Source: Deltaproteobacteria bacterium (GTDB lineage Bacteria; Desulfobacterota; DSM-4660; Desulfatiglandales; HGW-15). Taken from it: a stretch of 40,601 bases of DNA. The notes beneath the pieces were generated by a model. It saw nothing but the letters and a program-made list of their open reading frames with translations. It did no database searches and had not been told where the DNA came from. Location: assembly GCA_016930795.1 (NCBI GenBank), contig JAFGFY010000070.1:1-40601 (forward strand). Direction: 5' to 3'. Position numbers and translations under genes: made by a program. Shown here piece after piece: positions 1 to 40,601 of this stretch (its first letter is position 1; each line of letters starts with the position of its first letter).

Positions 1-190
1 AGGCTGAAGGTCGAAGACTGAAGACTGAAGGTAAGAGAATAATAGTGCGATGTTATGTTTTTCTTTTAGACTTCTCTTAAGCAGAAACTTGTTCCGAACA
101 ACCTTGTGGTGAACTTTGGTGTAAAGAGAGGTCTTCTACCTTTAACTTATCTTTTCCTTCAGCCTTCAGCCTTTTACCTTCAGCCTTATC

Positions 191-2806
191 CTAAAGCATT
201 TGATAAGGATCTATATCCACTATGAGTCCTACCCCGCTCCTCCTCAGCATCCTTCTCGTCACCACCTCGATCTCCTTTAAAAAATAGTGAAGCAGCCCCG
301 TTTTTTTGCATTTGATGAGGATCTGCCAGCGATACTTGCCCCTTAACTTGGCCAGAGGGGCCTCAGCAGGACCCAACACCTGAACATCCTTTCCTCTCTT
401 CGGCCATTGCTCCAGCACGCCTCTGATCCCTTTTCCCACACGCTGCGCCATATCGGCCGTGTTCTGCGAGCTGTTCCCCTGGAGTCTCAGGCAGGCCAAA
501 TAAGAAAATGGGGGATAACCCAATTCCTCTCGCAGCGTCGTCTCTTTCTGAAAAAACATCAAGTAGTCATGTGCTTTGGAACTCGTAATCGCATAATGCT
601 CAGGGTTGAACGTCTGGACAATGACCCTCCCCTTGTCTTCGCCACGGCCGGCCCTTCCTGTGACTTGTGAAAGAATTTGAAAAGTCCTCTCACCGGCCCT
701 GAAATCGGGAAAACCAAGAGAAAAATCCGCGGCGATCACCCCCACAAGGGTGACATTAGGGAAATCATACCCCTTGGTGATCATCTGGGTTCCCACTAGG
801 ACATCGGTCTCATGGTCACTAAACTGTTTCAGTATACGGAACGTCTGACCTTTCCGGCGTGTGCTATCACGATCCATCCTGGCGATACGCGCATCAGGAA
901 GGGCTTCTCTCACCTCTTGCTCCAGTTTTTCGGTGCCGAATCCGTACGCCCTCATATCCGCATGCCCGCACGAGGGACATGTCTTGTGTACCTCTGAATG
1001 AAAGCCGCAATAGTGGCAGGCAAGGCGATTTGTGGTAAAGTGGTAAGTCAGGCCCAGATCGCAGTTCTTGCACTTGACTGCCTGGCCGCATGAACGGCAG
1101 AGATAAACCCGGTTAAACCCCCGTCGGTTTAAAAAAAGGAGCGTCTGTTTCCCTTTGGCTAGGTTTCCCTTTAAGGCCTCCTTCAAGATCGGACTCAGAA
1201 TCCCATTCCCCCCCTCCTCTTCAGATACGGTCTTCATATCCACAATCTCGACTTCCGGCAGGGGTCTTTTTTCGATACGATCCGGCATGGAAAGTAACTG
1301 ATATCTTCCCGTGGCGCCATGATGGAAAGACTGAACCGATGGCGTCCCTGAACCCAGGATAACCATGGCCTTTTCCAGTTTCCCCCTGACCACAGCCGCA
1401 TCTCTTGCCTGGTACCTGGGACCACCCTCCTCCTGTTTGTACGATACATCATGCTCTTCATCCACAATGATGAGGCCCAGTTTCTGAAAGGGTGAAAACA
1501 GGGCGGAACGCGCCCCAATCACCAGATCCACATCTCCCCTGGCCATTCTAGCCCACTCATCATACCTCTCTCCGGCACTCAGACCGCTGTGGTAGACGGC
1601 CACTCTGTCCCCGAGTCGAGATCTGAACATACCCTCCATGTACACAGCAAGAGCGATTTCAGGCACCATCAGAATAGCCTGACGCCCAAGCCGTAGGGTT
1701 TGCTCCACAGCATTGTAATAGATCTCTGTCTTGCCGCTCCCCGTCACCCCATAAAGGAGAAACGTGGAAAAGGCCTTTCTTTTGAGACTCTTTCGAATCT
1801 CTACCAAGACCTTTTCCTGCTGAGCATAGAGTTTTGAAGGAATAGGAGAAGGGAACAGGATCTCTCCAGCCGGATTTCTGACCACGGGCGCGTCGTATTT
1901 TTCTAATACACCATTCTTGACCCATTTATTGATCAGATAGGGGCCGTTATCGAACCTGGATGAAATCGACTCCAACAGGATCCCGTCTGAATCGAATACG
2001 GTCTCCAGGAATTCCCGCTCGTCTCTGGCCTTGAAGCTTTCACCCTCCTGATCGAGAATGACCGCCGGATCTGATCCTGCCTTAGGCCTGACGAATCTTC
2101 GCATAAGGGGGCCAATTTCTCTCTTCCTTCCCCTCTCTTCGATGATCAACCAGCCCTTTCTCTGAAGGGTATAGGCAAGATCCAGAGGAGATGAGAGTCC
2201 TTTGCCCGGATTCGTTTTGACCCATTGCAGAAGCTCTCTTTCGTCGGTACGGGCAGGGCGCTTCGACCTCCTCGACAAGCTCGGGGCAGGCAGGCTCAGG
2301 GCAGGCAGATTCTCCAGAATACTCAAGCCGTTGTCTGTCAGCCGTCCCGTTTTGACAGGTCGCACATTGAGACCTCCAGGTAAGGCCGACTGGATAAGTC
2401 TCCCCAGGGGATAAAGATAGTAATCGCTCATCCACCGGAACAAAGAAACAAGGTTTTCAGAAAAAAGAGGTTCAGTATCCAGGACATCAAGGATGTCCTT
2501 GAGATCATCCCCCTGGTTTCCTATTTTCTTCTCCAGTATATAGCCGATGACCTCCCGATCGCGAAAAGGGACCCGCGCCCTACGGCCAATCTCCGCCAGG
2601 GGAATCAAATGCTCAGGAATGCCATAGGAGTAGGTCTCCTTTAGAGGAAGAGTGACGGCAATATCTACATAGGGTTTTTCTTGGTCAGTCAATGGTGTGA
2701 ACCGATTACCTCTCTGAGTCTTTCCCTTTCCGTAAAATCTCATCCTGTTCCGTAGCTTGGTCCGGTATGGAACGCATGTCTGCTCCATCAAAGACCGCAG
2801 GATCAA
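191..2806 (-). CDS. priA: Primosomal protein N' (PriA helicase); true start probably downstream of the ORF start
   Basis: Walker A LLYGVTGSGKTEIYY, DEEH box, paired-Cys zinc region CRSCGQAVKCKNCDLGLTYH...CHYCG...CPSCG, GTQMITKGYDFPNVTLVGV. The first ~35 aa overlap the upstream gene and do not look PriA-like. Confidence 0.95.
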   Translation of the reverse strand: MILRSLMEQTCVPYRTKLRNRMRFYGKGKTQRGNRFTPLTDQEKPYVDIAVTLPLKETYSYGIPEHLIPLAEIGRRARVPFRDREVIGYILEKKIGNQGDDLKDILDVLDTEPLFSENLVSLFRWMSDYYLYPLGRLIQSALPGGLNVRPVKTGRLTDNGLSILENLPALSLPAPSLSRRSKRPARTDERELLQWVKTNPGKGLSSPLDLAYTLQRKGWLIIEERGRKREIGPLMRRFVRPKAGSDPAVILDQEGESFKARDEREFLETVFDSDGILLESISSRFDNGPYLINKWVKNGVLEKYDAPVVRNPAGEILFPSPIPSKLYAQQEKVLVEIRKSLKRKAFSTFLLYGVTGSGKTEIYYNAVEQTLRLGRQAILMVPEIALAVYMEGMFRSRLGDRVAVYHSGLSAGERYDEWARMARGDVDLVIGARSALFSPFQKLGLIIVDEEHDVSYKQEEGGPRYQARDAAVVRGKLEKAMVILGSGTPSVQSFHHGATGRYQLLSMPDRIEKRPLPEVEIVDMKTVSEEEGGNGILSPILKEALKGNLAKGKQTLLFLNRRGFNRVYLCRSCGQAVKCKNCDLGLTYHFTTNRLACHYCGFHSEVHKTCPSCGHADMRAYGFGTEKLEQEVREALPDARIARMDRDSTRRKGQTFRILKQFSDHETDVLVGTQMITKGYDFPNVTLVGVIAADFSLGFPDFRAGERTFQILSQVTGRAGRGEDKGRVIVQTFNPEHYAITSSKAHDYLMFFQKETTLREELGYPPFSYLACLRLQGNSSQNTADMAQRVGKGIRGVLEQWPKRGKDVQVLGPAEAPLAKLRGKYRWQILIKCKKTGLLHYFLKEIEVVTRRMLRRSGVGLIVDIDPYQML
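2252..2307. repeat. Dispersed 'TTCGAC-AAGCTC-GGGCAGGC' type repeat lying in frame inside priA
   Basis: GGCAGGGCGCTTCGACCTCCTCGACAAGCTCGGGGCAGGCAGGCTCAGGGCAGGCAG. Encodes PALSLPAPSLSRRSKRPA in PriA; another frame reads ACPEPACPELVEE. Confidence 0.6.
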
Positions 2807-3467
2807 TGGGCACGTTGGCCAGCAAAGTATCGATCACGTAATTCTCTCTGAAGCCCCTGGGATCGAAGTAGTTCATCTCAAAGGGATACCATCCATTGTC
2901 TATCTTCCTATAATCACTGAACAGAACTGTAATGGTCGCTTTGCCGTCATGCGTGGGAAAGGAATAAGTGAGGACAAGAGGGATGAACCTCTTCTTTTCA
3001 ATGATTATCTTTGGAGCATCCGGGTCTTTACTGCCGATCCGGTAAGCGACGGTCTCCTCCACCCGGGTAAGGCCGACCGCGTTGAGGTTGATCCCCATAC
3101 GAGTCAATAGTCCCCTCACCCCTTCATCGCTGTCTGCCATGAGTAAACTGCGGAAAGAGGTGTCCGGTTCTATCAACCTTTCCTTCGACGGGTTTTGGAC
3201 CTGAGAGCGAAAGAGGCCGGAAGACTCCATCCAGATCTTTTCCTGATAGGATTCCCATTCTTCTTCGTTTCCGTCATCTTTTCGCCAAGTTGTCTGGATG
3301 ATGATCAAGGCGCTGAATTCAGAGGAATTTTTGACCATGTAAGAAATAATCTGACTTGAAGGTAAAATATAGCCCAGACATCTATCTGATGATATGACGA
3401 AACAACATGTAAGGAGGCACAGGCATGTCACGTATCGGGTCAGTCTATTCGCCTTCCCCATCCTCAT
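2706..3467 (-). CDS. Exported protein, outer-membrane lipoprotein-sorting (LolA-like) type
   Basis: N-terminal signal-like segment; beta-rich body with 'KIIIEKKRFIPLVLTY...DYRKIDNGWYPFEMNY' as in LolA/sorting-protein folds. Confidence 0.5.
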   Translation of the reverse strand: MRMGKANRLTRYVTCLCLLTCCFVISSDRCLGYILPSSQIISYMVKNSSEFSALIIIQTTWRKDDGNEEEWESYQEKIWMESSGLFRSQVQNPSKERLIEPDTSFRSLLMADSDEGVRGLLTRMGINLNAVGLTRVEETVAYRIGSKDPDAPKIIIEKKRFIPLVLTYSFPTHDGKATITVLFSDYRKIDNGWYPFEMNYFDPRGFRENYVIDTLLANVPIDPAVFDGADMRSIPDQATEQDEILRKGKDSER

Positions 3468-4201
3468 TCCTCTTCACCCATCCGGCTCATTATGGCATCT
3501 CGAACAACCTTCATGAGCCTGTCCACATCTTTCTTGGAATAATCTTTGATGGAAATGGGTTTGCCAATATTCAAACCAAAGGCGCCCTTTTTGATCCTGA
3601 AGCCTCCTTTGGTCATAATATGCCGACTGTTGATGATGGTCACTGGGACGACGTCGGATTCGGCTTTCAGTGCCAAGCGGAAGCCCCCATTCTTAAACGG
3701 CTGAAGCCTGCCATCCTCACTCCGCGTCCCCTCCGGGAAAATAAGCATGGAAACACCTTTTTTCATCTTCTCCGCCGCCTCATCCATGCTCTTTACTGCT
3801 TTTCTGTGGTCCGTTCTGTCCAGAGCCACGTGTCCTAACGATTTAGCGGCAAACCCGAAAAGCGGGATCCTCATGAGTTCCTGTTTCAAAACAAACCTGA
3901 AATTCACAGGAAGGTAAGCAAACAGGGCAAAGATATCAAAATAGCTCTGGTGATTAGTGACATAGACACGGGGAATTTCACTGTCCACGTTTTCCAATCC
4001 TTTCACATTGACTTTGACGTCACAGATCCAAAGCGCGACTTTCGCCCATGGAACAGAGCAATAGGAATGCCCCAACTTCCCGCTCCGGTCAAAAAATGAC
4101 AAAAGGATTGCCCAGAGACTGAAGAGTATGGAGTGAAAAAAAATGACGATATATAAGCAGATGGACCTAATCATGGGGTAAGGCCTCAAATTCCGAACCA
4201 A
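3464..4201 (-). CDS. 1-acyl-sn-glycerol-3-phosphate acyltransferase (PlsC family)
   Basis: NHQSYFD (NHX4D-type) and FPEGTRS motifs. Confidence 0.93.
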   Translation of the reverse strand: MVRNLRPYPMIRSICLYIVIFFHSILFSLWAILLSFFDRSGKLGHSYCSVPWAKVALWICDVKVNVKGLENVDSEIPRVYVTNHQSYFDIFALFAYLPVNFRFVLKQELMRIPLFGFAAKSLGHVALDRTDHRKAVKSMDEAAEKMKKGVSMLIFPEGTRSEDGRLQPFKNGGFRLALKAESDVVPVTIINSRHIMTKGGFRIKKGAFGLNIGKPISIKDYSKKDVDRLMKVVRDAIMSRMGEEE

Positions 4202-4246
4202 GCACCCCTTTTTTTGAGGAAAAATCGGAATCCATAGCGATAATTA

Positions 4247-4275
4247 TTGACATATCAATATCTTTATATTATAAT
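4247..4275 (+). promoter_or_regulatory. Consensus sigma70 promoter: TTGACA - 17 nt - TATAAT
   Basis: TTGACA 4247-4252, TATAAT 4270-4275, inside an AT-rich intergenic region about 70 nt before the ATG at 4344. Confidence 0.75.
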
Positions 4276-4343
4276 AAATTATAATTAAATTATAAACAAC
4301 TATGGTTATTTAATGTCTAATATCAGGAGATGAGGAACCGCTG

Positions 4344-4529
4344 ATGTCATATTATATTGTTTGCCAAAAGAAAAGAAACAATCCTCGCATGGATATCCGC
4401 ATATGCCAGAAGAAATGCGAGTTAAAAAACAATTGTCCCGAATACATCGCACATCTCAGAATCTTGACCCAAAGTGAAAATATCCCTTCCTATTCGGAAT
4501 CACAGTCCATAGCCATGGCTTCGAATTGA
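4344..4529 (+). CDS. 61-aa Cys-containing small protein, function unknown
   Basis: ORF after a consensus promoter and an AGGAG-like element; Cys pattern C-x13-C-x3-C-x5-C (CQKKRNNPRMDIRICQKKCELKNNC). Confidence 0.55.
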   Translation: MSYYIVCQKKRNNPRMDIRICQKKCELKNNCPEYIAHLRILTQSENIPSYSESQSIAMASN

Positions 4530-4556
4530 AGGATGAACAGATCAAATGGCTTGATT

Positions 4557-5297
4557 TCACTCTTTTGTCATATCTCCTTTTACGAGGGCTTTTTCCGCCT
4601 CATTGAATCTTTCAATGAATCTCTGATTGCTCTCTCTTAGTAGATTTTCGGCATTTAGTCCCCAATCTCTCGCCAGATTGGCCATGTCAAAGAGGAGATT
4701 ACCCATCTCTATTCCGATCTGCTTCTTGTCTTCGCTGGAAACAGCCTTTTTCAGCTTCGCAAACCTCGTCTCAACCCCGCTCCATGCGTTTTTGTCAACG
4801 AACCCGTCAAGATCTGCTTGTAAGGCCCTCTCATTCAATCTATGGGCCTTCAGAAGAGCAGGCAGATCAGCCGGTAAACCTTGAAGGAGTGAAAAAGAGG
4901 TCCCGGGGGAGCCTTTTTCTCTTTTCTTTATCTCCTGCCAATTCTCGGCTACCTCTTCCGCATTGTTCACCACCACTGTTCCGAAGACATGAGGGTGGCG
5001 TCCCTTCATCTTTTCTGTGATCCTCTCTACCACATCGACGAAATCAAACTCACCACGTTCCTCACCAAGGTCTGCCAGAAATAGGATCTGGAAAAAGAGG
5101 TCACCCAATTCTTGACACACATCATCAGGGCATCCCCTTTCCACCGCGTCCACAACCTCATAAGCTTCTTCAAGGACATACATCCTTATAGTGGAATCGG
5201 TTTGAAGGGCGTCCCATGGGCATCCATTCGGACCGCGGAGCCTTGATAACAGATCGATCAAAGCGAATAAGGACCTGGAAAGAGCCTCTTTATCCAT
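4557..5297 (-). CDS. mazG: Nucleoside triphosphate pyrophosphohydrolase MazG
   Basis: LRGPNGCPWDALQT, EEAYEVVDA, ELGDLFFQILF, KMKGRHPHVFG. Confidence 0.95.
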   Translation of the reverse strand: MDKEALSRSLFALIDLLSRLRGPNGCPWDALQTDSTIRMYVLEEAYEVVDAVERGCPDDVCQELGDLFFQILFLADLGEERGEFDFVDVVERITEKMKGRHPHVFGTVVVNNAEEVAENWQEIKKREKGSPGTSFSLLQGLPADLPALLKAHRLNERALQADLDGFVDKNAWSGVETRFAKLKKAVSSEDKKQIGIEMGNLLFDMANLARDWGLNAENLLRESNQRFIERFNEAEKALVKGDMTKE

Positions 5298-5298
5298 C

Positions 5299-5856
5299 TT
5301 ATTCGACTACATCCTCGATCTTCTCTGATAAGACCTCGGTCATTTTTTCAGCTTTTTCTGTAATCCTTTCCTTCCAGACCTCGTAAAGCTCCGGAGATAT
5401 GAAGCGCAGCATGGATTGAGACGAGGAGATGACCCATTGAGACGTCTTTGATTCGGCAATGAGGGGTGTTTGGGCCGGCAGCAAAAGAGTAAGGAGAATA
5501 ATGGCTACATAAATAAAGAGCCCCCCCTTTACAGCGGCAAAACCCGCACCAAGCACATGGTCGGACCATCCGAAAACGGTCTTTCTCAAAAGGAGTTTCA
5601 AAAGCCATCCCAAAAGGCTGCATACAAGAACCACCATGGTAAGGATGACCACAAAGCTGAGCGGGGAAAGATAGGGGCCGGACGGGACATGATGTGCCTT
5701 CAAACATTCAGCCATTTGGGGATAAAACATGCAGGCCATCCATATTCCCATCACAATGCCGACAAAGGAAGCAATTTCTCGGATAAGCCCGCGGAAGATC
5801 CCTTTCAGAATAAAGAAAGCCATAATACCAATGGCGATGATATCAAGCAGACTCAT
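5299..5856 (-). CDS. CvpA family membrane protein
   Basis: MSLLDIIAIGIMAFFILKGIFRGLIREIASFVGIVMGIW: CvpA-like N-terminus with several TM segments. Confidence 0.85.
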   Translation of the reverse strand: MSLLDIIAIGIMAFFILKGIFRGLIREIASFVGIVMGIWMACMFYPQMAECLKAHHVPSGPYLSPLSFVVILTMVVLVCSLLGWLLKLLLRKTVFGWSDHVLGAGFAAVKGGLFIYVAIILLTLLLPAQTPLIAESKTSQWVISSSQSMLRFISPELYEVWKERITEKAEKMTEVLSEKIEDVVE

Positions 5857-6051
5857 ACGGAATCTCTACCAAAGCCCATGGGGCTTCGTCAAGAGAATAT
5901 CAAATTGAGCATTGATCATCTATTATTGGGCATGGGTCATTGTGATAGGTGTTGGCGGAAGCGGAATCTCAAAGAAGCCCTGGTCCAAGCAAGGATATTG
6001 AGGAATGACGACGCGCCAAGGAAACAAAAGATCTTAGCTCTACTTGACAAA

Positions 6052-6089
6052 ATTACATGTAATGTGGCAGAATTGTGTATTATTAATAC
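6052..6089. promoter_or_regulatory. Two adjacent perfect palindromes (possible operators) upstream of the HD-GYP gene
   Basis: ATTACATGTAAT (6052-6063) and GTATTA-T-TAATAC (6077-6089), just after TTGACA at 6044-6049. Confidence 0.4.
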
Positions 6090-6146
6090 TTCTTGTTCAT
6101 CCGCTAAGGCGGATTAATTTTTGGGACAGCGTTTTCTGATTCCATT

Positions 6147-7385
6147 ATGTTAAGTGAAAGAGAAAAAATCGACCTGATTGCCCAAATCACCCTGGACATC
6201 AATAAGGCAAAAGACATCGATATCCTCCTGGAGAGGATCCTCACTAATGTAAGAAAATTCTCCAATGCAGACGCCGGATCTATCTATCTCAAGGAGGGAG
6301 ATGAACTGAAGTTCAGTTATACGCAGAATGAAACACTTCAACAAAGGCTGGACCGCGGTAAGAAACTTATTTTCAACACTTTTTCCATCCCGATTGACGA
6401 AAACTCCATTGCCGGCTACGCGGCCAAAGAACGCAAAGTACTCAATATCCCTGACGTCTACAAGATGAACAACGGCCAACCCTACACCTGGGATTCTCAC
6501 TTTGACATACTCTCAGATTATAGGACCCGTTCCATGCTCACCGTTCCCATGACCGATCAGCGGGGAGACCTGCTGGGAGTCATGCAGGTCATCAATGCTC
6601 GGGACGATCAAGGGGAAGTCATTCCTTTTCCCCGATCCGACGAGCCTCTCATTCAGCATTTGGCTATGACAGCCGCTCTCTCCGTAGATCGGGCCCAGAT
6701 GACACGGGATATCATTCTGAGAATGATTAGCATGGCGGAATTGAGGGATCCCAAGGAGACCAGTAGTCACGTCAACCGTGTTGCTGCCTATTCTGTTGAA
6801 CTCTTTGAAGAATGGGCGAGAAGGCAGGGCTGGGCGTCTGAACAGATTGAGAGACAAAAGGATTCACTAAGAATGGCTGCTATGCTTCACGATGTGGGCA
6901 AAATCGCGATTACCGACCTCATTCTTCGAAAACCTTCCCCTCTGACAAAAGACGAATTCGAGATCATGAAGAGCCATACCTATGTGGGAGCGTGTTTGTT
7001 TAAAAATGTGCGTTCCGGTTTTGAAGAGTTAGCCGCAGAAGTGGCCCTCAACCACCATGAGAAATGGGATGGGACAGGATATCCCGGCCATATTGACCCT
7101 CTTACAGGTAAACCCTTGCCCGGTTTTGAGGGGAAGAATGGCCATCCCAGGCCCAAGAAAGGAAATGAGATTCCCATTTTCGGAAGAATTGTTGCCGTGG
7201 CTGATGTGTATGATGCCTTGTGTTCTCCAAGATCCTACAAAGAACCCTGGAATGAAAGCCGGATTCTCGAAGAGATGAGCAGCTTATCCGGGACCCATTT
7301 TGACCCGGAAGTCGTTGACGCGTTTTTTTCTTGTCTGGATGGAATCCGGTTTGTGGCGAAACGGTATCCGTATGAAAACTTATAG
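6147..7385 (+). CDS. GAF domain plus HD-GYP phosphodiesterase
   Basis: N-terminal GAF-like region; MLHDVGKIAI and NHHEKWDGTGYP motifs, ADVYDAL. Confidence 0.92.
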   Translation: MLSEREKIDLIAQITLDINKAKDIDILLERILTNVRKFSNADAGSIYLKEGDELKFSYTQNETLQQRLDRGKKLIFNTFSIPIDENSIAGYAAKERKVLNIPDVYKMNNGQPYTWDSHFDILSDYRTRSMLTVPMTDQRGDLLGVMQVINARDDQGEVIPFPRSDEPLIQHLAMTAALSVDRAQMTRDIILRMISMAELRDPKETSSHVNRVAAYSVELFEEWARRQGWASEQIERQKDSLRMAAMLHDVGKIAITDLILRKPSPLTKDEFEIMKSHTYVGACLFKNVRSGFEELAAEVALNHHEKWDGTGYPGHIDPLTGKPLPGFEGKNGHPRPKKGNEIPIFGRIVAVADVYDALCSPRSYKEPWNESRILEEMSSLSGTHFDPEVVDAFFSCLDGIRFVAKRYPYENL

Positions 7386-7432
7386 GGTGTTGGACTGAGA
7401 CTAACGTTGCTTACAATCCATACTCTCTCCTT

Positions 7433-7666
7433 TCATTCCTTTCCTTGATCTTCCTCTTCAACTCCCAGGATGGATTCATATCTTTCAGCCTGTTGCCTCT
7501 CAAGTTTTTCCATGCCTTTCTCGACTTTCTGGTACTGCTTGACTGCGCGGTTTCCTGTTACTTCATCCACCACCTTTTCGCCGCTCTCACAACCCTGGAT
7601 CAGGCCTACGCCAAGAAAAACGGGCCACACGACCCTTACGAGAATACGCCAACCCCAGTGTTTCAT
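7433..7666 (-). CDS. Small putative lipoprotein
   Basis: Signal peptide followed by LIQGC; charged, coiled-coil-like remainder. Confidence 0.5.
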   Translation of the reverse strand: MKHWGWRILVRVVWPVFLGVGLIQGCESGEKVVDEVTGNRAVKQYQKVEKGMEKLERQQAERYESILGVEEEDQGKE

Positions 7667-7672
7667 GGCCTG

Positions 7673-7900
7673 TCATCCTCCCTTCTTTTCTCTCTGCAAG
7701 TTGCCGATTTCATCCACTAGCCTAACGATGATGTCCACTAACTCCGATTTCGAAAAACCATCTCTCATCTCATGCCAGTCTTTCTGTGTCAAAGAGGTCA
7801 GTTGATGAATCAGCAGTTGATTCATTTCGGGTGCTGAGACCCCGGCTTGACCTAATTGCTCAACGATCCCAAAGTATATATCGTTGAAATCTAGTGTCAT
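7673..7900 (-). CDS. Small hypothetical protein (start corrected to MTLDFNDIYF)
   Basis: Strong SD GGGGAGGAAT directly before the ATG at 7900; the longer ORF (to 7957) lacks this. Confidence 0.5.
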   Translation of the reverse strand: MTLDFNDIYFGIVEQLGQAGVSAPEMNQLLIHQLTSLTQKDWHEMRDGFSKSELVDIIVRLVDEIGNLQREKKGG

Positions 7901-8297
7901 ATTCCTCCCCGTTTGTAAAACCAGAAGACACCCTATTCCATCGAATCCAACAATCATGTTAGATCACTTACCGACGTCTATCAGAGATAGTTTTCGGTTT
8001 TTTCAAGGTACCCAACACCTTCAATTATACTCCATGAGATAGGGCGATAGCAATACATTTAGCCGGAAGCGTGACCCTCATTTTAAACACAGAACACCAC
8101 ATTCTTATATCCATTATGAGCCTAATCTGATAGAGTGGATTGCACTCAGCAAGAAACCGGGACTCGTCTTTTGTTCATTCCAGGAGGGAAGTCATACCGA
8201 AAAAATCGCTGGCATAACAAAGACGTCGGCGCCATGGCCTTGGCGCTCCGGCAGCCTGTTTTGTTCTGTCTATGAGGATGACACGGGAGGGTATGAT

Positions 8298-9452
8298 ATG
8301 AAGAGACCTAGCGCCATATTATGCGAATCCTTGCGTTACGCTTGCTTCACCTTAGCAGTAGCCTTTGGATTCGTGACTATCATAGGGACTGGTGGGGGTG
8401 GAAGTGGCAGTACAACTCAACCAGCCAGTCAGAATCTCATAACCACTTTTACCGCGCCACGAATTGCTTCTTCAATCGGAAATATGACAACAGGCATCGA
8501 AGGAGCGTTATTCGCGATTACTCTGGATGTTGGAAGCGGCGCGTATTCTCCTAAGACACTTTTTCAACACGTGGATGATTTCGTACAGGACAAAGGAGCC
8601 CCACTAACTGGGTCCAGTCTACCCGTCCGGTTGTTGGGATCAATATCTGACACAGAAGATTGTTATAATGGAGGATCGGTTACCACAACGATCTCCTGGG
8701 ATGGATCGCTAGTGCCGACGGATTGCAGTGATGTCATTGACCCCGCTTTAGATTTCCTATTTGAGGATTGTCAAGAGGACTCCGAGACCATGAACGGAGC
8801 TGTAGGTATCTCCTTTGAGGGCACGCTTTGTCAAAAAACTCCACCCGAATTCAGCATGTACTTCACTGATTTTTCCTATCAGAACCAGAACGATGATTCT
8901 GATTTTGTCATGGATCTCAGTATGGATTTTAAAGACGTCCAATACGACGACTCAGACTATATGCTTGGGATGTATCTGGCAATGGATGGGAGAATCTATG
9001 GGACCATTGAGGGTGATTCCGTTGATTTAATCTATGATGACTGGGCCATGGATTTTGATGAAATAGGCTATGACGTATCCAATGAGATCACCGGGTTATA
9101 TCTCAGCCTTGACGGCTCGTTTTCGGGATCCATTAAAGGAAGTTCATTTGACGAAGCCTATCAGAATATTGTCATAACTTTTCAAAATACAACGATAGAT
9201 TCCGTTCCCGGGATTTCCTTCACCGTAGACGGTTCTTACAACGGCGGATGCCTGGACGGTTGGATAAACATTGAAACAGTGGACCCCATCTTCATACCCC
9301 ATTCCGGTGATTCCCCAACCTCCGGTCAACTGAGGATCTCCGGCAGCGGTGAGGCAACAATCCTATTTAAGAGTAACGGCAGCATGACCATTTCTGTTGA
9401 TGGAGAGGAATTAAGTTACTCCAACTATGACGATCTCCCATCCTGTATTTAA
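8298..9452 (+). CDS. Secreted/envelope hypothetical protein with internal beta-repeats
   Basis: Hydrophobic N-terminus followed by TIIGTGGGGSGS; repeated ~45-aa units 'MxFxxxxYDxSxxxxGxYLxxDGxxxGxIxGxSxD'. Confidence 0.7.
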   Translation: MKRPSAILCESLRYACFTLAVAFGFVTIIGTGGGGSGSTTQPASQNLITTFTAPRIASSIGNMTTGIEGALFAITLDVGSGAYSPKTLFQHVDDFVQDKGAPLTGSSLPVRLLGSISDTEDCYNGGSVTTTISWDGSLVPTDCSDVIDPALDFLFEDCQEDSETMNGAVGISFEGTLCQKTPPEFSMYFTDFSYQNQNDDSDFVMDLSMDFKDVQYDDSDYMLGMYLAMDGRIYGTIEGDSVDLIYDDWAMDFDEIGYDVSNEITGLYLSLDGSFSGSIKGSSFDEAYQNIVITFQNTTIDSVPGISFTVDGSYNGGCLDGWINIETVDPIFIPHSGDSPTSGQLRISGSGEATILFKSNGSMTISVDGEELSYSNYDDLPSCI

Positions 9453-9702
9453 CGGTCAGAGAGGATTTTCAATTTCGATCGAGCATAACGAACATATCAA
9501 ATCAGCCACTTATGTCTACCAAAGACAGTTTATTGAATCTCCTTTGACAGCAATATTTGGCATTGTGAGTTCAAATATGGTATTCATTCAGAGAGAGTTC
9601 GCGAATGATTTTTAGGGGTCTTTGAAGAGCGAAACACCCGTGCGAGATGAGTTGGATAGGTGACTGGTTCGACCATTATGACTGATTCGGCATAATACAC
9701 TT

Positions 9703-10017
9703 ATGAACACTTCCACATACCAGCTTGTTAAAATACACGTCCTATCTTTCTTCGACCTAACAAAGGACGCGATGCATATTTATATCGGCCTTTCAGCCTT
9801 CCTTCTCTGGGTGCTGGTCACCAGGAAGTCTCTCGGTTTATGGAAGAACTTAATCCCCGTGCTTATCGCGGCCATGCTCATGGAGACATTTGACCTAAGG
9901 GATGATTTCAACTCCTTCGGCCATTTTCGATGGAGCGCAAGTCTTCATGATGTACTGAATACAGTGTTTTGGCCTGCTATTATTGTTATCCTTTTTAAGT
10001 TTCGTCTCATAAAGTGA
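9703..10017 (+). CDS. Small integral membrane protein (hypothetical)
   Basis: 104 aa with about three hydrophobic segments; no family confidently recognised. Confidence 0.5.
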   Translation: MNTSTYQLVKIHVLSFFDLTKDAMHIYIGLSAFLLWVLVTRKSLGLWKNLIPVLIAAMLMETFDLRDDFNSFGHFRWSASLHDVLNTVFWPAIIVILFKFRLIK

Positions 10018-10162
10018 CATGGGCTAATAACAAGAGGAGCATCCATCCTCCCATGAATACCTCCGTGGGACATACCCGACACCAAGCTTTTCATCGACAG
10101 TCTCAGAGAAGGTTTCTGTCGGCTCTTCCAACAATCACCCGTAAGAAAAAGGAAGGTAAAGA

Positions 10163-11488
10163 ATGACTGAGCTGAATATAGACCCGCGTCTGCCCCTCAT
10201 TCAAGATGCTGATCTCAGAGATAAACTTGTCCTGGTTCGAGTGGATCATAATGTGGTTAAAAGGGGCGAAATACGAGACCCCTACCGAATCGACTCTACA
10301 TTGGGCACCCTTTATAACATTGTGGAAAGGGGCGGAAGACCCGTTGTAATGACCCATGTAGGGCGCACGCGGGACAAAAAGACAGGGCATATCAAGGCAG
10401 ATGAGAACACATCTGTCGGACCGGTGGTTGAGTATCTTGAACGAAAACTCCACACTGAGTTTGTTGTGCCCCATCTGCAAGTGGACCCTGATTGGGGCAT
10501 CAAAGAAATTGATACCTCTATAAACCTGCATATCAGAGATCTGAGGGCGCACAGGATTGGGGGTATCTATCTGCCAAATACGCGCTGGTTTCAGGGAGAA
10601 GAAGAGACGGGAGAAAAAAGGAACCGGTTTTCTCTTCAGCTGGCCGGTCTGGCAGATGTCTTTGTAAACGATGCCTTTGGGTCTTGGCAACCCCACGTAT
10701 CCACCGTAGACATCACCAATCACCTCCCCAGCTTTGCCGGTTTTCTTCTCCAAAAAGAGCTTCGTAACCTCAAGAAAGTCCTTGAGCCGGAGCGGCCCTT
10801 TGTCGCGGTGGTGGCCGGTGCCAAATATGACACCAAGATCGGGCCGCTCAAGGAAATCTACAAAAAAGTGGACTATCTTGTTTTGGGCGGCCTGATCTAC
10901 AATACGTTTCTGTGTGCCAAGTATGATATTCGAATCAACGGAGTCACAGAGTCGGACATTCTCACTGCCAAGGATCTGGTCAAACAGGACGAAGAGGCCA
11001 AAAAAATCATCGAGCTTCCATTATTGGTGGAATCGGATACCATTGAGGGAAGGATAGAGGGGAAATACAGGACTATAGATATTGAGCATTTCAAACAGAG
11101 GAAAGAGTATGGTTACATTCTGGACGTGGCCCCGGAATCCTTTGATCTCCCCGGCGTCGCTCATGTCATTGATTCGGCTAAGACGATATTTGTCAACGCC
11201 GTCATGGGTCTTACTCCCCACTTCTTTGAAGGCTCCCAAAAACTGGACCGGACAATCGACTCAAATCGTGACGCCCAGAAGTTCTACGGCGGAGGGGATA
11301 CTCTCCAGGAATTCAAGAACCTGAGCCCCGGCCTCTATCTGGCGGCTATGGACAGTGCCCAGTACTATTTCTTTACCGGTGGGGGTACGGTTTTGAAGGC
11401 CATTGAAGAGGGCACACCATACGGACTCGAACCCGTAAAGGCCCTCATGAAAAACGCGGAGTCAAGAGCCTCCGGCATAATCCCATAA
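10163..11488 (+). CDS. Divergent phosphoglycerate kinase family protein
   Basis: PGK-type blocks LVLVRVDHNVV, THVGRT, LPNTRWFQGEEE, DVFVNDAFGSWQPHVS, VAGAKYDTKI, GGGDT, TGGGTVL; SD-like GGAAGG upstream. Confidence 0.85.
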   Translation: MTELNIDPRLPLIQDADLRDKLVLVRVDHNVVKRGEIRDPYRIDSTLGTLYNIVERGGRPVVMTHVGRTRDKKTGHIKADENTSVGPVVEYLERKLHTEFVVPHLQVDPDWGIKEIDTSINLHIRDLRAHRIGGIYLPNTRWFQGEEETGEKRNRFSLQLAGLADVFVNDAFGSWQPHVSTVDITNHLPSFAGFLLQKELRNLKKVLEPERPFVAVVAGAKYDTKIGPLKEIYKKVDYLVLGGLIYNTFLCAKYDIRINGVTESDILTAKDLVKQDEEAKKIIELPLLVESDTIEGRIEGKYRTIDIEHFKQRKEYGYILDVAPESFDLPGVAHVIDSAKTIFVNAVMGLTPHFFEGSQKLDRTIDSNRDAQKFYGGGDTLQEFKNLSPGLYLAAMDSAQYYFFTGGGTVLKAIEEGTPYGLEPVKALMKNAESRASGIIP

Positions 11489-11525
11489 CAGTCAGTTCAT
11501 CCCTGTCTTGTTCATATTCTCCCCC

Positions 11526-12518
11526 TCACCCTCTCTCTGCGATCTCTTCGAGAATTTGCCGGTACAGGCTGTATTTGGAAAAAGAGATATCCGCCCTTGG
11601 TCTGTCGTCCAGACAGGGAAGGTAGCGTCCCTTTTTGAGAATGGGAAGAACGGTGCTCTCAATCGCGCTTCTGAGGGTCATTTCATCCCGCCTCAATGCC
11701 CCTGTATCGATTCCGCCGATCAGGGAGATGTGATCACCGAAATGACGGCGGAGAGCCGCGTACTCCATACTGGCGACTACGATATTACTGATCCATAGGG
11801 TGTTGATCCCGACATCGACCAGAGGACCGAGAAGAGAGGTCACGTCTCCCCCGGTGGTGCAGAAGATGCGAAGGGGGACATCATATTTCTCCAATTCAGA
11901 TATGGTTTTCTTGTACACAGGGATTGCATAGCGTTTGAACATGTCAGGAGAGATGACCGGGCCATGGTTGGAGGCAATGGGCTCATAAAAAGATGCGTAA
12001 TCCACACGAACCTGTGAAAGCACCCGTTCAAGACAGATACAATAGAATTCAGACGTTCGGTTGAGAAGGTCTTGGACCAACCTCGGTTCCAGGATCAGAG
12101 CGCTGCAGGCATCATTAAATGACTTCCAGTCCCCCACGCCAAGCTGTTGCAGAAGACCACCCCCAGAGGCCTCAACGTATAGGACCCGGCCCGCTTCTCT
12201 GAGGCGATCGGCCCGCTCGATAAAATCCTTTTCATACCGGGCAGGGTCATTGACATCATAGTGCCGATCAAAGGCCGATGGGTCGTGAAGCAGGTCGGGC
12301 GCCATCCTGAAAAATGGGGAACTGCGCAAGGTAAGCCCTACAGAATAATGCGTCTCGAGCCCAAAGGTTTCAGCCACGGAGTTGTTCGGAGAAAGCCCTT
12401 CTCTGACCCAACGATCCAGCGTTTCTTCTGCCGGTTCGAGATCATAATAGGGAAAACGGTCGGCACCTTTACCCAGGAGGGTCCCCAAAAAACGTTCCCG
12501 CTCATTCATTGTATCCAT
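11526..12518 (-). CDS. Uroporphyrinogen decarboxylase (URO-D) family protein
   Basis: MNERERFLGTLLGKGADRFPYYD, HGPVISPDMFKRY, GGIDTGAL: URO-D/methyltransferase-A-like pattern. Confidence 0.8.
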   Translation of the reverse strand: MDTMNERERFLGTLLGKGADRFPYYDLEPAEETLDRWVREGLSPNNSVAETFGLETHYSVGLTLRSSPFFRMAPDLLHDPSAFDRHYDVNDPARYEKDFIERADRLREAGRVLYVEASGGGLLQQLGVGDWKSFNDACSALILEPRLVQDLLNRTSEFYCICLERVLSQVRVDYASFYEPIASNHGPVISPDMFKRYAIPVYKKTISELEKYDVPLRIFCTTGGDVTSLLGPLVDVGINTLWISNIVVASMEYAALRRHFGDHISLIGGIDTGALRRDEMTLRSAIESTVLPILKKGRYLPCLDDRPRADISFSKYSLYRQILEEIAERG

Positions 12519-12632
12519 TCTTATCTCCCTCTATTATACGTCACTTCATGACGCTTCATCTGGCCTCAAACGCCCTTTCAGGTTATTCTAGTTAATGAGT
12601 ACCCTCACTGTAAAACCGATTCGAATCCAGGA

Positions 12633-12826
12633 AGGGTCATGGTGTCTTTTCGGAGTGACTGTTGGGAGGCCTTCGTCATTTCAGGATGTTAGAGAGTGGG
12701 GGACCCCCTGGCTTCCCGCTTCGTAGAAGCGGGAAGAACAGCGGAGGGGGAAGGTTTCACCCGACTCTAATATCCTGAAATGACCAGGCCGTGAGACTCG
12801 GAATCGGAGAAAAGATACCATGACCC
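12633..12826. repeat. ~194-bp long imperfect palindrome with internal perfect hairpin
   Basis: Left AGGGTCATGGTGTCTTTTC...GTCATTTCAGGATGTTAGAGAGT pairs with right ACTCTAATATCCTGAAATGAC...GAAAAGATACCATGACCCT. Centre CTTCCCGCTTC-GTA-GAAGCGGGAAG (12712-12736). Confidence 0.75.
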
Positions 12827-12883
12827 TATGCCTTTACAATTACTTCTGAGCCTCCGCTAACGGGGAGATCTCTGGGATCATCC

Positions 12884-14470
12884 CTATCGATACTGCTTGG
12901 GGTCTATATGATACTTCTTGACTTTGTATCCGAAAATGCGTTCCGTCGTCTCCAGATCCTTTGCCGCTCGCCTCATGTTCCCCCTGCGGCTCTTTAGCGC
13001 GTCAATAAGCAGCTCTTTCTCAAAGCGCTCAACTGCTTCAGTTAAAGACCGGGACTGGAGTGTTCCTGTCTCCTCGGCTGTTTGAAGAGTGGGGGGCAAG
13101 TGATAGCTGTGAATCACCTGGTCATCACACAGCAAAACCGCCCGCTCCATACAGTTTTCCAGTTCTCTGACATTTCCCGGCCAGTGATATTGCGTAAGGG
13201 CGTCAATAGCCGGAGTGGAAATCCTCTTTATATCTTTGCCGTATTCATTGGCATATTTCTCAAGAAAATAGTCGGCCAAAAGGAGAATGTCGGCCTCCCT
13301 CTCCCTTAACGCGGGCAGATAAATCGGGTACACGTTCAGGCGGTAAAAAAGATCTTCACGGAAAGTCCCCTCTTCAACAGCCCCTGAAAGGTCCTTATTG
13401 GTCGCGGCGATCAGACGCACATTGACCTGAATGGTCTTTGTCCCCCCAAGCCTTTCCAGTTCCTTCTCCTGCAAGACCCGAAGCAATTTCCCCTGACTCT
13501 CCAGAGCAAGTGATCCAATTTCATCAAGGAAAATCGTCCCTCCGTTAGCCCGCTCGAATTTGCCCTCTTTTTGTCGATCTGCCCCGGTAAAGGCACCCCT
13601 CTCATGCCCAAAGAGTTCCGCCTCAACAAGGTTGGAGGGGAGCGCGGCACAATTGACCTTTACAAAAGGTTTCTCCAAACGCAGGCTGTTGTAATGAATG
13701 GCATTAGCCGCGAGTTCCTTTCCCGTCCCGCTCTCCCCCAACAGGAGCACGTTGGCATTACTTTTTGCTACTTGGGTAATCAGATAAAAAACCTCCTGCA
13801 TCTTTCTGCTGTTGCCGATAATGTTGGTGAAGCTGTATTTTTTACCAAGTTCCTGTCGAAGCCTCAGGTTTTCGCCCCTTTGTTCCTCTCTCTCACTGTT
13901 GATTTTTTCCAGCAATGCCACCTTCTGGGCGATCAGACCGCTGATGATCGTGAGCAGCCTGACGTCATCCTCCAAAGGAGAGGCGGCTTCGAAGACCCGA
14001 TCCGCGCTGAGCGTCCCGATGACCCTTCCCCCCTCTTTTATGGGGACACAGATGAATGAGATCTTCGATTTGTCCAATTGTCCTCTGATTCCGGTCCTGT
14101 CAAGAAAGAGCGGTTCATCCTCGATATGGGGGATAGCCATGGGCCGCCCTGATTCTATAACTCGGCCTGTGATCCCCTCCCCCAACTTGTAGCGTCCCTT
14201 GGTCTTTGTCTTGGATGACATTCCGTGGGCCACCTCAATATGGATTTCAGCGGTCTCAGGGTTAAGGAGGGTGATGGAACCACGGTTCATGCCCAGATAT
14301 TCGGACAACAGGTCTAGGACCCTATAAAGGGCCTTTCTCAAATCTAGAGTGCCATGAATGGCCCTCGTGATTTCATAGAGACACCCGATCTCGTCGGGTT
14401 TGGGGCTGGGGATTTTGGCAGGCATTGTACAACGTCCTTTTATCTTCGGTATCAGTTCTAAATCATACAT
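12884..14470 (-). CDS. Sigma54-dependent transcriptional activator (GAF - AAA+ - Fis HTH, NifA-like)
   Basis: [25 protein letters not shown]-terminal [22 protein letters not shown]. Confidence 0.95.
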
Positions 14471-14696
14471 TTATGATGGCAGTTGACCGCAAAGATACCA
14501 AAATGTAGCTTAATGAACAAGTCTTAAAAATGGATCACCCCAAATGAGTTCGTCCACTGCCAATATCTCAACACAGAATCAGGACTCTCGCCCTTCCCCT
14601 CTCCATCACACCCTTTAGCTTCCAATCATTTCTAGATCTTTTCGGAATAACTGGTATCGGGAAGTTCTTTCTCATTGAATAGTCGTTTGATGACGC

Positions 14697-15995
14697 CTAT
14701 TTGAGCATCATACTCGGCAACCACAAGCTGATTTGGGGAAATGCGACGATGACAGCGAGAAACAAGATTTCAAAAAGCAGGAATGGAATAACACCGCGTA
14801 TGATATCGATGGTGGGGATGTTAAAGATGGTTTTCACGGCAAAGAGATCGGTCCCCATGGGCGGTGTGATGAGGCCGATCTGGGTATTTACGAGAAATAC
14901 AACGCCGAACCATATAGGATCAAATCCCAGGCTGGTGATCAGAGGGACGAAAATGGGGATGGTCAATAGCGTGATGGTAATCGGATCGATAATACAGCCC
15001 AAGAAGAGTAGAATAAGATTAATGACCACAATGACCTGCCAACGAGAAATGGATTCTGATTGCACTAGAGTCAGCAGACTCTCCGCCACGTTGGTACTGG
15101 CCATGACATAGGTAAAAAAGGAAGCGCCTATGACAATAAACAGGATCAGGGCGTTAACTGTCGCGGCATCCATGAGCGCGTCGCGCAACCCTTTCCATCT
15201 CAAACCGTAAACCGTCACTCCCAGGATTAAGACCAAAAAACTGCCGACACCCGCTGTTTCCGTCGGTGTTGCGATGCCGAAATAAATTGATCCTAGAATG
15301 CAAATCATGACTAGGGTGACTCCCCAAATGCCCTTGAGGGAGGTAAAACGCTCTTTCCAGGGAACCGAATAGGTCTTTGGGGCAAGGTGGGGCCTCATAT
15401 AGCACAGCACAACGGCCGGGACGGCTAGAAAAGCGACGAGAAGGATACCGGGGATGATACCGGCGATGAACAACTGCCCCAGGGATACATTGGTTAGAAC
15501 AGCATAGATGATCATCGTGGCGCTGGGCGGGATCAAGGGGCCGAGAACGCCGCCTGCCAGCAGGGCACCCAGGCTGAACCCCCGATCGTAGCCTTGCTTT
15601 TCAAATTCAGGTACGGCGACTTTACCGACCACGACAATAGCGGCCGCGCTGGTGCCTAATGTGGCTGCCAGCATGGCCTCGCCGACGACACCGGCGACTA
15701 CCATGCCGCCGCGTAACCGGGAGAGCCAGTTGGCTGCGGCACGGAAGAGATCCTTGCCCATTCCCGATTCAGCGATAATGGATCCTAATAGAACGAACAG
15801 AGGGAGGGGCGTCCAACCCAAATTGAACAGGGTGCTGAATGGGGAAATGCCGGCTTTGTATAGGGTGCTGGGGCCGTAGAAGATGAGGGCCGTAACTATG
15901 GCGGTAAAACCGAGGGAGTAGGCGATCGGCACGCCGATCATCATGAGGATAAATAGACCGAGAATGCAAATAAGACTGACAATAGCCGGATCCAT
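14697..15995 (-). CDS. TRAP transporter large permease (DctM type)
   Basis: Multi-TM DctM-like sequence: GVPIAYSLGF, GPLIPPSATMIIYAV, NTQIGLITPPMGTDLF. Confidence 0.93.
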   Translation of the reverse strand: MDPAIVSLICILGLFILMMIGVPIAYSLGFTAIVTALIFYGPSTLYKAGISPFSTLFNLGWTPLPLFVLLGSIIAESGMGKDLFRAAANWLSRLRGGMVVAGVVGEAMLAATLGTSAAAIVVVGKVAVPEFEKQGYDRGFSLGALLAGGVLGPLIPPSATMIIYAVLTNVSLGQLFIAGIIPGILLVAFLAVPAVVLCYMRPHLAPKTYSVPWKERFTSLKGIWGVTLVMICILGSIYFGIATPTETAGVGSFLVLILGVTVYGLRWKGLRDALMDAATVNALILFIVIGASFFTYVMASTNVAESLLTLVQSESISRWQVIVVINLILLFLGCIIDPITITLLTIPIFVPLITSLGFDPIWFGVVFLVNTQIGLITPPMGTDLFAVKTIFNIPTIDIIRGVIPFLLFEILFLAVIVAFPQISLWLPSMMLK

Positions 15996-16029
15996 TTCTC
16001 GTCATTCCCTTTGTCCACTTAGGCTGGAC

Positions 16030-16554
16030 TCACGATCTCCTCGTGATAGGATGGATTATATTCTTTATGCCCTGGATCAACTGTGAGACCAGCACGAGAC
16101 AAAGCAAGGCCGTGCCGATGGGAACCATCATCTTTACAGGGAATAGAGGTTCTTCCCAACTGGATTGACTGGTTTCCCAGATAATCATGGAATAGATGGC
16201 GTTGTCCCAGCTTTTCCAACAAATGATCCCCACATAAAAGAGCGCCATGATCGGTGTGAAGATATTGACCAGAATGTCCTCCAAACGGGGCGAGAGACGT
16301 CCCGCAATGAAATCCACCCGTAGATGCCGTCTCTGTCTTTGGAGACCGGCCACGGCAAAGACCACACAGGCCAAAAGCAACATGGTGCTCAGTTCGTATG
16401 AGTAGGGTTCCGGATTATTGAAGATATACCGGCGCCCAACGCCGTAGGTACTTAGCAAGGACATAATCAGTATGAGTATTCCGCTAAAAAGTAATCCCCA
16501 CTCGCTGATTCGTGTAATCGCCCTTTCGATTGTCAAAAAGATTTTTTTCATCAT
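16030..16554 (-). CDS. TRAP transporter small permease (DctQ type)
   Basis: 4-TM protein, RRHLRVDFIAGRLSPR motif, between DctM- and DctP-like genes. Confidence 0.9.
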   Translation of the reverse strand: MMKKIFLTIERAITRISEWGLLFSGILILIMSLLSTYGVGRRYIFNNPEPYSYELSTMLLLACVVFAVAGLQRQRRHLRVDFIAGRLSPRLEDILVNIFTPIMALFYVGIICWKSWDNAIYSMIIWETSQSSWEEPLFPVKMMVPIGTALLCLVLVSQLIQGIKNIIHPITRRS

Positions 16555-16622
16555 GCGTTTGCCTGCCTGCCAGCCACAGCCTTGGCCTCGGCTGTTCCGT
16601 ATATAAGTTCCAGAAAACCACG

Positions 16623-17675
16623 CTATTTATATTCATATCTAGCGTTCGCCGCTTGGGCAGCTTTTTTCACTGCGGCAGCAAATTCCGGCCCCATATCTTC
16701 ATAGAGCTTGTCGCAATATGGTCTAACCATATCGGCCCAGCGGTCCCGCTCCTCCTTGGACAGGTGATAGACATCGATTCCCATTTGCCTCAAAGTAACC
16801 GTGTTCTCTTCGGCAACATTGACGAAGAAATTGTTGCTCTCGATCTGCTGTTGTTTCCCTATATTGACAATGCTCTCTTGAAGATCTCCAGGCATTTTCT
16901 TGTACATATCCAAATTGACGGCAATGATCATGGCGGCCGGGATCAGATACCCCCGGGTCACATATTGGGCGACCTCATTCATTTTGAACATGATCATCAT
17001 GGGTGAGGACTGCATGGACGCGTTTACAACCCCTTTTTGCAGGGCTTGATACCCCTCCGAGAAAGGCATGGCCACCGGCGCGCCCCCCATGTACTCAATA
17101 AATTTGGCTGACTGGGGAGAAACAGACTGGACCAGCAGGCCTTTCCAGTCCGAGGCTGTTTTGATCGGTTTCGTGCTGATGACGTCCAGGGCCAGGCAGG
17201 TAAAGGATAGGATCGCTTTGGAGTTGAATTTCTTCTCCATAATCTCACTATAGAGCGGCATCAGCTCGACCTGAAGGGCGGCATCGGCTTCGGCGTTGTT
17301 GGCTAAGAAGGGAAGCTCCGCCGCGGCAAACCTGCGGTCCATGCTGGCAAACAGACCGATGGGAAAACCCGCCATTTCGACGGCGCCGGTCCGCAAGGCA
17401 TCCATACTCTCACCGATCTTTACCAGGGATTCACTGGGATGCACCTCTATTACATAACTCCCTCCAGCGCGTTGATTGAACTTGTCCGCAAAGGTCTCGA
17501 GTTGCACCGTTAGCGGATCCATAGGCGGCCAAGGACCAGCCAGACGCAGGACTTTGGTTTTAGCGGACTTGGCCCAAACAGCGGGTGTATTGATAAAAAA
17601 CAAGACCGCAATGATGGAGAATATAAGCATTAATACCTTTTTCATGTTTTCCCCTTTCGATTTATTCGACTTCAC
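16623..17675 (-). CDS. TRAP transporter periplasmic solute-binding protein (DctP family)
   Basis: Signal peptide; LETFADKFNQRAGGSYVIEVHPSESL and VVNASMQSS blocks. Confidence 0.9.
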   Translation of the reverse strand: MKSNKSKGENMKKVLMLIFSIIAVLFFINTPAVWAKSAKTKVLRLAGPWPPMDPLTVQLETFADKFNQRAGGSYVIEVHPSESLVKIGESMDALRTGAVEMAGFPIGLFASMDRRFAAAELPFLANNAEADAALQVELMPLYSEIMEKKFNSKAILSFTCLALDVISTKPIKTASDWKGLLVQSVSPQSAKFIEYMGGAPVAMPFSEGYQALQKGVVNASMQSSPMMIMFKMNEVAQYVTRGYLIPAAMIIAVNLDMYKKMPGDLQESIVNIGKQQQIESNNFFVNVAEENTVTLRQMGIDVYHLSKEERDRWADMVRPYCDKLYEDMGPEFAAAVKKAAQAANARYEYK

Positions 17676-18166
17676 CAGTACACCGACGGCTTAAGGCACC
17701 GTTATGAAATAATACATCTGACAACCTGTCGTCAAGACAAGGATTATTTCAACACGATACATATGATGGAATCCGGAGGGCCAGTCGGAAAGACGATTAC
17801 TGAGAATTCGGCGGGTTACGGATGCGTTCGGATCCGTATATTGGAAAAGACAAAGCTTACTTCCAATAATCGAAAGGAAAGCCAACGGCTTTTTTGGTGG
17901 AATATCAAAAGGATTTTCGTCTTTGTGGTATGATTCAGAACTCGCGGCTTTAGTAGCATAATACTCTTTTATCAAAGGCTTGGCTGTAAGTGTGAGTTCC
18001 AGAAGGTGAATCATGTGAACACTGTAGGATGAGGCGTATCCTATGCCTTTGATCCATATAAACTGAAAAACATCCCAAAAATCTTTAGATCTGAGTAGGA
18101 TTTGGAAATGACTCAAGGTAATCCAAAGGCATCACTATCAATGCTCATAATGGGTTTTCTTTGTAG

Positions 18167-18231
18167 TGCTAACAGTCGAGCTAAGCCGGTTGCGGAGCAG
18201 GTCGGCTTGAGTGATTTGTTCGGCGTTAGGC
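18167..18231 (-). other. attC-like integron recombination site downstream of the antiporter gene
   Basis: Minus strand: GCCTAAC GCCGAACAAATCACTCAAGCCGACCTGCTCCGCAACCGGCTTAGCTCGACT GTTAGCA. RYYYAAC-type R'' box, GTTRR-type R' core, L''/L' AAGCCG/CGGCTT. The antiporter TAA lies within GCCTAAC. Confidence 0.6.
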
Positions 18232-19392
18232 GGTTTCCTTTACCCGCCGGAGTGCCAGTCGCGTCATCGGTGGCCCCACGATTTCGAACACTACGGTGGA
18301 AGCCAGTACGACCGATAACAACACTTCTGCGCGCTCGGGGAACTGCTGGGCGGCAACGAGCGCCATACCCACGGCGACGCCTGCCTGGGGCAACAATGCA
18401 ACGCCCATCCAACGGCCCGTACCCTCCGGCATGGCTCGCCACCGTGCGCAGACAGAGGCGCCCAGCAGGCGTCCGGCGACCCGAGAGACGACATATGTAG
18501 CGCCTAGCCACCCTACTGCCGCCAATGCTTCCAGTTCCAGCGCCGCTCCAGCGAGCAGGAAGAAGACGAGCATGAACGGCCACTGGATGTGCTCGATAGC
18601 GTGGAACGGCCGATCGTGGTGCTTGGCCAGATTGGCCACCGCAGTGCCCATGACCACGGCGGCAAGCAGGAAAGACACCTCAAGCCAGCGGGCTGCGCCC
18701 AGGCATAAGAAGACGAGCCCCAGCGCCTCGGCCACGGTCGGGTCGCCGGGCGAGATTCGGCCGGTGGTGTAGGCCGCCGGGATGCCCAAGAGCACTCCAA
18801 CGAACAATGCACCGCCGATATTCCACGCCCCGTGGGTCAGCGCGTTCATCCCGTCACCGCCATCAAGCATCGCCGCCGCAGCCAACAGCAGACTGAACGT
18901 GAGTACCCCCCAGGCGTCGTCCACCGCCACCACACCTAAGAGGGTCTCGGTGAACGGCCCCTCGGCGCCGCTTTCTCGCACAACATCGGTCGTAGTCGCC
19001 GGTGCTGTTGCTGTCGCCAAGCCGCACAGCAGTAACGAGAGACCGAGGTCGTCGGTCAGGAGCCAAACGGCGGCGAACACCAACGCGGCGGTCATGCCGA
19101 CAACCGCGAGTGACAAGGCTAGGACGTCAGTCCCGTGGCGTTTCAGAGTCATGCGGGTCAGGTGGCCCCCCAGCAGGAACCCGACCATGGTCAGGGCGAC
19201 TTGGGAAACGACGGTAAACCACTCCGTTCCGGCAGGGTCTAGCCAACCCAGCAGTGACGGGCCGAGGGCCACGCCGGTGATGATTAACAGCGTCACCCGG
19301 GGAATCGGTGTGTGCCGGCCCAGCGATTCCGCTGCCAGGCCGACCAGGAAAATAATTCCCAAAAGGAGTAGCATCGAGGTCGTGGAAGTCAT
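18226..19392 (-). CDS. Cation/proton antiporter, CPA2-like
   Basis: ~10+ hydrophobic segments; PRVTLLIITGVALGPSLLGWLD N-terminal pattern; visibly higher GC than flanking genes. Confidence 0.85.
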   Translation of the reverse strand: MTSTTSMLLLLGIIFLVGLAAESLGRHTPIPRVTLLIITGVALGPSLLGWLDPAGTEWFTVVSQVALTMVGFLLGGHLTRMTLKRHGTDVLALSLAVVGMTAALVFAAVWLLTDDLGLSLLLCGLATATAPATTTDVVRESGAEGPFTETLLGVVAVDDAWGVLTFSLLLAAAAMLDGGDGMNALTHGAWNIGGALFVGVLLGIPAAYTTGRISPGDPTVAEALGLVFLCLGAARWLEVSFLLAAVVMGTAVANLAKHHDRPFHAIEHIQWPFMLVFFLLAGAALELEALAAVGWLGATYVVSRVAGRLLGASVCARWRAMPEGTGRWMGVALLPQAGVAVGMALVAAQQFPERAEVLLSVVLASTVVFEIVGPPMTRLALRRVKETA

Positions 19393-19515
19393 AGGTACTC
19401 CTGAGGCCAGATGGTTATATGACGGTGCCGGCGCGGTGCCATCATCCCGCTCATCGTGCTCCCATGGGCCAAGCTATCTTCGGCCCTAGTCGTCTTTGTT
19501 ACCGGCTAATGCGAA

Positions 19516-19678
19516 GTTGAGTCGCTGGAGACGAGCCGTCGGAGCTTTAGCTCCGTAAGGCAAGAAGCCAGTCGATCTCGAATGACTGGTTGGAGCCGCC
19601 TGCGGCGACAACCAGGAATTGAGAGCGAAGGCTCAACTCCGCGTTGGCGGTTTCCGCGTAGCGGAAACCGCCAATGCG
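19516..19678. repeat. Cluster of nested hairpins between the antiporter and TA genes
   Basis: Outer GTTGAG (19516-) / CTCAAC (-19637). Inner GGAGCT-TT-AGCTCC (19541-19554), CTGGTTG-GA-GCCGC-CT-GCGGC-GA-CAACCAG (19586-19615). Adjacent CGCGTTGGCGGTTTCCGC-GTA-GCGGAAACCGCCAATGCG. Confidence 0.65.
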
Positions 19679-19740
19679 ATGACTCACCGGTGTGAGTGGA
19701 GTGCCAGCGGAACTCACATCCGGTGCATTCAGTTGTTGGC
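19670..19740 (-). other. Second attC-like hairpin overlapping the antitoxin stop codon (weaker)
   Basis: Outer GCCAAT/GTTGGC, symmetric 9-nt spacers, 13-bp stem CACCGGTGTGAGT / ACTCACA(T)CCGGTG with one bulged base, 14-nt loop. The R'-side core reads ATTGGC rather than GTTGGC. Confidence 0.35.
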
Positions 19741-20037
19741 CGCCTCTTCCGCGTGGAGGGCATCAAGGACTGCAGTTGGGTTCCTGGATGCGACACGCAG
19801 CAATGCCTTGGCTGGACCCTCTGGTTTTCTTCTCCCTTGTTCCCAATTTTGTAGAGTTCGAACGCTCACTCCTATCATGAGGGCGAATTCGTCCTGGGAG
19901 ACTTTGAGCTTTTTACGCACGGTCTTGATTTCGGGCGGTTTGATTTCATAAACACGGCTCGGCTTCCTATGCCCAGTCTTGATCTCCCCAGCTTCCTTGA
20001 CGCTGGCGAGCAGTTTTTCGAAATGCTTTTTCTTCAT
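19729..20037 (-). CDS. HTH antitoxin (HigA/NadS-like)
   Basis: VRKKLKVSQDEFALMIGVSVRTLQNWEQGRRKPEGPAKALLRV Xre-type HTH; ATGA overlap with the toxin gene. Confidence 0.9.
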   Translation of the reverse strand: MKKKHFEKLLASVKEAGEIKTGHRKPSRVYEIKPPEIKTVRKKLKVSQDEFALMIGVSVRTLQNWEQGRRKPEGPAKALLRVASRNPTAVLDALHAEEAANN

Positions 20038-20348
20038 GTCAAGAACTCCTTTACCATTTTCCGGAGCAACTTCAGTTGATCCGGCGTCAGGTCTTCTTGT
20101 TCAGTCTTTCGGTATGGAAACAGCATGAAAATGGTGTCCGGAGGATCCCAATAATAGATGACTCGCAAGGACGCCCGTTTGCCGGAACCGGGAAGATTCC
20201 AGCGGATCTTCCGCAAGCCTCCACTCCCTCGGATTACCTTCCCGGCCTTCGGCCGCAGCATTAAAACCGACTGAAGCTTCTGGTAGCTCTCATCCGGAAG
20301 GATGTCGGTGATTTCCTTTGTGAAGATGGAGGTCTCGATGAAAATCAT
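20034..20348 (-). CDS. RelE/HigB-type toxin (start corrected to MIFIETSIF)
   Basis: SGGLRKIRWNLPGSGKRASLRVIYYW...IFMLFPYRKTEQEDLTPDQ. The ORF's first ATG (20366) lies inside the promoter/operator. Confidence 0.88.
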   Translation of the reverse strand: MIFIETSIFTKEITDILPDESYQKLQSVLMLRPKAGKVIRGSGGLRKIRWNLPGSGKRASLRVIYYWDPPDTIFMLFPYRKTEQEDLTPDQLKLLRKMVKEFLT

Positions 20349-20354
20349 AAAGGC

Positions 20355-20382
20355 AGTATACGCCATTGGCGTATTTTGTCAA
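20355..20382 (-). promoter_or_regulatory. TA promoter with overlapping palindromic operator
   Basis: Minus strand: TTGACA-16 nt-TATACT; perfect palindrome ATACGCCA-A-TGGCGTAT spans spacer and -10 (20358-20374). Confidence 0.7.
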
Positions 20383-20743
20383 GAGGGATCTGATATCCAA
20401 TAGCTTGGCCAACATTGCCGATCACCAGGCGCACGGTTTTTCGCGCACCGGTGTATTGGCCTGGTTAGGTTACTTATTCATATGAATTTTAAAGGCCTCA
20501 AATATTCCGTCTTTCGGAAAAATGTACTTCATACCCTCTTCAGTCTGTAACTACTTTTCCACAAAGACTTTTCAACCCTCAAATGTAACGATCCCCATAT
20601 GGGACAAATGCATCCATTTTCTGACGCCAAAAGTTGTCATACCCATTTCGTAGTCTTTATCGATGTAACATGAACAACTAAAACTCGAATGGAAATATCG
20701 CAATCCCAAGATAACACTCAATTAATCATGCATGATCAAGGGG

Positions 20744-21046
20744 TTACAGTTGCCTCGTGCTCATGATCGTCAACAGTGGCAGATAAGCCTCGGCTCTCTT
20801 CGAAAAAGCGAAGTGATCATAACCTTTCGTATACACGAGCGACATGAAGCGGTCTATCGGGGAAACCCTGATTTTTGGGGTGATGTTCCTGACTGACTGT
20901 GATCGGCTCTGATCACAGAGATCCTTAAGGTATTCGAAAGAATCATGGGCTCTAAAAACGTGATAGGTGCTTTCAATGTTATTGAATGTCATCCCAATGA
21001 AGCGCCCCGCCGCAAGCAGCGGAGTATCAAACTCGATGCTTCGCAA
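20744..21046 (-). CDS. Hypothetical protein, possibly a fragment
   Basis: 100-aa ORF in a low-density region; no family recognised. Confidence 0.3.
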   Translation of the reverse strand: MRSIEFDTPLLAAGRFIGMTFNNIESTYHVFRAHDSFEYLKDLCDQSRSQSVRNITPKIRVSPIDRFMSLVYTKGYDHFAFSKRAEAYLPLLTIMSTRQL

Positions 21047-21103
21047 TAATTGGCTTCCTTACATTTGGGAGATGTCTTTCAGCTAAATGCAGGGATCTTC
21101 AAT

Positions 21104-21140
21104 ACGGCTAATACATCAATGAACTTAGGTGGGGATCGGA
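21104..21140 (+). repeat. Imperfect direct repeat, copy 1
   Basis: ACGGCTAATACATCAATGAACTTAGGTGGGGATCGGA; about 31/37 identical to 21882-21918. Confidence 0.6.
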
Positions 21141-21155
21141 GATACCAAAGATGGT

Positions 21156-21527
21156 TTAATGAACGGATTCTTCGCAGCAACGGATGATTTGAAACCGCAG
21201 AATTCGGCTGGTCACAACGCTGTTCTCAAACTCCAGATGCAATCCATGGGCTGCTAGAATGTCTTCTTTGATGGCATGTCCACCCCAAGTACAGCCATTG
21301 ATCCCAATATTGATCGGCGACAAACCATGGAGATCGAACCAGCCTCCAGTGACAGTATAAAGGCCTTGCTCGAAAGAATGGATGACGTAAGTAGAATTTC
21401 TTGTGGTGACAACCAACCGGTCGCCAAATTCCAACTCACTCTTGTATACCGCTTCCAACCGGTCGGTATCGTCGACAATACCGCCCAGTGTACGGTATCG
21501 AGTCATGGTTTGTTCCGCATCCGACAT
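21156..21527 (-). CDS. Conserved hypothetical protein
   Basis: Protein-like composition with VTTRNSTYVI...GGWFDLHGLSP...GCTWGG...HGLHLEFENSVVTS. Confidence 0.6.
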   Translation of the reverse strand: MSDAEQTMTRYRTLGGIVDDTDRLEAVYKSELEFGDRLVVTTRNSTYVIHSFEQGLYTVTGGWFDLHGLSPINIGINGCTWGGHAIKEDILAAHGLHLEFENSVVTSRILRFQIIRCCEESVH

Positions 21528-21881
21528 TCAATACTCCTAAAGATGTTAGCCATAAGAGATATCATGTACAGATGATCAGGGGCAACCTATTTCTCTTGTG
21601 TAACACAAAATTCGCTTTGCACTGTAACGTTAGTCTGTAAAACAGTTGAAATCATTGGGATTCATGTAAATGGTGATTTTCCTCAATTTAATCTAAACGG
21701 CATGTGGTTTATTTATCGTCTCACGAAATCCACCTGCTACATGGCGTTATCGCGTTCTTCTTGACACACAAGTCAATATTCTCTTATACTAATATCTGAA
21801 AAAGTCATTTCTATCAGCTAATTAACAAGTTCCAAAATCCATTATCCAACTGTCTGTAAGTTCGATTTTCCAGGAGGAATG

Positions 21882-21918
21882 ACGGTTGATACATTAATAA
21901 ACTTAGGTTGAGATCGGA
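21882..21918 (+). repeat. Imperfect direct repeat, copy 2
   Basis: ACGGTTGATACATTAATAAACTTAGGTTGAGATCGGA. Confidence 0.6.
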
Positions 21919-21961
21919 TAATTGACTAGGAGAGACAGATTTAAATGTTGTATGTTACCAG

Positions 21962-23068
21962 ATGAGGTGGGCCATGGAGAAAAACATATTAGAGTTTATA
22001 GAGGAAATCCAATCTGACGCGAGATATGATTCCTTTGATGAAGCGGCTGTCAAACAAGGTATTGTTTTAAAGCTTCTTTCACTTTTAGGCTGGGATCCTT
22101 TTGATATCAATCAAATCAAACCGGAGTATGTCGTAGAAGATGGGAGGGTCGATTTCTCATTGCTGCACAAGAACTCCAGTATGGTATTCATTGGTGTCAA
22201 AAAAGGGACAGACGCCCTCACAGAATATCAGGAGGAGCTATCGGATTACGCGGTTCAGGATGAAGTCCCGCTTGTTGTCTTGACCGACGGCATTGTCTGG
22301 TGGTTTTGCCTTCCGCTTTTAGAAGGATCGGCGGAAGAAAAAAGAATCTATGCCATGAATGTGAATGAGCGAAAAGCCGAGGAATTGGCTCAAAGCTTTG
22401 ATATCTTCCTCTCCAAAGAAAATGTTCAATCCGGGAAGGCCGTAAAGGCCGCGGAAGAAATCCATAATGCTAGGAAGAAGCTCCATTTGATAAGGGAGAG
22501 TCTCCCGAAGGCCTGGGAAAAAGTCCTGAGCGAACCGGAAAAATGGCTTCATGAGATTCTGGCGCAAGCGACAAATGAACTCTGCGGATACATGCCGGAC
22601 GAGGAAACAACAAAAAAGTTTATCGCATCGCAAATAGATGCTAAGGCGGCCATCGCCGGTATTCTAAAACAGAAAGTGGAGGCTCATCCCGAGCAAGACA
22701 AAGCTATAGCGCCAAAGTCAAAAAAAGCGGCCGTCAAAAAGGACGAATTTAAAGGTAAAAGCATCGTCTCTTTTTCGTTGAAGGGGAAAGAACACAAGGT
22801 AGAGTCTTGGACGGGCATGCTTCTCAAGGTTTGTGAGATTATCGCTCAGGAAAACCAGGACGACTTTGATACGGTTCTGACACTGCTTGGAACGAATAGG
22901 GAGTATTTTAGTCGAAACCCCTATGAATTGCTTACTTGTGAGAAGGTCCCGGGGACGCAGATATATGTGGATGTGAATCTGAGTCCTATAGGAGTGGTCG
23001 TTCTCTCCCACAGGGTCCTCTCATTGTTTGGATACAAGGAGAAAGACCTCTCCGTCAAAACCAAATAG
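21962..23068 (+). CDS. Orphan protein with type I restriction R-subunit N-terminal-like (PD-(D/E)XK-type) domain
   Basis: GIVLKLLSLLGWDPFDINQIKPEYVVEDGRVDFSLL...FIGVKKGTDALTEYQEELSDYA...LVVLTDGIVWWFC. Start may be MEKNIL (21974). Confidence 0.7.
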   Translation: MRWAMEKNILEFIEEIQSDARYDSFDEAAVKQGIVLKLLSLLGWDPFDINQIKPEYVVEDGRVDFSLLHKNSSMVFIGVKKGTDALTEYQEELSDYAVQDEVPLVVLTDGIVWWFCLPLLEGSAEEKRIYAMNVNERKAEELAQSFDIFLSKENVQSGKAVKAAEEIHNARKKLHLIRESLPKAWEKVLSEPEKWLHEILAQATNELCGYMPDEETTKKFIASQIDAKAAIAGILKQKVEAHPEQDKAIAPKSKKAAVKKDEFKGKSIVSFSLKGKEHKVESWTGMLLKVCEIIAQENQDDFDTVLTLLGTNREYFSRNPYELLTCEKVPGTQIYVDVNLSPIGVVVLSHRVLSLFGYKEKDLSVKTK

Positions 23069-23314
23069 TTATTCAGTATAATACTAAGGAGCCTACAAAG
23101 GTAAAACTCGAGAAGGCTATGGAAAAACACATTCTCTCCAAAACGGATTTTATAGGAGTATATCAACGGAATTGAGTTGCATAGGATCTCTTATTCATTA
23201 CTTTATAATATTCAGAGTACCCTTCAAGAAAAATCAAGAGCACCTTGACAATTCCATATGGATTATCCTAAATTCTCATTAAATATCGCTGAGTTTTGTT
23301 AATAACCTTTCAAT

Positions 23315-23343
23315 CCCGTTAAATCCCTTCGCGATTTAACGGG
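23315..23343. repeat. Perfect 11-bp-stem hairpin upstream of the phosphatase/kinase gene
   Basis: CCCGTTAAATC-CCTTCGC-GATTTAACGGG. Confidence 0.7.
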
Positions 23344-23388
23344 GCCAACTTGACATCCATCAAAACGCGTCGTTCGGGAGGTGTGACC

Positions 23389-25392
23389 ATGAGACGGACA
23401 AAAAGAATGATCACTATTGTTTTTGCCGGTCTTCTCCTTTTAACCATCGGGTGCGCGACCACCCCTTCAAAGCGTCCCGCGATCGGAGAAAAGCCACATT
23501 ATAATAGAACCGTCGCCGTCGGAGACATCCACGGCAGTTTCAGCGGGTTGGTGTCGATTCTCAGGGAAGCCTTCCTCATCGATGACGGGAACCAATGGAT
23601 CGGAGGCGACACTCTGCTGGTGCAAACAGGTGATTTGTTCGATAGGGGGTCGGATGTTCGACCGGTCATGGACTTGTTGATGTCGCTTCAGAGCCAAGCG
23701 GAAGCCTCGGGTGGAAGAGTCGTGGTCCTTTTGGGAAACCATGAAGTATTGAATCTCGTCGGTTCCCTGACATATGTAAACCCGGATGCTTATCGGGATT
23801 TTGTTGGACCTGAGTCTGAAGAAAAACAGCGTCGCGCGTTTGAGCGACGGCAGGCTGTTTTCGGGACTTCCGCCGGCACCGAAAGCGAAGATTCGGAATC
23901 CCGAACACAAGATTGGATGGCCACGCATCCTCCCGGATTTGTAGAATATACCGAGGCCCTGGGCCCGGAAGGGCGTTACGGCAAATGGCTTCGAAGCCAG
24001 CCGGCCATATTCAAGTACGGCGGCACTATCTTTGTTCATGCCGGCATCAGCCCGGCCTTCACGGATCTATCCCTGTCCGCGATCAATGACGATGTGGCTT
24101 CTCAGATAGCTGAATTTGATCGTATCAAGTCCTACTTGGTACAAAAAGGGTACGTGGAGCCCTTCTTTTCTATTTCAGAGGTCATACCCGTAGTGAACGC
24201 GATTTTAGAGTCTGCCGATACCAAGGATCTATCAACTCCCGATCTGGAGACGATTGATCGTTTGAATGAAAGCAAACCCTATCTGGATGGATTTTACGAT
24301 GCATCTTCCCTGATGAATGATGAAGGCCCCCTATGGTTTCGAGGGTTCGCTCAATGGAGCGATGAGCAGCTTGTCTCGTATCTTCCGGAATGGCTTGACA
24401 AAAACAACGCCTGGCGAGTGGTCGTCTCGCACACCCCACAGGCGGACGGAAGGATTCAAGCGAGGCTGGTCGAAAGCCTCTTTCTTATCGACACCGGAAT
24501 GCTCTCCGAATTCTATAAAGGCGGACGTCCCTCAGCATTGGAAATCAAAGACGACGATGTTACGGCGTTGTACGAGTCTGGAGAACGGGTCGTATTTCCC
24601 GCGGCCAAGATCGATTACGTCCCAGGGCATGTCTGGACCGCCAAGGATGGAACCCCTCTCCCGTTTGAGACTCTGGATGAGATCGAGGCATTTTTACTCA
24701 CCGCTTCACCGACGTTCCTAGAAACGATTCGTGCCGGTGTCAATCGACCCAAAAAGTACCTGCTCCACAAAGACGAGCTTCAGACAAGGGCTATCTTTCG
24801 ATGGGAAAGCGAGACCGGCGGGACCATAACCCCGGAGTTCTCCCACAAGACCCGGGGTTTTCGTGACAGTTACCTGAGTGAAATCGCTGCCTATGAAATG
24901 AATCATATTCTCGGCCTCAACAATCTTCCTCCCACGGTCCTGAGAACGATTGACAACAAAGAAGGCACCCTTCAATTATGGGCAGAACAGACCACGCGAG
25001 ATGATGATATGCAACGGAAGGGGATACTTCCACCCGCGGTGACCCCTTGGAACAGGCAAATGTCGGACATGCGGGTATTCGACAACCTGATCAATAACTT
25101 TGATCGGAACCAGACCAATATACTGATCGATGAGAATTGGCAGATGGTATTGATCGATCATACCCGATCCTTTGCCCGAGACAAGACCCTATACCTACCT
25201 GAGAAGATCTCTCGTTGCTCCAGGGGACTGTGGTATGCCCTTCGCCATCTCGATGAGGGGCATGTCAGGGCACTCCTATCCCCTTACCTGAAGACGGATG
25301 AAATCGATGCCTTGTTTGTCCGACAGCAACGGCTCATTGAGTTGATTCAGGATCTCATTATCCGCGATGGAGAAGAGGAAGTGCTTTTTTAA
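23389..25392 (+). CDS. Putative lipoprotein: PPP-type metallophosphoesterase fused to a PI3/4-kinase-like domain
   Basis: GGGAGG SD before ATG 23389; lipobox LTIGC. Phosphatase motifs GDIHG, GDLFDRG, GNHE. C-terminal SEIAAYEMNHILGLNNLPPTVL, LINNFDRNQTNILIDENWQMVLIDHTRSF. Confidence 0.8.
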   Translation: MRRTKRMITIVFAGLLLLTIGCATTPSKRPAIGEKPHYNRTVAVGDIHGSFSGLVSILREAFLIDDGNQWIGGDTLLVQTGDLFDRGSDVRPVMDLLMSLQSQAEASGGRVVVLLGNHEVLNLVGSLTYVNPDAYRDFVGPESEEKQRRAFERRQAVFGTSAGTESEDSESRTQDWMATHPPGFVEYTEALGPEGRYGKWLRSQPAIFKYGGTIFVHAGISPAFTDLSLSAINDDVASQIAEFDRIKSYLVQKGYVEPFFSISEVIPVVNAILESADTKDLSTPDLETIDRLNESKPYLDGFYDASSLMNDEGPLWFRGFAQWSDEQLVSYLPEWLDKNNAWRVVVSHTPQADGRIQARLVESLFLIDTGMLSEFYKGGRPSALEIKDDDVTALYESGERVVFPAAKIDYVPGHVWTAKDGTPLPFETLDEIEAFLLTASPTFLETIRAGVNRPKKYLLHKDELQTRAIFRWESETGGTITPEFSHKTRGFRDSYLSEIAAYEMNHILGLNNLPPTVLRTIDNKEGTLQLWAEQTTRDDDMQRKGILPPAVTPWNRQMSDMRVFDNLINNFDRNQTNILIDENWQMVLIDHTRSFARDKTLYLPEKISRCSRGLWYALRHLDEGHVRALLSPYLKTDEIDALFVRQQRLIELIQDLIIRDGEEEVLF

Positions 25393-25417
25393 AGGATAAC
25401 ATGTCCAGCATCATTTT

Positions 25418-25566
25418 CTAGGAGGCTGTCAGAGAATAGCAATTTTTTTCAAAATCAAGGAATGTCTGAAGAAATTACCACAGGCATATAGTTAATATTC
25501 CGAGGATAATTTTTTCGGGCATGATGAAGAGTTGGGGAAAAAGGGCATTATCGGACAGTCTCCTAG
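25418..25566. mobile_element. ~149-bp non-coding MITE-like element with 13-bp terminal inverted repeats
   Basis: CTAGGAGGCTGTC (25418-25430) and GACAGTCTCCTAG (25554-25566), 12/13 matching; similarity extends imperfectly inward. Confidence 0.5.
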
Positions 25567-25567
25567 C

Positions 25568-28500
25568 TTAAGGAGCATGGGCGTATCTTTCAGTAAGTTC
25601 CCTGATTCGCTCTGTCATCATTTTCAGGACACCCCTCAGAACATCATGCCGGCTCATCATGATATCATAGAAATTCTCTCTATTGATCTTCAGCAGTAAT
25701 GTTTCATCCATGGCGGTTGCACTCGCCGAACGAGGACTACCGTCTAGAAGAGCCATTTCGCCGAAATAATCCCCTTTGACGTGCCGCCTAACCTCCAATT
25801 GGTCGATGTGAATGCGTATTTCTCCGCTAACTATCACATAGAGACAATCCCCTATGTCACCCTTGCGAAACAGGGTGGAACCCTTCTCTAAGCGCTCCTC
25901 CTCCATAACCTGTGCAACGTGAAAGAGCTCCTCACCGGAAATCCCCTTAAACAGGGACGTACCTTTTAAAATGATGGTCTTCTCAAGAGTTGAAAGCATG
26001 TTCGACTCCTTTATTGCTTCCCGAAAACGGTCTTTAGGAAATTCCCGTAAATCATTCAATACGGTTTTCTCCCGTGCCACATCACGACCTATGATTTCGC
26101 TCTGCAGTCCGTCATCGGGAAAAGATAGCCAATCGACTTCTTCCAATACAGCCACAAGGCCTTGACTCAGGGTATAATCCAGGGCCACACCTGAGGACCA
26201 CTCATTCGTGGATTGAATCCATTGAAGTAATTTTTTGTCTAAGTCATTGGGCAAATCGCGGAAATAACGCCGGCCGGCCAGGGAGCGGTCTTTGATGGAC
26301 ATGGGCTTTATCAACGGAATCATCCAGCCGCTCTCATTCTTGGGCAGGATGTTTTCTAGGACTTCCAGGAGATCCGGTATTTTGCTCGTGTCCCCTGATT
26401 GCACATATATCAAATAGGTTTCAACGGGTGTCTCCGGTACGCGCAACACAAGCAGTTTAAACAATATTACAGCAAGCTTTCGAATTTCGTTCTTGAAGAG
26501 ATCTCTGAGCAGCAGGCTCTCAGATGTCTTCTCAATTCCGCTCAACAGCTGGTAGTCCTCATAAATATCCCGCGCGATTCTTGACCCCTCTTTTTGGAAT
26601 TGGGTCAATACACTAGCGGGAAGGGGATTTTGCCTGGCGATCTCAAGTAACGTATCGACGGTTTCTGCCTGGATGGGTATTGACGACTCTTCGAACAACG
26701 AGACAAGACAGCGAATCGAATTGAGATCGGGGTAAACTCTCAGTGTCCGGATGATCTCAATCTGGTGATACATGGATGTCTCCGGGAGGTAACAGGCACG
26801 ATCCATCGCGGCAATCACTTTATCCGCGGGATATGTCTTTAACAGACCTCGAGCGCTTGTTCGAAGCTGGGGACAATCCAAACAATCAATTACATGGGGT
26901 ATGAGATTTTCATCTCCCCTGTGATGAACGATCTTCAGAGTCTCCATACGAATACGAATGGATTCGCTTTCTAAGCATTCCCGGAGTTGTGCGTCGGTGA
27001 GAAGCGTTGGAATATAAAGAAGCATTTGCAGGACGAGAATTTTCTGTGTTTCATCTTCACTCTTGAGCAATTCACCAAGGGTTGAGCGAGCGACTTCACA
27101 GAACTCTCTGTCCATAATCAGGATAGCGATGGCTGCCGCGGCCCTTATGTCGGCCTCTCCTTCCATTTCTCCTTCAAGCATTTTTCCTAAGCTTGGGATC
27201 ATCTCTGTCATGTGCCTTTTTCCGGCGATGATCAGAGCATCCTTGGTCAGCGGTCCTTGTTCTTCGATCTTTGCCCGGATTTCCGTATTTGAAACGATTT
27301 CGGGTTGTTCAGCAGTCATGCTTAGGATTTTTTTCTGTACCAGAGGAGATGCCTCCCAAAAGAGTCGATTGAGGGTGTTACGCCATGGAATCAATGACAG
27401 GTTCTCAATCAGTTCCAGGACAAAGACTTGTTGGGCTGCTTCATCGCTGTCGAGTGCTCGGTCAATGGTTGCGATAATGTCGCTGTCAGTGGTATCAAGT
27501 CGCATTCGTTCAAAATCCAAACGACGTTTTTCAATGGCCAACATCAGTGATGAAACGTATTCTCTCTTCAGACGATAAGCACTCAGCACCCAGATACCGA
27601 TGGCCACCAAAGCGATAAAGCTAAGGAGACGCAGCAAAACAGGATAGCTCAAATGCCATGTAGTGAGCAATGCATAGATCAAGACTCCCGTGAGCCCCTG
27701 CAAGCCGGTTCTAATCGTGCCCTCGATAAAAAGCTTGCGGTTCTGTTTGCCGTCAGGGCCTACAGGGACCCATAAAAGCTCCAATGAAGTCTTGTTGACA
27801 GTGAACTTGGTAATCTGTTCCAATATTTTCGTGATCAAGGAACTGTAAAACAGCGGATTGATGAGGAGAGACAAAGAACCTATGCCCAGACCAGCGGGCA
27901 GGGCGAGCATGGCCGGCAAAACACCGAACCTGGTCAGTATCCAGCCCGTCAAGAATACCTGCGCAAAAAGAGAAATGGCCCCTGTCAAAGCGTAAAAGAT
28001 GCCAAAGAAGCTGGCGAGATCCTGTTCCATGGGAAAGAATTGATTGGAGAGAATCAAGAATTGGTACTCCACAATCACGGTAGCCACCGCAGCAGCCCCG
28101 ACCGCAAGGGCTATCATCCTCATATAACCGTCTAAGAATCCGGTTTTGTCTCTTCTCTTCTCCTTCCTTGATTTCTCCGATACGCCTCGGATAAAGTATG
28201 GCCGTATCAGCCACGCCATCAGGACACAGCAGAGAATAAATCCGGCGGCCAAAGTCAGCAAATAGGCAGATCCGAATCTATTGACAAAGGAGGGAATGCT
28301 GGTGCCAATCACGATTCTGGCCACCGGACTGCCGGCCAGAATGATGCCGAATAACCGTTTGGCCTGTCGTGAATTAAACACCATTCCAGCCGCCACCCAG
28401 AATTGGACGCTAATGACTGTCGTGATGACATCAACCCATATATATAGAATCGGAATAACCCCCCCCTCAAGATGAGATTGGATCAATATTAGGCTTAAGA

Positions 28501-28801
28501 TAAAGGTCAAACTACTTAAGGTGATACCGGGAATGAGATCCAGACGTTTCGCCAAGAAATTGTAGACGACCACAGTGAGGGCTACGGCACAGGCCGCCGC
28601 AAGGAACATAAGAGGAAGATAGGATATGTCGAACCTGTTAAGGAAATAGGCGTCTCTAGCGGTTTTGCTTACGGTGAGTGTGGCACCAAAGAAAAAGAAA
28701 TAGGTGAAGAGGAGAACAACAGGCTTCCCCTCACCTTCTTTGATGTTGAGGAGTCTGTAGAGGTGTTTCATGGGCTCACTGTAATTTGAGAGGGAAGACA
28801 A
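25568..28801 (-). CDS. ATP/ADP translocase (Tlc)-like transporter + HEAT-like repeats + cyclic-nucleotide-binding domain
   Basis: N-terminal ~12 TM; HEAT-like middle; C-terminal LFKGISGEELFHVAQVMEEERLEKGSTLFRKGDIGDCLYVIVSGEIRI...GDYFGEMALLDGSPRSASA. Confidence 0.85.
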   Translation of the reverse strand: MSSLSNYSEPMKHLYRLLNIKEGEGKPVVLLFTYFFFFGATLTVSKTARDAYFLNRFDISYLPLMFLAAACAVALTVVVYNFLAKRLDLIPGITLSSLTFILSLILIQSHLEGGVIPILYIWVDVITTVISVQFWVAAGMVFNSRQAKRLFGIILAGSPVARIVIGTSIPSFVNRFGSAYLLTLAAGFILCCVLMAWLIRPYFIRGVSEKSRKEKRRDKTGFLDGYMRMIALAVGAAAVATVIVEYQFLILSNQFFPMEQDLASFFGIFYALTGAISLFAQVFLTGWILTRFGVLPAMLALPAGLGIGSLSLLINPLFYSSLITKILEQITKFTVNKTSLELLWVPVGPDGKQNRKLFIEGTIRTGLQGLTGVLIYALLTTWHLSYPVLLRLLSFIALVAIGIWVLSAYRLKREYVSSLMLAIEKRRLDFERMRLDTTDSDIIATIDRALDSDEAAQQVFVLELIENLSLIPWRNTLNRLFWEASPLVQKKILSMTAEQPEIVSNTEIRAKIEEQGPLTKDALIIAGKRHMTEMIPSLGKMLEGEMEGEADIRAAAAIAILIMDREFCEVARSTLGELLKSEDETQKILVLQMLLYIPTLLTDAQLRECLESESIRIRMETLKIVHHRGDENLIPHVIDCLDCPQLRTSARGLLKTYPADKVIAAMDRACYLPETSMYHQIEIIRTLRVYPDLNSIRCLVSLFEESSIPIQAETVDTLLEIARQNPLPASVLTQFQKEGSRIARDIYEDYQLLSGIEKTSESLLLRDLFKNEIRKLAVILFKLLVLRVPETPVETYLIYVQSGDTSKIPDLLEVLENILPKNESGWMIPLIKPMSIKDRSLAGRRYFRDLPNDLDKKLLQWIQSTNEWSSGVALDYTLSQGLVAVLEEVDWLSFPDDGLQSEIIGRDVAREKTVLNDLREFPKDRFREAIKESNMLSTLEKTIILKGTSLFKGISGEELFHVAQVMEEERLEKGSTLFRKGDIGDCLYVIVSGEIRIHIDQLEVRRHVKGDYFGEMALLDGSPRSASATAMDETLLLKINRENFYDIMMSRHDVLRGVLKMMTERIRELTERYAHAP

Positions 28802-30296
28802 TGGAAAACGTGCTTTGTCCGGAGGAAAGGCATTCTGATTTATCCCTAATAAATTGACATTTTGAAATTCTGCCCGGACATAGATCTTCGTCTTTTGGAA
28901 TATATTTACAGCGTGAGCTTTTGAAATCCAAAGAGAATCCTAAACGTTCAGAAAAGCATTTTGTCCTAAGCAGATCTGATCCGGACCCTCCGGCGTTGAA
29001 CTCATAAGCCCTTTTAGACGAATACAACTCAGTCTTCTGTGTATGAAAAAACCCGCCGAAAATCAGTTGTTGGTTATCAGGGGTAATCCCGACACCGAAA
29101 TCCTGAAAACTGACCCGGATTTCGTCATCTTTTTTTCTGGCAACGATTTTGATTGTCCCCTCATCCGGGGTGTTCTCAATGGCATTTCTGAGCAAACCCG
29201 AAAAAACCTTGTCCAGCACATTCCTGTCCATATACACGGAAAGGTCCTTATCTAAATCAAGGGTGATGTTCAATTCTCTTTGTCCCATAGAGGCGATGGA
29301 GCGTTCATATACATCACTCAAGAAAGGAGTAAGAGCGATTTGCTCCATATGGACTTCTTCCTTATGGAATAAGGCCTCCAGTCGTTTGCAGATATACTCC
29401 AACACTTCAGCGCCTTCGCCCCGATATGATTCATTGAATTCCCAAGCCAAATCGGCAGCGCTTTGCAGAAGACCCAGAATCCCCTCTTTTTCTTTCACTC
29501 GTTTCTGATTGAGGATGTCATCAATCCTTGCCTGCAGATCGAGCAAACGTTTTACATTCCGACGGCCACGATCCAGCATGTTATCAAGGCCTGAAATATT
29601 CGCCTCATTGAGTTCTCTCTCAACACGACTGAGGATGGCCATGATCACGGCCAAAGGTGTTCTGAGTTCATGGGATAGATGGTTAATCACCTTTTCTTTG
29701 GCCAGATCCAGAACCCTAAGATCGTCGTAAAGCTTGGCGTTTTCAATGGCAATAGCCATATAGTGAGACGCGGAAATAAGAAATGCCTGATCTTCTTTAT
29801 TGAAATCACCTGTCTTCTTATTCAATGCCTGGAGTGTTCCAATACACTTTTTTTCTCGATTGATAAGCGGAATGCTCAAGATGTTTCGGGTCTTGAAACC
29901 GGTCTTCTTATCGACCTCCGGCAAAAACCGGGGATCGCTGTACGCGTCATTGATGATCAGGGGGCTCCTGTTTTGAAAAACCCAGCCCGCTACCCCTCTG
30001 TCTTTGGGGATCCGGACTTGGTCTTTCTTAAGGTCTGTTGACACCATAGACCATAATTTCTCCCCTGCAGAGTCAATCAAGAACACCGATGCTTTTTCCG
30101 TGTTCATGACCTGATTGGTTTGTTCAATGATCAAAGGAAACAGGGCCTCGATGTCCATTTCAGAGGTCATAATCTGACCCAATTCAAACAGCATTTTTTG
30201 ACGCCGGATCGTTTCCGCGGCAATCCGTTCACTTTCTCTTCGGAGAGTTCCTCTTCTTTCGTCCTGTGATTTCTTACCGTTCAAGGTCGTCACCAT
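28776..30296 (-). CDS. GAF-domain histidine kinase with Cys-rich insert
   Basis: GAF region; HLSHELRTPLAVIMA H-box; LLRNAIENTPDEG N-box; FGVGI; CKYIPKDEDLCPGRISKCQFIRDKSEC near the C-terminus. Confidence 0.9.
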   Translation of the reverse strand: MVTTLNGKKSQDERRGTLRRESERIAAETIRRQKMLFELGQIMTSEMDIEALFPLIIEQTNQVMNTEKASVFLIDSAGEKLWSMVSTDLKKDQVRIPKDRGVAGWVFQNRSPLIINDAYSDPRFLPEVDKKTGFKTRNILSIPLINREKKCIGTLQALNKKTGDFNKEDQAFLISASHYMAIAIENAKLYDDLRVLDLAKEKVINHLSHELRTPLAVIMAILSRVERELNEANISGLDNMLDRGRRNVKRLLDLQARIDDILNQKRVKEKEGILGLLQSAADLAWEFNESYRGEGAEVLEYICKRLEALFHKEEVHMEQIALTPFLSDVYERSIASMGQRELNITLDLDKDLSVYMDRNVLDKVFSGLLRNAIENTPDEGTIKIVARKKDDEIRVSFQDFGVGITPDNQQLIFGGFFHTQKTELYSSKRAYEFNAGGSGSDLLRTKCFSERLGFSLDFKSSRCKYIPKDEDLCPGRISKCQFIRDKSECLSSGQSTFSIVFPLKLQ

Positions 30297-30564
30297 TCAT
30301 GCGGCTTATGTCACGTAGAGTTAGAGGGCATTTTATAATTGAACTGAGATTATTCAAGGAAAATGCTCTCACCTCCAACATTTTTTCATTCCGACCGACC
30401 CTTCATTTGGTATGAAGACCCCAAATAAGGAGCATTTTCATCTATGGAGCAGTTTTGACTTGACTATATACTAAGGCATCTGATAGGAACGTAGCGGTGA
30501 TATGATAATCCATTGAATTCAAAACGCCTAGTAAAAATAGACCGTTAGCAAGGAGGAACGTGAC

Positions 30565-31101
30565 ATGGCAACGGATGACATTCTAAAGGGGAAAAAGATC
30601 CTCATTGTCGATGATGAAGAAGATATTCTTGAAATATTGAAGCTTTTCCTCGAACAGTGTGACATAGAGACCGCGTCTACCTTTGATGAGGCCAAGGAAC
30701 TATTAGAGAAGAGCACTTATGATGTAGCCATCTTGGACATTATGGGTGTCAGGGGCTTTGAACTCTTGGGGATCGCCAGCGAGAGGGCAACCCCGGCCCT
30801 GATGCTCACCGCGCACGGTCTAAATCCTGAAAATCTGATAAAATCCATCCAAGAAGGCGCCAAATCCTACATCCCCAAAGAAAAGATGAATGAGATAGAT
30901 GTCTATCTCAAAGAGATATTCTTTGCCAAAGAGGAGGGAGTGGAGAAGCCGGGAAATTGGTTTGCCCGCCTCAGTTCTTTCTTTGATGAGCGGTTCGGCT
31001 CCAATTGGAAAAAAGAGGATGAGAAGTTTTGGGCGGAATTTGACAAGAATTTCAAAGTTTCAGAGGAGAAGCTTGCTAAGATCAAGTATTGGATTGGATA
31101 G
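30565..31101 (+). CDS. Response-regulator receiver protein without a recognised output domain
   Basis: KILIVDDEEDILEILKLFLE, VAILDIMG (phospho-Asp), MLTAHG, K in SYIPKE; ~60-aa charged/aromatic C-terminal extension. Confidence 0.88.
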   Translation: MATDDILKGKKILIVDDEEDILEILKLFLEQCDIETASTFDEAKELLEKSTYDVAILDIMGVRGFELLGIASERATPALMLTAHGLNPENLIKSIQEGAKSYIPKEKMNEIDVYLKEIFFAKEEGVEKPGNWFARLSSFFDERFGSNWKKEDEKFWAEFDKNFKVSEEKLAKIKYWIG

Positions 31102-31201
31102 AATCTCGCTTTTCTATTTTTTTCGTTATACACCCTGATCAGTCAAGATCCAACAAGGCTCTGATTACCCTTGGTAATTTCCTTTATGGCCGGGAAAGAA
31201 G

Positions 31202-31383
31202 CTCAAGGATTTCAGAGTCTTTTTTTGGATTTTTCTCCCAATGAATTGGGAGAAGGGATCAAGGATCCGAGGTTTCAAGGATTCAGACTACCAGATCTTC
31301 AGTTCCTTATAGTTCTTTAGTATTTCACTTGAACCCTTGAATCCTGGGCCCCTTGAACCCTTTGAGCATCTCGGCTTGAAAGA
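31202..31383. repeat. Imperfect inverted repeat of purine-rich CAAGGATT/CAAGGG words between convergent genes
   Basis: ATCAAGGATCCGAGGTTTCAAGGATTCAG ... CACTTGAACCCTTGAATCCTGGGCCCCTTGAACCC. Confidence 0.55.
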
Positions 31384-31433
31384 AAAAGGCTTTATTAATT
31401 AACGACAGACTCTTTTGGAAGATGATCCTTTTT

Positions 31434-32864
31434 TCAGACCATTGGGTTCTCTACCGCCCTTTCGGTTATGTTTTTGTTCTCAATCCCGATCACCACGGCC
31501 AGGGCAAACCACACGACAACAAGCCCAATACAGAAAAGCGCGAATTGGCTTGTCTGAAAAGCCAACCAGGTTGTGCCAATATAAACCAGTACAGCAGACA
31601 AAACATCTCCTGCGCGAACAAAAAAGGTGTCGGTGGCTTGTTTGGCCTTGTACTTTTCTTCTCTTGTCGTAGGCAAGAAAAGCGCGTGGCGCACTGTATT
31701 TTGGAGAGAATAATCCGTAGAGTTTTCCGCTGTCTTGGCCCAACGGATGATGGTCATGACAGGGATAAAAGCGATAACGAAATATCCGCATAAGGCAATG
31801 AAGGGCAAAACAAGCAGCGCGATTCGAATACCTAGATATTTTAGAATTCGGGAGACAAGAAATAGCTGTATAAGCAGTCCTGCCAAATTCACACCGGTAT
31901 AAAACTTGGCATAGAAGTTGCCAATATACTCTTCGGTATAGGATTGAATATATTCAGAGTTGATCTTTGCAAGGCCCTCTTCCTTCGCACCGCCCTCGAT
32001 CAGCCTTTTTTGCGCATATTCAATGGCCTTTTCTGCAATTTCAGGGTCGCCGGCAAGCTCCTCTGCTCTGTTTTGCACTGTACGACCCAAGATATACTCA
32101 CCCGTCGTATTCACCCAATTTGTGAACAACATGAGAAGAGCAATGAACAAAAGATATCTTGTCTTGAAGACGAGACTGAATGCTCCTCCTTTTTCGAAGG
32201 GTTGACTCACTTCTTTTGTTCTGTCTTCTGCTCGATCCCTGTCCGCTTTGTCGCGTGAATCGACAATGTTTGTCAGAATCAGGCTGCCAAGAAGAAGAGC
32301 CCCCGCGACAAGCAGGAGTTGGTAGACTCCCAACGGTTCAATCAGAGCGTCCGTGATCATACCTCCCAAAACAGCCCCCGAGGAGGCGCCAAACGCGATG
32401 ATGACAAAGATCCGTTTACCCGCTTCAGGCGTATATATGTCATTGGCAAATGCCCAGAATTGAGCGACCACCATCATATTGAATATGCCTAGCCACAAGA
32501 AAAATACTACGCCGAGGGGAACTCTTATGAGCGCGAGAATATAGAAAACTGCCAGACACCCAACAAAAAAACAGGTCACTGAATTGATCAACTGTCGACG
32601 GGGAAACCGACCTGCAAGCCTGGCATACAGAGGCACAATCCCAAGGAACAAGAGGGCCTGTCCCGCGGAGGCATAGCTCTTAATTTCAGCCCCTCCCCCT
32701 GTGAGAATCAAGGCCTCACGTACGGGTTTCATGATGTAATATGACGTGAGGATAAGGAATACGCTCAGAAATAGCAGGATGGCGGATCTCCCTTCACCTT
32801 TCTTGACTTCCGTAAAGAGGTTCAGGAATTTTTCTATGTTGTTTTTTGGGCGGGTTGTCGTCAT
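31434..32864 (-). CDS. NTP/NDP exchange transporter-like (Tlc/MFS) protein
   Basis: EVKKGEGRSAILLFLSVFLILTSYYIMKPVREALIL N-terminus; 12-TM pattern. Confidence 0.85.
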   Translation of the reverse strand: MTTTRPKNNIEKFLNLFTEVKKGEGRSAILLFLSVFLILTSYYIMKPVREALILTGGGAEIKSYASAGQALLFLGIVPLYARLAGRFPRRQLINSVTCFFVGCLAVFYILALIRVPLGVVFFLWLGIFNMMVVAQFWAFANDIYTPEAGKRIFVIIAFGASSGAVLGGMITDALIEPLGVYQLLLVAGALLLGSLILTNIVDSRDKADRDRAEDRTKEVSQPFEKGGAFSLVFKTRYLLFIALLMLFTNWVNTTGEYILGRTVQNRAEELAGDPEIAEKAIEYAQKRLIEGGAKEEGLAKINSEYIQSYTEEYIGNFYAKFYTGVNLAGLLIQLFLVSRILKYLGIRIALLVLPFIALCGYFVIAFIPVMTIIRWAKTAENSTDYSLQNTVRHALFLPTTREEKYKAKQATDTFFVRAGDVLSAVLVYIGTTWLAFQTSQFALFCIGLVVVWFALAVVIGIENKNITERAVENPMV

Positions 32865-32875
32865 GAAGAAACTTA

Positions 32876-34669
32876 TTATCGTGGGACCAAATCGTAAGGG
32901 AGCCTCGCGTAAACGCCCTTCGGATCATTTAAAAGGGCGATCTTCTTCTTTAGTTCCTCCAAGCCTCTGAAGCCATCCCCTATAGGAGATGGAGGCGTGA
33001 TTCCAAGTGCCTTCATAATCTCCTCAGCAACTCCCCTCTTCTTCTGATACTGAACGAGACTGTAATCCTCTCCAAGCCCCGCCCTCATGGCAGCGGCATC
33101 AATGGCATCGTAGAGTCCGCCCAACCGATCCACCAACCCAAGTCTGTGCGCCTCCACACCGGACCAGACTCTTCCCTGGGCGATTTCCTCGAGAACCTCT
33201 CGGTCCAATTTTCTCCCCTCACAGACCTTGGTCAAGAACTCATCGTAGATGAAGTCCACCAGCCTCTGAATCACGGCCAGTTCCTCTTTTGTCTTGTTCC
33301 TAAAGATAGATATCATATCCGCTTTTTCAGCGGTCCGCACAACATCCACATTGATTCCAAAATCATTCAACAGTCTTTCCACATTGGGCAGCATCCCCCA
33401 GACACCGATAGAGCCTGTGATGGTATTGGGCCACGCAATAATCTCGTCCGCGTATGCAGAGATCCAGTAGCCCCCGGACGCGGCCACTGTTCCCATCGAG
33501 ACCACAAGGGGTTTCTGTTGCTTGAGGAGTCGTGTCTCTCTTTGAATCACCTCGGACGCGGTTGCACTCCCCCCGGGGCTGTTCACACGCAGAACCACTG
33601 CCTTAACATTTTCGTCATTTCTGGCTTTGCGCAGCAACTTGGCCAGAGTGTCACCCCCCACCTCGTTTTCATTTGGTCCCTCAACAATCTCACCTTCGGC
33701 GTATATTATGGCGATCTGGTTCGTTGATCCGTGCTTCTCTGGTGTGATGGCCTTTTGGTAAGAAGCCACTGAGATCACGTTTTTGAGTTCCTCCCCAGGC
33801 TTGGACCCGGTCAACTCCTTCAATTCACTGAGAACATCGTCATAGTAGATCGATTTATCCAGAAGACCTTCCCTCACTCCGGTTTCGGCCCCTAAGTAAC
33901 CGTCATCTGACATCAGGACATGTAGTCTTTTCAAATCTACATTCCTCGACAACGCGATGGCTTCCAGATAGACATCGGCAATATCGTTCAAGTATTTTTC
34001 AATCTGTTCACGATTCTCTTCGCTCATTTTTTCTAAAATATAGGGTTCGACCGCAGACTTATACTTGCCAACACGAGTGACCTGAACATCAATCCCATAT
34101 TTGTCAAATGCCTTCTTGAAGAATATGATTTGAGTGGCCAAACCATTGAATTCGAATGTCCCAAAAGGGTTCATATAGAGGCGATCGGCCAGGGAGGCAA
34201 CAAAGTAATTGGCCTCATCATAGACACTCTCAAAGGCGATAATCGGTTTTCCTGATTCCTTGAATCTCACCAAAGACTCCCTTACCTCTTTCAAGGCCGC
34301 CCAACCTGATTGGTACCCGGCATTTGGGACTTGCCCTGTCAAGTAGATGCCCACAATACGGTCGTCATTTGAAGCAGACTCTATGGATTCCAATACGGTC
34401 CGAAGAGGAACGGCTTCTTTCATTTCATCGCCTAATGCCCCTCCCTGCAACACATCTTGGAAAGATATGCCCGTAGGTTTGTCTGAAATAGGTATGGAGA
34501 GATCCAGGGCTAAAACCGCTTTCTTGGGCATCGGAGGGCCCTTTTCAAATAACGTGACGACGCCAATCAGGAACACAAAAATACAGACCATGAGGAAAGA
34601 AAAGACAAACAATCCAAGAACTGTCGCAAAAAAATTTCTCAAAAAAGCCTTCATCTCAAATCCTTTCAT
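32876..34669 (-). CDS. sppA: Signal peptide peptidase SppA, 67K type
   Basis: VLRVNSPGGSATASEVI, VVSMGTVAASGGYWISAYADEIIA, NTITGSIGVWG; tandem S49 architecture. Confidence 0.93.
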   Translation of the reverse strand: MKGFEMKAFLRNFFATVLGLFVFSFLMVCIFVFLIGVVTLFEKGPPMPKKAVLALDLSIPISDKPTGISFQDVLQGGALGDEMKEAVPLRTVLESIESASNDDRIVGIYLTGQVPNAGYQSGWAALKEVRESLVRFKESGKPIIAFESVYDEANYFVASLADRLYMNPFGTFEFNGLATQIIFFKKAFDKYGIDVQVTRVGKYKSAVEPYILEKMSEENREQIEKYLNDIADVYLEAIALSRNVDLKRLHVLMSDDGYLGAETGVREGLLDKSIYYDDVLSELKELTGSKPGEELKNVISVASYQKAITPEKHGSTNQIAIIYAEGEIVEGPNENEVGGDTLAKLLRKARNDENVKAVVLRVNSPGGSATASEVIQRETRLLKQQKPLVVSMGTVAASGGYWISAYADEIIAWPNTITGSIGVWGMLPNVERLLNDFGINVDVVRTAEKADMISIFRNKTKEELAVIQRLVDFIYDEFLTKVCEGRKLDREVLEEIAQGRVWSGVEAHRLGLVDRLGGLYDAIDAAAMRAGLGEDYSLVQYQKKRGVAEEIMKALGITPPSPIGDGFRGLEELKKKIALLNDPKGVYARLPYDLVPR

Positions 34670-34964
34670 AGTCGAAATTGTTGAAGATATATCGGATAAA
34701 ACGATCGCTTCTGTTTGCGCAAGTGTAGGAAGAAACGAACAGATGTGTCAAGGAGAAAAATTTTGTGAAAATATGTGGTTATGGCGTTTTCCTCACAGCT
34801 CTTTCAGAAAAATATGAAGGAGCGGATTGCAAAACATGGGATTGTCCGGTAGATTACATGTTTTGGATATGAACACAAGACTCTGGAGGTCATGTCCGAC
34901 TTTGCAAATGGTAATCAGGGTGTTTCCGACTATTCATTTTAACCCTGATAGAAGGGAAGCTTCT

Positions 34965-37226
34965 ATGCAGCACAAGCATCCGACTCTTTTTTTTATTATG
35001 TTATGCGCGCTATCGGGAAGTACCGCTTGCATTACGACAAGCGATTCGAGGCTCTTAGCCACAGAAAACAGTCCTGAAAATAAGAGGCTTACCTTTCAGC
35101 AGGCCTACAACCCGCGGCAGAGTAGTCCTAGACTCGTTCGAGAGCTGCCGGAATTCGAAGCCTGGCTTGATGACAAACACCTTCTGGTCAAGCAAGAAAA
35201 AGGATTTGGACCCAAAGTCCAGGCTAGACTATTAAAGGTCGATACGTCTTCAGGTAAAAAGAATCTTTTTCTCGACTACTCAACCCATAACGAGGACATG
35301 CCCGATGGTCTGAAACTCGAGGACTTCGCCGATTGTTCCGATGATTATTCACAGTTTGTACTGAAACACAACGAGCATTTTTACCTATACGATGTTGAGA
35401 CACGAGATCTGAAATCCATCGGCGATGATGCGTCGAAGGTCAAGAACATCACTCTCTCGCCCGACGCGAAGAAGATCGCGTTCACAAGGAACCACAACCT
35501 TTTCATCATTGATATGAAAAGCGGACGGGAACTGCAACTCACTCAAGATGGATCTGAGACCGTCTATAACGGCTATGCGTCTTGGGTCTACTTCGAGGAA
35601 GTTCTTGGCCGCGATTCCGAATATAAGGCCTTTTGGTGGGCGCCGGACAATGAGAAAATCGCCTTTCTCAGGTTCGATGATGAGAGAGTCCCTGAGTTCC
35701 CTATCTTCGACGCCGAAGGCACCCATGGTCAACTCGAAGTGACGCGCTATCCCAAAGCGGGAGATCCAAACCCCGAAGTCAGGTTAGGGATTGCGCACGT
35801 GGACTCGGGGGATATTGTATGGGTCGATACGGATCCGAAAGCCGATCATTACCTGGCCTGTCCATCCTGGACGCCTGACTCAAGAAGACTTCTGTTCCAG
35901 TGGATGAATCGAGGACAGAACAACATCAAGCTCTATTTGGCCGACCCGACCACCGGCAAGAAGGTTGAGATATACGATGAGAAACAACCCAACTGGGTAG
36001 AATTCTTTGAAGACATTTACATCTTTAAGAACGGCAGCGGATTTCTCCTCAACTCCGACGTCGGCGGGTGGCCTCATCTCTACTATTACGATATGGAGGG
36101 TAGCCTGAAGAAACGCCTGACCAACGGAGAGTGGTCCGTCCAAAACATTAAACGGGTCGATGAAAAGAATGGGACGGTCTTCTTTCAGGGAACCAGAGAC
36201 GAAAAAACCGAAACGCATCTCTACCGAGTTGATCTGGATGCCAAAGAAATCATACGCCTGACTGAAAATCCGGGGTCCCATAACTGTGAAATCTCACCGG
36301 AAGGAACGTTTTTCGTCGATACTTATAGCAACATCCATCATCCCGACAAACGGGAGATCAGGGATGCTACGGGTGTATTACTACACAGTCTCGATGACGC
36401 TAAACTCCCCGCATTCGACGATTACGCATTGGGGAAGGTCGAACTGTTTACTATTCCTTCAGGGGACGGATACGACCTCCCGGCCATGTGGACCCTGCCC
36501 CCCGATTTTGACAAATCCTCAAAATACCCGGTGATCTTTACCATCTACGGCGGACCGAGCGCGGGAACCGTGAAAAACCATTTCGGCCGACTGGAAAAGC
36601 ATTACCTCGCGCAACACGGCATCATCGTCATTTCCGTGGATCATCGAGGATCCGGTCATTTTGGGAAGACGGGCACGGCGCTGATGCACCGAAACCTAGG
36701 AAAATGGGAAACGCAAGACCTGATCACCGCTGTTAAATGGCTTACAAAAAAGCCCTTTATCGATCGAGATCGAATCGGAATTATGGGATCAAGTTACGGT
36801 GGCTATGTCACCTGTATGGCCTTAACCTATGGGGCCGACTATTTCACGCACGGCATCGCGAATTCCTCGGTCACGGATTGGACACTTTACGACACCATTT
36901 ACACTGAGCGGTATATGGACACTCCGACAAAGAACCCTGAAGGATATGAATTCGGGTCTGTCCTCACACACGCCAAAGGATTGAAAGGGAAGTTGTTCAT
37001 TACCCACGGCACTACGGATGACAATGTGCATATGCAGAACACCATGCAGCTCATCTCCAAACTGGAGAACATGTATAAGGACTTCGACCTGATGATCTAC
37101 CCCGGCCAACGTCACAGCATTTCTCCTCCCAAACAAAATCATCTCAACCGAGAAATCGTCAGGTTCTGGTTTCGTCATTTCTTAGATAAAGAATTGGATG
37201 TCGACGAGGAAAAGGAGGGAGGATGA
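34965..37226 (+). CDS. Dipeptidyl-peptidase IV-like S9 serine peptidase, exported
   Basis: DPPIV N-terminal beta-propeller; GIMGSSYGGYVT nucleophile motif, HGTTDDNVH, RHSI. Start moved to MQHKHP with RBS GAAGGGAAG. Confidence 0.92.
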   Translation: MQHKHPTLFFIMLCALSGSTACITTSDSRLLATENSPENKRLTFQQAYNPRQSSPRLVRELPEFEAWLDDKHLLVKQEKGFGPKVQARLLKVDTSSGKKNLFLDYSTHNEDMPDGLKLEDFADCSDDYSQFVLKHNEHFYLYDVETRDLKSIGDDASKVKNITLSPDAKKIAFTRNHNLFIIDMKSGRELQLTQDGSETVYNGYASWVYFEEVLGRDSEYKAFWWAPDNEKIAFLRFDDERVPEFPIFDAEGTHGQLEVTRYPKAGDPNPEVRLGIAHVDSGDIVWVDTDPKADHYLACPSWTPDSRRLLFQWMNRGQNNIKLYLADPTTGKKVEIYDEKQPNWVEFFEDIYIFKNGSGFLLNSDVGGWPHLYYYDMEGSLKKRLTNGEWSVQNIKRVDEKNGTVFFQGTRDEKTETHLYRVDLDAKEIIRLTENPGSHNCEISPEGTFFVDTYSNIHHPDKREIRDATGVLLHSLDDAKLPAFDDYALGKVELFTIPSGDGYDLPAMWTLPPDFDKSSKYPVIFTIYGGPSAGTVKNHFGRLEKHYLAQHGIIVISVDHRGSGHFGKTGTALMHRNLGKWETQDLITAVKWLTKKPFIDRDRIGIMGSSYGGYVTCMALTYGADYFTHGIANSSVTDWTLYDTIYTERYMDTPTKNPEGYEFGSVLTHAKGLKGKLFITHGTTDDNVHMQNTMQLISKLENMYKDFDLMIYPGQRHSISPPKQNHLNREIVRFWFRHFLDKELDVDEEKEGG

Positions 37227-37353
37227 AAATCGAAAAAGACATTTCATGAAACTGTTGTAAGATCTTGTCGGAATCATAACCCTTTGGTACTAAGAATGGT
37301 GAGGGTTTGTTTCAAGGAAATATATAAGCGAATCATAAAGGAAGGAGGAACCT

Positions 37354-37599
37354 ATGGGAAAACAACAGGAAACTTGGGTATGTGCACACTGTGGTTATAG
37401 TGCGGATGGTCGGTTTTCCGGGGATATTTGCCCCAAGTGTAATTTGACCTATTGGAAATGCAGTAAGTGCGGTTATCTTCTTACAGCCGGCGCGCCACCC
37501 AATGAATGCCCGCAATGCAAAGCGAAGTGTGAATTCAACAATGTCACATGCTATACGCCGGACTGCGGCGGCCCAGGAAATATAGATCCCAGACTCTAG
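37354..37599 (+). CDS. Small multi-zinc-ribbon (rubredoxin-like) protein
   Basis: CAHCGYSA...CPKCNLTYWKCSKCGY...CPQC; good upstream SD GGAAGGAGG. Confidence 0.8.
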   Translation: MGKQQETWVCAHCGYSADGRFSGDICPKCNLTYWKCSKCGYLLTAGAPPNECPQCKAKCEFNNVTCYTPDCGGPGNIDPRL

Positions 37600-37651
37600 A
37601 GTCATGTCCCAGAAATGCTTTCCATTATTATGAGCAAATTCTTTAACATGT

Positions 37652-37907
37652 GGGGGCATACGGGTCTCTTTTCAGTTTCGCCACCATCTATCCAGAGGTC
37701 GTGGAGCGGCCATTCGACGGGCTCATGATCCTGAGCGACGTCGAAGGACACCGAAATTTTGCAAATTATGAAGAAGCCCCACGAACAATGTGCCCACAGC
37801 GACGGCATTCCTTGTGCTTGTCCACAGAACGCTGTCCTCTTTGGGGGGCGGTAAGAGGCTTGGGCCTCTTTTGGGTGGTGGAACTGAAAAGAGGCCCCCA
37901 TGCCCCC
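37652..37907. mobile_element. ~256-bp non-coding element with 34-bp imperfect terminal inverted repeats
   Basis: GGGGGCATACGGGTCTCTTTTCAGTTTCGCCACC vs revcomp of 37874-37907 GGGGGCATGGGGGCCTCTTTTCAGTTCCACCACC (29/34). Confidence 0.6.
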
Positions 37908-37936
37908 TTGAATCTGTGCGGCAGGTACGTACTATT

Positions 37937-37984
37937 GAAGCTCCCCGCGGCAAGCCGCGGGGAATGCGCTCACTGTGAATTTTT
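37937..37984. repeat. REP-like palindromic repeat, copy 1
   Basis: GAAGCTCCCCGCGGCAAGCCGCGGGGAATGCGCTCACTGTGAATTTT. Confidence 0.75.
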
Positions 37985-38026
37985 AAGTTAATTCTAAGAC
38001 ATGACAATCGAGGAATAGGAAAAATT

Positions 38027-38476
38027 ATGGCTACAGAAGATCTCATTATAAGGTGCGCAAAATGCGGCACAAAGAATCGGGTTTCAAAAACGCGATTGGG
38101 GGAGAGGCCCATATGCGGCAAGTGCAAGGACCCGTTGAAAGTATCAGGAGTGGAATCCTCTCCTATTGATGTGAAGGATCAGACATTTAACCAGGAGGTC
38201 CTTAATCATCATGTACCGGTTCTCGTGGATTGCTGGGCCCCCTGGTGCGGTCCCTGCCGCATGGTTACCCCGATACTTGATCAACTGGCATCTGAATATG
38301 CAGGCAGGCTCAGAATCGCGAAACTCAACACGGATGAGAATCCGGTCACAGCCTCACAATATGGGATACAAAGTATCCCCACTATGCTCCTCTTTAAAAA
38401 CGGGCAACTCAAGGGCCAAATAGTAGGGGCTCAACCCAAACAGGAAATCGAGAGGCAGATCCAACCGCTTCTTTAG
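38027..38476 (+). CDS. Thioredoxin (Trx2/TrxC-like with N-terminal zinc ribbon)
   Basis: CAKCGTKNR...CGKC zinc ribbon; DCWAPWCGPCRM active site. Confidence 0.93.
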   Translation: MATEDLIIRCAKCGTKNRVSKTRLGERPICGKCKDPLKVSGVESSPIDVKDQTFNQEVLNHHVPVLVDCWAPWCGPCRMVTPILDQLASEYAGRLRIAKLNTDENPVTASQYGIQSIPTMLLFKNGQLKGQIVGAQPKQEIERQIQPLL

Positions 38477-38485
38477 AGTCAACCA

Positions 38486-38613
38486 CCTTCGGCTGAAGCC
38501 GAAGGCTTGAGGGGCCAAGGAGTCAAGGGATCAAGGGGCCAAGTGAAAAAACGATTATGCCTTCCCTTGAATCCTAGAATCCTGGGACCCTTGAATCCTG
38601 ACTCTCTAAATAA
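38486..38613. repeat. Hairpin CCTTCGGC-TGAA-GCCGAAGG followed by purine-rich inverted repeat between convergent genes
   Basis: GGGCCAAGGAGTCAAGGGATCAAGGGGCCAAG ... CCCTTGAATCCTAGAATCCTGGGACCCTTGAATCCTGACTC. Confidence 0.6.
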
Positions 38614-38673
38614 AATCGAACTGAAGTCTTCGTCTAAAGGCGAGGGATTTTCTCCCATTCCCAGAATGGGACA

Positions 38674-39627
38674 TTAAAGTTCTTCAGGCGCAAAGGAAAC
38701 GACATCGTCAATCTTTGTCGTATCAGCAAATAACATGGCAAGCCTGTCCACACCAAGGGCAATGCCCGCTGAAGAAGGCATATCAGGAAGAGATTCAAGA
38801 AATTTTTTTGGAAAGGGATAGACGCTCTTTCCAAGTTGCTCTCGTTTGCGCCGGTCTCTCTCAAACCTGGTCTTCTGCTCCTCTGCATCCGTCAGCTCTG
38901 TAAAGGCGTTGGCCAACTCCAACCCTCCCATATAGATCTCAAACCTCTCGGCAAAATCCGGGGCGCCTTTTTTAAGTCTGGCCAAAGAGGCAAACCTCGC
39001 GGGATAATCGAAGAGAAAAACGGGTTTGGATAGTCCCAGGTATGGCTCAATATCTTCCACCATGATTTCATCGAAGCAGCCCTCTTTCAAAGCCTTCTCC
39101 ATGGATATGGAGCTGTAACGGTTAAAGGCCTCCTTGACTGATATCCTTTCCCATGGTCTTTCCAGGTTTATATGGCGTTTCTGGTATAGGATGCTCTGCC
39201 CAAAACCGAGATCACGGGAGACAGAGAGGACCATCTCCTCACACTCATTCATGAGGGACATATAATCAGATCCCGCATGATACCACTCCAGAAGCGTGAA
39301 CTCGGAAAGATGTTTTCTACCCCTTTCTCCCTCTCGAAAGCACTTGCATATCTGAAATATTCTAGGGTAACCGGCGGACATCAATCGTTTCATGCATAAC
39401 TCAGGTGAGGTATGTAAGAACAGGTTACCGACTTTGATGGCATCAACATGAACTTCCGGGGCCGGCGCAGGAATAAGGTGGGGGGTCTCAACTTCCAGAT
39501 AAGCGTGATCAATGAAGAATGACCGTACGGCATGAATGATTCCGGCTCGCAACTGGAGATTCTCACTCTTGGCTGCCAGTCCCTCCCGGTCCCCTTTGCC
39601 GGGGCTATTCTTTGACCCGGGTAACAT
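38674..39627 (-). CDS. epmA: EF-P lysine aminoacylase EpmA (GenX/PoxA), LysRS-like catalytic domain only
   Basis: ETPHLIPAPAPEVHVDAI, HTSPELCMKRLMSAGYPRIFQICKCFREGERGRKH, GIALGVDRLAML; no anticodon-binding domain. Confidence 0.93.
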   Translation of the reverse strand: MLPGSKNSPGKGDREGLAAKSENLQLRAGIIHAVRSFFIDHAYLEVETPHLIPAPAPEVHVDAIKVGNLFLHTSPELCMKRLMSAGYPRIFQICKCFREGERGRKHLSEFTLLEWYHAGSDYMSLMNECEEMVLSVSRDLGFGQSILYQKRHINLERPWERISVKEAFNRYSSISMEKALKEGCFDEIMVEDIEPYLGLSKPVFLFDYPARFASLARLKKGAPDFAERFEIYMGGLELANAFTELTDAEEQKTRFERDRRKREQLGKSVYPFPKKFLESLPDMPSSAGIALGVDRLAMLFADTTKIDDVVSFAPEEL

Positions 39628-40168
39628 ACTCCCCGGTCCGGGTGTCTACGGTTATCTTTGTGCCTTCCTCGATAAAGGGGGGGACTCGCAAAACATAGCC
39701 CGTCTCCAGGGTAACCGGCTTGCTATCGCCCGAGACAGAGTCTCCTTTGGCCCATGGATCAGCCTGGTTCACTGTGAGGTTCACGAAATTGGGCAAAGTG
39801 ATCCCTATGGGCATATCTCCAAAAAGCAGTATATCCACTTCGAGACCGTCAATAAGATAGTTCTTGGCATCTCCCACTTGTTCAGATGAAAGAATGGGCT
39901 GTTCGTAGTTTTCTAGATCCATGAAACAGTATTCGTCATCCTGGTTGTATAGATACTGCATTTTGCGTTCCCGAAGATCGGCCTTTTCAAAAGTATCGAC
40001 CGAGCGGTAGGTCCGATCAATAACTGCCCCGTTGATCATATTTCGGAGTTTGCAGCGGTAAAGGGCCTGGCCTTTTCCCGGCTTGGAAAATTGAAAATCA
40101 ATGATGACATAGGGCTCATTGTCGATTTGAATCTTGAGCCCTTTCTTTAGGTCGCTGGCACTATACAT
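39605..40168 (-). CDS. efp: Elongation factor P
   Basis: FSKPGKGQALYRCKLRNM with modifiable Lys loop; GDSVSGDSKPVTLETGYVLRVPPFIEEGTKITVDTRTGEYVTRV. Confidence 0.97.
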   Translation of the reverse strand: MYSASDLKKGLKIQIDNEPYVIIDFQFSKPGKGQALYRCKLRNMINGAVIDRTYRSVDTFEKADLRERKMQYLYNQDDEYCFMDLENYEQPILSSEQVGDAKNYLIDGLEVDILLFGDMPIGITLPNFVNLTVNQADPWAKGDSVSGDSKPVTLETGYVLRVPPFIEEGTKITVDTRTGEYVTRVKE

Positions 40169-40380
40169 GGGACATTCCTCATTTAAAAAGTGTGGGAGTG
40201 CTACAAACCTCTAGATAACACGAGAGCATCTATAATGGATTTGGGAGGATGAGTCAAAAGAAATCTATTTCACGGCTGGGAAGCCAGGGGACTATTCCAT
40301 AACCATTTGAAATCACTTGCCCGACACAATACCAGACGGACAATGCCGGGAGGGTTATCCGCCTTTAGCAAACGCGGATT

Positions 40381-40461
40381 GAAGCTCCCCGCGGAAAGCC
40401 GCGGGAATCTTCCAAATGTAAGGACCTTGCTTTTATTGTACTGCGCTCGCTGTGCATTTTC
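40381..40461. repeat. REP-like palindromic repeat, copy 2, interrupted by ~33 nt
   Basis: GAAGCTCCCCGCGGAAAGCCGCGGGAAT ... TGCGCTCGCTGTGCATTTTC; the two halves are contiguous in copy 1. Confidence 0.65.
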
Positions 40462-40601
40462 AAAAAAAACTTCATCACCATTCTCTTGATGTTCAACTGA
40501 AGCTTACCATCGAGTTATGGCCTGCTCATGGACCGAAATGATCGCGAAAATCATGCTCAGAAGAGTATCAAACCAGCTTTTGAACGGGAATCTTCGGGGC
40601 A

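Follow-up and report, generated by a model that had tools for sequence, protein, structure and literature searches.

The animal Fam20 kinases (Fam20A, Fam20B and Fam20C) function outside the cytosol, carry four conserved disulfides and divide labour between active enzyme and pseudokinase, Fam20A being a pseudokinase activator of Fam20C (PMC5865150). Bacteria are unmentioned in the account of Fam20 by Zhang et al. 2018 (PMC5865150), appear in a review of Fam20 (PMC7948968) in the reference list only, and in a survey of the Legionella kinome FAM20 is given as eukaryotic- or Metazoa-specific (PMC9758233). On the phosphatase side, the Shewanella-like enzymes (Shelphs) are described as having GNHE and H(A/G)G separated by an insert, and as carrying the (I/L/V)D(S/T)G motif that bacterial-type PPPs have (PMC535813). 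As for the NTT-family ATP/ADP carriers, in the part of Major et al. 2017 (PMC5381601) drawn on here every characterised member serves plastids or intracellular parasites, for the most part by importing nucleotides, and no NTT-HEAT protein is among them; for the NTT-HEAT-cNBD fusions it gives no function and mentions no kinase or phosphatase partner. We found no description in the open-licence literature of a phosphatase–kinase fusion or of a kinase–NTT link, an absence that is not proof, and found no test in the literature of the transport direction of fusion-linked NTTs.

The stretch of DNA analysed here (the window) is 40,601 nucleotides long, comes from a Deltaproteobacteria bacterium (GCA_016930795.1, contig JAFGFY010000070.1) and carries the following features.

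23389..25392, + strand: Shelph phosphatase–Fam20-like kinase fusion, predicted exported, ORF of 667 aa
23389..23454, + strand: lipoprotein signal peptide with lipobox LTIGC, Cys22 predicted to be lipid-modified
23503..24579, + strand: PPP phosphatase domain of Shewanella-like (Shelph) type, by profile, motifs and Foldseek
24601..25389, + strand: Fam20-like kinase-fold domain, residues 405-667, with Arg471 (beta 3), Glu498 (alpha C), Asp572, Asn577 and Asp590
25568..28801, - strand: fusion of NTT (TLC ATP/ADP transporter), HEAT and cNMP-binding domains, 1077 aa (TLC 5.2e-7, cNMP_binding 5e-22)
28776..30296, - strand: GAF histidine kinase; its gene and the beginning of the NTT-HEAT-cNBD gene overlap
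31434..32864, - strand: NTT carrier with a single domain (TLC family), 476 aa, with relatives among the NTTs enclosed in PPP-kinase operons at other loci

The fusion ORF has a good, well-placed Shine-Dalgarno sequence, GGGAGGT, immediately 5' of its ATG at 23389, and its N-terminus, FAGLLLLTIGC, conforms to the lipoprotein attachment pattern, which predicts that Cys22 carries the lipid; by a hydrophobicity criterion, an N-terminal export signal is present in 127 of 134 testable relatives. The original prediction had been that a lipobox-bearing, exported protein here joins a PPP-type metallophosphoesterase to a kinase-like domain in one ORF, and that such a fusion is unusual. Both domains do lie in the one 667-residue frame, LTIGC and Cys22 fit a putative lipoprotein, every PPP motif is intact, and the fusion is indeed unusual; the phosphatase can now be refined to the Shelph type. 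The domain-architecture search that was proposed at the time recovered other fusions in Acidobacteriota, in Myxococcota/'Deltaproteobacteria' MAGs and in Gammaproteobacteria (mainly Halieaceae), so the architecture is not a product of chance. In the full-length AlphaFold2 model (pTM 0.63) the mutual placement of the two domains is uncertain.

Judged by sequence and by modelled structure, the phosphatase half belongs with the Shelphs. Its PPP motifs (GDIHG at residue 45, GDLFDRG at 81, GNHE at 116, HAG at 217, SHT at 347 and IDTG at 367) are accompanied by a Pfam Metallophos match (E 1.4e-10), and the metal ligands are invariant in 26 of 26 related domains. With a profile of those 26 domains, the top structure is the Shewanella cold-active PTP (PDB 2z72/1v73) at E 1e-54, the next-best PPP structures following at 4e-8, and a Foldseek search with the full-length model returned the Shewanella PTP again (6e-18). 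The fusion also has the traits in the Shelph description: GDXHG, GDXXDRG and GNH(E/D), an insert of about 97 residues that separates GNHE from HAG, and IDTG. Where it departs from the Shewanella PTP is in adding a C-terminal kinase domain and in its links to NTT carriers.

That C-terminal domain, on profile and model comparisons, is closer to the animal secretory Fam20 kinases than to HipA. As a single sequence it falls below all the Pfam cut-offs (PI3_PI4_kinase 2e-4, Fam20C 0.0025, HipA_2 0.007), reaching 17.9 bits on the Fam20C model against a cut-off of 26.8. A profile of 42 relatives matches the structures of Fam20A, Fam20C and Fam20B at E 1e-13 to 2e-9, the Fam20A and Fam20C alignments spanning both the N-lobe and the catalytic loop, and matches PI4K-II weakly (E 0.03). 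The AlphaFold2 model of the domain is confident (mean pLDDT 90.9, pTM 0.89); Fam20 structures fill the first 18 places of its Foldseek list (TMq 0.59-0.69), with PI4K-II next after them. Membership in either of the nearest bacterial families was rejected, the domain scoring 50.6 bits against the NCBIfam cut-off of 172.4 for SCO1664 (TIGR03843), still the nearest bacterial family model, and 16.2 bits against the Pfam cut-off of 27 for HipA_2 (PF20613). An SCO1664-like relative (L007) is without an evident signal peptide and without a PPP domain. Compared with Fam20, the fusion is bacterial and joined to a phosphatase; it has only Cys22 and Cys610, hence one Cys in the kinase domain, where Fam20 has its disulfides; and its catalytic loop reads DRNxxN in place of DRHHYE. 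The original prediction of a PI3/4-kinase-like domain of the HipA/SCO1664 type was thus right as to the kinase fold and the C-terminal motifs that it quoted, and has to be amended from HipA-like to Fam20-like. It had also looked for an ATP-site Lys and a metal-binding Asp: metal Asp590 and catalytic Asp572 are present, and the place of the Lys is taken by Arg471, paired with Glu498.

In the alignment, Arg471 stands at the position of the beta-3 Lys, with alpha-C Glu498, the catalytic-loop residues Asp572 and Asn577, and the metal ligand Asp590 all retained. Among 148 unique domains the beta-3 residue is Lys in 78, Arg in 42, Gln in 11 and His in 9, and it covaries with the alpha-C residue (K-E, K-D, R-E, H-Q, Q-N). 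Asp572 is kept in 131 of the 148 and Asp590 in 142, a readable catalytic Asp being absent in 17. Thirty-seven fused domains have Lys/Asp/Asp, and complete K/E(D)/D/D sites occur in many relatives. Read from these residues, the family includes predicted complete-site kinases, and other members are clear pseudokinases. In the Acidobacteriota arrays L123, L131-L133 and L158, the PPP-fused or directly coupled domain has lost the catalytic Asp (to Cys, Leu or Gln) and the neighbouring lone kinases retain K/E/D/D, an arrangement that resembles the Fam20A/Fam20C pairing and may parallel it in function. A gammaproteobacterial branch (L045, L046, L048, L049 and L050) has likewise lost the catalytic Asp and has no adjacent NTT; the phosphatase is intact wherever it is seen, as in the fused proteins of L045, L046, L049 and L050, L048 being cut by the contig start. 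For the window's protein as a putative kinase, the strongest doubt is Arg471. A WNK-like replacement Lys at residue 456 was considered and rejected: a basic residue there is common in Lys- and Arg-type members alike and so does not explain Arg471.

ATP is generally taken to be lacking for kinases that lie beyond the bacterial cytoplasm, and its scarcity there had been raised in the original prediction. A candidate answer is offered by the TLC/NTT carrier genes that flank the fusion, in the window and across phyla. The nearer of the two in the window lies tail-to-tail with the phosphatase–kinase gene across a gap of 175 bp and has the same architecture as the NTT-HEAT-cNBD carriers of Major et al. 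2017 (PMC5381601). The two window NTTs score 29.3 and 50.3 bits on PF03219, above its cut-off of 21, and 39 of 41 aligned NTT neighbours match the same model. They are the only TLC/NTT genes of the 4.2 Mb genome, and both are within 8 kb of the fusion. Sensor histidine kinase genes, possible carrier regulators, also lie between NTT and fusion at L109 (9529-11106) and L120 (4362-6026).

Across 297 Acidobacteriota genomes, an NTT is found in 60 of the 62 that are kinase-positive against 60 of the 235 that are kinase-negative (Fisher p 2e-26, for related genomes with size uncontrolled); the two kinase-positive genomes without an NTT have the weakest kinase matches, and 49 of the 51 Shelph-bearing genomes also have the kinase. 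In Halieaceae (140 genomes, again related and uncontrolled for size), at least two NTTs are present in 27 of 31 kinase-positive genomes and in 4 of the 109 others. Adjacency and repeated recruitment are stronger arguments than this genome-level association. An NTT is adjacent to 18 of the 31 Halieaceae fusions, where 0.24 would be expected, and in 15 cases it is directly downstream on the same strand. In Seongchinamella, a cultured member of the Halieaceae, the fusion is of the complete Lys type and an NTT follows it after 4-13 bp. Where a PPP-bearing locus has 4 kb or more on each side, an NTT lies no further than 6 kb away in 23 of 31 cases, and lone-kinase loci are mostly unlinked (1 of 14); known duplicate loci were dropped from both counts, other loci of overlapping origin may remain, and short contigs hide neighbours in locus counts. 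An NTT adjoins most Acidobacteriota phosphatase–kinase loci, and one lies within 8 kb of at least 24 of the 58 strong PPP matches listed in the Acidobacteriota sample, a lower bound taken over all listed strong phosphatase matches. Operon orders include NTT-HEAT/cNBD/PPP-kinase (L030, L108, L116) and PPP-kinase/NTT/kinase/kinase (L125, L128, L129), regions L108-L146 having been picked from kinase matches and not at random. In a tree of 81 NTT domains the fusion-adjacent ones fall in several clades, forcing at least 8 label changes, so the pairing formed more than once. One inherited ancestral neighbourhood was therefore rejected as the sole cause; the NTT neighbours come from several clades and are placed upstream, downstream or tail-to-tail. 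Since fusion-adjacent genes supplied most of the NTT profile, the counts of distant NTTs may be low.

The loci vary in layout. Phosphatase and kinase occur as split adjacent ORFs at L024, L026, L130, L132, L133, L136 and L142, and the genome of the window also encodes L002, a second, lone exported kinase (51% identical). In the family to which that genome belongs, L010 and L006 each have, beside a carrier gene, a lone exported kinase that shares 58-59% identity with the window kinase domain, the carrier gene at L010 being an NTT-HEAT-cNBD gene placed tail-to-tail; elsewhere, the same two genomes have a Lys-type fusion with an NTT directly downstream (L035, L009). An FHA-GAF-SpoIIE (PP2C) protein lies between an exported-kinase array and an NTT gene at L123, L128 and L129, and at L012 (6790-8745) only a few bases separate the end of a gingipain-like gene (peptidase C25) from the fusion that follows it. 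In a Haliea genome the gene 4 bp after the fusion encodes a general MFS carrier, not a TLC protein (L041, 10701-12062), at the position where relatives have an NTT. Lone exported kinases of Acidobacteriota are also found near MacB/FtsX-type permease genes (L140, 4586-7426; L141, 10286-12787). No relatives were found on viral contigs, plasmids gave phosphatase-domain matches only, and clustering of neighbours gave no recurrent substrate gene common across phyla.

By a narrow measure, we favour reading the locus as an envelope phosphorylation/dephosphorylation module whose ATP would be supplied by a dedicated NTT carrier. Exported Fam20-like kinase domains, fused or separate, would use ATP outside the cytoplasm to phosphorylate a protein or glycan of the envelope; an exported Shelph phosphatase, fused or adjacent, would take the phosphate off; and an inner-membrane ATP/ADP carrier of the NTT family would export ATP and take up ADP in return. 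The supply could be gated by cytoplasmic regulators that are part of the carrier or its neighbours (cNMP-binding domain, HEAT repeats, histidine kinase, FHA-GAF-PP2C protein). Sequence, predicted fold, export signals, conservation and gene linkage are the observed basis of this proposal, and from them we infer NTT direction, catalysis by the Arg471 domain and the identity of the substrate. Against the module stand the Arg in place of the ATP-anchoring Lys in the window's domain and 42 of 148 relatives, with His or Gln in 20 more and no readable catalytic Asp in 17; the mostly inward transport by characterised NTTs; the rarity of NTTs beside lone-kinase loci; the tail-to-tail placement of the nearer NTT, which is not in the same operon; the 13 of 31 Halieaceae fusions with no NTT nearby and the kinase-less genomes that can carry one; and a substrate that is not evident. 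The wider claim, that in at least three phyla Fam20-like kinases, fused or paired Shelphs and an ATP-exporting NTT gated from the cytoplasm carry out reversible phosphorylation outside the cytoplasm, is put forward a shade more tentatively, as a possibility that falls just short of an even chance.

Arg471 is also what one would expect if the window's kinase-like domain, along with the other Arg, His, Gln and Asp-less versions, were a nucleotide-binding pseudokinase regulating the fused Shelph, with phosphorylation left to separate exported kinases or to none and the NTT setting a sensed periplasmic nucleotide level. The Asp-less, PPP-coupled domains of the Acidobacteriota arrays beside K/E/D/D lone kinases, the gammaproteobacterial fusions that keep the PPP without Asp572, and the precedent of Fam20A activating Fam20C (PMC5865150) all point the same way. 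However, the Arg-type members retain Glu498, Asp572, Asn577 and Asp590 together, a complete site is present in many fusions (the 37 with Lys/Asp/Asp), and we consider a purely regulatory domain unlikely, if deserving of real weight. Both domains might instead process extracellular nucleotides whose products the NTT imports, with no envelope phosphorylation signalling at all. Characterised NTTs do mostly import nucleotides (PMC5381601), and bacterial PPPs include ApaH, the NCBIfam ApaH and PrpE models both matching weakly. Such salvage is nevertheless improbable: the PPP is of Shelph type, with a protein tyrosine phosphatase as its best structure and ApaH far weaker (E 1e-7 vs 1e-54); the fusion retains the full GDXXDRG, of which the second Asp is replaced in ApaH (PMC535813); and a kinase domain with Fam20/PI4K features would not be expected. 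Finally, the same ATP supply could serve another transferase, either an AMPylator or a sugar or lipid kinase like Fam20B or PI4K-II. The rank of PI4K-II as next structural neighbour, the phosphorylation of xylose by Fam20B, the covariation of beta-3 and alpha-C residues and the existence of kinase-fold AMPylators and glutamylators lend themselves to this, but a phosphatase carried on the same polypeptide speaks for phosphate modification, and we give the idea little credence.

That genes for exported kinases, for an opposing phosphatase and for carriers of the ATP/ADP family are linked time and again provides a concrete and testable answer to the lack of ATP outside the cytoplasm. The linkage also points to bacterial relatives of a kinase family regarded in a kinome survey as eukaryotic or metazoan (PMC9758233), and to a candidate role for the NTT and NTT-HEAT-cNBD proteins of free-living bacteria (PMC5381601). 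If the module is real, bacteria would have an equivalent of the luminal phosphorylation seen in the animal secretory pathway, and the uncharacterised NTT-HEAT-cNBD proteins would gain a function.
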